Assembly (NCBI GenBank): GCA_029945665.1
Contig: JAQSCZ010000008.1
Location: 1-56,525 of the forward strand
DNA: 56,525 nt
Reading direction: 5' to 3'
DNA from: a bacterium
Lineage (GTDB): Bacteria; Bacteroidota; Bacteroidia; NS11-12g; UBA955
The notes below the pieces were generated by a model that was not told the DNA's origin, did not search any database, and saw only the letters and a list, made by a program, of their open reading frames with translations. Shown here in pieces: positions 1-56,525 of the stretch. A program made the position numbers and the translations under genes. Numbering within the stretch: the first letter of the stretch is position 1; every line of letters starts with the position of its first letter.

Positions 1-165
1 CCACATAGCAGAGAACTCCATTACATTTCGTTCACGCTATATGGTAAACCAATAACCACATAGCAGAGAACTCCATTACATTTCGTTCACGCTATATGGT
101 AAACCAATAACCACATAGCAGAGAACTCCATTACATTTCGTTCACGCTATATGGTAAACCAATAA
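1..165. repeat. Three perfect 55-bp tandem repeats at the window edge
   Basis: Three identical 55-bp units lie at 1-55, 56-110 and 111-165, with no diverged spacer. Each unit carries imperfect inverted arms, CCACATAGC (first unit 1-9) and GCTATATGG (36-44), one mismatch, which could fold as a hairpin. The array touches the left edge, so the copy number is a minimum. Perfect identity and a period of 55 are also what an assembly-graph loop at a contig end would give. Positions 166-310 hold no gene that I can support. Confidence 0.9.
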
Positions 166-310
166 ATAACCATTTAAAAAGTTTTTTAAAACAATTATTA
201 ATCCTTTCCTTTGTTATATTAACCGAAAAAAACCTTTGCAAAGTATACCATTGCAGGTTGTGTATGCGATACTTTGTAGCGGTTATATGTAAGTTATAGG
301 CAATTTTAGA

Positions 311-979
311 ATGAGACAACTAATAATAATATTGACACTAATTATCTTGACTGGCTGTGATTTCAAATCATCGGAAGACTATCACAAGGAAGCGAATCAG
401 TTGGAAAAACAAGATAAATATAGAGAAGCAATTTTACTCCTTGACAAAGCAATTGAAAAGGATCAAAAAAATATCAAAGCTCTACTTGACCGAGCCGTTG
501 ACAAATCAATTATCAAGGATTACAAAGGTTCAATTGAAGATTATTCAAAGATTATTGAATTGGACTATGACAACGGTTTAGCTTTCTTAAATCGCGGAAA
601 AAACAAGAAGCGTCTTGAAGACTATGTCGGTGCGATAGCAGATTTTGACAAAGCAATTTCGACAAAAGGCGGAGAATTATTCTATATGGACAAAGTAGAA
701 AATTCATTTGTTGCGATAGGATTTGAATTTGATATAAAAATGGAAGAGATAAAGTTCGAACGTGGAATAGCTTATTATAATATTGACAGTTTAAAATTGG
801 CGTTTGACGATTTCAATTTTTCTATTCAAAAAAAATATCTATTGCCCGACAGCTATTATTGGAGAGGTCTAATTTATTTGCAGTACAATATGAAAAGTGA
901 AGCCTGTAATGACTTAAATAAAGCGAAAGAATTAGGCGATCCAGACGCACAAGACTTAATAAGCAAAAATTGTAAATGA
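311..979 (+). CDS. TPR-repeat lipoprotein
   Basis: The 222-residue protein begins with a short hydrophobic signal ending in a lipobox (LTGC, Cys about residue 16), so it is probably a lipid-anchored periplasmic or outer-membrane protein. The rest is tetratricopeptide repeat: helical pairs with the A/F/Y/D pattern recur at about residues 25-58, 59-92 and 93-125, and again near the C-terminus (190-220), with a less regular insert at 126-160. TPRs are protein-protein interaction scaffolds; no catalytic motif is visible. It stands alone between the 55-bp repeats and an inverted-repeat element that follows its stop codon, which suggests an accessory, cassette-like gene. The partner is unknown. Confidence 0.85.
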   Translation: MRQLIIILTLIILTGCDFKSSEDYHKEANQLEKQDKYREAILLLDKAIEKDQKNIKALLDRAVDKSIIKDYKGSIEDYSKIIELDYDNGLAFLNRGKNKKRLEDYVGAIADFDKAISTKGGELFYMDKVENSFVAIGFEFDIKMEEIKFERGIAYYNIDSLKLAFDDFNFSIQKKYLLPDSYYWRGLIYLQYNMKSEACNDLNKAKELGDPDAQDLISKNCK

Positions 980-984
980 AAATA

Positions 985-1126
985 AAAACTGCCCATAATA
1001 GCACCTACCCAAAAGGCGGGGTTTCGTGCTTCGCAGAAACATTTGTGATTCAAGGAAGCTATATTCTCCGGATGAATATTTGTGATAAAAAGCCGCCAAT
1101 CGCAAATCGGCCAAACGTTAGTGCTG
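985..1126. repeat. Imperfect long inverted-repeat element after the TPR gene, attC-like
   Basis: The gene is followed within 20 bp by a nested imperfect palindrome: outer arms AGCAC (1000-1004) and GTGCT (1121-1125), inner arms GGCGG (1015-1019) and CCGCC (1093-1097), ending in the core AAACGTTAG. The layout (gene, then folded element ending in an AACGTTA core) resembles integron attC sites. The R'/R'' boxes match the attC consensus only partly, so this may instead be a Bacteroidota dispersed repeat. Confidence 0.5.
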
Positions 1127-1182
1127 ATTTATGAAGTGATAAAATTTCAACTATAAACTTTTGTATATTTGACAAAAATTGG

Positions 1183-1479
1183 ATGACAACAAAGGACAAC
1201 ATATTAAATACTTTAAAATTAAATAAACTATTGCTCAAGAAGTTTGGGATAAGTCATGTTGGTTTATTTGGTTCATACATAAGAAATGAACAATCTAATG
1301 AAAGTGATATAGATTTGTTAATCGATTTTGAACCCGAAAAAGAAAATTTCGACAATTATATGGCAGTTTATGATTTATTCGAGAGCCTTTTTAAGAATGA
1401 AAAAATAGAAGTAGTAACAATGAAAGGATTAAGTCAATATGTTGGCCCCGGAATTTTAAAAGAAGTACAATATGTCTAA
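1183..1479 (+). CDS. MNT-type nucleotidyltransferase antitoxin (MntA-like)
   Basis: This 98-residue minimal nucleotidyltransferase has the exact family signature GSx10DxD: Gly30-Ser31 and Asp42/Asp44 within GLFGSYIR and SDIDLLIDF. In characterised MntA/HepT pairs the antitoxin inactivates its HEPN partner by transferring AMP to a tyrosine. The next gene overlaps its end by 8 nt and encodes that HEPN partner, so the two are very probably co-translated as a type VII toxin-antitoxin module. The length is normal for the family. The ATG at 1183 follows an AT-rich leader; no strong Shine-Dalgarno sequence is seen, as is usual in Bacteroidota. Confidence 0.92.
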   Translation: MTTKDNILNTLKLNKLLLKKFGISHVGLFGSYIRNEQSNESDIDLLIDFEPEKENFDNYMAVYDLFESLFKNEKIEVVTMKGLSQYVGPGILKEVQYV

Positions 1480-1810
1480 GGAACCAAAAGAATATTTGAG
1501 ACATATCCAAGATGAATGTTCATTTATTATTACCGTGTGTAAAAATTTAGATTTTAACGTCTTCCTAGAAGACGAAATTTTGAAACGAGCTGTTGTAAGA
1601 AGTTTAGAAATTATTGGAGAGGCTACAAAGAAAATTCCTGCAGATATTAAAGTAAAATGGAGTTCAGTTCAATGGAAAAATATGGCTGGTATGCGTGACA
1701 GGCTGATCCATGATTATATAGGAGTAAATTATAGTATTGTTTGGGATGTCATGAAAAATAAAATTCCTGATATACATGAACAAATTTTTAAACTCTTAGC
1801 AGAAGATTAA
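1472..1810 (+). CDS. HEPN-domain toxin, HepT-like (DUF86)
   Basis: The 112-residue all-helical protein carries the HEPN ribonuclease motif Rx4HxY: Arg75, His80 and Tyr82 in RDRLIHDY. In the studied homologues Arg and His cleave RNA and the Tyr is the residue AMPylated by MntA. Having all three suggests an active toxin that the upstream nucleotidyltransferase can silence. The start codon lies inside the end of the antitoxin gene (8-nt overlap), which fixes the start and implies translational coupling. The stop is followed at once by a hairpin (1815-1846). The biological role (phage defence, plasmid or cassette maintenance) is an inference from the family. Confidence 0.92.
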   Translation: MSKEPKEYLRHIQDECSFIITVCKNLDFNVFLEDEILKRAVVRSLEIIGEATKKIPADIKVKWSSVQWKNMAGMRDRLIHDYIGVNYSIVWDVMKNKIPDIHEQIFKLLAED

Positions 1811-2372
1811 AACTACCACTAACATCACCTAAAAGAAATTAGTGGTTTCAGTCGTTAAATCAAGCTTTCCCTCTAGCGCATTACAAGTGGTACTTCGTGT
1901 CAAGTTTTGTTGTAAAAGCCCACGCAAAAACTGTCCAACCGTAACCAAATCCATACATGATTAGCGCCATTATAACTTGCCCTACTAAAAATCAAGATTA
2001 AACCCATCGCTACCTGCCCTTAACTTAATTAAAGGAAACAGCACCTCAAGTAAAGCCAAATTTAAAGACGCTAAAGTCACCCTGAGCCTGTCGAAGAGTG
2101 TCCAAGGGTGCCCAAGAATGAGCCTGCAACTCAACTCGAAAATAAACCATTGCTAATTCATTATAATAGCTTTGCTTTGCTAACAAACAAAAACTATTTA
2201 ATCTCCAAATAGCTACAAAACCCCCACATTTACTTGCATAAAATTGCAACATGCAAGCATTCAAAAAAGCTACAACTTACCGGTCAAAACCAATCCAATA
2301 AGTGAATCAAAACATGTTGCCCTTTCAAGCAACACAAAAAAACAAAATGACCTACACTGTTAAAAAAACAAA
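1811..2372. other. Intergenic stretch with a hairpin and cassette-like sequence
   Basis: No credible gene. A perfect inverted repeat, ACCACTAA (1815-1822) and TTAGTGGT (1839-1846), follows the HEPN stop and could end the toxin-antitoxin transcript. The stretch 1819-1955 resembles the element at 985-1126: both start with a TAAnAnCACCTA-type block, contain GGTTTC, and end near CCAACCGTAAC or AAACGTTA. A dispersed 25-bp motif is at 2076-2100. The rest is AT-rich leader of the kinase gene. Confidence 0.6.
2076..2100. repeat. Dispersed short repeat (CAGGCTCAGGGTGAC family)
   Basis: On the minus strand this reads CACTCTTCGACAGGCTCAGG followed by GTGAC. From general knowledge, the block CTTCGACAGGCTCAGGGTGA recurs between genes in many unrelated bacterial genomes. 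Only one copy is seen here, so its repeat status rests on recall rather than on this window. Confidence 0.5.
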
Positions 2373-4649
2373 ATGTATTCAAAATCATCCCAATATGCGC
2401 GCAGCTTAATCGAAGCATCGCTCGATCCTTTTGTTACCATTTCCGCCGAAGGAAAAATTACAGATGTAAATGAAGCATCAGTCAAAGTAACTGGCGAACT
2501 AAGAGAGAAACTCATTGGAACCGATTTCTCCGATTATTTTACCGAACCTGAAAGGGCCCGAGAAGGATACAAGCAGGTTTTTGAAAAAGGCTTTGTTTCC
2601 GATTATCCATTAACCATTCACCACAAAAATGGCACCCTAACCGATGTATTATACAACGCCTCCGTTTACAAAGACGACGAAGGAAACGTACTAGGCGTGT
2701 TTGCCGCAGCAAGAGATGTAACCCATCAGAAAGCAGCCGAAGAAAAAATTCGTCAAAGTGAAGAAAAATTTAAATCAATTTTTGATAGAAGCCTAGCGGC
2801 TGTTTTAGTAGCCGATGACAAAGGCAATTATTTATCTGCCAACAAAGCCGCAGGCGAACTTTTAGGATACTCAGTAAATGAATTGTTGCAAATGAATGTG
2901 GGCGACTTAAAAACAACTGAGAAACCTGGAGCCGCCAAACGTTTTGAAGCATATATGTCAAGTGGAGAAGAAACCGGCGAATTTGATTTTATTACAAAAA
3001 GAGGAGAACATAAATTTGCACAATACCAAGCAACCCGTATCAAAGCTGATTTCAATTTAAGTATCCTAATGGATATTACAGTGCAAAAACAATCATCTCA
3101 ATATGCACGCAGTTTAATCGAAGCATCCCTCGACCCACTCGTTACCATTTCTCTTGAAGGGAAAATAACAGATGTAAATGAAGCATCTGTAAAAGTAACA
3201 GGAGAAACAAAAGAAAAACTGATTGGAACCGACTTTTCAGATTATTTTACCGAACCCGAAAAAGCACGAGAAGGATACAAGCAGGTTTTTGAAAAAGGCT
3301 TTGTTTCCGATTACCCTTTGACCATTCATCACAAAAATGGCACCCTAACCGATGTGTTATACAACGCATCTGTTTATAAAGATGATAATGAAAATGTCCT
3401 AGGCGTATTTGCCGCAGCGCGAGATGTAACCACAAATAAAAGAATTACAGAAGAATTGAAAGAGGCTAGAGTTGTTGCCGATTTAGCAACAACAGCGGCA
3501 GAAGATGCAAAAGCATTAGCGGAACGTGCATTACATTCCAAACAACAATTTTTATCCAATATGAGTCACGAAATCCGCACACCCATGAATGCAATTATTG
3601 GATTTACTAAGGTATTACTCAAAACAGTTTTAGCATCAAATCAAAAAGAATATTTAGATGCCATAAAAACCAGTGGCGATGGATTGCTCGTGCTCATAAA
3701 TGATATTCTAGATTTAGCAAAAGTAGATTCAGGTAAAATGACATTTGAACAACTACCCTTCAAAATGAATTTATCTGTGTCAGCATTAATTCAGGTATTT
3801 GATTTAAAAATTACTGAAAAGAATTTACAGTTAATTACAGAATACGACAATAGAATTCCAGCAGTTTTGGAAGGAGATGCCGGGCGTTTAAATCAAATAC
3901 TTTTAAATCTGTTAAGTAATGCAATCAAGTTTACCGAAAAAGGAAAAATAACGATCGCAGTTCGTTTGTTGAATGAAAATAAAGACACAGCAACCATTGA
4001 GTTTGCAATTACCGATACAGGAACAGGTATACCACACGATAAATTAAAATCTATTTTTGACAACTTTAACCAAGCAACCAGTTCCACTGCCAGATTATTC
4101 GGAGGTTCAGGTTTAGGCCTTGCCATCTGTAAACAATTAGTAGAAAAACAGGGCGGAAATATTTTTGTAAAAAGTAAAATCGACGAAGGCTCAACATTTA
4201 GTTTCACCCTTACCTTTCAAAAATCAAAAGAGGAAAATAAGCATGAAAATGAGGGGGTAGAATTGGATAAAGAAAATAATGTTGTAAAAGTATTGTTGGT
4301 AGAAGATATTGCCCTCAATCAATTATTGATGAAAATTATTTTAGAAGATTTTAAATTCAAATACGATATTGCCGACAACGGAAAAATTGCCATTGAAAAA
4401 ATGCAAACAGAAACCTACGACATTGTCTTAATGGACTTGCAGATGCCCGTAATGAATGGATTTGAAGCCACAGAGTATATCCGTAACACACTAAAATCTC
4501 AAATTCCCATTATTGCTTTAACAGCCGATGTTACCACCGTTGATTTAGAAAAATGCAAAGCGGCCGGCATGAATGATTATGTTTCTAAACCACTTGACGA
4601 ACGGATTTTATATACTAAAATGGTTGAGCTGTTGAAACTTGAAATATAA
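2373..4649 (+). CDS. Triple-PAS hybrid histidine kinase with receiver domain
   Basis: The 758-residue protein is a soluble hybrid sensor kinase with no membrane segment. Domains in order are PAS (about 5-117), PAS (128-235), PAS (241-353), a short coiled linker, HisKA with the phospho-accepting His399 in SNMSHEIRTPMN, HATPase with N box (LLSNAIKF, about 512), G1 (DTGTGIP) and G2 (GSGLGLAICKQ), then a receiver domain (638-756) with phospho-Asp688 in LMDLQMP and the conserved Lys in YVSKPL. PAS1 and PAS3 are nearly identical (a 708-nt internal duplication). It would pass phosphate from His to its own receiver; no output regulator or phosphotransfer partner lies next to it. The sensed signal is unknown. 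Confidence 0.95.
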   Translation: MYSKSSQYARSLIEASLDPFVTISAEGKITDVNEASVKVTGELREKLIGTDFSDYFTEPERAREGYKQVFEKGFVSDYPLTIHHKNGTLTDVLYNASVYKDDEGNVLGVFAAARDVTHQKAAEEKIRQSEEKFKSIFDRSLAAVLVADDKGNYLSANKAAGELLGYSVNELLQMNVGDLKTTEKPGAAKRFEAYMSSGEETGEFDFITKRGEHKFAQYQATRIKADFNLSILMDITVQKQSSQYARSLIEASLDPLVTISLEGKITDVNEASVKVTGETKEKLIGTDFSDYFTEPEKAREGYKQVFEKGFVSDYPLTIHHKNGTLTDVLYNASVYKDDNENVLGVFAAARDVTTNKRITEELKEARVVADLATTAAEDAKALAERALHSKQQFLSNMSHEIRTPMNAIIGFTKVLLKTVLASNQKEYLDAIKTSGDGLLVLINDILDLAKVDSGKMTFEQLPFKMNLSVSALIQVFDLKITEKNLQLITEYDNRIPAVLEGDAGRLNQILLNLLSNAIKFTEKGKITIAVRLLNENKDTATIEFAITDTGTGIPHDKLKSIFDNFNQATSSTARLFGGSGLGLAICKQLVEKQGGNIFVKSKIDEGSTFSFTLTFQKSKEENKHENEGVELDKENNVVKVLLVEDIALNQLLMKIILEDFKFKYDIADNGKIAIEKMQTETYDIVLMDLQMPVMNGFEATEYIRNTLKSQIPIIALTADVTTVDLEKCKAAGMNDYVSKPLDERILYTKMVELLKLEI

Positions 4650-4680
4650 AAAATAAACTGATAAATACACAAGTATAAAT

Positions 4681-5307
4681 ATGGGTAAGATAATCTTCGA
4701 TAGTGGAATATCTCTTGATGGTTTTTTCGCAGGAGATAACAGAAGTCCTGAAAACCCTATGGGTGGTGTTTCTGGTCAAATTCATGCGTGGATGTTTAAT
4801 CAAAAAGCTTTCTGGGAACATTTAGGAATGGAAGGGGGCAATGAAGATGGTGTTGATGGGGAATTGATTCGAGAGACGATTGAACGAACTGGAGCATTCA
4901 TTATGGGGAAACGTATGTTTGAGGAAGGTGAAGCCAGTTGGCCAAACGATCTTTATAAAGCGGATGTTTATGTATTAACACATGAAAAAAGAGAACCTTG
5001 GGTTCAAAAAGGAACGACAACTTTTTACTTTATAAATGATGGATTGGAAAGTGCATTAGAAAAAGCAAGGCAATCAGCCAAAGGAAAAGACATAAGAATA
5101 CAAGGTGGTGCAGATACGATACAACAATATCTAAATGCAGGACTTGTAGACGAATTTTTCATTCACATTTCATCTGTTTTTTTAGGAAGTGGAATTCGGC
5201 TTTTTGATGGAATTGATAAGGATAAATATGAGATCCAAATCGAAGAGGTTAAACCCTCCGACTTGACAACTCATCTAAGATATAAACTGACGAAGAAATT
5301 GAAATAA
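4681..5307 (+). CDS. Dihydrofolate reductase-like protein (RibD C-terminal family)
   Basis: The 208-residue protein matches the RibD_C/DHFR-like fold: an N-terminal strand followed by SLDGFFAG, a central GAFIMGKRMFEEG block, and IRIQGGADTIQQYLNAG with the glycine-rich NADPH-binding turn, then DEFFIHISSVFLGSGIRLF. Members of this YyaP/YwjB group are NADPH-dependent reductases of unassigned substrate; true folate or riboflavin function is not implied. It lies 31 bp after the kinase gene and is followed by a long region with cassette-like sequence. It may be an accessory cassette gene rather than part of a pathway here. Confidence 0.88.
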   Translation: MGKIIFDSGISLDGFFAGDNRSPENPMGGVSGQIHAWMFNQKAFWEHLGMEGGNEDGVDGELIRETIERTGAFIMGKRMFEEGEASWPNDLYKADVYVLTHEKREPWVQKGTTTFYFINDGLESALEKARQSAKGKDIRIQGGADTIQQYLNAGLVDEFFIHISSVFLGSGIRLFDGIDKDKYEIQIEEVKPSDLTTHLRYKLTKKLK

Positions 5308-5948
5308 TGACCCGCAAATAGCGCCGATAAGAAAGTTTCAATTCAATACTTTAATCATGGGTTTTTACTAAATCAGAGAGAATCGTGATTTGTGCTAAGT
5401 TTATCTTATCCTAAAACAATTATGCACTTTAATTAGAAATATGTTCTAAAAAGTTGTAAGAAGTGTTATCAAAACAAAGTGTCGGTAAGATCTCGGTTTT
5501 ATAATCGGGGCACAACGTTAAAAAATGACACAATTCAAATTGCGTTAGCATAGATTTCTTGAAATTGTTAAATTAACGAGGCCGATTAAAAAATTTAGGG
5601 CATAAAAAAAGCTCTTTGCAGAGCTTCTTTTAATTTTAAATTTTCTTTGTATTTATACTATTGGGCTGCCAAGGCTTATTTTTATAAATATTGGCCTCGC
5701 GATGCAATCTGTCATGGTAATCCATTTTAATTGTTAGCAAGATCTGATAGTATAGATACATTAGTTTCATTTGCTTACAAATTGAAGCAATAAATTCGGT
5801 AAAAAAAAGTGTAAATGTCAATTTTTATGCCTTGCACGTTTATAATGCATTATTTCAATAGTTTAGAATTTTACTGCACGTTTATGTTGCTGTAAATGGT
5901 TCTTGATTTTTGGTCAATAGGCATGCGAAAGTTGCTTTTTATTAATTA
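5308..5948. other. Long intergenic region with a cassette-end-like element and short repeats
   Basis: No credible gene in about 640 bp. The first 220 bp (5308-5525) resemble the element after the TPR gene: they start with GCGCCGATAAGA just after the stop and end in ATCGGGGCACAACGTTA, matching the AAACGTTA core there. A terminator-like hairpin is at 5604-5636. An 11-bp direct repeat, TGCACGTTTAT, occurs at 5833-5843 and 5875-5885. The rest is AT-rich. Confidence 0.5.
5604..5636. terminator. Bidirectional rho-independent terminator
   Basis: The stem GCTCT (5611-5615) and AGAGC (5620-5624), with a 4-nt loop, is flanked by an A-tract on the left and a T-rich tract on the right, so it can end transcription from both sides. 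It could serve the reductase gene from the left and the SpoIIAA-like genes from the right. Confidence 0.7.
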
Positions 5949-6332
5949 TTAACCCATAGAATCCAACCATTCTTTCGCTTTGCTTCGATCGGTAAAATAG
6001 CGAATTGGATATTCTCCTTTAATAAAAGTGAGATAAAAATTGATCGCCATTTTTTGAGGCAATGAATGTACAACAATAGCTTCTGCGATAATAGAGTTTT
6101 TTCGCTTGTGGGCTTCTGATTCACCATACTGGCGTGCTTCTTTATTGATATTATTGTTGGGAGCAGTAATCAAAAGTTTTTTTAGTCTTTTGCAATCTGT
6201 GTAATCATCTAATATCTGATAAGCTTCAGATAATAAATCAACATCAATTTCTTTAATGTTCAGGAACTCTACTTCGACTGTCAGATCATCCGACATACGA
6301 ATAGATTTTAGAATGTTGCTATCTAGGTCCAT
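5949..6332 (-). CDS. SpoIIAA-like (STAS/SEC14-type) small protein, copy A
   Basis: The 127-residue soluble protein has no signal or membrane segment. It starts with two beta strands (VEVEFLNIKEIDVD), then helices and a strand with KKLLITAPNN, and ends with AVVVHSLPQKMAINFYLTF and FTDRSKAKEWL. The order, and the C-terminal phenylalanine-Thr-Asp-x4-A-x-x-W-L helix, are typical of SpoIIAA-like STAS proteins found as families in Bacteroidota; their function is not known. The next gene encodes a clear paralogue in the same orientation, so the pair probably arose by tandem duplication. No enzyme motif is seen. Confidence 0.7.
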   Translation of the reverse strand: MDLDSNILKSIRMSDDLTVEVEFLNIKEIDVDLLSEAYQILDDYTDCKRLKKLLITAPNNNINKEARQYGESEAHKRKNSIIAEAIVVHSLPQKMAINFYLTFIKGEYPIRYFTDRSKAKEWLDSMG

Positions 6333-6505
6333 AGTTTTGCTGTAGTTTTAGTTGTGTTTTTTAACAATTCTAAAGTAGTTTTTTTAATTTAGAAAAACAA
6401 ATTTAAACAATGTCTTGTTATTATACAAATAAACGTAGGTTTAACCTAAAGTATAACTGTATAAAATTGTTTTTCAGGCCTATAGGTTTAGCTAATCAAA
6501 AATAA

Positions 6506-6886
6506 CTAATGGCTCTTTAACCACTCATTGGCTGTATTTAAGTCGGTAAAAAACTTAGAAGGGAAATCATTCTTGATAAAACTTAAATAAAAATTAGTCG
6601 CCATTTTTTGTGCTAGCGAATGAACAACTACGGCCTCTGCAACAATATTTTTTCTATTTAAATGATTCTCCTCTTGCAACAAGGTTCGCGCTTCACGTGT
6701 TATGGTTGAGTTTTTAGAGATGACAATTAACCTTTTGAATGGTTTTTTCTTTGTGAACTCATAAATTGCATTTAAAATATCTTTCATGTCCTCCAATTCA
6801 ATATGCACCTTTTCGTTGTAATTGACAACAATGCTATTGTTATCAATTAATTCAATTGGCTGTATTTTTAGTTTGCTTGTTGGCAT
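6506..6886 (-). CDS. SpoIIAA-like (STAS/SEC14-type) small protein, copy B
   Basis: This 126-residue paralogue of the 5949-6332 protein shares the block EAVVVHSLxQKMAxNFYLxF, the preceding S/T-x-x-x-EAR region, and the C-terminal FFTDLNTANEWL helix. The N-terminal thirds differ more, so the shared C-terminal half is presumably the functional core. It is transcribed toward copy A with a 173-bp gap that contains a 13-bp palindrome, TAGGTTTAACCTA (6436-6448), in the copy A leader. That spacing suggests separate promoters rather than one tight operon. Function unknown. Confidence 0.7.
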   Translation of the reverse strand: MPTSKLKIQPIELIDNNSIVVNYNEKVHIELEDMKDILNAIYEFTKKKPFKRLIVISKNSTITREARTLLQEENHLNRKNIVAEAVVVHSLAQKMATNFYLSFIKNDFPSKFFTDLNTANEWLKSH

Positions 6887-7081
6887 GAAATTGCTCGCCT
6901 TCCGACTCTATTTCTAGAAGCGAATTTGCTGTAGTGATTTAACATTGACAAATAGTGTGCCATGATAAAATGTTATACTTAAAAAGGTTTTATTACCAAT
7001 AAGATTAGTGCTCTTTTAATATATATTTTTCCCAAAATTAAATAGACCCATGGTTTCTCTATACATTGTAAAAAATTCGCT

Positions 7082-7978
7082 TTAGGTGTTGTTCCCAAGC
7101 ATGAATTGCCGGAGGTTTTGTAGCTTTTCTGTAAATTTTAAAGCATTTAAATTTAATATGATGCCTGCTAACACTGCCAGCATGCCGAACAATACGGCCA
7201 CTGAGTAACTATCGTTAAAAATATACTTACCCATTAGCACTGCCCAAAGAATTCCTACATAGCTAATACTGCTGATGCGTGCAGCCGTATCGGCCTGATA
7301 GGCACGGGTTATAAAATACTGTCCAATCTGTGTGAATACGCCTGTCGCTATCAAGTAAAACCAATCCATGCCTTTGGGCATTACAAACTGTGATGGAAAA
7401 ATTAATGCATAGATAACAACAATTGGCAGTGCAACCAATGGTTGAAAGAATACGATGACATCGGCATCCTCCTTTCCGCTCATGTTGCGAATTGCATTGT
7501 ATGCAAAGCCAGTAAAAGCAGCTCCTGCAATCCCCATTGCAAAATCAAAAGTATTTACATTCGAATAGCCTTTAACCATTATTACGCCAGTAAATGAAAT
7601 GATAAATGAAAGCCATTGCGCAAGTCGAACCCTTTCGCCTAAAAACAACAAGGCAATAAGGGTTGTAAAAATCGGGCTTAGGTAGTGAATAATGATTGCA
7701 CTCGCCAATGGCATTTTTTGCATGGTATACAAATAACAAATAAGCCCTAATGCACCAAATATGCCGCGAGCCAATAGGAATTTATGATGAACACCCCATG
7801 GATAAGTCTTTTTCTTTTTAAGAATCAAGTAACTTAACACCAACGTAATACCAGCTCTGAATAAAATAATTTCGAAAATGGGAATATGCGAGATATACTT
7901 AACACATGCATTCATCCATGCGAATGAAAAGCCTGCAATAAGCATAAGTTTAACGCCTTTTGAAAATTTAAAGTTCAA
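7082..7978 (-). CDS. EamA/DMT-family transporter
   Basis: The 298-residue protein has ten predicted hydrophobic segments arranged as two EamA halves (about 10-140 and 150-285), the fold of drug/metabolite transporters that export small molecules across the inner membrane. The substrate cannot be read from sequence. The start chosen is TTG at 7978; an ATG at 7945 is the alternative, but the FKFSKGVKLMLIAG stretch before and around it looks conserved in homologues, favouring the upstream codon. The -7 box TAAATTTG at 7996-7989 lies just upstream, in the same short region as the promoter of the divergent DUF2079 gene. Confidence 0.9.
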   Translation of the reverse strand: MNFKFSKGVKLMLIAGFSFAWMNACVKYISHIPIFEIILFRAGITLVLSYLILKKKKTYPWGVHHKFLLARGIFGALGLICYLYTMQKMPLASAIIIHYLSPIFTTLIALLFLGERVRLAQWLSFIISFTGVIMVKGYSNVNTFDFAMGIAGAAFTGFAYNAIRNMSGKEDADVIVFFQPLVALPIVVIYALIFPSQFVMPKGMDWFYLIATGVFTQIGQYFITRAYQADTAARISSISYVGILWAVLMGKYIFNDSYSVAVLFGMLAVLAGIILNLNALKFTEKLQNLRQFMLGNNT

Positions 7979-7988
7979 TTGTTCGGTG

Positions 7989-7996
7989 CAAATTTA
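7989..7996 (-). promoter_or_regulatory. Bacteroidota -7 box of the EamA transporter gene
   Basis: The minus strand reads TAAATTTG, a perfect TAnnTTTG, followed by CACC. It lies 10 nt before the TTG start at 7978. I see no convincing -33 TTG at the right distance. Confidence 0.6.
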
Positions 7997-8017
7997 GCAG
8001 TAATCCTTTTTGAAAAG

Positions 8018-8025
8018 TATCTTTG
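8018..8025 (+). promoter_or_regulatory. Bacteroidota -7 box of the DUF2079 gene
   Basis: TATCTTTG is a perfect TAnnTTTG. It lies within what would be the N-terminus if translation began at 7979, so the true start must be downstream, at 8036 or more likely 8066. Confidence 0.6.
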
Positions 8026-8065
8026 TCATAAATTTATGTTGCTTTCTAAAGAATATTTTACAAAA

Positions 8066-9502
8066 ATGAAGTGGCCATGGTACCTGTCACTTTTATTTTT
8101 ATCCTTTTATTCGCTCGAGGTGTTTTTTAACCATTATTGTTTTCGAACCTTCGCACTCGATTTGGGGGTTTTTACCAATGCGCTTTATGATTATGCCCAC
8201 CTGCAATGGAATGATGCCACTGTTTTTAAATATACACCAGAGAATTTACTCTCAGATCATTTCGATTTATACCTTATCGTTTTCTCCCCTTTAAGTTATT
8301 TATTTGGTCAATATACTTTACTAATTGTTCAAATTACATCTGTGATTATTGGCGCATTTGGTGTTTACGCCTATTTGCAAACGAAGTTTAATAATCAGCG
8401 TCTAAGCCTATTGGGGATGCTTAATTTTTATTTGTTCTTCGGAATATGGGCGGCGCTTTCATTCGACTACCATAGCAACGTAGTTGCCGCTATGTTGGCG
8501 CCTTGGTTGTTTTATTTTAACGAAAAAAAGAGTTTTTTAAAATTCGGGTTGCTGCTTGTTTTTATGATCATTGCAAAAGAAACGATTTCACTGTGGTGTT
8601 TCTTTATTTGTTTAGGCCTGCTTATCGAACATCGCAAGGATAGAAGAAATATGGCTATTCTATCTGGTTTTTCAATAACCTCCTTAGCTTATTTCCTTTT
8701 AACCATAAAATTAATAATGCCCGCATTGGCGCTCTCGGGGCAATACGATCATTTTAAATACGCCGTTATTGGGCATAATATCAATTCGGCCTTTGTTAAT
8801 ATTGTTTCCCATCCATTCGACGCTTTTCGGAATTTATTTATTAACCACTCGGGGGAGCCTGGCTTAGATTGGGTAAAGACCGAATTTTATGGAATGGCCC
8901 TGGTTTCAGGCTTGTATTTGTTGTTCTTTCGACCGGCATTTTTGGTTATGCTAATTTCGCCAATATGTATTAAAATGTTTAACGATGATCCCACCAAATG
9001 GAGTATAGATTGCCATTATTCAGTTGAGTTTGCAAGTATTATAACAATTGGTGCTTTTACTTTTATTGGTAGTTTAAAACAGTCGCGATTAAAGTTAATG
9101 CTGCCATTGTTTGTATGCATTGGTTCATTGTTTGCCACTTATAAGCTAACCGATCACAACATCTATTACCACGATTATAATCGAATGAAAATCTACCATT
9201 CTCAACATTACAACCGCGGCTATGATTTAAAGGAAGTGCACAAGGCTTTCGCATTGATTCCAGATACGGCCATCGTGTGTGCTCAGTCGCCTATGTTGCC
9301 GCATTTGGCATACCGCAACAATTGCTATCAAATACCATTTGTTAAAAATGCAGAATACATTGTTGGCTCTAAAAGCGAACCAACGTGTTATCCAATTTCG
9401 GAACAAGAATTTAGACAATTGCTGAGAGATTCTCTGGCTACCAAAAGATGGAATGCATTGGTAAATGACACCAACATTACAATTTTAAAACGCTTGAAAT
9501 AA
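8066..9502 (+). CDS. DUF2079 polytopic membrane protein
   Basis: About 478 residues with some nine to eleven transmembrane helices and the DUF2079 hallmark near the N-terminus (LDLGVFTNALYDY, then a DHFDLYL block that follows NLLSDH). The family resembles membrane glycosyltransferases of the GT-C type and is usually annotated as a membrane protein of unknown function; a role in surface glycan building is inference. An open frame extends back to 7979, but the -7 box at 8018-8025 sits inside it, so the ATG at 8066 (MKWPWYLS) is preferred over 8036. Its stop abuts the stop of the convergent TPR gene with no spacer. Confidence 0.85.
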   Translation: MKWPWYLSLLFLSFYSLEVFFNHYCFRTFALDLGVFTNALYDYAHLQWNDATVFKYTPENLLSDHFDLYLIVFSPLSYLFGQYTLLIVQITSVIIGAFGVYAYLQTKFNNQRLSLLGMLNFYLFFGIWAALSFDYHSNVVAAMLAPWLFYFNEKKSFLKFGLLLVFMIIAKETISLWCFFICLGLLIEHRKDRRNMAILSGFSITSLAYFLLTIKLIMPALALSGQYDHFKYAVIGHNINSAFVNIVSHPFDAFRNLFINHSGEPGLDWVKTEFYGMALVSGLYLLFFRPAFLVMLISPICIKMFNDDPTKWSIDCHYSVEFASIITIGAFTFIGSLKQSRLKLMLPLFVCIGSLFATYKLTDHNIYYHDYNRMKIYHSQHYNRGYDLKEVHKAFALIPDTAIVCAQSPMLPHLAYRNNCYQIPFVKNAEYIVGSKSEPTCYPISEQEFRQLLRDSLATKRWNALVNDTNITILKRLK

Positions 9503-10099
9503 TCAAAGAATCAATTGCCATTTTCCTGTTTGGTTCGCAGGTCGTTTGGCTTTTACTATTTCAATAAAATTTTGAATGTTCGGAATATCAGGCATCATTG
9601 GGTCTATGCGCTCTAATTGCTCAAAATGATAAATCATGTCATCGATTTGCCAACTATAAAGACCTTCTTTTTTTATCATTCTTTCATAGGCCCATCCCAC
9701 ATTTTTATAGCCTAAGGTTAAATTGCCATTGTGTTTTTTTTCTATATCTAAGAATTTCTTGTAACAGATAACCACCATGCTATCTTGTTTCAGTTTTACA
9801 TGGTTCATGCCTTTGTACCAAAAAGGTTTGCTATTTGTTGAATCTTGTTTGCAGGCAATTGCTAAAACAGAATCAGCGGCTCTAAATTTTAACTGGCGGT
9901 GATAGCAATAGCCAAGTTGGGTTAAGATATTCCAATTTTGAGGTTCTTTGGCAAATGCGGCTAAATAATATTCTTCAGCTTTTCTATAATTGCCTTCATT
10001 CATTTCTTTGTTGCCCAAGGCGTATAGGTTAAATCCATCTTGCGCCATGGCAGATATACAACCCAATATTAAAAGTAAACCAATTGTAAGTGTTTTCAT
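9503..10099 (-). CDS. Secreted TPR-repeat protein
   Basis: The 198-residue protein has a cleavable signal peptide ending near residue 19 (ISAMAQD) and a TPR array: about 22-55 (GNKEMNEGNYRKAEEYYLA), 56-89 and 90-123, with a tail that contains YHFEQLERIDP. It is probably periplasmic and serves as an interaction scaffold. The start is supported by a -7 box TATTTTTG at 10122-10115, 15 nt upstream. It converges with DUF2079 with no bases between stop codons. No specific partner is evident. Confidence 0.85.
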   Translation of the reverse strand: MKTLTIGLLLILGCISAMAQDGFNLYALGNKEMNEGNYRKAEEYYLAAFAKEPQNWNILTQLGYCYHRQLKFRAADSVLAIACKQDSTNSKPFWYKGMNHVKLKQDSMVVICYKKFLDIEKKHNGNLTLGYKNVGWAYERMIKKEGLYSWQIDDMIYHFEQLERIDPMMPDIPNIQNFIEIVKAKRPANQTGKWQLIL

Positions 10100-10114
10100 G
10101 CTAGCTATTCAACA

Positions 10115-10122
10115 CAAAAATA
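10115..10122 (-). promoter_or_regulatory. -7 box of the secreted TPR gene
   Basis: The minus strand reads TATTTTTG (TAnnTTTG) 15 nt before the ATG at 10099. No clear -33 TTG at 19-21 bp. Confidence 0.5.
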
Positions 10123-10135
10123 GTACAAATATTGT

Positions 10136-10732
10136 TTAAAATCCTTTGCCCGAGTATTTTCGACGGGGATAAAGTCGTTTGTTTAGCGTCCTTTGATGGA
10201 AAAGTTGGGGTTTAATTGCATCGGTCCACGTAAATATCCATTTAACATTTGTCATTAGTTTTTGGGTTTTTCTGGTAGGATTATAAAGGCGATTTTTAAC
10301 CAATGGTATATGCAATAGGCCTGACCACCGCGACTTAATATCAATAAGGGTGTATTGAATGGAGTCTTTTCCTTTGGGTTGTATATGCACTATAAATGTG
10401 CCAAGTGATTGTTGGGTCTTGTTAAATCCTGCACGGTAGAACCCATAAAAAGTTTGAAAACTCCCCAGAAAATTAGACATCCCTGCCCAATGTTGTTTCC
10501 CATTGCCGAATGAATCCATGTTTTTAGCATACCAAAATTCAGTCGCTCTTTTTACCTGATAAGCATTTCTAACATTGCCAATTAAATCTCCATTTTGAGT
10601 GCTATTAAAATAATACACGCTATCTGCTTTTCCTATAAACCATTTCCATAAAATGGGATATAAGATGCTTGAAGGTGGTTGTGATTGTAATTTCAATACC
10701 ATAAAAAGCAGAGCGAGGATGCAATAACGCAT
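10136..10732 (-). CDS. Hypothetical secreted protein
   Basis: I do not recognise this 198-residue protein. It has a signal peptide (ILALLFMVLKLQSQ) and a single globular domain rich in aromatic residues, with WKWFIGKADSVYYF, FWYAKNM and FQTFYGFYRAGFN blocks. The C-terminal 40 residues are basic (KTQKLMTNVKW, RTLNKRLYPRRKY). It reads like a small periplasmic or outer-membrane associated beta protein. A -7 box TAGCTTTG lies only 4 nt before the ATG. It is divergent from the GT9 gene, so it need not share its pathway. Confidence 0.75.
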   Translation of the reverse strand: MRYCILALLFMVLKLQSQPPSSILYPILWKWFIGKADSVYYFNSTQNGDLIGNVRNAYQVKRATEFWYAKNMDSFGNGKQHWAGMSNFLGSFQTFYGFYRAGFNKTQQSLGTFIVHIQPKGKDSIQYTLIDIKSRWSGLLHIPLVKNRLYNPTRKTQKLMTNVKWIFTWTDAIKPQLFHQRTLNKRLYPRRKYSGKGF

Positions 10733-10736
10733 AGAA

Positions 10737-10744
10737 CAAAGCTA
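10737..10744 (-). promoter_or_regulatory. -7 box abutting the start of the hypothetical secreted protein
   Basis: The minus strand reads TAGCTTTG with 4 nt to the ATG at 10732. If used, transcription would begin at or next to the start codon. Confidence 0.5.
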
Positions 10745-10843
10745 CTCAATATTTGCGAAAAATTTACTTTTGAATGTGTCATCTGCTTATAATAAAAATA
10801 GCATTCGCATAATGCTAATTTTCGAATTATTATTGCAGTAGCA

Positions 10844-11986
10844 ATGCAACTTAAAATAAAACAGCGTATTGATAATTTAATTGGAGGCACTTTGGTAGCC
10901 ATTCATTTGTTGCCAGTTCGTATTTTAGGTAAGTTATTAAGAATTAACCACCGTTTGGATAAAGCACCTAACCACATTATCGTTATTAAAATGTTAGGCT
11001 TAGGTAGCCTGATATTAGCAGGTGATGCCCTCTTGGCTCTCAAAAAAAAATATCCCAATACCGAATTTATATTAATTGGTGGAAGGGCTTTAAAAGATAC
11101 TGCGCCACTTTTAAACTTGTTCGATCGCATTTGGATTATCGATGATGAGAGTTTGTTTGCAATGGTAAAATCCGCCATGGGTATTGTGTTAAAATGTTTG
11201 CGATTAAGGAATAAATGGTCGTTTGATTTTGAGGTCTATTCTCGACTGACAACCATTTTTTCACTTTATACATTCAGTAAAAATCGCTTTGGTTTTGAAT
11301 TTGAAAAAGTAAATTTCAGAAATTATTTAAATACCCATAATACGTATTTCAATTTATTTATTCCAACGGAAGAGAACTACAATTTTATGGCCATTGATGC
11401 TGGTGCAGAAATTACAGAAAGATATTATTTGCCTCAAAAAAATAATGGTATAAATCGGTCTGTTATTGTCATCAATAATACCTGTAGTGATTTAAGTATT
11501 CAGCGGAAATTAGATAGCGACCAACTTTCCGAATTGATAAATTTAATACTTCTCAATACTGCTTATGCGGTTGCGTTAGCTGGTGCTCCGAATGATAAGT
11601 TGGCCAATCAATTAGCCATTGATAATTCACAACATGGCGGTGATGGTCGTGTATTAAATTGGGCTGGTTCGCTTGGTTTCGAAGCCTATTTGGAAGCATT
11701 GGCTAGCAAAGCTAAGGCAATTGTAACCATCGATTCAGCACCCTTGCACATTGCAGCTCGATTAGGAATACCGATGGTTGCCATTTGGGGACCAACACAA
11801 GCGCAAAGTTTAGCACCACTTTGGTTGCGAGAAAGTAAGCTTTACAAGGAAATTAATTTGAAAGTGCATTGTTCACCATGCGTTCATCATACCAAAGAAT
11901 TGCCTTGTAAGGGATATAATTTTTGCATCAAGGATATTGAAATGACCACTGTTTTTAACCAATTAAATGAATTGCTGAATGAATAA
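10844..11986 (+). CDS. Glycosyltransferase family 9 (heptosyltransferase-like)
   Basis: The 380-residue protein has the two Rossmann-like halves of GT9. The N-terminal half (about 40-180) contains IVIKMLGLGSLILAGDAL, the usual start of these enzymes. The C-terminal half carries NWAGSLGFEAYLEAL and TIDSAPLHIAARLGIP followed by WGPTQ, the nucleotide-sugar binding signature (D-S/G-x-x-H-I-A). GT9 enzymes add heptose or a similar sugar to lipopolysaccharide core at the cytoplasmic side. The cysteine pair near the C-terminus (HCSPCVHH) is common in the family. The next gene starts 8 nt before the stop, so the two are co-translated and probably act in one glycan pathway. Confidence 0.92.
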   Translation: MQLKIKQRIDNLIGGTLVAIHLLPVRILGKLLRINHRLDKAPNHIIVIKMLGLGSLILAGDALLALKKKYPNTEFILIGGRALKDTAPLLNLFDRIWIIDDESLFAMVKSAMGIVLKCLRLRNKWSFDFEVYSRLTTIFSLYTFSKNRFGFEFEKVNFRNYLNTHNTYFNLFIPTEENYNFMAIDAGAEITERYYLPQKNNGINRSVIVINNTCSDLSIQRKLDSDQLSELINLILLNTAYAVALAGAPNDKLANQLAIDNSQHGGDGRVLNWAGSLGFEAYLEALASKAKAIVTIDSAPLHIAARLGIPMVAIWGPTQAQSLAPLWLRESKLYKEINLKVHCSPCVHHTKELPCKGYNFCIKDIEMTTVFNQLNELLNE

Positions 11987-13265
11987 TAAATTGCATTTTA
12001 AAATCATTGTCACAACCCTGCTGATTGCCTTTTCTTTTATTTTATTTAGAGCCTATACTATCAGTCAGTTTGAAACCAGTAAGCGCAGAAATTTTATGCG
12101 TGGCGATGCATATAGTGATATCAATTTATATTCTGCGGTTCAACATTTCAACGATTCTGGGTTAGCCAATACAATCGGATTGCCTGTGCATCACTATAAA
12201 GTGCCAGTGCATGATACGACATTGCACCCTGTTGTGTACACCCATTATCCGGCCTTGCCCGATTTGCTTGCCTATTTTTACTCAAAATTATTGGGTACTA
12301 TTAACGAGTTCGCTTTGCGGTTTTGTATGGTATTAATTAGTCTTTTTTATGCCTATGTATTATGGCAAGTATTAATGTTAATTATAAAAAAAGAAGATGT
12401 CGTTTTAGTTAGTTGGGTTATGCTTATTCTTTCGAATTATTTTATAGGATGGAGCGATAGTTTACACAAACATGTCTATGAAGAATTAGGGAAGGCTTTG
12501 TTCATTTGGGTTTTATTAATGCATTTGCAAAAGCCTAAGACTTGGTATTTAATCGCTCTTTTTTTAATCATGTGTTTTGTTGCGAATATTTCATTCGAAC
12601 CATTGGTTTATTTAGCCATTGTTTGTGTCGGTATTTCTTTGTGGCAAAAAAAAGGATTGTTTTCGGCCATTACACTCATTCCCGCAATGGGCGCTATCGT
12701 TGGAGTTTTACTTCATTTTTGGCAAAATATAGAATACTTTGGTTCTTGGCAATTGGCTTTGGCTGATATGACAGAAACAGCGAAATTAAGAACGGCTGGT
12801 ATTGAGGTGAGTGGGGTTGCAAAGAAATTGGAATCTCCATTTGGGTGGTTTGAATTTTTAACAATGCCATTGGTTTGGTTAATACGAACTGAGCGGTTTT
12901 TTATGGTGCCAGCTTTTGCTTTAATAGCCATGTGGTATCTTGTGCGGAAAGAATTTAAAGTACTATTGGATACTGCATATTATAAGTGGGCGAAAATACT
13001 ATTGGCAGCTTCGTATATTTGGTGTATCGTAATGGCACAACATGCCTATGTGCATTCTTTCACAATGAGACAAGCGGGACTTTGTTACGCTGTATTAGCG
13101 GGGCCGATTGTGTTTTTGTTTTACAATAAAATAAAGTCGGAATTTAAATCTTTTAACATAGGGTATAAAGTATTTTCTATACTAATAATCACCTATACTT
13201 TGGTCATGTTTTTAACTCAGGAAGTTTGGGATATGTGGATTAAGAATACTTTAATGAGTCCCTAG
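11979..13265 (+). CDS. Polytopic membrane protein, GT-C-like, coupled to the GT9 gene
   Basis: The 428-residue protein has about ten transmembrane segments. A long first extracytoplasmic loop (about 28-90) holds FMRGDAYSDINLY and HYPALPDLLAYF; acidic residues in this loop are a feature of GT-C glycosyltransferases such as the PMT/ArnT type, which use lipid-linked sugars. I cannot identify a specific family. The start overlaps the GT9 gene by 8 nt, so a role in the same surface-polysaccharide or lipopolysaccharide pathway is likely but inferred. Confidence 0.8.
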   Translation: MNNKLHFKIIVTTLLIAFSFILFRAYTISQFETSKRRNFMRGDAYSDINLYSAVQHFNDSGLANTIGLPVHHYKVPVHDTTLHPVVYTHYPALPDLLAYFYSKLLGTINEFALRFCMVLISLFYAYVLWQVLMLIIKKEDVVLVSWVMLILSNYFIGWSDSLHKHVYEELGKALFIWVLLMHLQKPKTWYLIALFLIMCFVANISFEPLVYLAIVCVGISLWQKKGLFSAITLIPAMGAIVGVLLHFWQNIEYFGSWQLALADMTETAKLRTAGIEVSGVAKKLESPFGWFEFLTMPLVWLIRTERFFMVPAFALIAMWYLVRKEFKVLLDTAYYKWAKILLAASYIWCIVMAQHAYVHSFTMRQAGLCYAVLAGPIVFLFYNKIKSEFKSFNIGYKVFSILIITYTLVMFLTQEVWDMWIKNTLMSP

Positions 13266-13302
13266 TTGATACTTTTTTAAATCAAATTTCGTTTAACATA
13301 GA

Positions 13303-13896
13303 ATGAAACTGAATGTCATCCTTGCTGCTATTTATGTAGTTTCCCTTTTTGCGTGTCATTCGAACGAAATGCCACAATCAATTGTAGTTAAAGATTCTAT
13401 CATTGTCATTCGAGATAATATGGTAGTGAAAGAAATACCAAAGCGCGGAAGAATTTTTAAACCTCTCAAAATAAATGCACCTATCAAGCGCTTGCTTGTG
13501 AAGAAAGGAGCGCAGATGCTAATTGCTTATTTTGGAGATACTTTTAAAGAATACAGAGTTGCAGTGGGCGCGAATCCTATTGGACATAAACAGCAAAAGG
13601 GCGATAATAGAACGCCTGAGGGGAGCTATACAATAGTATTAAAAAATCCCAAAAGTAGAGGGTATAAATCTTTGAAAATATCGTATCCTAATAATCAAGA
13701 TAGAAGCAGTGCTTGGCAACGTGGTTGTGACCCAGGCGGAGATATTTGCATTCATGGTTTGTGGTGGGATTCACAAGATCCGCTTACCCATTGGCAAAGC
13801 AATTGGACACAAGGGTGTGTTGCATTAAATAATCAACAAATGGATGAATTGTATAAGTATACCGCTGTGAGCACTCCAATAACAATTGTTCCTTAA
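13303..13896 (+). CDS. L,D-transpeptidase (YkuD-fold) lipoprotein
   Basis: The 197-residue protein has a lipobox (LFACH, Cys about 18), then a YkuD domain (about 65-195). The catalytic signature is HGLWW followed, about 25 residues later, by TQGCVAL with nucleophile Cys172. The GDNRTPEGSYTI block is also typical of the fold. It would sit in the periplasm and form 3-3 cross-links in peptidoglycan or attach proteins to it. It lies 37 bp after the GT-C-like gene in the same direction, so it may share that transcript, and converges with the PKD gene with only 7 bp between stops. Confidence 0.92.
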   Translation: MKLNVILAAIYVVSLFACHSNEMPQSIVVKDSIIVIRDNMVVKEIPKRGRIFKPLKINAPIKRLLVKKGAQMLIAYFGDTFKEYRVAVGANPIGHKQQKGDNRTPEGSYTIVLKNPKSRGYKSLKISYPNNQDRSSAWQRGCDPGGDICIHGLWWDSQDPLTHWQSNWTQGCVALNNQQMDELYKYTAVSTPITIVP

Positions 13897-13903
13897 AAAC
13901 AAT

Positions 13904-16900
13904 TTATCGGAGGATCATTATATTTCCTTTTTCCTCATGTCTCAGATCGTCTGATCCAACAAATTCGAGTCGATAGAAATATATACCTTGTTCAACATAT
14001 TCGCCACCGAATGAACCGTCCCAACCTAATTGAGGATTATCAGTTTTAAATAACATTTCGCCCCAACGATCGAAGATAATAAATTTATAAGATTGAGCGT
14101 AGGCAAGTCCACGTGGTTTAAAGAAGTCGTTAATTTGATCATCGTTACCCGGTGAGAAAGCGTTTGGCATATAGTAAATTACATCTGGTGCAATAAATAA
14201 ACTTTCTTGAGCAGTATCTTTACAACCAAATACATTGGTTACAATAAGAGTTGTATATTGGGTAACGGTATCGGTATATAGTATCAAAGGATTTTGATTG
14301 CTGGAAGTTCCCATTGCTCCAAAATTCCATAACCAACTAATGGCGTCTCTTGATGAATCGATGTATTGAATATCCACTTCATTTTCCCAAGATCTTAATT
14401 TTTGGTATATGAATTTAGCCACTGGGTTAGGATTTACAACTGCGTAATTTGTTTTCACTAAAGTATCAAGACATCCTTTGTCAGTTAACACAGATAAGGT
14501 AACCGTAAATTGACCGGTTTTTTTGTATTTGTGTTTAGGTGATTGCAAATCTGAAGTGGTTTTGCCATCGCCAAAAGTCCATTTATAAGAGGCAATAAAG
14601 CCTGGGTTGATTGTAGAATTATTGATAAATATTGAAGAGTCTTTTAAACATACATCTGATGTTGTGAAATCAAGTGTTGGGTTTGGATCGACAGATACCA
14701 ATGCGCTTGCAGTATCCCAGCAGCCATAATTTGTAATGACGCGATGTAAAATAGGGAAGACGCCATCGGTCTTATAGTTGTAAACAGGCGGATTTGCGGA
14801 TGTTAGCAACACAGCAGAATCACCATTACCATAATAATATTGGTATTTAGCAATTACACCATTGGTTATTTTTGATTTGCTTACGATAATAAACGCATTC
14901 TTTTTAAAACAACTTTCTTTTGGGTTGATTGTAAAATCTGCTACCGGCATTGGACGTAGATATACTTTGGCCGTATCTGCAGCAGAACAATTATTGTCGC
15001 TTAGCAAAGTCATGATAACGCGAAATGAATCTACCTTAATATAAGAATGGGAGGCAGTCAAGCCTGTTGCAGTTGTTAAGTCACCGAAGCTCCAATTCGT
15101 TGAATTAATAGTGCCGGAATTAATATTAGAGGTTGAGGTAAAGTTGAAATTATTATTCAAGTAGCATTGTTCATTGTTGTCAATGGTAAACGACGGGATT
15201 GGCATTGGATAAACAACAACTCCTTTAGTGGTAGTGTCTTTGCAATTGCCTGTTTGAGTAGAAGTTACCAATGTTACTGTATAATTTCCTTCAGTTAAGT
15301 ATGAATAATTAGGGTTTTTAATATTTGCTGTGTCATTTGTTTGGGTTGTTACACCAAAATCCCAGAAATAGTTCATGCTGCTGTTGTTGCTTACTGTAGA
15401 ATTGGCGAGAAAATCGAAAACATTGCCTTTTAAACAACTGCTTAAAATAGTTGCATTGTATGAAGAAACAGGCATTGGGTAAACGCGTGCATCCTTAATG
15501 ATTGTGTCAGTACAATTGTTGTTAGAAGTGGTAATTAATCTCACCTTATATAAGGCTGGATTAATATAACTGTGTGAAGTTGTTGCGACATTGCCATCAA
15601 CATTGCCATCACCAAAATTCCAGCCATAAGAATAGGTGCCGTACTTAATGGTTGTACTTGCTATGAAATTAAAGTTATTACTCAACTTACATTGCTTATC
15701 GTTGTTAATTGTAAAGTTGCTTTTTGGTTTCGGATATACTGTGACTGTTTTTGTTAAGGTGTCCGAACAAGAATGGTCACTGAAGGCAACATTCGTAACT
15801 GTGTAAGTAGAATCTTTGGTGTATTTTTTAGAGACCGCTGTAAATAAATTCGAGAAAGTTCCGTCTCCAAATAACCACTTATTGGTGAAATTTCCTGTCG
15901 AAATAAAAGTATTCGTAGAGAAAATAAAATTGTTGCTATTTACGCACTGGCCTGGGGTGTTTATAGTAAAATCAGTGTTAGGGTGGGGGTAGACATTGAT
16001 AATTGTAAATGCTGTATCTGAGCATCCGTTGTCGCCATATATTAGCAATGACATATTGTAATCACCTTCTGCTAAATATTGATGATTCACAAGTGGATTG
16101 TTAATATCTGTATTTCCATCTCCGAATCTCCATTCGTTGCTTGTAATAGTTCCTGTGGCAAAAATTGAATTATCTGTGAAAGTGAACAAATTATTTCTAA
16201 AACATTGCGAGCCGTTATTGATCGAGAAAGAGGGTTGAGGCATCGCGAGTACTTTTAAGGTGTCAACAATTGAATCCTTGCAATTTAAGTTGGATACCAA
16301 TAATAATTTGGCTGCATAATTACCTACCGTTGCAATTTTAGTTTGAATACTATCTACGCCATTAAAATTTTGTCCATCAGAAATTGACCAAGATCTTGTA
16401 TAGGTTCCAGAATTAATAGAGGAAGTTGATTTTAATTTAAATAAATTAATTTTCAAACACTGGGTATTGCTATTGGTTGTAAATGAAGCAATAGGAGATG
16501 GTTTAACGATGGAAGTCGTTTTAATACTATCTCGACAGCCCTTATTGCTAATGGCTTTTACTTCAATGCTGAAAGTGCCATCTGTTGCATAGCTATGCGA
16601 AACCGAATCACTATTGGTAGCAGTTCCGCCGTCACCAAAAGTCCAATTATGGGAAACAGTGCCAGTAGCGATGACTGATTTAGCCTTGAACCTAAATAAA
16701 TTGCCATCTGCGCACAAGGTATTGTCAAAATTAGTTATTGTCACTTTCGGCATAGGGTTCACTAAAATCTTTTGAAAAGTCGTGTCGCTGCAAGCATCTG
16801 CGCCATCATCAGTCGTTGTAATTAATTGAATGGTTCTGTTGCCTTGTGTTTTGTAGGTGTAATGAATAGAGTCTTTTAAAAGGAATTCTTTTCCAGCATC

Positions 16901-17926
16901 TATCACCCAATCATTAAGTAAAGGCAGACCATTGCTAACTGTTGAACCTGATTCGAAAACAAACTGATTGTTTATAATACATTGGTCAGTATCATTGGTT
17001 GTTATTTGGGCTATAGGATGAGGACTTACTGATAAAAAGAAATCTCCAGTATCGATACAGCCATTCGCTAATTGGTTAATTTGACTGACATAATAAAAAT
17101 TAGCAGTTGAATATTTGTGTTGTGTTGAATCGACATTTGAAACCATGGCGCTACCATCGCCAAAGAGCCAATTGGCATATAAAAACGGACTTGTAAAAGA
17201 ATAGGAGATTGATTTAAATTTAAATAAATTACCTCGCAAACATTGCACATCATCATTAATTTCAGTTTCAATATTGGGCATTTCTTTTACATTGACTTGT
17301 CTCTTGAAAATATCAGTACAACCTTTATCCGAAATGGCTTTTAATTCAGTATTGAAAAATGTGTTATAGAATTTATATCTGTGAGAAATTGTTGAAGTTG
17401 AAAGTGTATCATTGTTAGAGCCATCGGTCCAATTCCAAACATATTTTGTTATAGCACCAGCACTAATAGTCGATGTAGAAGTAAAATTATAGGTGTGATA
17501 TTTGTAACATTGGCTATCATTTGGAAAGGTAAAGGAAGGAAAAGGCTTGGGGAATACTGTTAGGGAAGAGTCTGACAAGTAACAAGTGTGCGCAGGAGCA
17601 GTTGATGTAACTCTAATCTTATAACCGGAACCTGGCAAGGTTGTCAACGGCATTTCATAGGTCAATCCTTTTGGTATTGTGTCTGTATAACTAGTTAAAT
17701 TGGTAGGCGATGCAAACGAACCAGCCGCATCTGATAATTGAATGGTAAAAACATTGCCACTGCTAAAGTAAACACCAGACTTGGTTATACTAACTTTCAG
17801 GGTATCTCCTGGGCAGATTTTTGAAGGCGTGAAAGTTATCTTCATATTGGCTGCAACACAAGGTTGAGCCTCTGTCTTATGGATGAAAGCAACAGTTAAA
17901 AATAGGAATAGTAAGGATCTTATCAT
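13904..17926 (-). CDS. Giant PKD-repeat surface protein with CHU_C (type B) T9SS sorting domain
   Basis: About 1340 residues: signal peptide (FLTVAFIHKTEAQ), an N-terminal domain, then about 12 PKD-like repeats of roughly 90 residues. Each starts with a Cys-containing strand such as NGSQCFRNNLFTF, contains the PKD core WxFGDG, and ends with a second Cys (GCSDTAFTI), so each repeat probably holds one disulfide. The last 85 residues form the gliding-motility C-terminal domain (PNAFSPGNDD, FIIFDRWGEMLFKT, GIYFYRLEF), the signal that sends the protein through T9SS to the surface. It is probably an adhesin or filament-like surface protein. I start at the ATG at 17926; the TTG three codons upstream is less likely. 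Confidence 0.93.
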   Translation of the reverse strand: MIRSLLFLFLTVAFIHKTEAQPCVAANMKITFTPSKICPGDTLKVSITKSGVYFSSGNVFTIQLSDAAGSFASPTNLTSYTDTIPKGLTYEMPLTTLPGSGYKIRVTSTAPAHTCYLSDSSLTVFPKPFPSFTFPNDSQCYKYHTYNFTSTSTISAGAITKYVWNWTDGSNNDTLSTSTISHRYKFYNTFFNTELKAISDKGCTDIFKRQVNVKEMPNIETEINDDVQCLRGNLFKFKSISYSFTSPFLYANWLFGDGSAMVSNVDSTQHKYSTANFYYVSQINQLANGCIDTGDFFLSVSPHPIAQITTNDTDQCIINNQFVFESGSTVSNGLPLLNDWVIDAGKEFLLKDSIHYTYKTQGNRTIQLITTTDDGADACSDTTFQKILVNPMPKVTITNFDNTLCADGNLFRFKAKSVIATGTVSHNWTFGDGGTATNSDSVSHSYATDGTFSIEVKAISNKGCRDSIKTTSIVKPSPIASFTTNSNTQCLKINLFKLKSTSSINSGTYTRSWSISDGQNFNGVDSIQTKIATVGNYAAKLLLVSNLNCKDSIVDTLKVLAMPQPSFSINNGSQCFRNNLFTFTDNSIFATGTITSNEWRFGDGNTDINNPLVNHQYLAEGDYNMSLLIYGDNGCSDTAFTIINVYPHPNTDFTINTPGQCVNSNNFIFSTNTFISTGNFTNKWLFGDGTFSNLFTAVSKKYTKDSTYTVTNVAFSDHSCSDTLTKTVTVYPKPKSNFTINNDKQCKLSNNFNFIASTTIKYGTYSYGWNFGDGNVDGNVATTSHSYINPALYKVRLITTSNNNCTDTIIKDARVYPMPVSSYNATILSSCLKGNVFDFLANSTVSNNSSMNYFWDFGVTTQTNDTANIKNPNYSYLTEGNYTVTLVTSTQTGNCKDTTTKGVVVYPMPIPSFTIDNNEQCYLNNNFNFTSTSNINSGTINSTNWSFGDLTTATGLTASHSYIKVDSFRVIMTLLSDNNCSAADTAKVYLRPMPVADFTINPKESCFKKNAFIIVSKSKITNGVIAKYQYYYGNGDSAVLLTSANPPVYNYKTDGVFPILHRVITNYGCWDTASALVSVDPNPTLDFTTSDVCLKDSSIFINNSTINPGFIASYKWTFGDGKTTSDLQSPKHKYKKTGQFTVTLSVLTDKGCLDTLVKTNYAVVNPNPVAKFIYQKLRSWENEVDIQYIDSSRDAISWLWNFGAMGTSSNQNPLILYTDTVTQYTTLIVTNVFGCKDTAQESLFIAPDVIYYMPNAFSPGNDDQINDFFKPRGLAYAQSYKFIIFDRWGEMLFKTDNPQLGWDGSFGGEYVEQGIYFYRLEFVGSDDLRHEEKGNIMILR

Positions 17927-17998
17927 CTTATGCAATTGTTAATGTTAAAATAATCTACGAATATACAGCAAAAAATGATAAATACAAACCTGCTTGGG

Positions 17999-19330
17999 CT
18001 ACCAAAGTTGAGTATTATCAAAGTTCCCCGAACTCATAAGTAACAAGACACGGTGTTGTCCTGAAACGTTGCCTTTGAAATTATTTATTTTTGCAATTAA
18101 TTCAGAAGTATTGTTAATGGCCTCAATATCAGAGTGAAAGCCTTTCGTTACTTGGTCAAGGGTGAGAATAGGCATTTTCTTGTGTTCGAACACCAGTGGG
18201 TTGAAATATACAATGGCTTTATCTGCCAATTCCATGGTGTCTTGGTAATGTGGTAAAAAATCTTGGCTGAGACTGCTAAAGGTATGTAATTCAAACACCG
18301 CCATTAATTCAGAATCGGGGTACTGTTGCCTAACTGCTTCAACTGTTGCCTTTAATTTACTTGGGGAATGTGCAAAGTCACGGAATATTAAAAGGTGATC
18401 GTTTTCAAATACTTTTTCTAATCTGCGCGCGCTTCCAGTAAATGAAGCCATTGCTTGATAAAATTCGGTTTGAGTAATATTAATATTTTCACAAAGCAGT
18501 GAGGCTCCTTCCATGTTTTGTAAATTGTGTTCGCCAAAAACCGCTAGCGGATAAGCTCTGTCTTTTAAAACAGTTACTACACCGTTATTATTTTCGTATT
18601 TTGGGGTATCATAAGCCCGAGCTTTTACCTGCGCTTTTTCGCAAAGCGCTTTGAGCACTTTGTCGTCATTGAAATAAACTAATTCGCCATCTTTTTCAAT
18701 GGTATCAATATATTGGGCAAATTGGTCAACATAATTTTCAAAAGTTGGAAAGACATTGATATGGTCCCAAGCAATCCCTGTTATTTGGGTATAATGTGGC
18801 TTGTATTTAATAAATTTCGGAACCCTGTCGAGTGCCGAAGTTAGATACTCATCTCCTTCTATAACCATGATGGGCGCATCGCTAAATTTTACCATGGTGT
18901 CAAATCCTTCGAGTTGCGAACCTACTAAATAATCGAAATCTTTATGCAAGGTTTTTAATACATGCATAATCATGGCTGTCGTCGAGGTTTTACCATGACT
19001 GCCAGCAATTACAACCCGTATTTTGTTTTTAGCATGCTCGTAAACATATTCGGGAAAACTATATACTTTAATGCCTAAACTTTTGGCTTTCTCTAACTCA
19101 GGATTATCTGCTTTTGCGTGCATGCCAAGGATTATAAAATCTAATGCCTTTGTTATTTTTTCAGGGTGCCAACCAAAACTTTCGGGTAAAATGCCATGCG
19201 ATTTTAAACGTGATAGGGCCGGTTCGAAAATTTCATCATCACTGCCAGAAATAGTGTGTCCAAGCTGATGTAAAGCGATGGCCATATTGTGCATAACCGC
19301 ACCCCCACAAGCCAGAATGTGAATTTTCAT
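17999..19330 (-). CDS. mpl: UDP-N-acetylmuramate:murein tripeptide ligase (Mpl-like)
   Basis: The 443-residue Mur-ligase family enzyme re-uses recovered L-Ala-gamma-D-Glu-meso-DAP by joining it to UDP-MurNAc in the cytoplasm (peptidoglycan recycling). It begins with the Rossmann-type UDP-binding domain (IHILACGGAVMHNMA), then the ATP loop AGSHGKTSTTAM, the central domain with VIEGDEYLTSALDR, and the C-terminal domain with FRDFAHSPSKLKATVEA. The gap between ATP loop and C-terminal domain fits Mpl rather than MurC length, and the ATG at 19330 (MKIHILACGG) is chosen over the TTG 7 codons upstream. Confidence 0.9.
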   Translation of the reverse strand: MKIHILACGGAVMHNMAIALHQLGHTISGSDDEIFEPALSRLKSHGILPESFGWHPEKITKALDFIILGMHAKADNPELEKAKSLGIKVYSFPEYVYEHAKNKIRVVIAGSHGKTSTTAMIMHVLKTLHKDFDYLVGSQLEGFDTMVKFSDAPIMVIEGDEYLTSALDRVPKFIKYKPHYTQITGIAWDHINVFPTFENYVDQFAQYIDTIEKDGELVYFNDDKVLKALCEKAQVKARAYDTPKYENNNGVVTVLKDRAYPLAVFGEHNLQNMEGASLLCENINITQTEFYQAMASFTGSARRLEKVFENDHLLIFRDFAHSPSKLKATVEAVRQQYPDSELMAVFELHTFSSLSQDFLPHYQDTMELADKAIVYFNPLVFEHKKMPILTLDQVTKGFHSDIEAINNTSELIAKINNFKGNVSGQHRVLLLMSSGNFDNTQLW

Positions 19331-19410
19331 TGCGTAAGAATTGTGATGCAAAAAACGAACAATTAAAGCATAAGTGAAAACTTATTTATACCAACTTTGT
19401 AAAATCAATT

Positions 19411-20574
19411 TTAGTTAAGTTTCATGTAGAAATTTAATCCTGAATTAACTGCCGTTGGATGCTTGAAAATGGTGTAAAGATCTTGCAGTATTAAATCAGG
19501 CCGGCCAACGCCATACTCCCAAAATGCATTGCCTCCATATTGGTTTTCCTGCTTGTTATTGTTGAACAACTGACCAGTTTTAAAGGCTTTAAAAAGATTG
19601 TAACGGGTATCTGCTTGCAGAATCTCACTGCGCGAAGCAAATTGATTCATGTGAATCCATATATCTGCATCTTTGGCTTCTTGTAATACATTCTCTAAAC
19701 TTTTGGGATATGTAAATAAGGGTTGTAAGGATTTGAAGCAATAGGAACCTCCTGCATCTTCAATTAATTGTGCCGTATAACTTCCTCCACCTGGAACGAA
19801 CCAAGTATCTCCGAACATGGCTTCTGATAGTATTTTGGGTGCAGCCTTGCCTTGCGCAAGCAAAGCCTCCCTATGTTTTTGAGAATTGAAAGCTATCAAA
19901 TTGTAATTGTTTTTGACTTGCTCGAAAATACTGTCAGCCAAACTTAAATGTCCTGTTAGAGCTCCGAAAAACTTTATCCATTCGGCACGTGCTAATGGAT
20001 GTGCTTCTTTAAAATTATCGCAATAAATTACTTTTATTCCCATTTTTTCTAGGCGTTTGCCATTAGCCGATTCAATGAAGTTTGCGCCATTGCAAATGAC
20101 AATGTCTGGCTTTAATGATAGTACTTTTTCAAGTTGCAATTGCGACTCTTCTCCAACCTCCAACGTTTGCTTTGCGTTGAATTGATTGATGAGTATACTA
20201 TCTGAATAAAAATGAAAATTATCTACTCCAATTATATTAGATTGTTGCTTAAGTAACTCTAAAAACCCTGCAAAAACTGTTGAAAGTACTATGATTGTAG
20301 GTGTTTTTGTAGTTTTTTCAAAGGTGTAACTCCACAGTGTGTCTGTCTTGTTGATGTTCAGTAATTGGATGGTTTTATCAGATTCTATAAGTCCAAATTG
20401 TTTGGAATATTCTATTTTGTGAAATTGATTTACAGTGTTACGTGTCTTATTTTTTCGACTAAAATTACAAGCCGTTAAAGCCAACAGAACGAAAATAAGT
20501 AGTAAACTAGGTTGACTATATTTTACAGCTTGATTATTATTAAAAAGAGATTTAAATTTCGTAACTTTTCTCAT
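19411..20574 (-). CDS. Periplasmic metal/cobalamin-binding lipoprotein, BtuF-like
   Basis: The 387-residue lipoprotein (LTACN lipobox near residue 36) is a class III substrate-binding protein: two lobes joined by a long helix, with TIIVLSTVFAGFLELLKQ and LEKVLSLKPDIVICNGA, the usual layout of BtuF/FhuD proteins. It would hand cobalamin from the periplasm to an ABC permease. Its place as last gene of a riboswitch-controlled TonB-receptor operon makes cobalamin the best substrate. The matching permease and ATPase (BtuCD) are not in the window. Its start overlaps the CWC gene by 4 nt (ATGA). Confidence 0.85.
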   Translation of the reverse strand: MRKVTKFKSLFNNNQAVKYSQPSLLLIFVLLALTACNFSRKNKTRNTVNQFHKIEYSKQFGLIESDKTIQLLNINKTDTLWSYTFEKTTKTPTIIVLSTVFAGFLELLKQQSNIIGVDNFHFYSDSILINQFNAKQTLEVGEESQLQLEKVLSLKPDIVICNGANFIESANGKRLEKMGIKVIYCDNFKEAHPLARAEWIKFFGALTGHLSLADSIFEQVKNNYNLIAFNSQKHREALLAQGKAAPKILSEAMFGDTWFVPGGGSYTAQLIEDAGGSYCFKSLQPLFTYPKSLENVLQEAKDADIWIHMNQFASRSEILQADTRYNLFKAFKTGQLFNNNKQENQYGGNAFWEYGVGRPDLILQDLYTIFKHPTAVNSGLNFYMKLN

Positions 20575-20759
20575 GCTGTAATTACTTTGTTATTGCTTAT
20601 TTTAACCAAACAAATATTGCAAATACAATCACTGTAGTTCTCCGCTATTTGGCCTTTTTGAATGTTTGTTAGTGAAATTTCGTAACATTGACACTGATAT
20701 ATATTATCGACATTACATTCAAAAATTTGGTGGCAAATTGGACATTCTTTTTTTTGCAT
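20571..20759 (-). CDS. Cysteine-rich CWC-family miniprotein in the B12 operon
   Basis: Sixty-two residues, with nine cysteines arranged as CPIC, FEC, QCQC, DCIC and ICL, the pattern of the cysteine-rich CWC family, a probable zinc ribbon of unknown function. It has no signal peptide, so it is likely cytoplasmic. Both neighbours are tight: 4 nt after the beta-propeller gene, and 4 nt overlapping the BtuF-like gene, so it is translated as part of the cobalamin operon. Whether it acts in cobalamin handling, metal sensing or something unrelated is unknown. Confidence 0.8.
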   Translation of the reverse strand: MQKKECPICHQIFECNVDNIYQCQCYEISLTNIQKGQIAENYSDCICNICLVKISNNKVITA

Positions 20760-20763
20760 TAAA

Positions 20764-21801
20764 TCAGGGTTTGAAATAAAAATCGTTAGGCGAAATACCA
20801 GCTTTAAATGAATTGATTAAAATACCATTCGGTTGATATCTATATACCACCCCTTTTTGGACAAAATCAATGGCGTCAGAAACGTAAATTGTACTTGCAG
20901 ATGGATCGATTCCTAAGCCATAAAATATAGTCTTGTTTTCAGGAATTAGCGGTGTACTATTTAATTGATTGGCCGAAATGGGTAATTGATAAAGACCACT
21001 GTTTAAATAATACAAAGTGTCATTGCTTCCATTGATTTTTAAACGCCAAGGTTGCTCATCTTTATTTTTAAAAGTAAAGGTTGTAATAACACTATCTGAA
21101 TTGGTGTTTATAGTCTGTAGCGTTGCTAGTTCAGTGTTGTTGTCGCCATTTGCCAATACCCATAATCGGTCGAATTTATCGAGTTTTATAGAGTTGGCAC
21201 CATAGCCAATTTTGATACTGTCTTGGATCTGGTCATTAGATGGATTGATGATGTATAAGTAACGACTGCTTTTATTGCAAACATATACTTTGCCATGGGT
21301 CAAATAGAGTTCTTCGGTCCACCCTTGGCATTTAATTTTATTGGTAACTTTGTTGGTATTCAAATCAATCACCGAAATACTGTTTGAATTATAGTCTGTT
21401 ACATACGCTTTTTGAATACTTACTGGTAAAAAATATCGGGGCGATCCGAGGCCAGTAATTGTTCCAATAGATGCGAAGGAATTTGGATTTACAATTTCAA
21501 TTTTATCGGAGTTATTTACGACTATATAGAGTTTATTATTTATGAAATAAAATGATTGACAGATATCTCCTAAAGGGCGTTTGTTTGCACTTTTGAATAA
21601 TTCATCTGCATAGGATTGGTCGTTAGGATTATAAAAGCCTAGGTCCGCATTGCCAAATTGAAAAGTGCCTTCATTGCTAATAAAAACACCTGAAGCGTTG
21701 CTGTTAAAAATGGTGTTGGCAGTTGAAGGCTTGTCTTTTTTACAAGCTGTAAATGATAATAGAGTAAGCACAAATATGCCACAAAAACTAATTTTATTCA
21801 T
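20764..21801 (-). CDS. Surface beta-propeller lipoprotein, BtuG-like (YVTN/DUF5074 type)
   Basis: The 345-residue protein has a lipobox with a charged tail after the cysteine (FTACKKDKPS), a pattern linked to surface exposure in Bacteroidota. The body is a seven-blade YVTN-type propeller, with repeats such as NKLYIVVNNSDKIEIVNP, KAYVTDYNSNSISVIDLN and GKVYVCNKSSRYLYIINP at about 40-residue intervals. In gut Bacteroides, BtuG propeller lipoproteins cap the BtuB receptor and bind B12 very tightly. The riboswitch-controlled context makes the same role likely here. It overlaps the previous gene by 8 nt. Confidence 0.87.
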   Translation of the reverse strand: MNKISFCGIFVLTLLSFTACKKDKPSTANTIFNSNASGVFISNEGTFQFGNADLGFYNPNDQSYADELFKSANKRPLGDICQSFYFINNKLYIVVNNSDKIEIVNPNSFASIGTITGLGSPRYFLPVSIQKAYVTDYNSNSISVIDLNTNKVTNKIKCQGWTEELYLTHGKVYVCNKSSRYLYIINPSNDQIQDSIKIGYGANSIKLDKFDRLWVLANGDNNTELATLQTINTNSDSVITTFTFKNKDEQPWRLKINGSNDTLYYLNSGLYQLPISANQLNSTPLIPENKTIFYGLGIDPSASTIYVSDAIDFVQKGVVYRYQPNGILINSFKAGISPNDFYFKP

Positions 21802-22795
21802 GGGCTATTATTAATTTCAAACAGCGGCTTTGTTCTCCATTTGTAATGGTGATTTGATAGCAGCCAGTGGCGTAGTTGGATAAATCGAGCCACACAGTTT
21901 GTTTGCCTAAACCAAAATAAAAAGTATTCCTATAAACTGTGCGACCTGTTATATCTGTCATTTGAAGATCAGTATTTAATTCACTTTTATTCTCGAATTC
22001 TACCTTGCAACTTGTATTGGCGGGGTTTGGGAATAATACAATATTGTTTGCAATGTTAATCGGTTTAATATTGCTATTGGTTGGATACATAATGCCTACT
22101 CCATCCAAATCAAACCCAGAGGAAGGAAAGGGAGTCGGCCAGGGGTCATTGATTTTATGATTGTATTGGTCGAAGGTTGCATATTGATTGGCTATACTTC
22201 CAACGACGTCAATAATTTTTATATGTGTAATCGCGTTGAAATCAATAGAACCAAAGCTGTCTAACTCAGATAGATCAAATGGAGTACCCCACATGGCCTT
22301 GTATTTGCCTGCAAGGTTATTGATTTTACGAGGATTTGTATAGCCAAAAGGTCCCGTTTGAATTGTATCTTGAGTTAATGATGTGGGTTTGAAACGCACA
22401 TAATTGACACCATCTGAGCTCACTTCAACAAAGGCTAATTCTAGGAATGAATCAATGAATGTATTTTCGAAAATTGCAAAATCTGGACCTGGTCCGTTTT
22501 TAATTGGTTGATTAAATAAAACGATTGCCACACCACCATCGCCTAAACTTACTATGCCATTAGCTCCTGCTTTTCCAATAGCCATGCTGCTATCCCCAAC
22601 TGTAGCGAAGCCGGAATTACTATTCGAAATATCTTGATAACCACGGATTACACTGCATTGTGTAGCCCAAGCTTTAAATATTGAACTGTCTTTATGCAGG
22701 GCACTAGAGCCCGCTTGGCCTGCAGCTGGCGAAAATTGCGACCACAAAATATGGCTATTGCAGAGGAATAAAATAAGTAATGGCAGCAGTCTCAT
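21794..22795 (-). CDS. T9SS-secreted surface protein of the B12 operon
   Basis: The 333-residue protein has a signal peptide (LLILFLCNSHILWSQ), a globular domain of about 220 residues, and a type A T9SS sorting domain at the end (IVLFPNPANTSCKVEF, DITGRTVYRN). The core contains SLGDGGVAIVLFNQPI, DFAIFENTF, FVEVSSDGVNYVRF and GFDLDGVGIMY, a jelly-roll-like domain that I have seen only as uncharacterised cell-surface proteins. Its place between DUF4465 and the propeller (1-nt and 8-nt overlaps) suggests it helps bind or hand over cobalamin at the cell surface. Function is inferred from context only. Confidence 0.85.
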   Translation of the reverse strand: MRLLPLLILFLCNSHILWSQFSPAAGQAGSSALHKDSSIFKAWATQCSVIRGYQDISNSNSGFATVGDSSMAIGKAGANGIVSLGDGGVAIVLFNQPIKNGPGPDFAIFENTFIDSFLELAFVEVSSDGVNYVRFKPTSLTQDTIQTGPFGYTNPRKINNLAGKYKAMWGTPFDLSELDSFGSIDFNAITHIKIIDVVGSIANQYATFDQYNHKINDPWPTPFPSSGFDLDGVGIMYPTNSNIKPINIANNIVLFPNPANTSCKVEFENKSELNTDLQMTDITGRTVYRNTFYFGLGKQTVWLDLSNYATGCYQITITNGEQSRCLKLIIAHE

Positions 22796-23775
22796 TATTG
22801 TTTAATGAAAGTTTGTATACTAATGGTTTGGTTGATTGTTGTCTTTACAAAATACAAACCTTTGGTCCATTCTGAAACATCGATTTTGTGATGGCTTAGG
22901 CTGCTGTTAAAAGTTTTGATGGTGCGACCAGTTATATCTGAAATATTAATTTCTGCCATTTCGTTTTTCTTGTTTTGGCATTCTAAAGTTAAAAAATCAA
23001 TAGCAGGGTTTGGATACAAAATTGAAGACAAGGTTAAATTTTTAGCAATGTTTAAACCTGGATATGTTGACGTGAAATTATCAATACAGAAAAAGCCGGG
23101 TGTATTCATGCCGAATTGACCGTTGTCGCTTGATACCAATTCAAATGTTAAACTATCTACATTGCCTAGAGAAGTAAGGTTGACCCAACGCCAATCTTTT
23201 ACAATATAATCTTTGGTGTCGTCGTCTGAGCGATAGTCCGCTAAATAAAAAACAACACTGTCGTTGGATAGAGTCCCATTGAGATATTTTCGGATAATTA
23301 ATTTAAAAAAGTCTTTATCAGTGCCAGTTACACCGCCAAATTTTTTGCTTATAAAATCACCATCTTCTAAAGAATAGGTAGCATAAGTTGAATTGGTAAT
23401 GTATAATCCTTCTACAACTTTACCCAAGGCATTGCCATTTAATTTTATCATGCTATTTTGTTGGCCTACCAGGTAGTTATTGGATCCATTGTATCCTACT
23501 CCCGGGCGAGCGCTATATAGGTTATTATAGTCGGGTGTAATCGTATCGGTCATATTCGAATAAGCCCATCCGCCTGTCCAATATCCACCGTATGAAGTGT
23601 CGAAATAATTTTTAAATTCAGCAAGCCCGTTTGTAAAAGTAGTGCCAAGTGGTGTTTCGGATCCATTCCAAAATGAGTCTTTTGCGAGTGTTAATGACTC
23701 AAAAGTTGAAATCGTTTGAGCTTTTGAAGATAGAGTTGCTAATAAGCAAAATGAGATAAGTAGAGCGTTTTTCAT
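22795..23775 (-). CDS. DUF4465 protein with T9SS sorting domain
   Basis: The 326-residue protein has a signal peptide (LLATLSSKAQ), a DUF4465 domain (about 22-240) and a type A T9SS sorting domain (SILYPNPAIDFLTLECQ, DITGRTIKTF). DUF4465 marks are FESLTLAKDSFWNG, YWTGGWAYSNMTD and FFCIDNFTS. Members are often found beside cobalamin receptors, and I recall that some gut Bacteroides B12-binding lipoproteins belong near this family. Here the anchor is T9SS, not a lipid. It follows the receptor gene by 22 bp and overlaps the next gene by 1 nt. Confidence 0.87.
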   Translation of the reverse strand: MKNALLISFCLLATLSSKAQTISTFESLTLAKDSFWNGSETPLGTTFTNGLAEFKNYFDTSYGGYWTGGWAYSNMTDTITPDYNNLYSARPGVGYNGSNNYLVGQQNSMIKLNGNALGKVVEGLYITNSTYATYSLEDGDFISKKFGGVTGTDKDFFKLIIRKYLNGTLSNDSVVFYLADYRSDDDTKDYIVKDWRWVNLTSLGNVDSLTFELVSSDNGQFGMNTPGFFCIDNFTSTYPGLNIAKNLTLSSILYPNPAIDFLTLECQNKKNEMAEINISDITGRTIKTFNSSLSHHKIDVSEWTKGLYFVKTTINQTISIQTFIKQ

Positions 23776-23797
23776 TTGAAAATATAAATTATGATTG

Positions 23798-25717
23798 TTA
23801 TTTTTGATTGATTTCTAAGGATAGACCAACTGCAAAATTGCGCAGAGGCATGGCACGATTTTGCATTATTTGGTATTCCGTATTCCAAACATTATTGATT
23901 TGAAAAAAAGCGGCGGTTTGCCATTTTTTATAATGCATTTTGTATGAACAATAAACGGCGCCCAATTGGAATGGAGCAAGGTACTCGGTATTGTCAGAAC
24001 TTGTATAGCGATAGCCTGTATAACTATGCTTATAAGTAGCATTGAATTTTTTATATTCAATGTTTAATTTTGCATGACCGCTATACATTGGTACATAAAT
24101 AAGTTGTTTGTTTAAAGATGCATCTTCATTAGAGATGGTATTTTGATTAGTAGATACAACATAGTTGGTAAGTACTGAAAAACTGAATTTGATTTTATGT
24201 AATTTTAAAGCGAACGTAGAATTGGTTTCAATACCGCGACTCCATACTTTCATGATGTTTTCTGGATGCCAATAATTGCCATTGGGCAGCCAGATTATCC
24301 AATTGTTAATTTGCTTGTTGAATGCCGTATATTCACTTGTATATTGCCAGCGACTTGTGTTGGATTTCGCTTGGAACATAACACCCAAATCTTGTGTGAA
24401 ACCATTTTCATGTAAAAGATTAGGATTGCCGCCTGGATTCCAAAACCAATCATTGAAAGTGGGCAGTCGATAAACTCGCGAGGCATTGGCTTTTAGCTTT
24501 ATATTTTTGTTGAGTTTATAATTGGTTCCTATCGAATATACCAATGGAACATTGCGGTGCGAAATAAATTCTTTTCGAAGGGATAAGGTTGAAATTAGTT
24601 TGCCATTTAAGTTTGTAAAACCATAGGCGGCAAAAAATGCCAGTCTATTCAGACTTGGATTGTTTGTATATCCATCTGCTAAAGCTGTTGCATAGGTATT
24701 GTTAATTCCAAGGTTAAGGGTATGTTGTTTGTTAAATGCAATTTTGGTTTCCGATTCACTAATAAAAGTGCGCGAACGGTTGTTGCTTTTTATCGTTTGA
24801 TCTTCGTATTGCAAAGCCTCGTCAAAATAAGCAGCCCGGACCGATGTGTTAATTTTGTTTTTTTGTAAACGCCATTCAGAAGTAAGGCGGATACTCTCAT
24901 CCTTTTGTTTTGAAACACTGCTTTTTTGAAGCATGGTTGGGGGTAAGTTGCGATCTGTTTGTTGCACCCATAGCATCAGATTTATACTTTGATTTTTTGA
25001 AATCAAAAAATGGTTTTCGTTTAAAAAACCTTGGGTCGTAATTTCAGCATTTGATTGTGTGCTTTTTGTTTTTTCGCCACTGTAAATATTCTTGTATTGG
25101 AAGTCGTTTTTAGCGTTCGATTGAAATATTTTTATTGATGAAATAAATCGTTTACGACTTATTTGAAATGCGGCTTGTTTACTAAAGCTGCCGAAACTGC
25201 CTCCACTTAAATTAAGTTTTATATTTACACCTTTGTTGTAACTCGCTAAGTTGTTAAGGTGCACTGCTCCGCCCATTGCGCCACTTCCCCAAAGCGCGCT
25301 GCTGCCGCCATATTGGATAGATACAGCATCGCAAAAGTTAACAGGGATGAGTGATAGGTCAATTTGACCATTCATAGGGCTGTTAATATTAAAGCCATTC
25401 CAAAGCACTGCTGTTTGGCTGGCGCTTCCTCCACGAAAAGAGGCTGAGGCCAATGAATTTAGTCCATACGATTTAACAAATAAGGCACTTTCTTCAGATA
25501 GTAAATCGCCTAAATTTCTGAAACGATGTTGTGATAAAGTAAGACTATCAAAACTGTTAATTTTACTACCAGCCGAAAAATGATTAAGTCGATTAGAATT
25601 TATAACCACTCCTTTGAAAGCATAAATAGTATCAGTCAATACAGATTGAGCGATAAGCGTATTGCAAATTAACATGGCAATAACTGTAGCGATTTGTAGG
25701 TGATACTTCAATTTCAT
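23798..25717 (-). CDS. btuB: TonB-dependent cobalamin receptor (BtuB-like)
   Basis: The 639-residue outer-membrane receptor has a signal peptide (MLICNTLIAQ), a TonB-box-like stretch, then a plug domain (about 40-160) with LGDLLSEESALFVKSYG, SFRGGSASQTAVLWNG and YGGSSALWGSGAMGG, and a 22-strand-type barrel that ends in an aromatic-rich C-terminus (NFAVGLSLEINQK). Receptors of this size with a short plug are typical for cobalamin. The cobalamin riboswitch just upstream, on the same strand, supports that substrate directly. It is the first gene of the operon and uses TonB/ExbBD energy from the inner membrane. Confidence 0.92.
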   Translation of the reverse strand: MKLKYHLQIATVIAMLICNTLIAQSVLTDTIYAFKGVVINSNRLNHFSAGSKINSFDSLTLSQHRFRNLGDLLSEESALFVKSYGLNSLASASFRGGSASQTAVLWNGFNINSPMNGQIDLSLIPVNFCDAVSIQYGGSSALWGSGAMGGAVHLNNLASYNKGVNIKLNLSGGSFGSFSKQAAFQISRKRFISSIKIFQSNAKNDFQYKNIYSGEKTKSTQSNAEITTQGFLNENHFLISKNQSINLMLWVQQTDRNLPPTMLQKSSVSKQKDESIRLTSEWRLQKNKINTSVRAAYFDEALQYEDQTIKSNNRSRTFISESETKIAFNKQHTLNLGINNTYATALADGYTNNPSLNRLAFFAAYGFTNLNGKLISTLSLRKEFISHRNVPLVYSIGTNYKLNKNIKLKANASRVYRLPTFNDWFWNPGGNPNLLHENGFTQDLGVMFQAKSNTSRWQYTSEYTAFNKQINNWIIWLPNGNYWHPENIMKVWSRGIETNSTFALKLHKIKFSFSVLTNYVVSTNQNTISNEDASLNKQLIYVPMYSGHAKLNIEYKKFNATYKHSYTGYRYTSSDNTEYLAPFQLGAVYCSYKMHYKKWQTAAFFQINNVWNTEYQIMQNRAMPLRNFAVGLSLEINQK

Positions 25718-25754
25718 TTTTTTTCATTTTTTAGCGCCAAAAGAAGAAAATAAT

Positions 25755-25791
25755 GAAACTTAGAGAACATGGATTTTAACCCATAAGTTTC
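25755..25791 (-). terminator. Attenuator-like hairpin between riboswitch and btuB
   Basis: On the minus strand GAAACTTA (25791-25784) pairs with TAAGTTTC (25762-25755), an 8-bp perfect stem, with inner pairing possible, followed by a U-rich run (ATTATTTTCTTCTTTT). This fits an intrinsic terminator controlled by the riboswitch above it. A switch at translation cannot be ruled out from sequence. Confidence 0.6.
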
Positions 25792-25821
25792 AAGCGGCTT
25801 TCTTCCCGAAGCACTGAATGA

Positions 25822-26006
25822 TAGTGTTGATTTTGGCAGGTCTTCTGACTTACCCCATATTCTGATACCTTCCCATCAGCTTTCAGCTGACAGTGGTTAT
25901 TAATTTTCAGACTATTACTGCCAACTTACATTGGCAATGGGGCTTACAGCATCGGGAAATGTCAAGGATTTACACCTTGTTCCCTTTTAATTTAGTTTTT
26001 ACACTA
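25822..26006 (-). promoter_or_regulatory. Cobalamin riboswitch
   Basis: The minus-strand RNA has the landmarks of the adenosylcobalamin aptamer: a B12-box region (AACCACTG at 25898-25891), the conserved AGTCAGAAGACCTGCC (25850-25835) near its 3' side, and a candidate P1 stem, TAGTGT (26006-26001) with ACACTA (25827-25822). It lies 105 nt upstream of the TonB receptor start in the same direction. High cobalamin should shut the operon off. The total length (about 185 nt) is normal for the class. Confidence 0.92.
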
Positions 26007-26022
26007 AAACCATAATCGGGAG

Positions 26023-26053
26023 CAAACCTAGTGAAAACTTTTTTATCTTGCAA
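26023..26053 (-). promoter_or_regulatory. Promoter of the cobalamin operon
   Basis: Minus strand: -33 TTG (26053-26051), a 20-bp spacer, then -7 TAGGTTTG (26030-26023). This matches the Bacteroidota consensus and places the transcript start just before the riboswitch P1 stem. Confidence 0.75.
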
Positions 26054-26469
26054 TATTTTGTTTAAAAATTCTTTCACAAAAGGAAAAAGTTTAAACAAAA
26101 AACAAATGGAATTAGCTGATTTGCAGGCGTAGAACTTCATTATTTTTTTTTCAGGGCAACCGGTGTTAATTCAGACAAAGTCATTACTTAGATCTAACTA
26201 ATAATTCATCAGTTGAAACAAAAGGCTAGCCGTATAATGTTTATTCTACCAGTAAATTATATTTGATTGAAGTATTTTTAAGAACGGGTAAAATTCTTTT
26301 TTTTTAATTATACAGATAACTTTATCTATTTTTAGCTTGAATATTCAATGAATTAGCTTTGTAAAAAATGTATTTGATATGTGCATTGTAATGTTTTATC
26401 AACGCGTAATCAAAAACAATATCTCAATGTATTTTGTTCGAAATAATCAAAATAATTTAATAATTGACC
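26054..26469. other. AT-rich intergenic stretch, nothing recognised
   Basis: About 415 bp between the cobalamin promoter and the propeller-gene promoter. It is AT-rich, with no open frame of interest, no tRNA and no strong hairpin. Confidence 0.6.
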
Positions 26470-26477
26470 TACCTTTG
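26470..26477 (+). promoter_or_regulatory. -7 box of the PD40 propeller gene
   Basis: TACCTTTG (TAnnTTTG) followed by CA. It lies inside the open frame if the TTG at 26464 were used as start, so the ATG at 26515 is the real start. Confidence 0.6.
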
Positions 26478-26514
26478 CAAACGAAAAAAAACTGCCTCTA
26501 ATAAACCCTTTTTA

Positions 26515-27573
26515 ATGACTAAATATTTTTGCCTACTTATCTATTTATATCAACTGGTCCTCTCAGCCCAAACAAATGATACTTTAAAAGAAACCCATCT
26601 AAAAAACATCAAACAATTAACCTTCGGCGGGGATAACGCAGAAGCTTATTTTAGTTTCAATGGTAAGTATTTAAGTTTTCAATCAAATAACCCTGCTTGG
26701 GGTTTAAAATGTGATCAGATATTTGCAATGGACATAAAGAAAGCATCGAAACTAATGGCAACCTATCGTCCACCAATGGTTAGCACAGGGAAGGGGAGAA
26801 CCACCTGTTCTTACTATATGCCAGATAATTCTTCGGTTCTATATGCCAGTACGCATCATTACATGGATACTTGCCCAGCGTCTAAACCTTACGATCCGAA
26901 AGCAAAATATGTTTGGCCAGTGTATCCAGAGTTCGATATTTTTGTTTCAAAAAAAGGTAAAGTTGTCAAACAGTTAACCGATACTTTTGGATACGATGCC
27001 GAAGCAACCTTGAGTCCTAAAGGTGATTTAATCGTGTTTACAAGTACCCGAAGTGGTGATTTAGAACTTTGGACCATGCGCATTGATGGTACCAATCTTA
27101 AGCAGATCACCTTTGGTTTAGGATATGATGGTGGTGCATTCTTTTCACCTGATGGCAAGCAATTGGTTTTTCGCGCATCACGACCAAATACTGAAGCCGA
27201 AATTACAGAATACACTGAATTGTTGAAACAAGGATTGGTAGCACCCACCAATATGGAGATCTATGTATGTGATATCGATGGGAGTAATTTAAAGCAAGTA
27301 ACCCATTTAGGTAAAGCCAATTGGGCGCCATTTTTTCATCCCTCGGGCAAAAAAATACTCTTTTCAAGTAACCATGCTTCCACTAAGGGTTATGCTTTTC
27401 AATTGTACATGATTGATATTGATGGCACCAATCTGAAGCAGATTACCACGCAAAGTAATTTCAATGCCTTCCCGATGTTCAGTCCAGATGGCAAGCATTT
27501 GGTATGGAGCAGCAACAGAGACAATGGCGGAACCCGCGATACCAATCTTTTCTTTGCAGACTGGCAAGACTAA
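26515..27573 (+). CDS. TolB-like PD40 beta-propeller, secreted
   Basis: About 352 residues: signal peptide (LLIYLYQLVLSAQT) and five to six WD40-like PD40 repeats, for example DAEATLSPKGDLIVFTSTR, DGGAFFSPDGKQLVFRASR, WAPFFHPSGKKILFSSNH and NAFPMFSPDGKHLVWSSNR. Each blade is followed by an IDGTNLKQIT strand, as in TolB and Tricorn-type propellers. It is probably periplasmic. Unlike TolB, there is no N-terminal TolB domain and no Tol-Pal neighbours, so its role is unknown. It is divergent from the cobalamin operon and not obviously part of it. Confidence 0.87.
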   Translation: MTKYFCLLIYLYQLVLSAQTNDTLKETHLKNIKQLTFGGDNAEAYFSFNGKYLSFQSNNPAWGLKCDQIFAMDIKKASKLMATYRPPMVSTGKGRTTCSYYMPDNSSVLYASTHHYMDTCPASKPYDPKAKYVWPVYPEFDIFVSKKGKVVKQLTDTFGYDAEATLSPKGDLIVFTSTRSGDLELWTMRIDGTNLKQITFGLGYDGGAFFSPDGKQLVFRASRPNTEAEITEYTELLKQGLVAPTNMEIYVCDIDGSNLKQVTHLGKANWAPFFHPSGKKILFSSNHASTKGYAFQLYMIDIDGTNLKQITTQSNFNAFPMFSPDGKHLVWSSNRDNGGTRDTNLFFADWQD

Positions 27574-27775
27574 TTTCACCTGGTTTTAGATACTGACTTT
27601 TAATAAAATGTATTGACTTGATTGAAACATGTATTGGTTTTTTCATTGACTTAACTTATAAGGTTCAACTAGTCTAATTAATTGCCTTCTGTCAATCAAA
27701 TATCAAATAATCATTGCCTTATTATTAAATATTTGGAATTGCTGAATTTAGTTTCAAATTCTCATCTAACATACT

Positions 27776-27783
27776 TACTTTTG
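27776..27783 (+). promoter_or_regulatory. -7 box of the decarboxylase gene
   Basis: TACTTTTG (TAnnTTTG) 37 nt before the ATG at 27821. No clear -33 box. Confidence 0.5.
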
Positions 27784-27820
27784 CCTATTATATACAAACT
27801 AAATTACTTAGATTTTAAAA

Positions 27821-29215
27821 ATGAAAGATAAATACGCTGATTTGATTAAGCAAACTTTTGATTTTCCAATGGATGAATTCGATTTGAATGATGAAAATGA
27901 ATTGACTTTTTTTGACATACCTTTAATGGATGTTGTAGAGCAATACGGTACACCATTGAAGTTTACATTTCTGCCGAAGATATCTGAAAATATTAAAAAG
28001 GCACGTACATGGTTCAATGTAGCCATGGCGAAAGTAGATTATAAGGGCAAATACCATTACTGCTACTGTACAAAAAGTTCCCATTTTAGTCATGTTTTGG
28101 AAGAAGTTTTAAGAAATGATGTACACCTTGAGACCTCATCGGGCTTTGATATTAATTTAATACTAGCTCTGCACGAACAAGGCTTGGTGAAAAAAGATAA
28201 GTTCATCGTTTGCAACGGATTTAAATTACAGGCTTATATTGATAACATTGGCATGATTGTGAAAGAAGGATTTACCAATGTGGTGCCCATTATAGACAAT
28301 ATCAGAGAGGTTGAATTGTTAGCCAATGCCATTGAAGGCGACTTTAAAGTTGGGTTGAGAATTGCAGCAGAGGAAGAGCCAAAGTTTCCTTTTTATACCT
28401 CGCGTTTGGGTATCGGATATAAGGATATTGTACCCATGTATCTTGAGCGCATTCAACCTTTAAAACGTATGAAGTTAAAGATGCTTCACTTCTTTATTAA
28501 TACAGGTATCGAGGATGATGCATACTATTGGAACGAGTTGCACAAATGTTTAAGTGTCTATTGCGAACTGAAGAAAATTTGTCCAGAATTGGATAGTTTG
28601 AATATTGGTGGTGGCTTTCCGATTAAAAATTCATTGAAATTTGATTTCGATTACGAATACATGGCATCGGAGATTGTTGCTCAAGTAAAGCAGGTGTGCG
28701 ATAGCAATGGTGTTCAGGAACCTGATATTTTCACTGAATTCGGTTCATTTACAGTAGGTGAGAGTGGTGGTGCTATCTTTAAAATAGAATACCAAAAAGT
28801 GCAAAATGACCGTGAAAAATGGAACATGATAGACAGCAGTTTCATGACCACTTTGCCGGATAGTTGGGCCATTAATAAAAAATTTATTATGTTTCCTTTG
28901 AACAAATGGGACAATAATTATGAACGCGTTTTATTAGGTGGTATTACCTGCGATAGCGATGATTATTATAACTCAGAACAACATGCTAATGCTATTTATT
29001 TACCTGTGTATGAAGAAAACGATCCACTTTACATTGGGTATTTCCATTGTGGTGCATACCAAGAAAGCATAGGTGGTTATGGTGGTATTCAGCACTGTTT
29101 AACCCCAGCACCAAAGCATATTATTATTTCTGTGGATGAGGACGGCGAGTACTCTACCAAATTGTTCAGCAAAGAACAAAGTTATAAGAGTATGTTGAAG
29201 ACGCTAGGGTATTAG
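27821..29215 (+). CDS. PLP-dependent decarboxylase, arginine decarboxylase-like (fold type III)
   Basis: The 464-residue alanine-racemase-fold decarboxylase has the PLP lysine in YCYCTKSSHFSHVLEE (about 84), the phosphate-binding GGG loop in LNIGGGFPIK, and the catalytic Cys block GITCDSDDYY near the C-terminus. This Bacteroidota group is usually annotated as arginine decarboxylase, which makes agmatine for polyamine synthesis; diaminopimelate or ornithine activity cannot be excluded. A deoxyhypusine synthase-like gene, a frequent partner in the phylum, lies 8 kb away (37250). Its stop overlaps a hairpin shared with the convergent gene. Confidence 0.87.
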   Translation: MKDKYADLIKQTFDFPMDEFDLNDENELTFFDIPLMDVVEQYGTPLKFTFLPKISENIKKARTWFNVAMAKVDYKGKYHYCYCTKSSHFSHVLEEVLRNDVHLETSSGFDINLILALHEQGLVKKDKFIVCNGFKLQAYIDNIGMIVKEGFTNVVPIIDNIREVELLANAIEGDFKVGLRIAAEEEPKFPFYTSRLGIGYKDIVPMYLERIQPLKRMKLKMLHFFINTGIEDDAYYWNELHKCLSVYCELKKICPELDSLNIGGGFPIKNSLKFDFDYEYMASEIVAQVKQVCDSNGVQEPDIFTEFGSFTVGESGGAIFKIEYQKVQNDREKWNMIDSSFMTTLPDSWAINKKFIMFPLNKWDNNYERVLLGGITCDSDDYYNSEQHANAIYLPVYEENDPLYIGYFHCGAYQESIGGYGGIQHCLTPAPKHIIISVDEDGEYSTKLFSKEQSYKSMLKTLGY

Positions 29216-29221
29216 ACCCTA
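29205..29221. terminator. Hairpin spanning two convergent stop codons
   Basis: The perfect stem TAGGGT (29205-29210) and ACCCTA (29216-29221), with a 5-nt loop, is followed by AAATTT. It contains the stop codons of both converging genes. It may act as a bidirectional terminator, though no long T-run follows. Confidence 0.5.
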
Positions 29222-30043
29222 AAATTTAAATGGGAAACCTATTGAAATATTAGCAATGAATCTATTTTTGCTTACTCCGGGCACTGTTCCAAGTTCGGCA
29301 ACTGTACTGAAATATTTACTGTAGAATTCATAACCTACTTTGAGTCCCAACGGTCTGTTCTTGAAATTGCCCGATTGGTATATAGGATAGGTTATACCCC
29401 CAACGATTGGAGACGAGAAGCTTATAAATGGAGCATACATCATATCAATGTAATAACCTTGGGAATATAAGGATGAACTTTTGCCATAAAAAAATCGGCA
29501 ATAACCACTGGTAGTACTTACATTGGAATAAGTATAATCTCGCTCTATGTTTGGTCTTGCTGTAGTGCGCATATAATCAACTCCAAAACTCATAATTATT
29601 TTTGCTTTTGCGTCTTGGAATGAACTGTACCCTTCTACGTAATAACTGTATCTTTGACCATCAGAACCTTGGTAATTGCCGGCCCCATCTTTGACAAAAC
29701 CGCCTGGCCCTGTAATTTGAAAAAACTTTTGAGTTGTATTTCCTGACCATAAACTAGACGTTAAACCAAAGCGGAAATGTCTGAATTTTTTTAAATGATC
29801 GGTGTTGTCTTTTAGGTCTTTGGCTTCATCTGTCGAATAATCGTAATAAGGAATAGATGCCAGTGCCTCAAAACCCCGCGTTCTTATGGTAACTTCGCCA
29901 TACACACCAAGCATGGGTTTAGAAAATCCAAAATTAGAATAAGCCAAATTAATCAACATGTTGTGTTGTCCAAATACTGAGATTTGGAAACTTAATATCA
30001 TCAGAAGTACTGATAAATATATAATGCCCGGTCTTTTTGTCAT
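29219..30043 (-). CDS. Hypothetical outer-membrane-like protein
   Basis: The 274-residue protein has a signal peptide (LLMILSFQISVFGQ) and alternating hydrophobic/polar strands rich in Tyr and Phe (MLINLAYSNFGFSKP, YGEVTIRTRGFEALA, LGLKVGYEFYSKYFSTVAE), ending in FIANISIGFPFKF. The aromatic C-terminal residue and pattern suggest a small outer-membrane beta-barrel. I do not recognise a named family. It converges with the decarboxylase gene with 3 bp between stops and has its own leader. Confidence 0.7.
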   Translation of the reverse strand: MTKRPGIIYLSVLLMILSFQISVFGQHNMLINLAYSNFGFSKPMLGVYGEVTIRTRGFEALASIPYYDYSTDEAKDLKDNTDHLKKFRHFRFGLTSSLWSGNTTQKFFQITGPGGFVKDGAGNYQGSDGQRYSYYVEGYSSFQDAKAKIIMSFGVDYMRTTARPNIERDYTYSNVSTTSGYCRFFYGKSSSLYSQGYYIDMMYAPFISFSSPIVGGITYPIYQSGNFKNRPLGLKVGYEFYSKYFSTVAELGTVPGVSKNRFIANISIGFPFKF

Positions 30044-30147
30044 TTGTGGTTTGATAAGTTAATAGGGCAAACGTATGTTTATTAGGTGGTATTAAAAAAT
30101 TAAGTAAATTTAAAATCATAAAAAAGTCAACATAGTTGACTAATTAT

Positions 30148-30435
30148 TTACATAAACCGCAATACTAAAATTACTGCACCAATTAGCATGGTAGCTATTA
30201 ATATGCCCTTACTGAAATTATCTTTATTGAATTTTAAACAGATAAAGAACAATGCAAAATTGGCAAGCAATGAAATGCTCATCACAGGCACAATCAATTT
30301 GCCAGAAACAAATATTTTAACATAATCCTCGTCAGTCATACCAGGATTGTTGTTAATATAAACGATGTAAGAGAAAATTAATGAAGTTAATAATCCAACT
30401 ACTATGCCTAAAATTATACTTGTTCTTTGGCTCAT
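30148..30435 (-). CDS. Small membrane protein coupled to surE
   Basis: The 95-residue protein has three hydrophobic segments (about 5-27, 48-70 and 78-95) and no other motif. I chose the ATG at 30435 rather than an upstream codon because it overlaps the surE stop by 4 nt (ATGA), a classic coupled start. The family is unknown to me. Being co-translated with SurE, it probably shares its expression, not necessarily its function. Confidence 0.75.
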   Translation of the reverse strand: MSQRTSIILGIVVGLLTSLIFSYIVYINNNPGMTDEDYVKIFVSGKLIVPVMSISLLANFALFFICLKFNKDNFSKGILIATMLIGAVILVLRFM

Positions 30436-31190
30436 AGCAATTGTCTTAAATGTTGAATAACAGAATTTGAAGTCAAGTCGAATTTGGTAGGTACCACGCT
30501 GATATAATCGTTTTCGATCGCCCAAATATCGGTGTCGTTATCATCGGGTTCAAGGTTAATAAACTTGCCGGTCATCCAATAGTATGTTTTCCCCGATGGG
30601 TCTATGCGTTCTTCAAAATTTTCGGCATACTTACCACCACATTGTCTGCAAACTTTTATTCCTTTAATCATTGGCGTATGTGGAATATTCACATTTAAAA
30701 GCGTGCCGTAAGGTAAAGGCCTCTCAAGCATTTTTTGAACAATTTGTTGTACGAAGGGACGGGTATGTTCAAAGTTGGCTTCGATAGAGTAGTCGTTTAA
30801 CGAAAAACCAATGGCTTGAACTCCATCTACAGCCGCTTCAACTGCCGCACTCATAGTGCCGCTGTAAATGACATTGATGCTTGAATTGGGGCCATGGTTG
30901 ATGCCAGATACCATGATGTCGGGTCTGCGGGTGCATACTTTATCTAAAGCTAATTTTACACAATCGGCTGGGGTGCCACTACATTCATAAGCTGTAACAC
31001 CTTCGAAAATAAAGGATTGTTTTAAACGCAAGGGCTCCATAATTGTAATGGCGTGTCCCATTGCACTTTGTGGTTTATCGGGAGCAACTACAATTACTTC
31101 GCCTATTTTCTGCATTTCTTCTACCAATACGCGAATGCCGGGAGCGGTGATGCCATCATCATTGGAAATTAAAATTAAAGGTAAACTCAT
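30432..31190 (-). CDS. surE: 5'-nucleotidase SurE
   Basis: The 252-residue protein is a metal-dependent nucleoside monophosphate phosphatase. It begins with PLILISNDDGITAPG, containing the metal-binding Asp pair, and has SGINHGPNSSINVIYSGTM with the other metal ligand Asn. The start is the ATG at 31190: an upstream TTG at 31208 would overlap the -7 box (TACTTTTG, 31203-31196) that lies 5 nt before this ATG. It forms a two-gene unit with the small membrane protein. Length is normal for the family. Confidence 0.93.
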   Translation of the reverse strand: MSLPLILISNDDGITAPGIRVLVEEMQKIGEVIVVAPDKPQSAMGHAITIMEPLRLKQSFIFEGVTAYECSGTPADCVKLALDKVCTRRPDIMVSGINHGPNSSINVIYSGTMSAAVEAAVDGVQAIGFSLNDYSIEANFEHTRPFVQQIVQKMLERPLPYGTLLNVNIPHTPMIKGIKVCRQCGGKYAENFEERIDPSGKTYYWMTGKFINLEPDDNDTDIWAIENDYISVVPTKFDLTSNSVIQHLRQLL

Positions 31191-31195
31191 TGTTG

Positions 31196-31203
31196 CAAAA
31201 GTA
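31196..31203 (-). promoter_or_regulatory. -7 box abutting the surE start
   Basis: The minus strand reads TACTTTTG followed by CAACA and the ATG (5-nt gap). If used, surE mRNA would be leaderless or nearly so. Confidence 0.55.
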
Positions 31204-31219
31204 ACCAAAGGATTTCCTT

Positions 31220-31232
31220 AAGCCACAGATTC
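31220..31232 (+). repeat. Left copy of a 13-bp inverted repeat flanking the CvfB gene
   Basis: AAGCCACAGATTC. Its reverse complement occurs at 32162-32174 on the other side of the CvfB gene. The CCACAGATT block also resembles a short dispersed repeat seen in many Bacteroidota intergenic regions. Confidence 0.65.
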
Positions 31233-31274
31233 TCGTATTATTTTTTTGATATGTAATAATCTACATTGAAATAC

Positions 31275-32105
31275 TTATAGCAAATACACACCATTGGGCT
31301 CTAGTCGCACCAATTTTTGTTTGTATAAAATGCCCAGTCCCTTTTTAAAGGATTTCTTACTCATTTGCATTTTGCTGTATATTTCGTCAGGTGAGCTGTC
31401 ATCATTTAAGCTCAAAAATCCACTGTGCTTTTTTAAGTGATCTAATATTTGTTGGGCCGCCGATTCCAAGTTTTGTAAACCCAATGGTTGTAAACTTAAA
31501 TCAATATTTTTATCCTCGCGAATGGTTTTGATATAGCCCTTCAATCGGTCGCCAATTTCAATGGTTTTAAATATTTCGTTTTTGTAAACAAGCCCTTTGT
31601 AATAATTGTTAATTATGGCATTGTATCCTAAATCGGTTTTCTCGTAAATAATTAAATCCACCTCATCTCTTTCTTTCACTTTAACCTCTTCATTACTCAA
31701 AAATTCACTGATTCGCGAAGAACCAACCAATCGATTGGTGGATTCGTCGAGATACATAAATATGAGGTATGATTGTCCTACTTTCATTGGGTGACGCTGT
31801 TCATTGGCGGGTACCATTAAATCTTTTTCAAGTCCCCAATATAAAAAGGCCCCCGAGCGATTAGAATCCACCACTTTCAGTAATGCAAATTGGTCTACTA
31901 CAACATAAGGTGTTTCGGTTGTAGCGACCATGCGGTCTTCCGAATCATTGTATACAAATACTTTAATGACATCAGTCATCTTCATGTTTTCAGTGACATA
32001 TTTACGCGGCAATAAAATATCATTGTCTTCGTTATCGCCTAAAAATAAACCAACACTTGTGCTTCTTAGCACCGTTAGTTCATTGTATTCTCCAATTTTT
32101 ATCAT
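31275..32105 (-). CDS. cvfB: CvfB/YitL-family S1 RNA-binding protein
   Basis: The 276-residue protein starts with an S1-like domain (IGEYNELTVLRSTSVGLFL), has a second pair of OB-fold domains, then a third S1 region (GYNAIINNYYKGLVYKNEIF, RLKGYIKTIREDKNIDLSL), and ends in a winged helix (SLNDDSSPDEIYSKMQMSKK). This is the full CvfB layout. CvfB binds RNA and affects virulence and gene expression in Staphylococcus; the role in Bacteroidota is unknown. It is flanked by the 13-bp inverted repeat described separately. Confidence 0.9.
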   Translation of the reverse strand: MIKIGEYNELTVLRSTSVGLFLGDNEDNDILLPRKYVTENMKMTDVIKVFVYNDSEDRMVATTETPYVVVDQFALLKVVDSNRSGAFLYWGLEKDLMVPANEQRHPMKVGQSYLIFMYLDESTNRLVGSSRISEFLSNEEVKVKERDEVDLIIYEKTDLGYNAIINNYYKGLVYKNEIFKTIEIGDRLKGYIKTIREDKNIDLSLQPLGLQNLESAAQQILDHLKKHSGFLSLNDDSSPDEIYSKMQMSKKSFKKGLGILYKQKLVRLEPNGVYLL

Positions 32106-32161
32106 TATTTTTATTTGTTATTAAACACTGACTGACGCTTGAATTTTGAATTTCAATCAGT

Positions 32162-32174
32162 GAATCTGTGGCTT
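32162..32174 (-). repeat. Right copy of the 13-bp inverted repeat flanking the CvfB gene
   Basis: GAATCTGTGGCTT, the exact reverse complement of 31220-31232. On the minus strand it is followed by CACTGATTGAAATTC, so this side forms the longer block CCACAGATTCACTGATT, typical of a dispersed repeat. A local inverted pair CACTGA/TCAGTG is also present just to the left. Confidence 0.65.
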
Positions 32175-32220
32175 TTCTCAATCATACATTACAGTGGTGG
32201 TATGAAGGTTAATTAATTTA

Positions 32221-32260
32221 AAACAAAGCCCTGACTTTGTGGGTCAGGGCTTTGTTTGTT
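32221..32260. terminator. Rho-independent terminator after gyrB
   Basis: A perfect 11-bp stem: AAAGCCCTGAC (32225-32235), 7-nt loop, GTCAGGGCTTT (32243-32253), with T-rich flanks on the right and A-rich on the left. It can act in both directions and separates gyrB from the CvfB gene. Confidence 0.88.
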
Positions 32261-32277
32261 ATTGTTTCAAGAAAATA

Positions 32278-34245
<1,968 letters not shown>

Positions 34246-34357
34246 TTAGAATGTAAAGGTACGGTAATTTTGCGCACTAACCTAACAAGTTATGCATATA
34301 TTTCCACAGTTTTTCAGCATCTATTTTTAGGTGCTAAAGGTAATAAAATGGGGCTTT

Positions 34358-35257
34358 TTAGTTGATTTTCCGAATCCAGATACTACCGCCTTTGTTCAAT
34401 AGGCATTTTGGCATATTTTCTTTGAACCAGTCTTCATGAAAATGCTCAACATAAGTGTTAAACATTTCGATTTTGAAATCGGGATTATGCATTAAGAAAC
34501 TTTTTAACAAATAGGTCTCATTCCAGCCAAAGCCTTTCCAACCCAAAACCCAATCTTCAGGATATTGAAATGGATAGAAGATATCGTGAAAATGAATCAA
34601 AACACCTTTGTTTAAGCGTGGTAAAATATCCAGTATTGCGCGGTTCACATCGCTGTCTACTTTGCTTACATGCGTAGAATCAATGAACAAGATGTCATTT
34701 TCTTGTAACTGAGAAAAGGTGTCTAAATCAATGGTCTGTATATTCTTTACGTGAATGGTTGTATTTGTTTTGTCTTTGTCGTTCAACAATGAATAAAGTC
34801 TTTCAGGATGAGGCTCAACGAATGTTAATTTTATTTCGCCATTGAAAAATTCATCGTTGGTATCTAACATCACTGCAGATGAAAAGCCTGATCCAACCTC
34901 GATAATCCGCTTTGGTTGGTTCAATCGGATGATATGGTATAAGAACAAGGCATCCGAATAGCTGTAGTATTTGTTATTAAAATAGTAGCGGCGACCAGTT
35001 GTTTTTTCTATTGGAAAAGTATGCTGATCATAAAAAGGCTTCATGAGTTTCAAGTTTGCCAATTGGCCCGCTTCGTTCAAATCGATTCCTTTTATTTCTT
35101 TTGGGATATCGAATACTTCTTTCTTCCGCGCTTTAATCTCTTCTGTATTAACGATGGGACTGTAATAATGGCCAGGTGCAAAATCCAAAATACCCAGGCG
35201 AGTATTTTTAAGATGCTCTATTCTTCTTTTTAATCCAGGGATGATTTTTTTTAACAT
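34358..35257 (-). CDS. Class I SAM-dependent methyltransferase (Methyltransf_24-like)
   Basis: The 299-residue protein has a 70-residue N-terminal extension, then a Rossmann fold with SAM motif I (RIIEVGSGFSSAVML), the acidic end of beta 2 (TFVEPHPERL), and NDILFIDSTHVSKVDSD, the catalytic-metal-like DSTH/D motif of this O-methyltransferase group, and VLIHFHDIFYPFQYPEDW. The substrate is unknown; similar genes often sit in polysaccharide or natural-product regions. No co-transcribed partner: gyrB is 130 bp downstream and kdsA is divergent. Confidence 0.85.
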   Translation of the reverse strand: MLKKIIPGLKRRIEHLKNTRLGILDFAPGHYYSPIVNTEEIKARKKEVFDIPKEIKGIDLNEAGQLANLKLMKPFYDQHTFPIEKTTGRRYYFNNKYYSYSDALFLYHIIRLNQPKRIIEVGSGFSSAVMLDTNDEFFNGEIKLTFVEPHPERLYSLLNDKDKTNTTIHVKNIQTIDLDTFSQLQENDILFIDSTHVSKVDSDVNRAILDILPRLNKGVLIHFHDIFYPFQYPEDWVLGWKGFGWNETYLLKSFLMHNPDFKIEMFNTYVEHFHEDWFKENMPKCLLNKGGSIWIRKIN

Positions 35258-35377
35258 AATTAAAAGGGTGTTTCTTTTTAATTTCGGGCAAAAATAGGTT
35301 TTAACGTGATTGATAGCAAATTATGGAAGTTATAGTTATTCACGCATTATGATATCGCTAATACAATGAAATATTCT

Positions 35378-35385
35378 TAATTTTG
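35378..35385 (+). promoter_or_regulatory. -7 box of kdsA
   Basis: TAATTTTG (TAnnTTTG), 7 nt before the ATG at 35393 and 10 nt before a second in-frame ATG at 35396. The spacing again predicts a very short leader. Confidence 0.5.
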
Positions 35386-35392
35386 AACCCAT

Positions 35393-36205
35393 ATGATGCC
35401 GATTATCCCCAATTTAAAACACACGGATTCAAATAATTTTTTTATTCTGGCCGGTCCTTGCGCCATAGAAGGTGAAGAAATAGCTTTTGAAATAGCGGAA
35501 AAAATTAATGGAATATCTAACAGGTTGCAAATTCCTTGGGTATTCAAAGGTTCATACCGAAAGGCCAACCGAAGCAGGGTTGATTCATTTACAGGCATTG
35601 GCGATATTAAGGCCTTAGAAATATTGAAAAAAGTGGGACAACATTACGGTGTGCCTACGGTTACCGATATTCACGAAACACACGAAGCGGCCATGGCAGC
35701 CGAGTATGTAGATGTTCTGCAAATTCCTGCTTTCCTTTTTAGACAAACAGATTTATTGATAGCTGCTGCGCAAACAGGTAAAGTGGTCAATATTAAAAAA
35801 GGTCAATTTGCCGCTGCAAGCGCAATGCAGCACGCTGCACAGAAAGTTATTGATAGTGGAAATAACAATGTCATATTAACCGATCGGGGCAATATGTTTG
35901 GTTATGGTGATATGATTGTTGATTTTAGAAACATTACTTGGATGAAGCAGATGAATTATCCAGTAGTCATGGATATTACGCATAGTTTACAGCAACCTAA
36001 TCAAACCAGTGGGGTAACAGGTGGTTTGCCAGAGATGATTGAAACCATTGCGAAAGCTGCGATTGCAACGGGTGCAGATGGCTTGTTTATCGAAACGCAT
36101 CCAAGGCCTAAAGAAGCCAAAAGCGATGGTGCGAATATGTTGCAAATCGATTTGCTAGAGCCTTTGTTAGAAAAACTCTTGAAAATTAGAAGGGCCATTA
36201 TTTAA
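35393..36205 (+). CDS. kdsA: 3-deoxy-8-phosphooctulonate synthase, metal-dependent class
   Basis: The 270-residue KDO-8-phosphate synthase joins phosphoenolpyruvate and arabinose-5-phosphate in the first step of KDO synthesis for lipopolysaccharide. Motifs: AGPCAIEGEE, KGSYRKANRSRVDSF, VTDIHE, NIKKGQFAA, DRGNMFGYGD and DITHSLQQPN. The Cys in GPCAIE is the metal ligand that marks the metal-dependent class (as in Aquifex); the metal-independent E. coli type has Asn. The start is ATG at 35393 or 35396. It is a single-gene unit. Confidence 0.95.
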   Translation: MMPIIPNLKHTDSNNFFILAGPCAIEGEEIAFEIAEKINGISNRLQIPWVFKGSYRKANRSRVDSFTGIGDIKALEILKKVGQHYGVPTVTDIHETHEAAMAAEYVDVLQIPAFLFRQTDLLIAAAQTGKVVNIKKGQFAAASAMQHAAQKVIDSGNNNVILTDRGNMFGYGDMIVDFRNITWMKQMNYPVVMDITHSLQQPNQTSGVTGGLPEMIETIAKAAIATGADGLFIETHPRPKEAKSDGANMLQIDLLEPLLEKLLKIRRAII

Positions 36206-36274
36206 GGGCTAAGTTATGAGTTATTAGGTTACCGATTTATTGGTTAGACCACTCGTGTCTCATTCTTTGCTAAC

Positions 36275-36676
36275 TAACGTGAGTTCGGGTTAAGGAAGTA
36301 TATTCAAACTAAAATTAGTTGTGTCATTATTTTGCTACTATTTTGTGTAAATGATTTGAAAAGAGGTAATCGAAGTAAAGAAATTGTAAATAAAATTAGC
36401 ATTTTAGGACGACACTGCGGGCTGGGTCCACGCATGCGTAAAAATTTCAATTGGTCAGGGATGAAGGGCGAGCCTGTGCGAGAAGACCAATAGAAATTTT
36501 CTATGCGTGGTGGGCTTTTATTCGCAAGCTCATGAGAGCGCCTTCGGCTAAGTTTGTCTCCTTTTTGCCCACACAAACCACGAAGTCGCAGCGAAGCTAA
36601 AGGAGAAGAAAATGGATATGATTAAAATACTTGAGAAATCATATTGAATTGATAAACTTAACCATAACTCACGTTA
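36275..36676. mobile_element. 402-bp MITE-like element with 20-bp imperfect terminal inverted repeats
   Basis: Left end TAACGTGAGTTCGGGTTAAG (36275-36294) and right end CTTAACCATAACTCACGTTA (36657-36676) match in 18 of 20 positions as inverted repeats. Inside is a long hairpin: CCACGCAT...TTGGTC (36428-36456) against GACCAA...ATGCGTGG (36485-36510), loop of 28 nt. It also holds GCTCATGAGAGC and a TCTCCTTT/AAAGGAGA pair. No transposase. A 90-codon open frame across it (36304-36576) looks incidental. The surrounding 36206-36843 has no other feature. Confidence 0.7.
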
Positions 36677-36843
36677 ATTTAGATGATTCATTTTTAAAAA
36701 AAAATTATTAAGCCGGATTTAAGTTTGGATTAGAAACACCGGTACCAAGGACTGTGGAATCCTAAAAAGCGGAATCTACAGGATGTAAATGAGTATTTGG
36801 GGTATTTTATATAACGCCGTTAGCGTGTTCTATTAACAGAAGC

Positions 36844-37143
36844 TTAGTTTTTAGAAAACTGAAAGTCTTGATGAAACACCGCATTGTGAAACATCAGCGA
36901 ACGAACTTCAATCTTCATAAAGGCCGCCAAAGGCATATCTGCTATGATATCATAGGCTTCTTGTTCGGTACCACTTTCTATGACACAATAAACCTTGTTC
37001 ATATCGGTTGTCAAGGAGTAGTTTAAAATTGCCCCATCTGCTAAACAGTCATTTACATACGCTCTGTGTTCAGGAATTAAGCTTAAAAATTCTTCTGTTT
37101 TTATTAAAGGCAATCCAAGTTCAAACATAAATTGATATTTCAT
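36844..37143 (-). CDS. Muconolactone isomerase-like small protein
   Basis: The 99-residue protein has the ferredoxin-like fold of the MIase/YCII superfamily: MKYQFMFELG (strand 1), a helix with PEHRAYVNDCL, GAILNYSLTTDMNKVYCVIES (strands 2 and 3), a helix EQEAYDIIADMPLAAF and strand MKIEVRSLMF. Many small proteins of this type are of unknown function, and no catabolic gene is nearby. It stands alone between the MITE-like element and the DHS-like gene. Confidence 0.75.
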   Translation of the reverse strand: MKYQFMFELGLPLIKTEEFLSLIPEHRAYVNDCLADGAILNYSLTTDMNKVYCVIESGTEQEAYDIIADMPLAAFMKIEVRSLMFHNAVFHQDFQFSKN

Positions 37144-37220
37144 AACATTAAATAATTGTAAATTTTACTACAAATAGTTTACCAATATTTTTTTTCTAGG
37201 TTTAAGCCCCAAAAAAAGAA

Positions 37221-37228
37221 TATTTTTG
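37221..37228 (+). promoter_or_regulatory. -7 box of the DHS-like gene
   Basis: TATTTTTG (TAnnTTTG) overlaps a possible TTG start at 37226, so translation must start at the ATG at 37250 instead. Confidence 0.6.
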
Positions 37229-37249
37229 CGGCATAAAATCAAACCAATC

Positions 37250-38224
37250 ATGACAAAAGGACCCGTTTCACAATTCATCGAACACCATTACAGACATTTT
37301 AACGCAGCTGCTCTAATGGATGCTGCAAAAGGCTATGAAGCACACCTTAACGAAGGTGGAAAAATGATGGTGACCTTAGCAGGTGCTATGAGTACTGCCG
37401 AACTAGGCATTTCATTGGCAGAAATGATACGCCAAGATAAAATAGCCATCATCAGTTGCACTGGTGCCAACTTAGAAGAAGATATTATGAACTTAGTGGC
37501 CCATAGCCATTATAAACGCGTACCCAATTACCGCGATTTAAGTCCGCAAGAGGAGTGGGACTTACTTGAAAATCACTACAACCGTGTTACAGATACTTGC
37601 ATCCCAGAAGAAGAAGCTTTCAGAAGATTGCAACAACACATACATAAAATTTGGAAGGATGCAGACAATAGTGGAGAGCGTTATTTTCCCCATGAGTACA
37701 TGTATAAAATGTTGTTGAGCGGTGTGCTTGAGCAGTATTATGAAATTGATCCAAAAAACAGCTGGATGTTGGCCGCTGCCGAAAAAAATATTCCAATTGT
37801 GGTGCCAGGATGGGAAGACAGTACCATGGGCAATATTTTCGCGAGTTATGTAATAAAAAGCGAATTAAAAGCCAGTACCATGAAAAGTGGTATTGAGTAT
37901 ATGGTTTGGTTAACCGAATGGTACCGCGCCAACAGTGGTGGCAAGGGCGTAGGTTTCTTTCAAATTGGGGGTGGTATCGCAGGCGATTTTCCTATTTGTG
38001 TAGTGCCAATGATGTACCAAGATTTGGAGTGGCATGATGTGCCTTTCTGGAGTTATTTCTGCCAAATATCAGATTCAACAACTTCTTATGGTTCTTATTC
38101 TGGTGCAGTTCCAAACGAAAAAATTACGTGGGGCAAGCTCGATATACATACACCCAAGTACATTGTAGAAAGCGATGCAACCATTGTTGCGCCGTTGATG
38201 TTCGCTTGGATTTTGGGTTGGTAG
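37250..38224 (+). CDS. Deoxyhypusine synthase-like protein
   Basis: The 324-residue protein matches the deoxyhypusine synthase (DHS) fold: GGKMMVTLAGAMSTAELG (NAD-binding region), IAIISCTGANLEEDIMNLVA, WEDSTMGNIFASYV, and the catalytic-lysine block EKITWGKLD (Lys about 296) with GGGIAGDFPICVVP. In eukaryotes the enzyme moves an aminobutyl group from spermidine to eIF5A, which bacteria lack; bacterial homologues more likely act in polyamine metabolism such as homospermidine synthesis. It probably works with the arginine decarboxylase-like gene at 27821, though they are not adjacent here. ATG start supported by the promoter position. Confidence 0.88.
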   Translation: MTKGPVSQFIEHHYRHFNAAALMDAAKGYEAHLNEGGKMMVTLAGAMSTAELGISLAEMIRQDKIAIISCTGANLEEDIMNLVAHSHYKRVPNYRDLSPQEEWDLLENHYNRVTDTCIPEEEAFRRLQQHIHKIWKDADNSGERYFPHEYMYKMLLSGVLEQYYEIDPKNSWMLAAAEKNIPIVVPGWEDSTMGNIFASYVIKSELKASTMKSGIEYMVWLTEWYRANSGGKGVGFFQIGGGIAGDFPICVVPMMYQDLEWHDVPFWSYFCQISDSTTSYGSYSGAVPNEKITWGKLDIHTPKYIVESDATIVAPLMFAWILGW

Positions 38225-38243
38225 GTTAAAAAAATAAAACAAC

Positions 38244-38281
38244 AAAAAAGCCTTGGTCTAATTTAGATCAAGGCTTTTTTT
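38244..38281. terminator. Rho-independent terminator after the DHS-like gene
   Basis: The stem AAAAAGCCTTGnTCT pairs with AGAnCAAGGCTTTTT (loop AATTT), ending in a T-run. Strong and placed 19 nt after the stop. Confidence 0.88.
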
Positions 38282-38576
38282 ATCAACATTAATTAAGGTT
38301 AGAAAACAATTACTTGCGAAGGAGTTTAAAATTAAATATTTTTAAAGGGCAGTGAATGAAAAGATACAAAAAATAATAGTGAAAAAAACAACATAATAAT
38401 AAGAGTTACCACCCTTTAAAAACAATCAAACATTTACATTAACATTTTAAAAATCTACAAAGAACTCCTTTTGTACTATTTGACAAGAGGAGAGGGTAAA
38501 GTGCTGCAATGGGTCAGCTAAAATATTGTAAATAGCACAAAATCAGATATATAAATTTAAAAAACAATCCAGAAAC
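38282..38576. other. AT-rich gap, nothing recognised
   Basis: About 295 bp between the terminator and the 38577 lipoprotein gene. AT-rich, with no hairpin, tRNA or open frame that I can support. Confidence 0.5.
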
Positions 38577-39266
38577 TTATTCGAACAGAATTGTGTACAA
38601 GGAAGAAAGCAGAGGGAATAAAACAAAGAATATGATAAGCCAAGCTGAGAAAGCTCCACTATATTTTCCAGGTGACCGCTGTATGTTAATCAATCCAATT
38701 ATGGCTAGAATAAAACTAAGAATTAGAGAAATTGAGGCAATTAGGGCACCTCCATAGATTAAAATTAATCCTAAAAATGGGTCGATTGTAAATGCTCCTA
38801 TTAATAGACCAAGAATGATTATTATAGAAATTACAATTACCAATAAATAAATTAGAAAAAGTATATTAGCGATTTTAATGTTAGGTTCAATTTCACTAAT
38901 TTTTTGTGACTTCTCATGAATTTCTCCGATGAGAGGAATAGGGTTTTTTGATTTGGGAAAATCCGTTGAGTTAGAAAATATATGAGAATTACTAATACTA
39001 TCTTTTACTTGTTCAGAGAAAAATTGAATTAGACTTGTTTTTTCTTCCTTAATAGTGATTAGTTCTATTGATGAAATAGTAGATTTTGAATATTGTTGCT
39101 TTTTAGCCTTCTCTGCAATATTTCGCTTTTCTGTTTCACCTTTGTTTTTCCTTAGACTAATTTCAAAATTAGATTTAAATCCATTGGTGTAGCGCATTCT
39201 GCTTAAACTGCATCCTGAGATTAATATAATAATTAAACACCCAAAGAAAATGCTTCCCCTTTTCAT
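38577..39266 (-). CDS. Lipoprotein with C-terminal transmembrane helices
   Basis: The 229-residue protein has a lipobox at the N-terminus (LISGCS, Cys about 19), a hydrophilic, Lys/Glu-rich linker (20-125) and three hydrophobic segments near the C-terminus (about 128-152, 155-190 and 203-225). This lipoprotein-plus-membrane-domain layout is common for uncharacterised Bacteroidota proteins. The C-terminal part resembles DUF4190-type membrane domains with G-L-I-N-I. No partner is evident; its end and the prfC end are 38 bp apart in one direction. Confidence 0.7.
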   Translation of the reverse strand: MKRGSIFFGCLIIILISGCSLSRMRYTNGFKSNFEISLRKNKGETEKRNIAEKAKKQQYSKSTISSIELITIKEEKTSLIQFFSEQVKDSISNSHIFSNSTDFPKSKNPIPLIGEIHEKSQKISEIEPNIKIANILFLIYLLVIVISIIIILGLLIGAFTIDPFLGLILIYGGALIASISLILSFILAIIGLINIQRSPGKYSGAFSAWLIIFFVLFPLLSSLYTILFE

Positions 39267-39303
39267 TACACAATGATAAGGAATAATAAGAAGTTACGAA
39301 AAT

Positions 39304-40887
39304 CTATACCTTAAATTCCGAAGTGGTATGGAACTCGATTTTAGGATTCTGTTGAATCGCAGTATTTAATATCCATGAGGTTTCAGCTAGGAATACTAAA
39401 TTATCGTCTTTATCCTTCACAATGTTTTTCTGTCTGAATTTGCAAAACTCAACAATGGCATCCGCATCACCAGTCATCCAACATGCTTTGTGAAAATTGC
39501 GCGCCTCGAATCGACATTTTGCATTGTACTCATTTTCTAAACGGTATTGAATAACCTCAAATTGAAGCTCACCCACAGTGCCAATAAATTTGCGATTGCC
39601 CGGCTCTTGTCTGTATAGCTGCGCTACACCCTCATCCGTTAATTGCTCTATGCCTTTTTCCAATTGTTTAGATTTCATTGGGTCGAGGTTGATTAATTCT
39701 TTGAAAATCTCTGGCGAGAACGAAGGAATGCCTTTGTACATAAAATCTTCGCCTTCGGTTAGGGTATCTCCAATTTTGAAATTACCGGTATCGTATAATC
39801 CCACAACATCGCCAGCAAAAGCATTTTCTAACAACTCTTTGCTATCTGCCATAAAAGTAAATGGACTGGCAAATTTCATATTTTTGTGCAAACGCACATG
39901 GTGAAAAAATTTATTCCGCTCGAACTCTCCAGAGCAAACTCTTAGGAAAGCAATTCTATCTCGGTGACGAGGGTCTAGGTTGGCGTGTATTTTAAAAATA
40001 AATCCAGAGAATTTATTTTCATCGGGCTCTACTTTTCTCTCGCTGCTTTGACGGCCTTGCGGGAAAGGTGCAATCTCTAAAAATTTTTCCAACAATTCCT
40101 TGATACCAAAATTGTTTAAGGCACTACCAAAAAATACGGGGGCCTCGCGACCTTCCAGATATTCTTCGACTTTAAAATCGCCATATACTCCTTCAATCAA
40201 CTCGACATCTTGTCTTAATTGTGTCGCATTTTTTTCTCCTACAATTTCGTCAAGTATGGGGTCGCTCAAGTCATCGATACTCACCATGTCTTTGCTGATT
40301 TTGGTCTTGTTGGCTTCGAATAAATTAATGCTCTTGTCGTAAATTTTATATACACCTTTAAATTCCCTTCCACCATTGATAGGCCAACTCATCGGACGTA
40401 CTTTGATGTTTAGCTTTTGTTCTAACTCATCAATCAAGTCAAAGGGGTCGCGACCATCGCGATCGACTTTATTAATAAAAACGATAACAGGTGTTTGACG
40501 CATGCGACATACTTCCATTAAGCGTTCTGTTTGTTCCTCTACACCTTTTACACAATCAATTACTAGGATAACACTATCAACTGCAGTAAGCGTTCTGTAA
40601 GTATCTTCGGCAAAGTCTTTGTGACCAGGGGTATCCAAAATATTTACTAATTTACCATTGTATTCAAAAGTCATCACAGAGGTGGCTACCGAGATACCCC
40701 TTTGTTTTTCAATCTCCATAAAATCGGAGGTTGCGGCTTTTTTAATTTTGTTTGATTTAACCGCTCCTGCCGTTTGTATCGCGCCACCAAATAGTAGAAA
40801 TTTTTCTGTTAAGGTGGTTTTACCAGCATCGGGGTGACTGATAATCGCAAAGGTTTTGCGCTTCAGTATTTCACTTTTCAAATTCAC
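39304..40887 (-). CDS. prfC: Peptide chain release factor 3
   Basis: The 527-residue translational GTPase recycles RF1/RF2 after termination. G1 is [16 protein letters not shown]3 [16 protein letters not shown]4 [12 protein letters not shown]; the remaining domains contain [14 protein letters not shown] and [14 protein letters not shown] start at the GTG at 40887 ([13 protein letters not shown]), which aligns with known RF3 N-termini; an ATG 17 codons upstream would place the promoter-like TATCTTCG inside the gene. It is probably monocistronic. Confidence 0.92.
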
Positions 40888-40891
40888 GGTG

Positions 40892-40899
40892 CGAAGATA
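40892..40899 (-). promoter_or_regulatory. Putative -7 box of prfC (TAnnTTCG variant)
   Basis: Minus strand TATCTTCG then CACC and the GTG start, 4 nt between. The EamA gene at 44822 has the same arrangement (TACCTTCG, CACC, GTG). Confidence 0.45.
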
Positions 40900-40983
40900 A
40901 TATTTGTGTTTGGCTATTACTAAAAAAATGAAAGCCAATGATAGCGCGGTTTTTAAAATAATTTTAACAATTTGACGAAATAC

Positions 40984-41015
40984 TTTGTTAATCTAATTAT
41001 TCTATTCTAATTTTG
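40984..41015 (+). promoter_or_regulatory. Promoter of the 41026 lipoprotein gene
   Basis: -33 TTTG (40984-40987), a 20-bp spacer, and -7 TAATTTTG (41008-41015), 10 nt before the ATG: a full match to the Bacteroidota promoter consensus. Confidence 0.75.
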
Positions 41016-41025
41016 CGATTGAATA

Positions 41026-41649
41026 ATGCGCAGCTATATATTTTCGATAAGTTTATTGTGTGTGGTTTCATGCAAACAAACTGAAAATGATTCATCCACT
41101 GTCATGTATCCCATTGGCGATGCATCAGAATGGCTAAATAGCGATGAAAATTTTGGGGCTAAACACCGCAAAGGCGCTAAGAATTCTGATTCTACAGAAA
41201 CCTTATTTACCCTATACGCTGACTATAACAATGATGGAATTAGAGACACTGCCCAAGCGATAAGTTATTCCAATAGGCATCAAACAGAAATTCATTTTTC
41301 GTGTTTCCCAACTTTGGTTCTAAATCAGTTTTGCGATGAGTTGCAAATTACAGATGCTGGTGATTTGAATGGGGACGGAAAACATGAAATTTTACTTTTA
41401 TTACAAGGCAGTGAAAGTTGTTGGGATAATTTGAAACTCTTTTCTTTGGGTAATACTTGGATTGAGAAATACACCGGTATCACTTATCAATGTGTCGAAA
41501 GACCTATGTATCAGTTTACTAAATTGAATGATAAAACCATCCAAATTACAACTTTTGGCGAAAGCCGAGATTCTATTGATGCGATTAGTGGCGATACCTT
41601 AGAGCAAGTGCTGCCCAATTTACAAAGGGTGCATTTGATTAATTGGTAA
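41026..41649 (+). CDS. Lipoprotein with FG-GAP-like aspartate-rich repeats
   Basis: The 207-residue protein has a lipobox (LLCVVSCKQT, Cys about 16), then DYNNDGIRDTAQAI and DAGDLNGDGKHEILLLL, EF-hand/FG-GAP-like calcium loops of the VCBS type. This indicates a small beta-propeller or integrin-like domain that binds calcium. A second gene with a promoter of its own follows 79 bp later. No specific function can be assigned. Confidence 0.75.
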   Translation: MRSYIFSISLLCVVSCKQTENDSSTVMYPIGDASEWLNSDENFGAKHRKGAKNSDSTETLFTLYADYNNDGIRDTAQAISYSNRHQTEIHFSCFPTLVLNQFCDELQITDAGDLNGDGKHEILLLLQGSESCWDNLKLFSLGNTWIEKYTGITYQCVERPMYQFTKLNDKTIQITTFGESRDSIDAISGDTLEQVLPNLQRVHLINW

Positions 41650-41716
41650 AATTCTTTTTTCTGAGTCTAGATTCCTACATCTTTTTATTCTATATAGAAA
41701 TTTATAAAAGACTCGA

Positions 41717-41724
41717 TATATTTG
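41717..41724 (+). promoter_or_regulatory. -7 box abutting the DUF4920 start
   Basis: TATATTTG (TAnnTTTG), 4 nt before the ATG at 41729. Same close spacing as surE and 10732. Confidence 0.5.
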
Positions 41725-41728
41725 CAAA

Positions 41729-42268
41729 ATGATCTTAAGAAATTTTTTAATGATAATTGCACTTACGAGCATTTTAATGGCTTGTAATAATCAAACAACT
41801 GCCAAAGTAACAGATACAACATCAGACGAACCCGAAGAGTGTAAAAAAGAAGATGCACTAACAGCAACTTTAGTAGACGGTTTTTATGGTACTGCTTTTG
41901 ATACTGCGAAATCCATGTCGCTCGAAGAGGCTACAAGATTTTATAAAGTTAAAGGTGTTAAAGAAGCAAAGATTGCTGGTACCATTGAAGCTGTTTGTCA
42001 GAGCAAAGGCTGTTGGTTCGACTTAAAAGGGAATTCCACAACACAAACTATTGATTTCGGCCATAAATTTTTAATGCACAAAGATTTGGCAGGAAAGAAA
42101 GTCGTTGCCCATGGAAGTTTTTATAACGATACAACTTCTATTGATCAGCAGATACATGAAGCAGTTGAAGATGCTAAATCCATGACACTGTCAGAGGCAA
42201 AGAAGAAATTTACAACACCATTGATTTCAATTGGTTTTCAAGCCACTGGAGTTAAATTGGTTAATTAA
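41729..42268 (+). CDS. DUF4920 lipoprotein
   Basis: The 179-residue protein has a lipobox (ALTSILMACNNQ, Cys about 19) and a DUF4920 domain (about 55-175) with FYGTAFDTAKSMSLEEA and IAGTIEAVCQSKGCWFDLK, whose conserved VCxxKGCW cysteines could bind metal or a ligand. It reads as a periplasmic or outer-membrane lipoprotein. The family has no assigned function. Confidence 0.87.
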   Translation: MILRNFLMIIALTSILMACNNQTTAKVTDTTSDEPEECKKEDALTATLVDGFYGTAFDTAKSMSLEEATRFYKVKGVKEAKIAGTIEAVCQSKGCWFDLKGNSTTQTIDFGHKFLMHKDLAGKKVVAHGSFYNDTTSIDQQIHEAVEDAKSMTLSEAKKKFTTPLISIGFQATGVKLVN

Positions 42269-42290
42269 TAATAAAAGAAATTTTAATTCG

Positions 42291-42323
42291 AAAAGCCCTG
42301 GGTTCAATACCTGGGGTTTTTTG
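42291..42323 (+). terminator. Weak rho-independent terminator after the DUF4920 gene
   Basis: AAAAGCCCTGGGT pairs imperfectly with ACCTGGGGTTTTTT, with a T-run at the end, 23 nt after the stop. Confidence 0.6.
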
Positions 42324-42379
42324 TTGTGGAAGATTTTGTTTGTAATAGGATTTTTTTTATTTGTTTATGCTTCGACTTT

Positions 42380-42535
42380 TTATGATGCTCCTCTGGAGCA
42401 TTGATGCGTGTGGAGTTGACGATGTTGCTAAGATATCGCTCCTCTGGAGCGAAGAAGGTATAGCCTCAGTTGAGGCTTTACAGTAAGGAAAGTTTGAAGC
42501 ACATGCTTTAGGATTCTCCGTAGGAGCGATACCAT
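42380..42535. repeat. Cluster of short palindromes, dispersed-repeat-like
   Basis: Within about 155 bp there are four hairpin units: ATGCTCCTCTGGAGCAT (42385-42401), CGCTCCTCTGGAGCG (about 42437-42451), CCTCAGTTGAGG (about 42466-42477) and CTCCGTAGGAG (about 42515-42525). The GCTCCTCTGGAGC core repeats exactly. A 60-codon frame here is incidental. The layout recalls dispersed Bacteroidota repeats built from TCGCTCC-type palindromes. Confidence 0.65.
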
Positions 42536-42588
42536 CCATACTTGTGACGTTAGCGAAAAGGGTAGGTTGTGATGCAAGCGAAAATTAG

Positions 42589-43944
42589 TCAATCAAGTTG
42601 ACTAATTGTAAACCACTCGGATGATTGGACGTTGCGTCTTAAACGCCACTCGTTAGGAAATAAATTGTTAATCCGGTTACCCGCCAACTTCCCTAGGCCG
42701 ATATTGACACCATCGAACTGCAGACAAACATATCCCTTGTTATTAGACTGATTTGGCAACGCATTCTTTCCCAAATAGCGTATAGCTTCTGCCATCTCCA
42801 ATGCTTTAATTTCAAAATTAGATGCATTGAAAATAGAAGAGAATGGTAAATAATCAGACGGAATTACCAACTTGTCATTCTTTTCGCACACCCTTGTTCC
42901 GACACTGTAAATGGTGAGTTTGTTTTGAATCTGTTCTAGTAAATTATACGTATGGTCACTTAGTGCTACAATATGATCGCGGAATAAAATAAAGTTAGCT
43001 TCGTGGGTTATAAAAGGTCGGAAGCTGCTATCGTCTTTAATGCGTTTTAAAGGGTTGTGTTTTTCTGAATTATTAGCATCATTTTGTTTTTCTGTTTTTT
43101 GTAAAAGGGCTATAAAAAAACCTTCTCCTTTTACTAAATGAGGGTAACACTGATGCATGGCCGCAGCCTTCCCATTGAATTCAAAAGGAATGGGCTGAAA
43201 TCCTTTTTCACAAAGTGATTTTACCTGCAATTCATTTTCATTTGGATTATAGGTACATGTGCTGTATATAATAAAACCGCCTGGTTTTAAACAATTCGTA
43301 ATTTGGTCGAGAATTCTTTTTTGTCGAAGCGAACACATTTCAGCATTGGCAACACTCCACTCATTGATAGCATTTTCATCTTTTCTGAAAAGGCCTTCGC
43401 CGCTGCAAGGTGCATCCACAAGAATAACATCGAATAATTCACCACAATTTTCAAAGTCTTTACTGTCTGAATTTGTGATAATGATGTTCGGATAACCCCA
43501 CTTGCTCAGGTTCTCATTTAAAACAGGAACTCGGGTTCGAATCACCTCATTACTAACCAATACATCGTCTTCGTTCAACAAGGATGCAATATGCGTACTT
43601 TTTCCGCCAGGGGCTGCACATAAATCTAGTAAACTAAGTTGACTATTATTTTGTTTTCTTATCTGCTTAAATGCCTGTTCTAATGCCATGCTGCTTGCCT
43701 CTTGTACATAATAAGCGCCGGCATGCCAAAGTGGATCCGATACAAATAACGGTCGCGTATCTAGATAATATCCTTGCTCGCACCAAGCAACTTTTTCAAG
43801 TGTAAGTTCTTTTTTGTATTTGTTTGGATTCAGTCTGATGGATACAGGTGTCACCTCATTTAAACTATGCTCGAATGCTTCAAAGGCTATCGGTCCTAGC
43901 TGCTGCTGCATTCGCTCTTTAAATTCAATAGGTAGTAACCTCAT
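42589..43944 (-). CDS. RsmB/RsmF-type RNA (cytosine-5) methyltransferase
   Basis: The 451-residue protein is a NOL1/NOP2/Sun-family m5C methyltransferase. The SAM site is LDLCAAPGGKSTHIA, motif IV LVDAPCSGEGLFRK with a Cys, and motif VI YSTCTYNPNENE with the catalytic Cys. A C-terminal extension (about 300-451) resembles the RNA-binding region of RsmF, so 16S rRNA is the likely target. The ATG at 43944 is favoured, 5 bp after the EamA stop; the frame extends upstream but would overlap that gene. Confidence 0.88.
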   Translation of the reverse strand: MRLLPIEFKERMQQQLGPIAFEAFEHSLNEVTPVSIRLNPNKYKKELTLEKVAWCEQGYYLDTRPLFVSDPLWHAGAYYVQEASSMALEQAFKQIRKQNNSQLSLLDLCAAPGGKSTHIASLLNEDDVLVSNEVIRTRVPVLNENLSKWGYPNIIITNSDSKDFENCGELFDVILVDAPCSGEGLFRKDENAINEWSVANAEMCSLRQKRILDQITNCLKPGGFIIYSTCTYNPNENELQVKSLCEKGFQPIPFEFNGKAAAMHQCYPHLVKGEGFFIALLQKTEKQNDANNSEKHNPLKRIKDDSSFRPFITHEANFILFRDHIVALSDHTYNLLEQIQNKLTIYSVGTRVCEKNDKLVIPSDYLPFSSIFNASNFEIKALEMAEAIRYLGKNALPNQSNNKGYVCLQFDGVNIGLGKLAGNRINNLFPNEWRLRRNVQSSEWFTISQLD

Positions 43945-43949
43945 GTTCG

Positions 43950-44822
43950 TTATCGCGATAAGGTAATACCTGCCATAATCATTACCATGCCTAAAAATTG
44001 AACCCATCCGATACTCTCTCCAAAATACAATCCCCAGCCATAAGCAACTAACGGTATAAGATAGGTAACGGATGAAGCGAAAAGCGCTGATGATTTTTTG
44101 ACCAGACGATTAAAAACAATTAGTGAGATAGCCGAACCAAAAACACCCAATACGAAAACCGCTAACAGTGGTTTCAAAGCGCTAGGTTCGATGGCAACTG
44201 AATAGGTGTGCTGACTCATGCCTATGAATAATGCTGGAACAGCCACTAGGGTTAATGGTACCATGCTGTTGGCATAGGCTGTTAAGTGACTTAGTTTTGA
44301 TTTGATGATGTTTACATTGATGCCGTATAAAACAGCGGCCAATACAACTTTCATGCAAGGCATTACATAGTCCACATGGAACGATAAGCCGCTTGCTTTC
44401 GGGTTGGTGAAAATTAAAATAAGGGCGCCCAATAAGCCCATGCTTATGCCGATGATGTGTTTTATTTTGATGTCGACTTTAAAAACTATAACGCCGAATA
44501 CTAAAGTAGATAAAGGCGTTAAAGCATTCAATGCGCCAGAAAGTGAGCTCGGAATTTCTTTGGCTGCCATGGCAAATAAATAGGCTGGAATTAAATTGCC
44601 AATTGTACCGGATAAAGCCAATAATAACCAGTCGGCTGTTTTAAGCTTTTTATAAATACCAACAAAGAAAAATATGGCCACACTTCCTGCAAATACTAAA
44701 CGCAAGGAAGCCAATTGAACAGGGGTGAAGGCCGTTATTCCAATCTTCATCAGTATAAATGCGCTCCCCCATACAAAACCAAGAAATAAAATAACGAGTA
44801 CGGTCTTAAAGTCGATTTTCAC
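43950..44822 (-). CDS. EamA/DMT-family transporter, GTG start
   Basis: The 290-residue protein has ten hydrophobic segments in two EamA halves (about 5-140 and 150-288), with the family's conserved LGFVWGSAFILMKIG start and the second-half ITLSR end. Translation starts at GTG 44822 (MKIDFKTV); the next Met lies after the first helix, so it cannot be the start. The promoter-like TACCTTCG lies 4 nt before that GTG. It is 5 bp ahead of the RsmF-like gene, so the two may be co-transcribed. Substrate unknown. Confidence 0.88.
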   Translation of the reverse strand: MKIDFKTVLVILFLGFVWGSAFILMKIGITAFTPVQLASLRLVFAGSVAIFFFVGIYKKLKTADWLLLALSGTIGNLIPAYLFAMAAKEIPSSLSGALNALTPLSTLVFGVIVFKVDIKIKHIIGISMGLLGALILIFTNPKASGLSFHVDYVMPCMKVVLAAVLYGINVNIIKSKLSHLTAYANSMVPLTLVAVPALFIGMSQHTYSVAIEPSALKPLLAVFVLGVFGSAISLIVFNRLVKKSSALFASSVTYLIPLVAYGWGLYFGESIGWVQFLGMVMIMAGITLSR

Positions 44823-44826
44823 GGTG

Positions 44827-44834
44827 CGAAGGTA
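44827..44834 (-). promoter_or_regulatory. Putative -7 box of the EamA/RsmF-like unit (TAnnTTCG variant)
   Basis: Minus strand TACCTTCG followed by CACC and the GTG start codon. Shares the block CTTCGCACCGTGAA with the prfC start region. Confidence 0.45.
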
Positions 44835-44914
44835 AGGTCATTTCGAATTAAATATGAGGGTATAAACTCAAGACTTGGTCACAAGTTAATCATATATTCG
44901 GTTGAATGCATTGT

Positions 44915-46081
44915 TTAATTATCAATGTGTTTTAGCACGATTCTAAAAGTGGTGCGTTTATTTGGGATGCTTTCTTTCACATAAATATGCCCCTTGTGAT
45001 AGTTTTCAATGATTCGTTTAACGAGCGATAATCCTAATCCCCAGCCTCTTTGCTTTGTAGTAAATCCCGGTTTAAACACCCTTTTAAAAAGTGATTTCGG
45101 CATGCCTTTGCCGGTATCTGATATATCGATTACAACCACTTCGTTGCGTTGACGAATATGGAAACTAATTGTTCCTTTACCCTCCATTGCATCCATCGCG
45201 TTTTTACACAAATTTTCTATCACCCATTCAAATAAAGGTATGTTCAAAATGGCGTAGCAAGGTTCTTCTGGTTCTTTGAAATCATAGATAACGCTTTCAG
45301 CGCTCCTAACTTGCATGTATTGTATTGAATGTTCTAAGGCTGCAACCACATCGTGTTTTTTAAGAATTGGTTTTGATCCGATTTTAGAAAACCTATCGGT
45401 AATAACTTTTAATCGGTCGAGGTCCTTGCGCATTTCAATGTAGGTATCAGGATTTGCATGCGTAGGATCAAGTTCCATTAAATCAACCCAAGCCATTAAG
45501 GAACTCATGGGTGTGCCCAATTGATGGGCTGTTTCGCGCGCAAGACCAACCCAAACTTGGTTTTGCTCCGACTTGCGACTGTAGCTGAAGGCGAAATAAC
45601 TGACTACAATAAAAAGACCTACTATGCCTAATTGATAAAACGGATAACGCTTTAATTGTTTTAAAGTTGTGGAGTCGTCATAGTAAACATATTGATAATC
45701 ATCGTCAGCGATTTTTATTTTTATAGGTTCGTTTTTGGTTTTTATTGACTCGAAATAGGATTGTAAATAATTTTTATTTTTGAGCGCCACACTGTCCAAA
45801 TTTCTGTGATTTAAAATACCAGTTGCATCCGTTAAAATTACGGGAATGGTGGTGTTCGATTCAATAATTTTAAGATAAATATTAAGTTCATCAATAGAAT
45901 CCGCCTTGTTAATCATTTCATAAGCCTCCGCCCATTGACTAATTTTTTTGCGTTCTTCTAAGGCTAATTTCTTTACCATGTTATTGGTGTAATACAGTGA
46001 GAAAAGCCCTATTGACAAAGCCATTAGCAGTAGTGAGAATTTAAGGTATTGCTTTAAACTATAGTTATTGAAAAGAGACAT
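44915..46081 (-). CDS. Membrane-anchored sensor histidine kinase
   Basis: About 388 residues: a first TM helix (LKFSLLLMALSIGLFSLYY), a periplasmic sensing region (about 40-160), a second TM helix (LGIVGLFIVVSYFAFSY), then HisKA with the phospho-His in ETAHQLGTPMSSL and HATPase with CKNAMDAMEGKG, DTGKGMPKS and GWGLGLSLVKRI. It phosphorylates a response regulator, but no regulator gene is adjacent. I start at the ATG at 46081; a -7 box TACTTTTG lies 18 nt upstream, whereas a longer frame would run into the divergent cyclase gene. Confidence 0.87.
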   Translation of the reverse strand: MSLFNNYSLKQYLKFSLLLMALSIGLFSLYYTNNMVKKLALEERKKISQWAEAYEMINKADSIDELNIYLKIIESNTTIPVILTDATGILNHRNLDSVALKNKNYLQSYFESIKTKNEPIKIKIADDDYQYVYYDDSTTLKQLKRYPFYQLGIVGLFIVVSYFAFSYSRKSEQNQVWVGLARETAHQLGTPMSSLMAWVDLMELDPTHANPDTYIEMRKDLDRLKVITDRFSKIGSKPILKKHDVVAALEHSIQYMQVRSAESVIYDFKEPEEPCYAILNIPLFEWVIENLCKNAMDAMEGKGTISFHIRQRNEVVVIDISDTGKGMPKSLFKRVFKPGFTTKQRGWGLGLSLVKRIIENYHKGHIYVKESIPNKRTTFRIVLKHIDN

Positions 46082-46099
46082 TTGCGCCAGATAAATATT

Positions 46100-46107
46100 C
46101 AAAAGTA
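46100..46107 (-). promoter_or_regulatory. -7 box of the histidine kinase gene
   Basis: Minus strand TACTTTTG (TAnnTTTG), 18 nt before the ATG at 46081. Lies in the 63-bp divergent region shared with the cyclase-family gene. Confidence 0.55.
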
Positions 46108-46129
46108 ACGCAATAATCATTAATTTTAG

Positions 46130-46137
46130 TATTTTCG
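46130..46137 (+). promoter_or_regulatory. Putative -7 box of the cyclase-family gene (TAnnTTCG variant)
   Basis: TATTTTCG, 7 nt before the ATG at 46145. The same one-base variant occurs upstream of prfC and the EamA gene at 44822. Confidence 0.45.
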
Positions 46138-46144
46138 CTTCACA

Positions 46145-46888
46145 ATGAAAATTTCTTTCGAAGTAAGTGGTGTTAACTACACGGTTCAAACCGAAAAGTT
46201 TTTTGATATTTCTATTGGTATTAAAAAACAAAACAACGTGAATTGTTACCACCTTGACGAGCCAAGTTTTTCGTATTTTGAAAATGAATATTTTGTAGGG
46301 TCACTCAAAAAAGGGGGCAGTGTAAATTGCGAAAAAGTGAGTTTTTATGCACATGCGAGCGGTACACATACTGAATGTGCCTTACATGTATTAGACGCAA
46401 ATTTTACAATGTTAGATTTGCAGGTACCCATTCTTCAATTAGGTAAAGTGATTACGATACAGCCGAAAAAAAATGGCGAAGATCAATTGATTGACGAAGA
46501 GGTACTGGCTCAATTAACAAATACAGAACAAGCCACAGCTTTGGTTGTCAGAACATTGCCAAATCAAAATTTTAAGAAGCATTTTAAATATGCGGGCACG
46601 AATCCTCCGTTTTTTACAGTCAATGGGATTCGTAAAATAAAAGATTTAGGATTCAAACATTTGTTAACAGATTTACCAAGTATAGATAAGGAACAAGATG
46701 GCGGATTGCTTGCTGCGCATAAGCAATGGTTTACTACCAACCATGCGCCAGATATAGAACGTACGATTACAGAATTTATCTATACAGATAATGCAATTGT
46801 CGACGGTTTGTTTGGTGTTGCTATGCGGATTCCAAAAATCGAAACAGATGCAGTTCCTTCATCGGTGTTAATTTATCCATGTCAATAA
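46145..46888 (+). CDS. Cyclase-family hydrolase (kynurenine formamidase-like)
   Basis: The 247-residue protein belongs to the cyclase/arylformamidase family of metal-dependent amide hydrolases. The metal signature HxGTHxDxPxH is present in altered form, HASGTHTECALHVLD, where the usual Asp is replaced by Glu and the Pro is lost. The second part of the domain is visible (TALVVRTLPNQNF, LLTDLPSIDKEQDGG, WFTTNHAPDIERTITEF). Substrate is unclear; the altered site means activity should not be assumed. The next gene starts 10 nt before its stop, so the two are co-translated. Confidence 0.82.
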   Translation: MKISFEVSGVNYTVQTEKFFDISIGIKKQNNVNCYHLDEPSFSYFENEYFVGSLKKGGSVNCEKVSFYAHASGTHTECALHVLDANFTMLDLQVPILQLGKVITIQPKKNGEDQLIDEEVLAQLTNTEQATALVVRTLPNQNFKKHFKYAGTNPPFFTVNGIRKIKDLGFKHLLTDLPSIDKEQDGGLLAAHKQWFTTNHAPDIERTITEFIYTDNAIVDGLFGVAMRIPKIETDAVPSSVLIYPCQ

Positions 46889-47916
46889 AACTGCCCAGTT
46901 CAGAACAGTTTTTATATGCAGCGAACCTGCTTGTAAATCGTTTATTTTTTAAGCGGGGTTATAATGCCTCGATCACCTCTATTCTGGTCGTAAAGTTAGA
47001 CGAGATTGGCGATATGGCAACAGCTGCGCATGTATTCGAGCTTCTGAAAATAAATTATCCCAATGCAAAGCTTACCGTTTTATGCAAACCTTTTGTAAAA
47101 AGTTTAATTGCCTGCGATCCATTTATCGATGAAATTATAACCAATGTCGCTGCCTATAAAAATAGCTACGAGTTGGTGGTGGAATTGCGTGGTACTTGGA
47201 CTACGTTGTTTAAATCGATTTTATATAAAGCCAAATACCGAGTGGCTCGAGCTGAAGTGCGAGCTGCCAATAGAGGTAAGCAATTGCATGAAATAGCAAC
47301 CAATACGGCCATTGTTGCACCGATGTTTCCAGCGGTGGATTATGCCATGATGCCAAGGTTGTATTGCGATAAAACAGATGAAATTAAAGTTTCTGATTTT
47401 ATGAATCAAAATGGATTAAAGACATTTGCCATATTGCATGTGGGCGCGCGAAAAATATTAAGGCAATGGCCTTTGGAACGGTTTGCAAGTATCGCCACTT
47501 TTTTAAAGCAAAACTATCAATTGGACATTGTATTTGCAGGTACAATTGATGACGATCCCCAAATTGATGTGGTGAGACAAAGCCTAAATTTTCCAACTTA
47601 TTCTTTCACAAATGGATTTTCACTTTCGGCGTTTTCTTGTCTTTGCAGCAAAGCCTCCTTCTATGTAGGCAATGAAAGTGGTCCCTTGCACATTGCCTCT
47701 GCTTTTAATGTGCCTTTGTTGGGGTTATTTGGCCCAGGTGTTCCCAGTGTTTTTTATCCTGTAAGCGCTAATAGTAAGGTTTTACACCATGTTTTAAAAT
47801 GCAATCCATGCAATCAAATCGACTGTGTTGAACCACAAAATCCTTGTATTACAAGAATTCAAGTGCTTGATGCTGAGATAGCGATTGCTGATTTAATGGG
47901 AAGAATTAATTTGTAA
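46879..47916 (+). CDS. Glycosyltransferase family 9, second copy
   Basis: The 345-residue GT9 enzyme is a paralogue of the one at 10844: SILVVKLDEIGDMATAAHV at the N-terminus, AILHVGARKILRQWP with the family's hydrophobic/charged loop, and NESGPLHIASAFNVPLLGL then FGPGVP in the nucleotide-sugar site. It also has a cysteine-rich C-terminal loop (CNPCNQIDC). It probably transfers a heptose or similar sugar in lipopolysaccharide core synthesis. It overlaps the cyclase gene by 10 nt, an odd partner, so the pair may be expression-linked rather than in one pathway. Confidence 0.92.
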   Translation: MSIKLPSSEQFLYAANLLVNRLFFKRGYNASITSILVVKLDEIGDMATAAHVFELLKINYPNAKLTVLCKPFVKSLIACDPFIDEIITNVAAYKNSYELVVELRGTWTTLFKSILYKAKYRVARAEVRAANRGKQLHEIATNTAIVAPMFPAVDYAMMPRLYCDKTDEIKVSDFMNQNGLKTFAILHVGARKILRQWPLERFASIATFLKQNYQLDIVFAGTIDDDPQIDVVRQSLNFPTYSFTNGFSLSAFSCLCSKASFYVGNESGPLHIASAFNVPLLGLFGPGVPSVFYPVSANSKVLHHVLKCNPCNQIDCVEPQNPCITRIQVLDAEIAIADLMGRINL

Positions 47917-47960
47917 TTCAGTTTTAATATTTTATATTCGTTAATTATAATATTAACGAT

Positions 47961-50681
47961 ATGCTAAAGAATGTACTAATTTTTTCTGTATTTATTTTTT
48001 TAACTGTTTCGGTTTATGGCCAATTGGTGGGCACCAGTCATAAAATAATTGATACTAAAAGTAAAGAAACCTATAATCTTCAATTTAATTCTACTAAACG
48101 AAGCGCTGCAAGTCCAAAGCAATGCGATAGAGATACGATTGAATATCCGCGTTACAAAGGATCTGCATTTTATGTTGTTACTGTAAGTAAAGGCAGAGCA
48201 TTGGGGCAATTGTACTCAACCCCAAAACCATTGACCTTAAGTGGTTTTTCGTTTTATGCATTTATTTCAAGTCCACCTACTAAAAAGAAAATGAACTTGA
48301 TATGCAATGTATACAAAGCAGGTGCGGATAGTTTGCCAAAGGGCTTGCCGCTAAGAAGTGATACCATTACTATAGATTCTGTTTTTGGCGGAGGTGTTTT
48401 AGCAAAAATAGAGAAACATGCCTCATTCGCTTCAATACTTTTAGATAGCGCATACATACTTACTGTTGAAACAGATAGTGCCACACTCAATGCTGGGATA
48501 GTTACCAATAGTTATTCTGCTGGAGATGGCAAAAAGGAAAATCTAAATTGTGGTTCAATCAGTGGGCAGTGGTATAATGGCAAGAACCTAAATATTGGCG
48601 GCGTTTCATTTAATGCCGATATCTTATTGCATCCGCATGTTAGCTATAAATTAGGTACTGATTTTACTATTAAAGCGCAATGTTATAATCTCAATGATAC
48701 AGTAAAATTTACAAATCAAGCAGGCAGTAATATGCTAGGCAGTAGAATGTATAATCGCTACCTGCTTTATAACTTGGGGTACTATTGTCATTGGTGGAAT
48801 GCCGGCAATAGTTTTGGCTATACTTATTCTGTCGATCACAAAGTTAAATATGCCCAGAAACAAAATTACAAAGTTCAATTAATTTCTACCGTTTATGGCT
48901 ACCGAGGAATGGCCAATGGCTGCATGGATACAACAGAAAAATGGTTGTATTACAAACCAGATTTTCCATCTATTAGTGGTCCTTTAAATGCTTGTGTGGG
49001 TGATACCGTTGTACATAAAATATCAAATGCCGATACTGGTGCTATTTACGAATGGTATAAGAAACCAACAGATGCATTGCCATTTTTTAAAGGCAACGCC
49101 TTAGTTAGAAATACAATTTCCAAATCAGACACTGTATACGTTAGAGGGAATAACCATACTTGTGTAACCTCATTTCGGACAGTGATATTAAATGTCAATG
49201 CTTATCCAACTACCTTATCTGCTTTAAATGATTCTGTTTGTTCTGGGTCGAAGGCCAATTTAAAAGGCTTTACAAATATTGGCAATATTGAGTGGTTTGA
49301 AACACCTAATTCACCGAATCTTTTATTCAAAGGAGCGGTGTATCAAACACCTGTTTTATCGCGTGATACCTTTTTTTATATCCAGGCCAATAACTTGGGC
49401 TGTATCAAAGGGCCGCGTATTAAAGTAAGTGCGCTTGTTGGATCTAACTTTGCGCCAAATGCGCCACTTGTTTCAATGGATACCATTGTTTGTTTAGCCA
49501 CTACCTCTGTAGTGCAATTGAACGCCAGTGCAGGTTCTGGATTGACGATTCGGTGGTTCAACGCAGCCTCAGGAGGCAGCAGTGTAACAACTGGTTCAGT
49601 GTTTTATTTCTCGCCTACTACCAGAGGTGTAAAAACTTTTTATGCCGATGCTTATAATGGTATCTGTGGCAGTAGCCGAGAGCCAGTAGAGGTGACAGTA
49701 GAAGATTTTCCTAAAATTTCAAAAGTAGTTACAGATACTATTTGTAAAGGCGACTCGTTGCGATTAAGTGTGGTGTTGCCTTTTGGTGAAGCCCATTGGT
49801 ACGACGCTTCTAGCAATGGTAATTTATTAATGGATGGTTTGCATTACAACCTCATGGCAGGTGCAACCCAAAACTATTATGTAGAAACCAATAGCAGTAT
49901 TTGCAAAAGCACTACCAGAACCGCAGTGGTGGGTATTGTTAATACTCTTCCAACAGTTGTGAGACTTTGGGGTGATACCATTTGTGCAAAGAACCGCGCG
50001 ACTTTAAAAAGTAAATTAACGGGCCCTGGAACCATTCATTGGTTCGAATACGATACCTCTTCTGTTGAATTAGGTAAAGGGACTAGCTATCAAACAGGGA
50101 TTTTGAATGGCGGTAAAACATTTTATGGACAACCAGAATTTGCCGGCTGTTATGGGCCTAAACAACTGGTGGCTCCTTTGGTTAAACCATCACCATTTAG
50201 TGGTTTTAATTATGAAGTGCTAACCAATCAAAGTGTTAAAGTTTCGCCTATCAATGCCGCTGGTTGTTCTATCCTTTGGAACTTTGGCGATGGGATTAAA
50301 AACACCTCCAATTTAGTAACCCATAAGTATTTAAATCCTGGTACCTATCAATTGAAATTAATTCTTACAAGTTTATTAACAGGCTGTAAAGATTCAACTG
50401 AATACACGATAGTTGTGGGTCCTAGTAGTATCAAAGTGTTAAATACTTTGCCCGCTATTAGCATTTATCCGAATCCAACCAATGACGTTTTAAATTTTGA
50501 ATTGCCTTTGCAAATTGGCTCAGTGTCTGCATATATTTATAGCATGGGTGGGGTGCTTGTAATAAGCGATGAATTATTGTTGCAGAATAAAAAAGCTAGC
50601 CTAAATGTCGCGCAATTAAGTGCCGGAATTTATATTCTTAAAATCGAGGGCTTTAGAACAGTGCTGTTTACCAAGGAATAA
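47961..50681 (+). CDS. T9SS-secreted Ig-like/PKD surface protein
   Basis: The 906-residue protein has a signal peptide (FIFLTVSVYGQ), an N-terminal domain (about 50-220) containing GFSFYAFISSPPTKKK, several Ig-like repeats with paired cysteines spaced about 80-90 residues (for example DSVCSGSKANLKG, DTICKGDSLRLSV and DTICAKNRATLKS), one PKD domain (LWNFGDGIKNTSNLVTHKY) and a type A T9SS sorting domain at the end (ISIYPNPTNDVLNFELP). It should be displayed on or released from the cell surface. The next gene starts only 4 nt after the stop. Confidence 0.88.
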   Translation: MLKNVLIFSVFIFLTVSVYGQLVGTSHKIIDTKSKETYNLQFNSTKRSAASPKQCDRDTIEYPRYKGSAFYVVTVSKGRALGQLYSTPKPLTLSGFSFYAFISSPPTKKKMNLICNVYKAGADSLPKGLPLRSDTITIDSVFGGGVLAKIEKHASFASILLDSAYILTVETDSATLNAGIVTNSYSAGDGKKENLNCGSISGQWYNGKNLNIGGVSFNADILLHPHVSYKLGTDFTIKAQCYNLNDTVKFTNQAGSNMLGSRMYNRYLLYNLGYYCHWWNAGNSFGYTYSVDHKVKYAQKQNYKVQLISTVYGYRGMANGCMDTTEKWLYYKPDFPSISGPLNACVGDTVVHKISNADTGAIYEWYKKPTDALPFFKGNALVRNTISKSDTVYVRGNNHTCVTSFRTVILNVNAYPTTLSALNDSVCSGSKANLKGFTNIGNIEWFETPNSPNLLFKGAVYQTPVLSRDTFFYIQANNLGCIKGPRIKVSALVGSNFAPNAPLVSMDTIVCLATTSVVQLNASAGSGLTIRWFNAASGGSSVTTGSVFYFSPTTRGVKTFYADAYNGICGSSREPVEVTVEDFPKISKVVTDTICKGDSLRLSVVLPFGEAHWYDASSNGNLLMDGLHYNLMAGATQNYYVETNSSICKSTTRTAVVGIVNTLPTVVRLWGDTICAKNRATLKSKLTGPGTIHWFEYDTSSVELGKGTSYQTGILNGGKTFYGQPEFAGCYGPKQLVAPLVKPSPFSGFNYEVLTNQSVKVSPINAAGCSILWNFGDGIKNTSNLVTHKYLNPGTYQLKLILTSLLTGCKDSTEYTIVVGPSSIKVLNTLPAISIYPNPTNDVLNFELPLQIGSVSAYIYSMGGVLVISDELLLQNKKASLNVAQLSAGIYILKIEGFRTVLFTKE

Positions 50682-50684
50682 AAC

Positions 50685-51242
50685 ATGAGAAGCTTACGCA
50701 GACTTTCGGTCCTTTTCTTTTTTGGGATTCATAGTTTAATAGCACAAGTTGAGGTTTTTAGAGGTGGTGGTGCCGATACTTCGACCTACATAGCACCAGA
50801 GGATACAATCACCCGAGCACCTTCTTTTGGTAATGGGCCCTATGATTTTTACAGATACATTGAGAACCATTTTAACATGACTTTATATGGCAAGTATTTG
50901 AATTATTATGCCGACAATGTTCGCTTCTCATTTTATGTAGAACGCAACGGTAATTTAAGCGATTTTCAAGTGTTGAGCACAACCCATCAAATGGTGGCCT
51001 CTGAGATTATTAATATTGTAAATACAATGCCCGAATGGGTGCCAGGTAAACTGGAAGGAAGAAGAAAACGCACGTTAATGATTTTCGATCTCAATATTCA
51101 GTTGGTTGATGATTTTCCGAATGTATTAATTACGCAAAACGGGTTGCAATCTGAATTTAGCAATAAACACAAAAGTTTGAAATGGTTTTTATTGGGAGGC
51201 TCTGTAATCGCTATGTTAGCACTCTGGATTTCTTCGCAATAA
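50685..51242 (+). CDS. TonB_C-like protein with a C-terminal membrane anchor
   Basis: The 185-residue protein has an N-terminal signal or hydrophobic segment (LSVLFFFGIHSLIAQ), a TonB_C-type domain (about 60-148) with VRFSFYVERNGNLSDFQVL and MPEWVPGKLEG, and a hydrophobic helix at the C-terminus (WFLLGGSVIAMLALWI). True TonB has its membrane helix at the N-terminus, so this topology is reversed. It follows the T9SS protein by 4 nt and is probably co-transcribed. It abuts the convergent RluA gene with no spacer. Confidence 0.75.
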   Translation: MRSLRRLSVLFFFGIHSLIAQVEVFRGGGADTSTYIAPEDTITRAPSFGNGPYDFYRYIENHFNMTLYGKYLNYYADNVRFSFYVERNGNLSDFQVLSTTHQMVASEIINIVNTMPEWVPGKLEGRRKRTLMIFDLNIQLVDDFPNVLITQNGLQSEFSNKHKSLKWFLLGGSVIAMLALWISSQ

Positions 51243-51974
51243 TTAGGCGACTATTTGGTCATATTTGTCAAGTAGTTTTACCATCACCGAAAAGTCGTCG
51301 GGATAGGGCGCAATGATACTAATATCGCCTTTGTCCATGCTGTTAAATTGTATGCTGTAAGCATGTAAAGCCACACGCTTCATCATGGCCTTTTTCTCTT
51401 CATCTTTGCCTAAATGGACCTTCTTTTTTATTTCGTTTAAGTAAGGTATTTTACCGCCATATAATTCATCGCATACCAATGGTAGATTCTGAGAAGCTGC
51501 ATGCACTCGTATTTGATGCAAACGCCCTGTATGAGGTTTACAACTTAAAATTGTAAAATGTTTATACTGTTTAAAAGTACTAATCTCAGTAAGCGATTCT
51601 TTGCCTTTTTGTTTGGAAACTTGTGTGCGTCTTTTGCTATCGGTGTACAATGGTAAATCGATTTTTAAATGGTCGAGGTTTACCGAAGCCGATACAATGG
51701 CGTGGTATTCTTTTTGAACTATGCGCTTTTCAAATTGCATTGCTATGTGTCTGTAAGATTCAGCGTTTTTTGAGATCAATAAAACACCCGAGGTTTCTCT
51801 GTCGATACGGTGACAAAGACTATAGTTTTCGTTCTCTGCTTTTACCAATTGTATTATGGAATCTTGCTCTGAGTCGAATCGCTCGTGTAACGAGGAGATA
51901 TGTGCAGGTTTGTTAATGGCAAACACAGAATCATCTTCGTAGATAATGATATCCTTTAATCTTAATTTTTTCAA
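51243..51974 (-). CDS. RluA-family pseudouridine synthase
   Basis: The 243-residue protein converts uridine to pseudouridine in rRNA or tRNA. The catalytic Asp is in CHRIDRETSGVLLISKN, followed by HTGRLHQIRVHAA. There is no S4 domain, so the substrate site cannot be set; RluA/RluC-like activity is the family default. The start is a TTG at 51974: an in-frame stop lies 15 nt upstream and no ATG is available near the N-terminus. It converges with the TonB_C-like gene. Confidence 0.88.
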   Translation of the reverse strand: MKKLRLKDIIIYEDDSVFAINKPAHISSLHERFDSEQDSIIQLVKAENENYSLCHRIDRETSGVLLISKNAESYRHIAMQFEKRIVQKEYHAIVSASVNLDHLKIDLPLYTDSKRRTQVSKQKGKESLTEISTFKQYKHFTILSCKPHTGRLHQIRVHAASQNLPLVCDELYGGKIPYLNEIKKKVHLGKDEEKKAMMKRVALHAYSIQFNSMDKGDISIIAPYPDDFSVMVKLLDKYDQIVA

Positions 51975-52032
51975 TTGGCTTTTTCTTTAGGTTTTAAAAA
52001 GGGCTTGTTAAAACCTTTTAATAAAAGTAATG

Positions 52033-53264
52033 TTACATGCTTACAGCAGCAGTGTTTACTAGGTCGGTAAGACTCAATTCAAGACCTTTGGCGCTTAATC
52101 CTGTATGCTTAGGATTGAATTGGTGAATACGCATCATGGCTTGTTTGATAATGGTTGAAACATCTTTCAAAATGGCCAAATCATTCACTTCAGCACCATG
52201 TTTCATTAAGTATCCAAACACTCGGGCCATGCCACAATTGGCTACAAAATCAGGGATAACAGCGGTATGCTCATCCATGTAAGTAGAGATTGGTCCCATG
52301 AAAATTTCTTTATCGGCAAATGGTACGTTAGCACCACAGCTATCATGCGCTCTGCTTGGTTTTGGGTAATTAAACGGCTAGAGGCGCCAGGTATAAATAT
52401 TTCCATTGGTAGGTCCCAAATTTTCGCATTTACTTCTTCGAAAGTAAGCATATCCGGATGGTACAATTCATTGCCTTTTCTGTTTAAGAATAGGTCTTTT
52501 ATTTCTTCGTAGGTAAATCCTTTTTCGTTGATTAAGCCACCTTGTCTATCGATAATGCCTGTAATTAAAACACCGTTTTTAGACAAGTAAAAAGCGGCTG
52601 CTGCGGCCACATTGCCCCATCCTTGAATAACAGCATACTTGCCACTCATATTGCCGCCCCAAAGTTCATAGTAATGTCTTACAGCTTCGGCTACACCCCA
52701 GCCTGTAATCATATCGGCAATGGTGTAATTTTTAGCAACACTTGGCGTAAAGCGTTCGTCTTCTATAGGCAATAGCACGCCTTTTTGCAGGCGACTAATG
52801 CTTTTTAATTTTTCTTCTGATGAGTAGTGCAAGTGACCATTTACAATACCTTCTTGCGGGTGTAATAAACCATTGGCAGCAGTCATTGGAATTACTTCGT
52901 GTATTTCATCTACGTTTAAATCGCCACCAGTACCATAATATGAAGAAAGAATAGGGTGAACCGCTTTGTACCAACGTTTCAAAACGCCTGCTTTTCTTGG
53001 GTCGTTGGGGTCGAAATTAATACCAGATTTAGCACCGCCAATTGGAGGGCCACACACAGAGAATTTAATTTCCATGGTTTTGGCCAAACTTTCTACTTCG
53101 CGTTTATCTAAGCCTTTGCGCATGCGTGTACCACCGCCAGCAGCGCCATTGCGCAACGAGTTAATCACAATCCAGCCTTCTGCTTCGGTTTCGCTGTCTT
53201 TCCATTCGAAAACAATTTCAGGGCGTTTGTTTTCAAATTTATCTAATAATTTCTGCATGCTCAT
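52033..53264 (-). pseudogene. Glu/Leu/Phe/Val dehydrogenase, interrupted by a frameshift
   Basis: The two pieces are one dehydrogenase. The N-terminal 340 residues (from the ATG at 53264) carry PIGGAKSGINFDP with the catalytic Lys and the NAD-binding AVIQGWGNVAAAAAFYL. Around 52345 the frame changes: after ERMIA the native continuation SCGANVPFADKEIFMGP is in another frame, running on to TYMDEHTAVIPDFVANCG and the stop at 52033. One extra base (or four, if an AGCT repeat unit was lost) would restore a single frame of about 410 residues. This is either a broken gene or a sequencing error. Its promoter (53282-53312) is intact. Confidence 0.85.
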
Positions 53265-53281
53265 ATTGGTAAAAAGTGGTG

Positions 53282-53312
53282 CAAAGGTAACCTTATTTAG
53301 GAGAATTAGCAA
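53282..53312 (-). promoter_or_regulatory. Promoter of the interrupted dehydrogenase
   Basis: Minus strand: -33 TTG (53312-53310), a 20-bp spacer, -7 TACCTTTG (53289-53282), then CACC. Full consensus match, 17 nt before the ATG at 53264. Confidence 0.72.
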
Positions 53313-53704
53313 CCCAACTTGGTTGATGGTTAATGGGTTAATAGTTAATAGTTATTGGGGGAGCAGTGGAAGGGGCACTAGGCAAGAGGAATTAGGGAAA
53401 TGCGACTTGGTTAACTATGATATTGAATTTTAAAAATTAATTGCAAATAGAAAAATAACTTTTGTTAAGTTTAATTTTTATAGTTTAATTTTTTTTATTA
53501 ACTTCGTTAGGCTATTTTTTAGATTATATAGATAATTACCTCCTCTAATTTGGATTTAACTTAAACTTTGAATATATAAAATATATTGAAATAATAAATA
53601 CTATATCATCATGAAAAAATATTTTTATTATCATTCTACTTTTCATTGTTTATCTACAACCTAGTTATAATACCCAATAGTATAAATTGAATATAAAATT
53701 TACT
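53313..53704. other. Intergenic stretch with short repeats and a vestigial leader
   Basis: Around 53323-53358 is a TTAATGGGTTAATAGTTAAT-type simple repeat. At 53611 an ATG opens MKKYFYYH and stops after 17 codons, but a +1 shift reads FIIILLFIVYLQPSYNTQ, a signal-peptide-like run. This looks like the remains of an older start for the next gene or a separate decayed gene. Nothing else recognised. Confidence 0.45.
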
Positions 53705-56525
53705 ATGTTGTTTATATTGTTGCCTTTACTGGGGCTTAATGCTCAGAACTTTGAGTGGCAAAGGTCTTTTGGTGCTAACACGAGAGACAATATGGAGACA
53801 AGGGGCTTATGTGCTGAAGCCAATGGCGTATCTACTTTTCTTGTGAATACTGCAACTGTGGTTGGAAAAAAAACATTTAATCCCGACTCAATTCGTTTTG
53901 ATAATTTGGTTTTTAAATTTCCTACAAGTTTAGATTATTACAATAAATGCTTTATCGTTCGTTTAGATAGTAATGGGCGAACCCTAAATGCTAAAATGCT
54001 AGGAAATTTTTATGCCCATGATATGTGCAAGGACAAAGATGGCAATTATTATTTAACTGGAATTACTAATGTTGATACAGTGGCCACAGTGGATAGTTTT
54101 AAATTACACGATTATCCTAGCATTTATTTCTATGCAAAATTTGATAAAAATTTCCATTTAAAATGGATGGTTCAGATTGACCAGTCGCTGAATGATTATT
54201 GGCAATTGCAGCATCTTATGTTGTCCGAAGGACATCTCTATTTTACAGGAGCAGCTTTGGGGAAATCGAAAATTGGGTCGACTAATTATAATTTTGGAGC
54301 CAATTATAAAGTTGTTTTAGGTGAAGTTAGCATGAACAATGGTAATATAATTTGGAGTAATTACTTAAATATTAACTCAAGTTCTTATGGCTATACATTA
54401 ACGAAACTTTTACGATTAAAAAACAAATTATACATCGCAGGTTTTGTTACTGGGGGGAATTCAAACTCAAATGTTTTAATCAATTCTGATTCCCTTTTTG
54501 TGTCGGGTAGTTTTGTTTTAGAAACTGATACTTTAGGGAATTATATAAAGTCTTTTACAATAGATAATTTTTATCAATCGACAATCAATGCCATTGTTAC
54601 GGATGGTAAACATCTATACGTATCGGGTAGTTTTAGAGATACTTTGCGTTTCGGAAATAAAAAAATAATACCGCAACTTACGAAGGGAGATGGTAGTAAC
54701 GCAAACACCAAAGAGTTATACATAGCATCTATTACTACCAACTTCAAAACAAGATGGTTTTACCATCCTGAAATTTTGAATAAAAGTAATTCTACTTATT
54801 TCGTTAATCAAATTAGTTACTCTACATTCAGTGATGATTTTCTTTATTTTGGAGGTACCTTGGGCTCAAAAATATTAATTGATAGCAACACAATTTCACC
54901 AACCTTTCAAAGCGATGTTTTTTTAATGAAATCTGATACACTGGCTAATATCCTTTGGGCAACTTCTGGCAAAACTACTTTTGGCGAAGTGGAAACCATG
55001 GATGCAATAGGTGGTAAATCTGTATTTGTAGGGGGCCGTTTTACACGCCAATTAGAGTTAGGGAAATTTAAAGATTCGGGCATTGGATTGTATAATAGTT
55101 TTGTAGCCAAAATAACCGATTTTGCTATTAAAAGAGGGAGTGTTAAAGCTGGGCCCTATTGTGCTGGTGATAGTATACGTATTCCTTATAATCTGATTGG
55201 CAATTTTGATAGCACTAATTTTTTCATAGCTCAACTAAGCAATGAGGATGGTAATTTTGACAAAGGTTACAGAGAATTGGGAAGGCTAAAATCTAATAAA
55301 GATGGAACCATAATTGGGGTTTTGCCAATGTTCAATGTTGTATCTTCTAATAATTATCGTATTAGAATATTAAGTACAAAACCAGCTGTTCAAAGTTACT
55401 ATAAAACAGATACACTTCGGTTGTTGATTTATTCAAGAGATAATGCCTTTGCAGGGAATGATAAAGTAATTTGCCGTGGTGATACAATTGCAATATCAAC
55501 GTTTGGAGGTACGAAATGGAAATGGACACCAAATTATAATATGGCAGACAGTAATAGTCGTGTGGCTAAAGTTTGGCCAAGTATAACCACGCGTTACCGA
55601 ATTGTAATTGCCGATAGCTCGGGCTGTGGCGCTCCTGATACTGCCTTTAAAACAATTGAGGTAAGGAAAAGCCCAATGGCAATTATATTAAATCCTGATA
55701 CTACTTATTGTATTGGCGCAAATGTCACACTATTAGCTAAATTTGCTCATGGCGATAGTATAAATTATGCTTGGAAATGGTATTCATTAGACCATATAGG
55801 AAATTACACAGAACTTAAAAGTGCTAGTTTCAAAAACCGTGATACGTTGATATTTAAATTGCCAGCTAGTGTCAAAGATTCACAACAAATTGTTTTGTAT
55901 TTAGAAGATGGTTGTTCAAATAAAATATCTGTGACCAAGTATACAATAAAGATTAATAAACAAAAACCAAAAACACAACTAATATCTTTTGACACCGCTT
56001 TGTGCCCTGGCAGTGCTTTCGCAATTACTTCAATATTTAAAACCATTGTTCCCAATTTAAACAGCTGGCAATGGTATGAAACAAATTTTTCGGGGTTCTT
56101 TTTTCCTGGTGTAATTAGAAAAAATAAATCAGCAGATACACTTCTATACAATGTACCATTAAGTATTCCATCGAATAAAAGAATCAGAATAATTTTAAAG
56201 GATCAATGTTCTGAAAAGTTTGATACGGCCATCATTAAAATTAGGTTGCGCGATACCCTTAACCTTCAACTTAATACCAATGATAACACCTTGTGTTACG
56301 GCAGTATGCAATTATTCAAAGCAAAGACCAAGGGCGGTTTGCCAAGCGCTTATCGTTATGAATGGTTGGATGTGGTAAGCAATAAAATTCTTTCTAATGC
56401 TGATTCACTGTATATAAATGCAGATAGAAGCAAGCAAATTAAGGTTAGTGTTACCGACCATTGTGTGCCCAATAATTCGTCAACCTTGTTGACTATTAAA
56501 ATAAATCCGGAATTAAGCGTAAGTG
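53705..56525 (+). CDS. Large secreted protein, C-terminus beyond the window
   Basis: An open frame of at least 940 codons runs off the right edge. It starts with a signal peptide (MLFILLPLLGLNAQ). The first 470 residues resemble a beta-propeller or SBBP-type fold (repeats such as KDKDGNYYLTGITN, LYFTGAALGKSK, LYIAGFVTGGNS, LYVSGSFRDTLRF and VFVGGRFTRQLEL, each an L/V-Y/F-x-x-G-x-x block). After about residue 480 there are Ig-like repeats with cysteines (YCAGDSIRIPYN, VICRGDTIAISTFG, YCIGANVTLLAKF, LCPGSAFAITSIF, LCYGSMQLFKAKT). It very likely ends in a T9SS sorting domain outside the window, like the 47961 protein. Confidence 0.85.
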   Translation, partial: MLFILLPLLGLNAQNFEWQRSFGANTRDNMETRGLCAEANGVSTFLVNTATVVGKKTFNPDSIRFDNLVFKFPTSLDYYNKCFIVRLDSNGRTLNAKMLGNFYAHDMCKDKDGNYYLTGITNVDTVATVDSFKLHDYPSIYFYAKFDKNFHLKWMVQIDQSLNDYWQLQHLMLSEGHLYFTGAALGKSKIGSTNYNFGANYKVVLGEVSMNNGNIIWSNYLNINSSSYGYTLTKLLRLKNKLYIAGFVTGGNSNSNVLINSDSLFVSGSFVLETDTLGNYIKSFTIDNFYQSTINAIVTDGKHLYVSGSFRDTLRFGNKKIIPQLTKGDGSNANTKELYIASITTNFKTRWFYHPEILNKSNSTYFVNQISYSTFSDDFLYFGGTLGSKILIDSNTISPTFQSDVFLMKSDTLANILWATSGKTTFGEVETMDAIGGKSVFVGGRFTRQLELGKFKDSGIGLYNSFVAKITDFAIKRGSVKAGPYCAGDSIRIPYNLIGNFDSTNFFIAQLSNEDGNFDKGYRELGRLKSNKDGTIIGVLPMFNVVSSNNYRIRILSTKPAVQSYYKTDTLRLLIYSRDNAFAGNDKVICRGDTIAISTFGGTKWKWTPNYNMADSNSRVAKVWPSITTRYRIVIADSSGCGAPDTAFKTIEVRKSPMAIILNPDTTYCIGANVTLLAKFAHGDSINYAWKWYSLDHIGNYTELKSASFKNRDTLIFKLPASVKDSQQIVLYLEDGCSNKISVTKYTIKINKQKPKTQLISFDTALCPGSAFAITSIFKTIVPNLNSWQWYETNFSGFFFPGVIRKNKSADTLLYNVPLSIPSNKRIRIILKDQCSEKFDTAIIKIRLRDTLNLQLNTNDNTLCYGSMQLFKAKTKGGLPSAYRYEWLDVVSNKILSNADSLYINADRSKQIKVSVTDHCVPNNSSTLLTIKINPELSVS

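Follow-up and report, generated by a model that had tools for sequence, protein, structure and literature searches.

A cobalamin riboswitch operon of Bacteroidota encoding a BtuJ-type protein and a predicted BtuH-like protein, both with T9SS sorting domains

The closest described systems belong to the vitamin B12 (cobalamin) uptake machinery of Bacteroides, whose core is the BtuB-BtuG complex (PDB: 8P98, 8BMX). Two further components are relevant here. BtuJ is a DUF4465 protein (PF14717, IPR027828; PDB: 9FCT, 9HMU) carried on a lipid anchor. BtuH is represented by BtuH2 of B. thetaiotaomicron (PDB: 7BIZ) and by the H-domain of BtuG1/BtuGH (PDB: 8BLW), and combines a lipoprotein anchor with PKD or propeller domains. 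The original report describes BtuH as an accessory of gut Bacteroidetes, with a B12 domain for which structural homologues were not known (PMC8941943). The window analyzed here is a stretch of 56,525 nucleotides (GCA_029945665.1, contig JAQSCZ010000008.1) from a member of the UBA955 lineage of Bacteroidota.

Operon layout and the core uptake genes

The minus strand of the window carries, at 19411–26029, a single cobalamin riboswitch and six packed genes (Table 1). All six lie downstream of the riboswitch; neighbouring genes are separated by up to 22 bases or overlap by up to 8. The initial annotation of a cobalamin uptake operon with one riboswitch and six tightly packed genes, in which a BtuG lipoprotein is joined by two T9SS cargo proteins, is borne out by the riboswitch, sorting-domain and BtuG/BtuB matches. 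In an assembly-wide search this riboswitch was the sole match to RF00174. The predicted fold of positions 25700–25860 has an energy of −36.4 kcal/mol (z −2.63; as stable or more so in 2 of 200 shuffles), and the leader is possibly the expression platform. The single promoter that had also been proposed does not stand out: when that strand of the window was scanned with a Bacteroidota-type consensus, 42 near-matches turned up, compared with one upstream of the riboswitch.

Table 1. Features of the operon, in order of transcription
Feature	Length	Position	Strand	Basis
Cobalamin riboswitch aptamer		25818–26029	−	RF00174, 99.6 bits (gathering 31.5), E value 9.8e-24; model positions 1–189 of 189
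Leader, aptamer to BtuB start		25718–25817	−	Can form long hairpin; possible expression platform
BtuB, TonB-dependent B12 receptor	639 aa	23798–25717	−	Plug and barrel domains; Bacteroides BtuB 8p98, E value 1.2e-61
BtuJ-type DUF4465 protein, T9SS type A tail	326 aa	22795–23775	−	PF14717, E value 1.9e-47; sorting-domain models
Protein 2; BtuH-like core ~21–241, T9SS type A tail 254–330	333 aa	21794–22795	−	Profile, AlphaFold model, sorting-domain models
BtuG, DUF5074 beta-propeller lipoprotein	345 aa	20764–21801	−	8bmx_D, E value 1.5e-59; lipobox FTAC by eye
Cys_rich_CWC small protein	62 aa	20571–20759	−	PF14375, E value 3.7e-10
BtuF-like periplasmic binding protein (lipoprotein)	387 aa	19411–20574	−	PF01497, E value 2.2e-15; lipobox LTAC by eye

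Clear homologues of both partners of the Bacteroides BtuB-BtuG complex are encoded together. The best NCBIfam model for the receptor is TIGR01779 (62.9 bits, below the cut-off of 599.7), and the BtuG assignment combines a homologous DUF5074 propeller with a lipobox and a nearby BtuB. The operon differs from the Bacteroides system in its extra T9SS partners; that its BtuB and BtuG form a complex is predicted from their genes. The BtuF-like protein scores 16.5 bits against the BtuF model (cut-off 234).

An ABC permease is indeed absent from the operon, as had been noted, but not from the genome: the recommended check for BtuCD elsewhere found one FecCD permease with an adjoining ATPase, on contig C3. 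The permease reaches 170.6 bits with the BtuC model (cut-off 334), and the FhuB model scores alike, also below its cut-off. Siderophores, too, are transported by Peripla_BP_2 and FecCD proteins, and the operon might serve a ligand other than B12, for instance a siderophore or haem, under a riboswitch borrowed by chance. We regard this as extremely improbable, since riboswitch, BtuB/BtuG and DUF4465 together indicate B12 and similar operon layouts recur. The genome encodes MetH and parts of mutases; CobS was searched for in the genome and not found.

T9SS sorting tails and the BtuJ-type protein

The DUF4465 protein and its neighbour, protein 2, both end in a T9SS type A tail above the curated cut-offs, in agreement with the initial annotation. 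Pfam PF18962 (cut-off 27) gives 55.0 bits for the DUF4465 protein and 50.6 bits for protein 2, and NCBIfam TIGR04183 (cut-off 23) gives 45.2 and 38.1 bits, respectively. SprA, the only T9SS part tested, is encoded in the genome, with SprA_N found within a 2460-aa frame. Sorting domains and SprA together mark both proteins as predicted T9SS type A cargo. Such cargo is usually attached to lipopolysaccharide at the cell surface.

The DUF4465 protein resembles BtuJ in its domain, which is above the cut-off, in its retained DE-helix Tyr motif and in its B12 operon; it matches the solved DUF4465 structures 9hmu (E value 3.2e-22) and 9fct (E value 2.2e-21), of a family for which B12 binding has been published. 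It differs from BtuJ in bearing a T9SS tail rather than a lipid anchor and in having Phe (MNTPGFF) at the HI-loop Tyr position of the family. This Tyr is reported in 97% of DUF4465 homologues (PMC13398666), whereas the 30 rows of our alignment hold Phe in 17, Tyr in 12 and Leu in one. By its domain match the protein is a DUF4465 member despite the HI-loop Phe, and a putative B12 binder. A DUF4465 protein of Fluviicola taffensis binds B12 (PMC13398666). Tails of this kind on part of the family are already in print: a 2025 report lists 229 of 824 DUF4465 sequences with the C-terminal extracellular targeting domain IPR026444 (PMC12751083), and that part of the claimed novelty therefore falls. What appears to be new is the probable placement of protein 2 as a remote BtuH.

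Protein 2 and its relation to BtuH

The relationship of protein 2 to BtuH is visible only by profile search. As a single sequence it matched nothing in the PDB at E values up to 5. A tail-free profile retrieved 8blw_B (E value 6.4e-7) and 7biz_A (E value 0.0098), both with a BtuH domain, and no third sequence at E values up to 10. Alignment by hhalign with 17 BtuH relatives (17 of 18 BtuH loci, L207 being left out) gave a probability of 95.6% (E value 1.3e-8), compared with 0.1–3.4% for ten shuffles and 0.6% for BtuJ; it spans 101 columns, in the N-terminal half of protein 2 only. Over that half, protein 2 is thus a remote sequence homologue of the BtuH domain.

Structure lists for a full-length model were full of Ig-like folds matching the T9SS tail, and the core was consequently modelled alone. 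AlphaFold predicts it with pLDDT 93.6 and pTM 0.92. In a second-look alignment of the Foldseek top 1000, B12-bound BtuH2 (7biz_A) ranked first of 983 aligned chains (Z 12.2, rmsd 3.7, 160 residues), followed by the BtuG1 H-domain (Z 10.8). From the third rank on, most of the list consists of CBM32/discoidin-type domains, with Z no higher than 9.4, so that the BtuH domains lie 1.4–2.8 Z above the first CBM32 row. Foldseek itself put an F5/8C domain first and gave no E value at or below 1e-3; part of the structural signal is therefore the common discoidin-like fold. The model suggests, nonetheless, that the core takes the BtuH domain fold.

Asn111 and Phe113 of protein 2, invariant in 33 sequences, align with Asn399 and Phe401 of BtuH2, which contact B12 according to the structural report (PMC8941943). 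Gln333 of BtuH2 agrees with the family consensus of protein 2, not cleanly with the window protein, and the corrin-side contacts His476, Tyr510, Trp511 and Trp577 could not be aligned with protein 2. Protein 2, like BtuH, sits in a riboswitch-controlled btuB locus. Compared with the BtuH domain it is shorter, by about 55 residues. It has a signal peptide without a lipobox (by eye) ahead of its T9SS type A tail, where BtuH is a surface lipoprotein; we therefore call it a BtuH-like variant rather than BtuH proper.

The prominence of CBM32/discoidin and F5/8C domains raises the alternative that protein 2 binds a glycan or a partner protein and serves the B12 system as a scaffold or adhesin that does not itself bind B12. 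There is precedent in BtuL and BtuK2, proteins of B. theta B12 operons for which no B12 binding was seen (PMC12751083). We consider this reading unlikely. T9SS tails aside, the sequence profile finds only BtuH domains in the PDB, with confirmation from other BtuH sequences; BtuH domains head the structural list; the Asn/Phe contact positions are invariant; and units of riboswitch and protein 2 occur without BtuB. B12 binding by a BtuH-like protein 2 is the reading we prefer. A correspondence of protein 2 to BtuK (BT_1486/1487) would be a further, conjectural possibility.

Protein 2, initially annotated as uncharacterized, is placed here in the BtuH fold and superfamily by profile, hhalign and predicted structure. 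The proposal of a solution different from that of gut Bacteroides holds for the export route but not for the components, which are of the same kinds (BtuJ and BtuH). No description of a T9SS-borne BtuH-like protein was found in the literature searched.

Distribution and the proposed uptake route

Of 108 genomes of the order, 71 carry both protein 2 and DUF4465, 12 only one of them and 25 neither (co-occurrence p = 1.6e-13, kinship ignored); within the genus, five of 17 genomes have both and 12 neither. The two genes lie more than 3 kb apart or on different contigs in 15 of 41 genomes checked for adjacency among the 71 with both, although drafts may split neighbours across contigs. Across the phylum, protein 2 was matched in 218 of 395 genomes, but most matches listed cover the T9SS tail only; dropping these left 38 core-matching loci among the matches listed. 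All 38 relatives entered a script alignment, and 32 joined the window protein in the 33-row alignment (L046, L047, L052, L061, L062 and L065 were left out). A riboswitch at gathering score was found in 24 of the 38 loci and none in 14, some on short contigs. BtuH proper occurs in 11 of the 395 genomes and in none of the 38 whose protein 2 loci were fetched, too few cases for a claim of mutual exclusion.

A scan of named genomes gave at least 495 candidate protein 2 stretches, of which the best 80 were kept; because of stops or their reading frame, L118, L166 and L170 did not enter the structure alignment. In 29 of these best 80 loci there is no BtuB match, several contigs being short. The riboswitch scan covered eight of the 29: in five the riboswitch lies 60–84 bases before the protein 2 match, in L135 it is farther upstream with a 154-aa ORF between, and L103 and L111 have none at gathering score.

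We think it probable that the window holds a B12 salvage operon in which a BtuBG pore works with two T9SS-exported B12 catchers, BtuJ and the BtuH-like protein 2. B12 would shut the operon off through its riboswitch. BtuJ and protein 2 would leave via T9SS, without a lipid anchor, trap scarce B12 at the cell surface and pass it to the import pore, BtuB with BtuG as its lid. BtuF and the ABC permease and ATPase encoded elsewhere, putatively specific for B12, would complete import, and the imported B12 would go to MetH and the mutases.

An overlapping reading is that both T9SS proteins are released as free "cobalophores" that bring B12 back to cells with BtuBG. The frequent location of protein 2 away from BtuB and its separation from DUF4465 fit this, as do BtuJ-bearing vesicles of B. 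theta, which are reported to deliver B12 (PMC12751083). Free release would, however, benefit competitors, and the usual binding of type A cargo to surface lipopolysaccharide also speaks against it; we hold release to be rather doubtful, and favour capture at the surface.

More tentatively, protein 2 may found a large, unnamed, T9SS-riding BtuH-like family for B12 capture across Bacteroidota. Within that reading, a protein 2 without BtuB but under its own B12 riboswitch would work in trans on shared BtuBG. The family might even reach LIC_13355 family lipoproteins of Leptospira (NF033170), now called adhesins and described as laminin- and plasminogen-binding (PMC11891782). NF033170 is a common match of protein 2 family members: all 33 alignment members match it at E values up to 0.1 (best 2e-12), and in seven proteins examined singly, the window protein and six relatives, the match covers profile positions 97–160. 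Single proteins score only 19–39 bits, however, against a cut-off of 120, and two BtuH relatives tested gave no match.

If protein 2 binds B12, BtuH-type capture would characterize Bacteroidota in general and not only those of the gut, with another export route, and at least 495 candidate stretches would gain a testable function. The anchor would then be separable from the capture modules, a lipid in B. theta and T9SS here.

The operon and its DUF4465 protein

The initial annotation had proposed a B12 uptake operon with one promoter and two proteins carrying T9SS tails. The riboswitch, the six packed genes and both tails were confirmed, while no promoter could be shown. With that exception the observation is sound, because the riboswitch, the gene families, the T9SS tails and also SprA, which is encoded in the genome, were all found. 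Type A T9SS sorting domains, scoring over the curated Pfam and NCBIfam cut-offs, end both the DUF4465 protein and protein 2, the second tailed product (333 aa). No PDB sequence matched the BtuF-like lipoprotein at E values up to 0.01.

Cobalamin riboswitch and six closely packed genes occupying 26029-19411, minus strand of the window
Feature	Position	Strand	Evidence
Cobalamin riboswitch, full-length	upstream end of 26029-19411	-	family match (RF00174)
BtuB	operon gene 1	-	family and solved-structure searches
DUF4465 protein, BtuJ type	22795-23775	-	family and solved-structure searches
Protein 2	21794-22795	-	T9SS tail; putative remote BtuH
BtuG lipoprotein	operon gene 4	-	family and solved-structure searches
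Cys_rich_CWC protein, 62 aa	20571-20759	-	family search
BtuF-like lipoprotein	operon gene 6	-	family search

Judged from its sequence, the DUF4465 protein clearly has a BtuJ-type domain. A T9SS tail was detected by script on 28 of 29 DUF4465 proteins neighbouring protein 2 relatives. We take IPR026444 to be this tail. C-terminal targeting domains have already been published for the family, with IPR026444 reported on 229 of 824 sequences (PMC12751083), and distant members, one of them from Fluviicola taffensis, are reported to bind B12 (PMC13398666). Whereas the HI-loop tyrosine is described as universal or 97% conserved in the DUF4465 family (PMC13398666, PMC12751083), the window protein has Phe at this position; across 30 rows (the window protein and 29 protein 2 neighbours) the residue is Phe in 17, Tyr in 12 and Leu in one. 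The window protein retains the DE-helix tyrosine. In genomes of family f57 (e.g., L208, L216), two DUF4465 matches share one frame of about 550 residues. Outside the operon, a 1343-aa repeat protein (13904-17935), whose end, judged by eye, resembles a gliding-type C-terminal domain, is adjoined by a Mur ligase gene (17999-19351).

Protein 2 as a candidate BtuH relative

For residues 1-240 of protein 2, searches of Pfam and NCBIfam gave no model scoring over its cut-off. Relatives were gathered from 395 genomes of the phylum, and 38 among the matches listed were fetched; the alignment of the window protein with 32 of these 38 contains 21 invariant positions, located around a D-F-x-x-F-E-N-x-F motif and F-D motifs. 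Searched against PDB at E values up to 10, the tail-free profile gave two matches, BtuG1 of B. theta, within its H-domain (E value 6.4e-7), and BtuH2 (PDB: 7BIZ; E value 0.0098). In the alignment with 7BIZ, the invariant residues N111 and F113 fall on the Asn (chain position 299) and Phe of its G-N-A-F motif, which by an offset of 100 would be Asn399 and Phe401. In BtuH2, these residues are reported to contact the B12 phosphate and lower ligand, and Gln333 is given as the third nucleotide-loop contact (PMC8941943); by the same presumed offset, a Gln falls at 333. A profile-profile comparison of 17 BtuH relatives with protein 2 gave 95.6% probability (E value 1.3e-8; 101 columns), against 0.1-3.4% for ten column-shuffled controls and 0.6% for BtuJ.

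AlphaFold predicted protein 2 with confidence, giving a pLDDT of 92.0 and a pTM of 0.71 at full length, and of 93.6 and 0.92 for the core (residues about 21-241). Structural comparison with the chains top-ranked by Foldseek placed the predicted core closest to BtuH2 (Z 12.2, rmsd 3.7, 160 residues), followed by the BtuG1 H-domain (Z 10.8) and CBM32 modules from Z 9.4 down; with the full-length model the BtuG1 H-domain was also first (Z 11.7). Plain Foldseek was weaker, ranking 7biz_B second for the core (4e-3) behind an F5/8C domain, and no BtuH was among the 50 matches listed for the full-length model. Doubt about B12 capture by protein 2 comes chiefly from the likeness of the BtuH fold to the widespread discoidin/CBM32 fold, and two lipoproteins of B. 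theta B12 operons are reported not to bind B12 (PMC12751083). Taken together, profiles and models suggest that protein 2 is a remote BtuH relative. Among the open-licence papers listed by searches on B12 capture with T9SS or flavobacteria, we saw none describing a BtuH carried by the T9SS. One of them reports that in Flavobacterium psychrophilum a TonB-dependent transporter is preceded by a cobalamin riboswitch.

The protein 2 family also has its central motif segment in common with the Leptospira lipoprotein LIC_13355 (NCBIfam NF033170), which has been described as an adhesin; this likeness was seen in the window protein (21794-22795) and in the cores from L044, L045, L049, L057, L069 and L071. 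Two family members match DUF5522.

Protein 2 in other genomes

A cobalamin riboswitch was present in 24 of the 38 loci of fetched relatives, and BtuB, at E values below 1e-100, in 21. In a second set, the best 80 of 495 loci from titled genomes, nearly all Bacteroidota, the neighbours included BtuB (51), BtuG (49), BtuJ (29) and BtuF (8), and in L102 the gene order is exactly that of the window. Protein 2 carries a T9SS tail in 70 of these best 80 loci by script, and by TIGR04183 in 24 of the 33 sequences of the alignment above (the window protein and 32 relatives). The best 80 also include 29 loci without a BtuB match, eight of which were scanned for a riboswitch. In five (L124, L137, L139, L140 and L173), with no BtuB match within the fetched stretch, it lies directly before protein 2, ending 60-84 bases before the match on the same strand; in L135 it is farther upstream with a 154-aa ORF between, and in L103 and L111 none was found. 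A Cys_rich_CWC protein, as at 20571-20759, is near protein 2 in 9 of the best 80 of 495 loci, and in L051 and L070 a Cys-rich stretch was seen by eye in frame upstream of protein 2.

Within the window's taxonomic order, protein 2 occurs in 77 of 108 genomes, one copy each, and DUF4465 likewise in 77; 71 genomes have both genes and 25 lack both. In 26 of 41 genomes checked they are no more than 3 kb apart, and in 15 they are farther apart or on different contigs.

Import, B12 use and proposed working

In the assembly, which comprises 126 contigs totalling 3.79 Mb and is 98.8% complete, one cobalamin riboswitch and one DUF4465 gene were found. The permease, originally noted as absent, is indeed missing from the operon; a FecCD permease gene, directly followed by an ABC ATPase, is located on contig C3. 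Since it is the sole FecCD permease in the assembly and the ATPase adjoins it, this pair is most likely the missing permease, although its family scores single out no B12 substrate. There are two Peripla_BP_2 proteins, the operon's and one on contig C40. The B12-binding-domain proteins over model cut-offs are MetH and the methylmalonyl-CoA mutase C-terminal subunit; an IcmF-like part and a CarH-like regulator fall below them. CobS, a single marker, was searched for in the genome and not found, which is compatible with a B12 scavenger.

In the proposed working, B12 would turn the operon off via the riboswitch, and B. theta reporters are described as showing B12 repression (PMC12751083). Under B12 shortage, the receptor BtuB would be made together with its BtuG lid, for which the reported B. 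theta BtuBG complexes serve as a model (PMC10404256). BtuJ and the BtuH-like protein 2 would exit via the T9SS and may trap B12 at the cell surface, from where it would be handed to BtuG-BtuB, with BtuF and the ABC pair taking over next.
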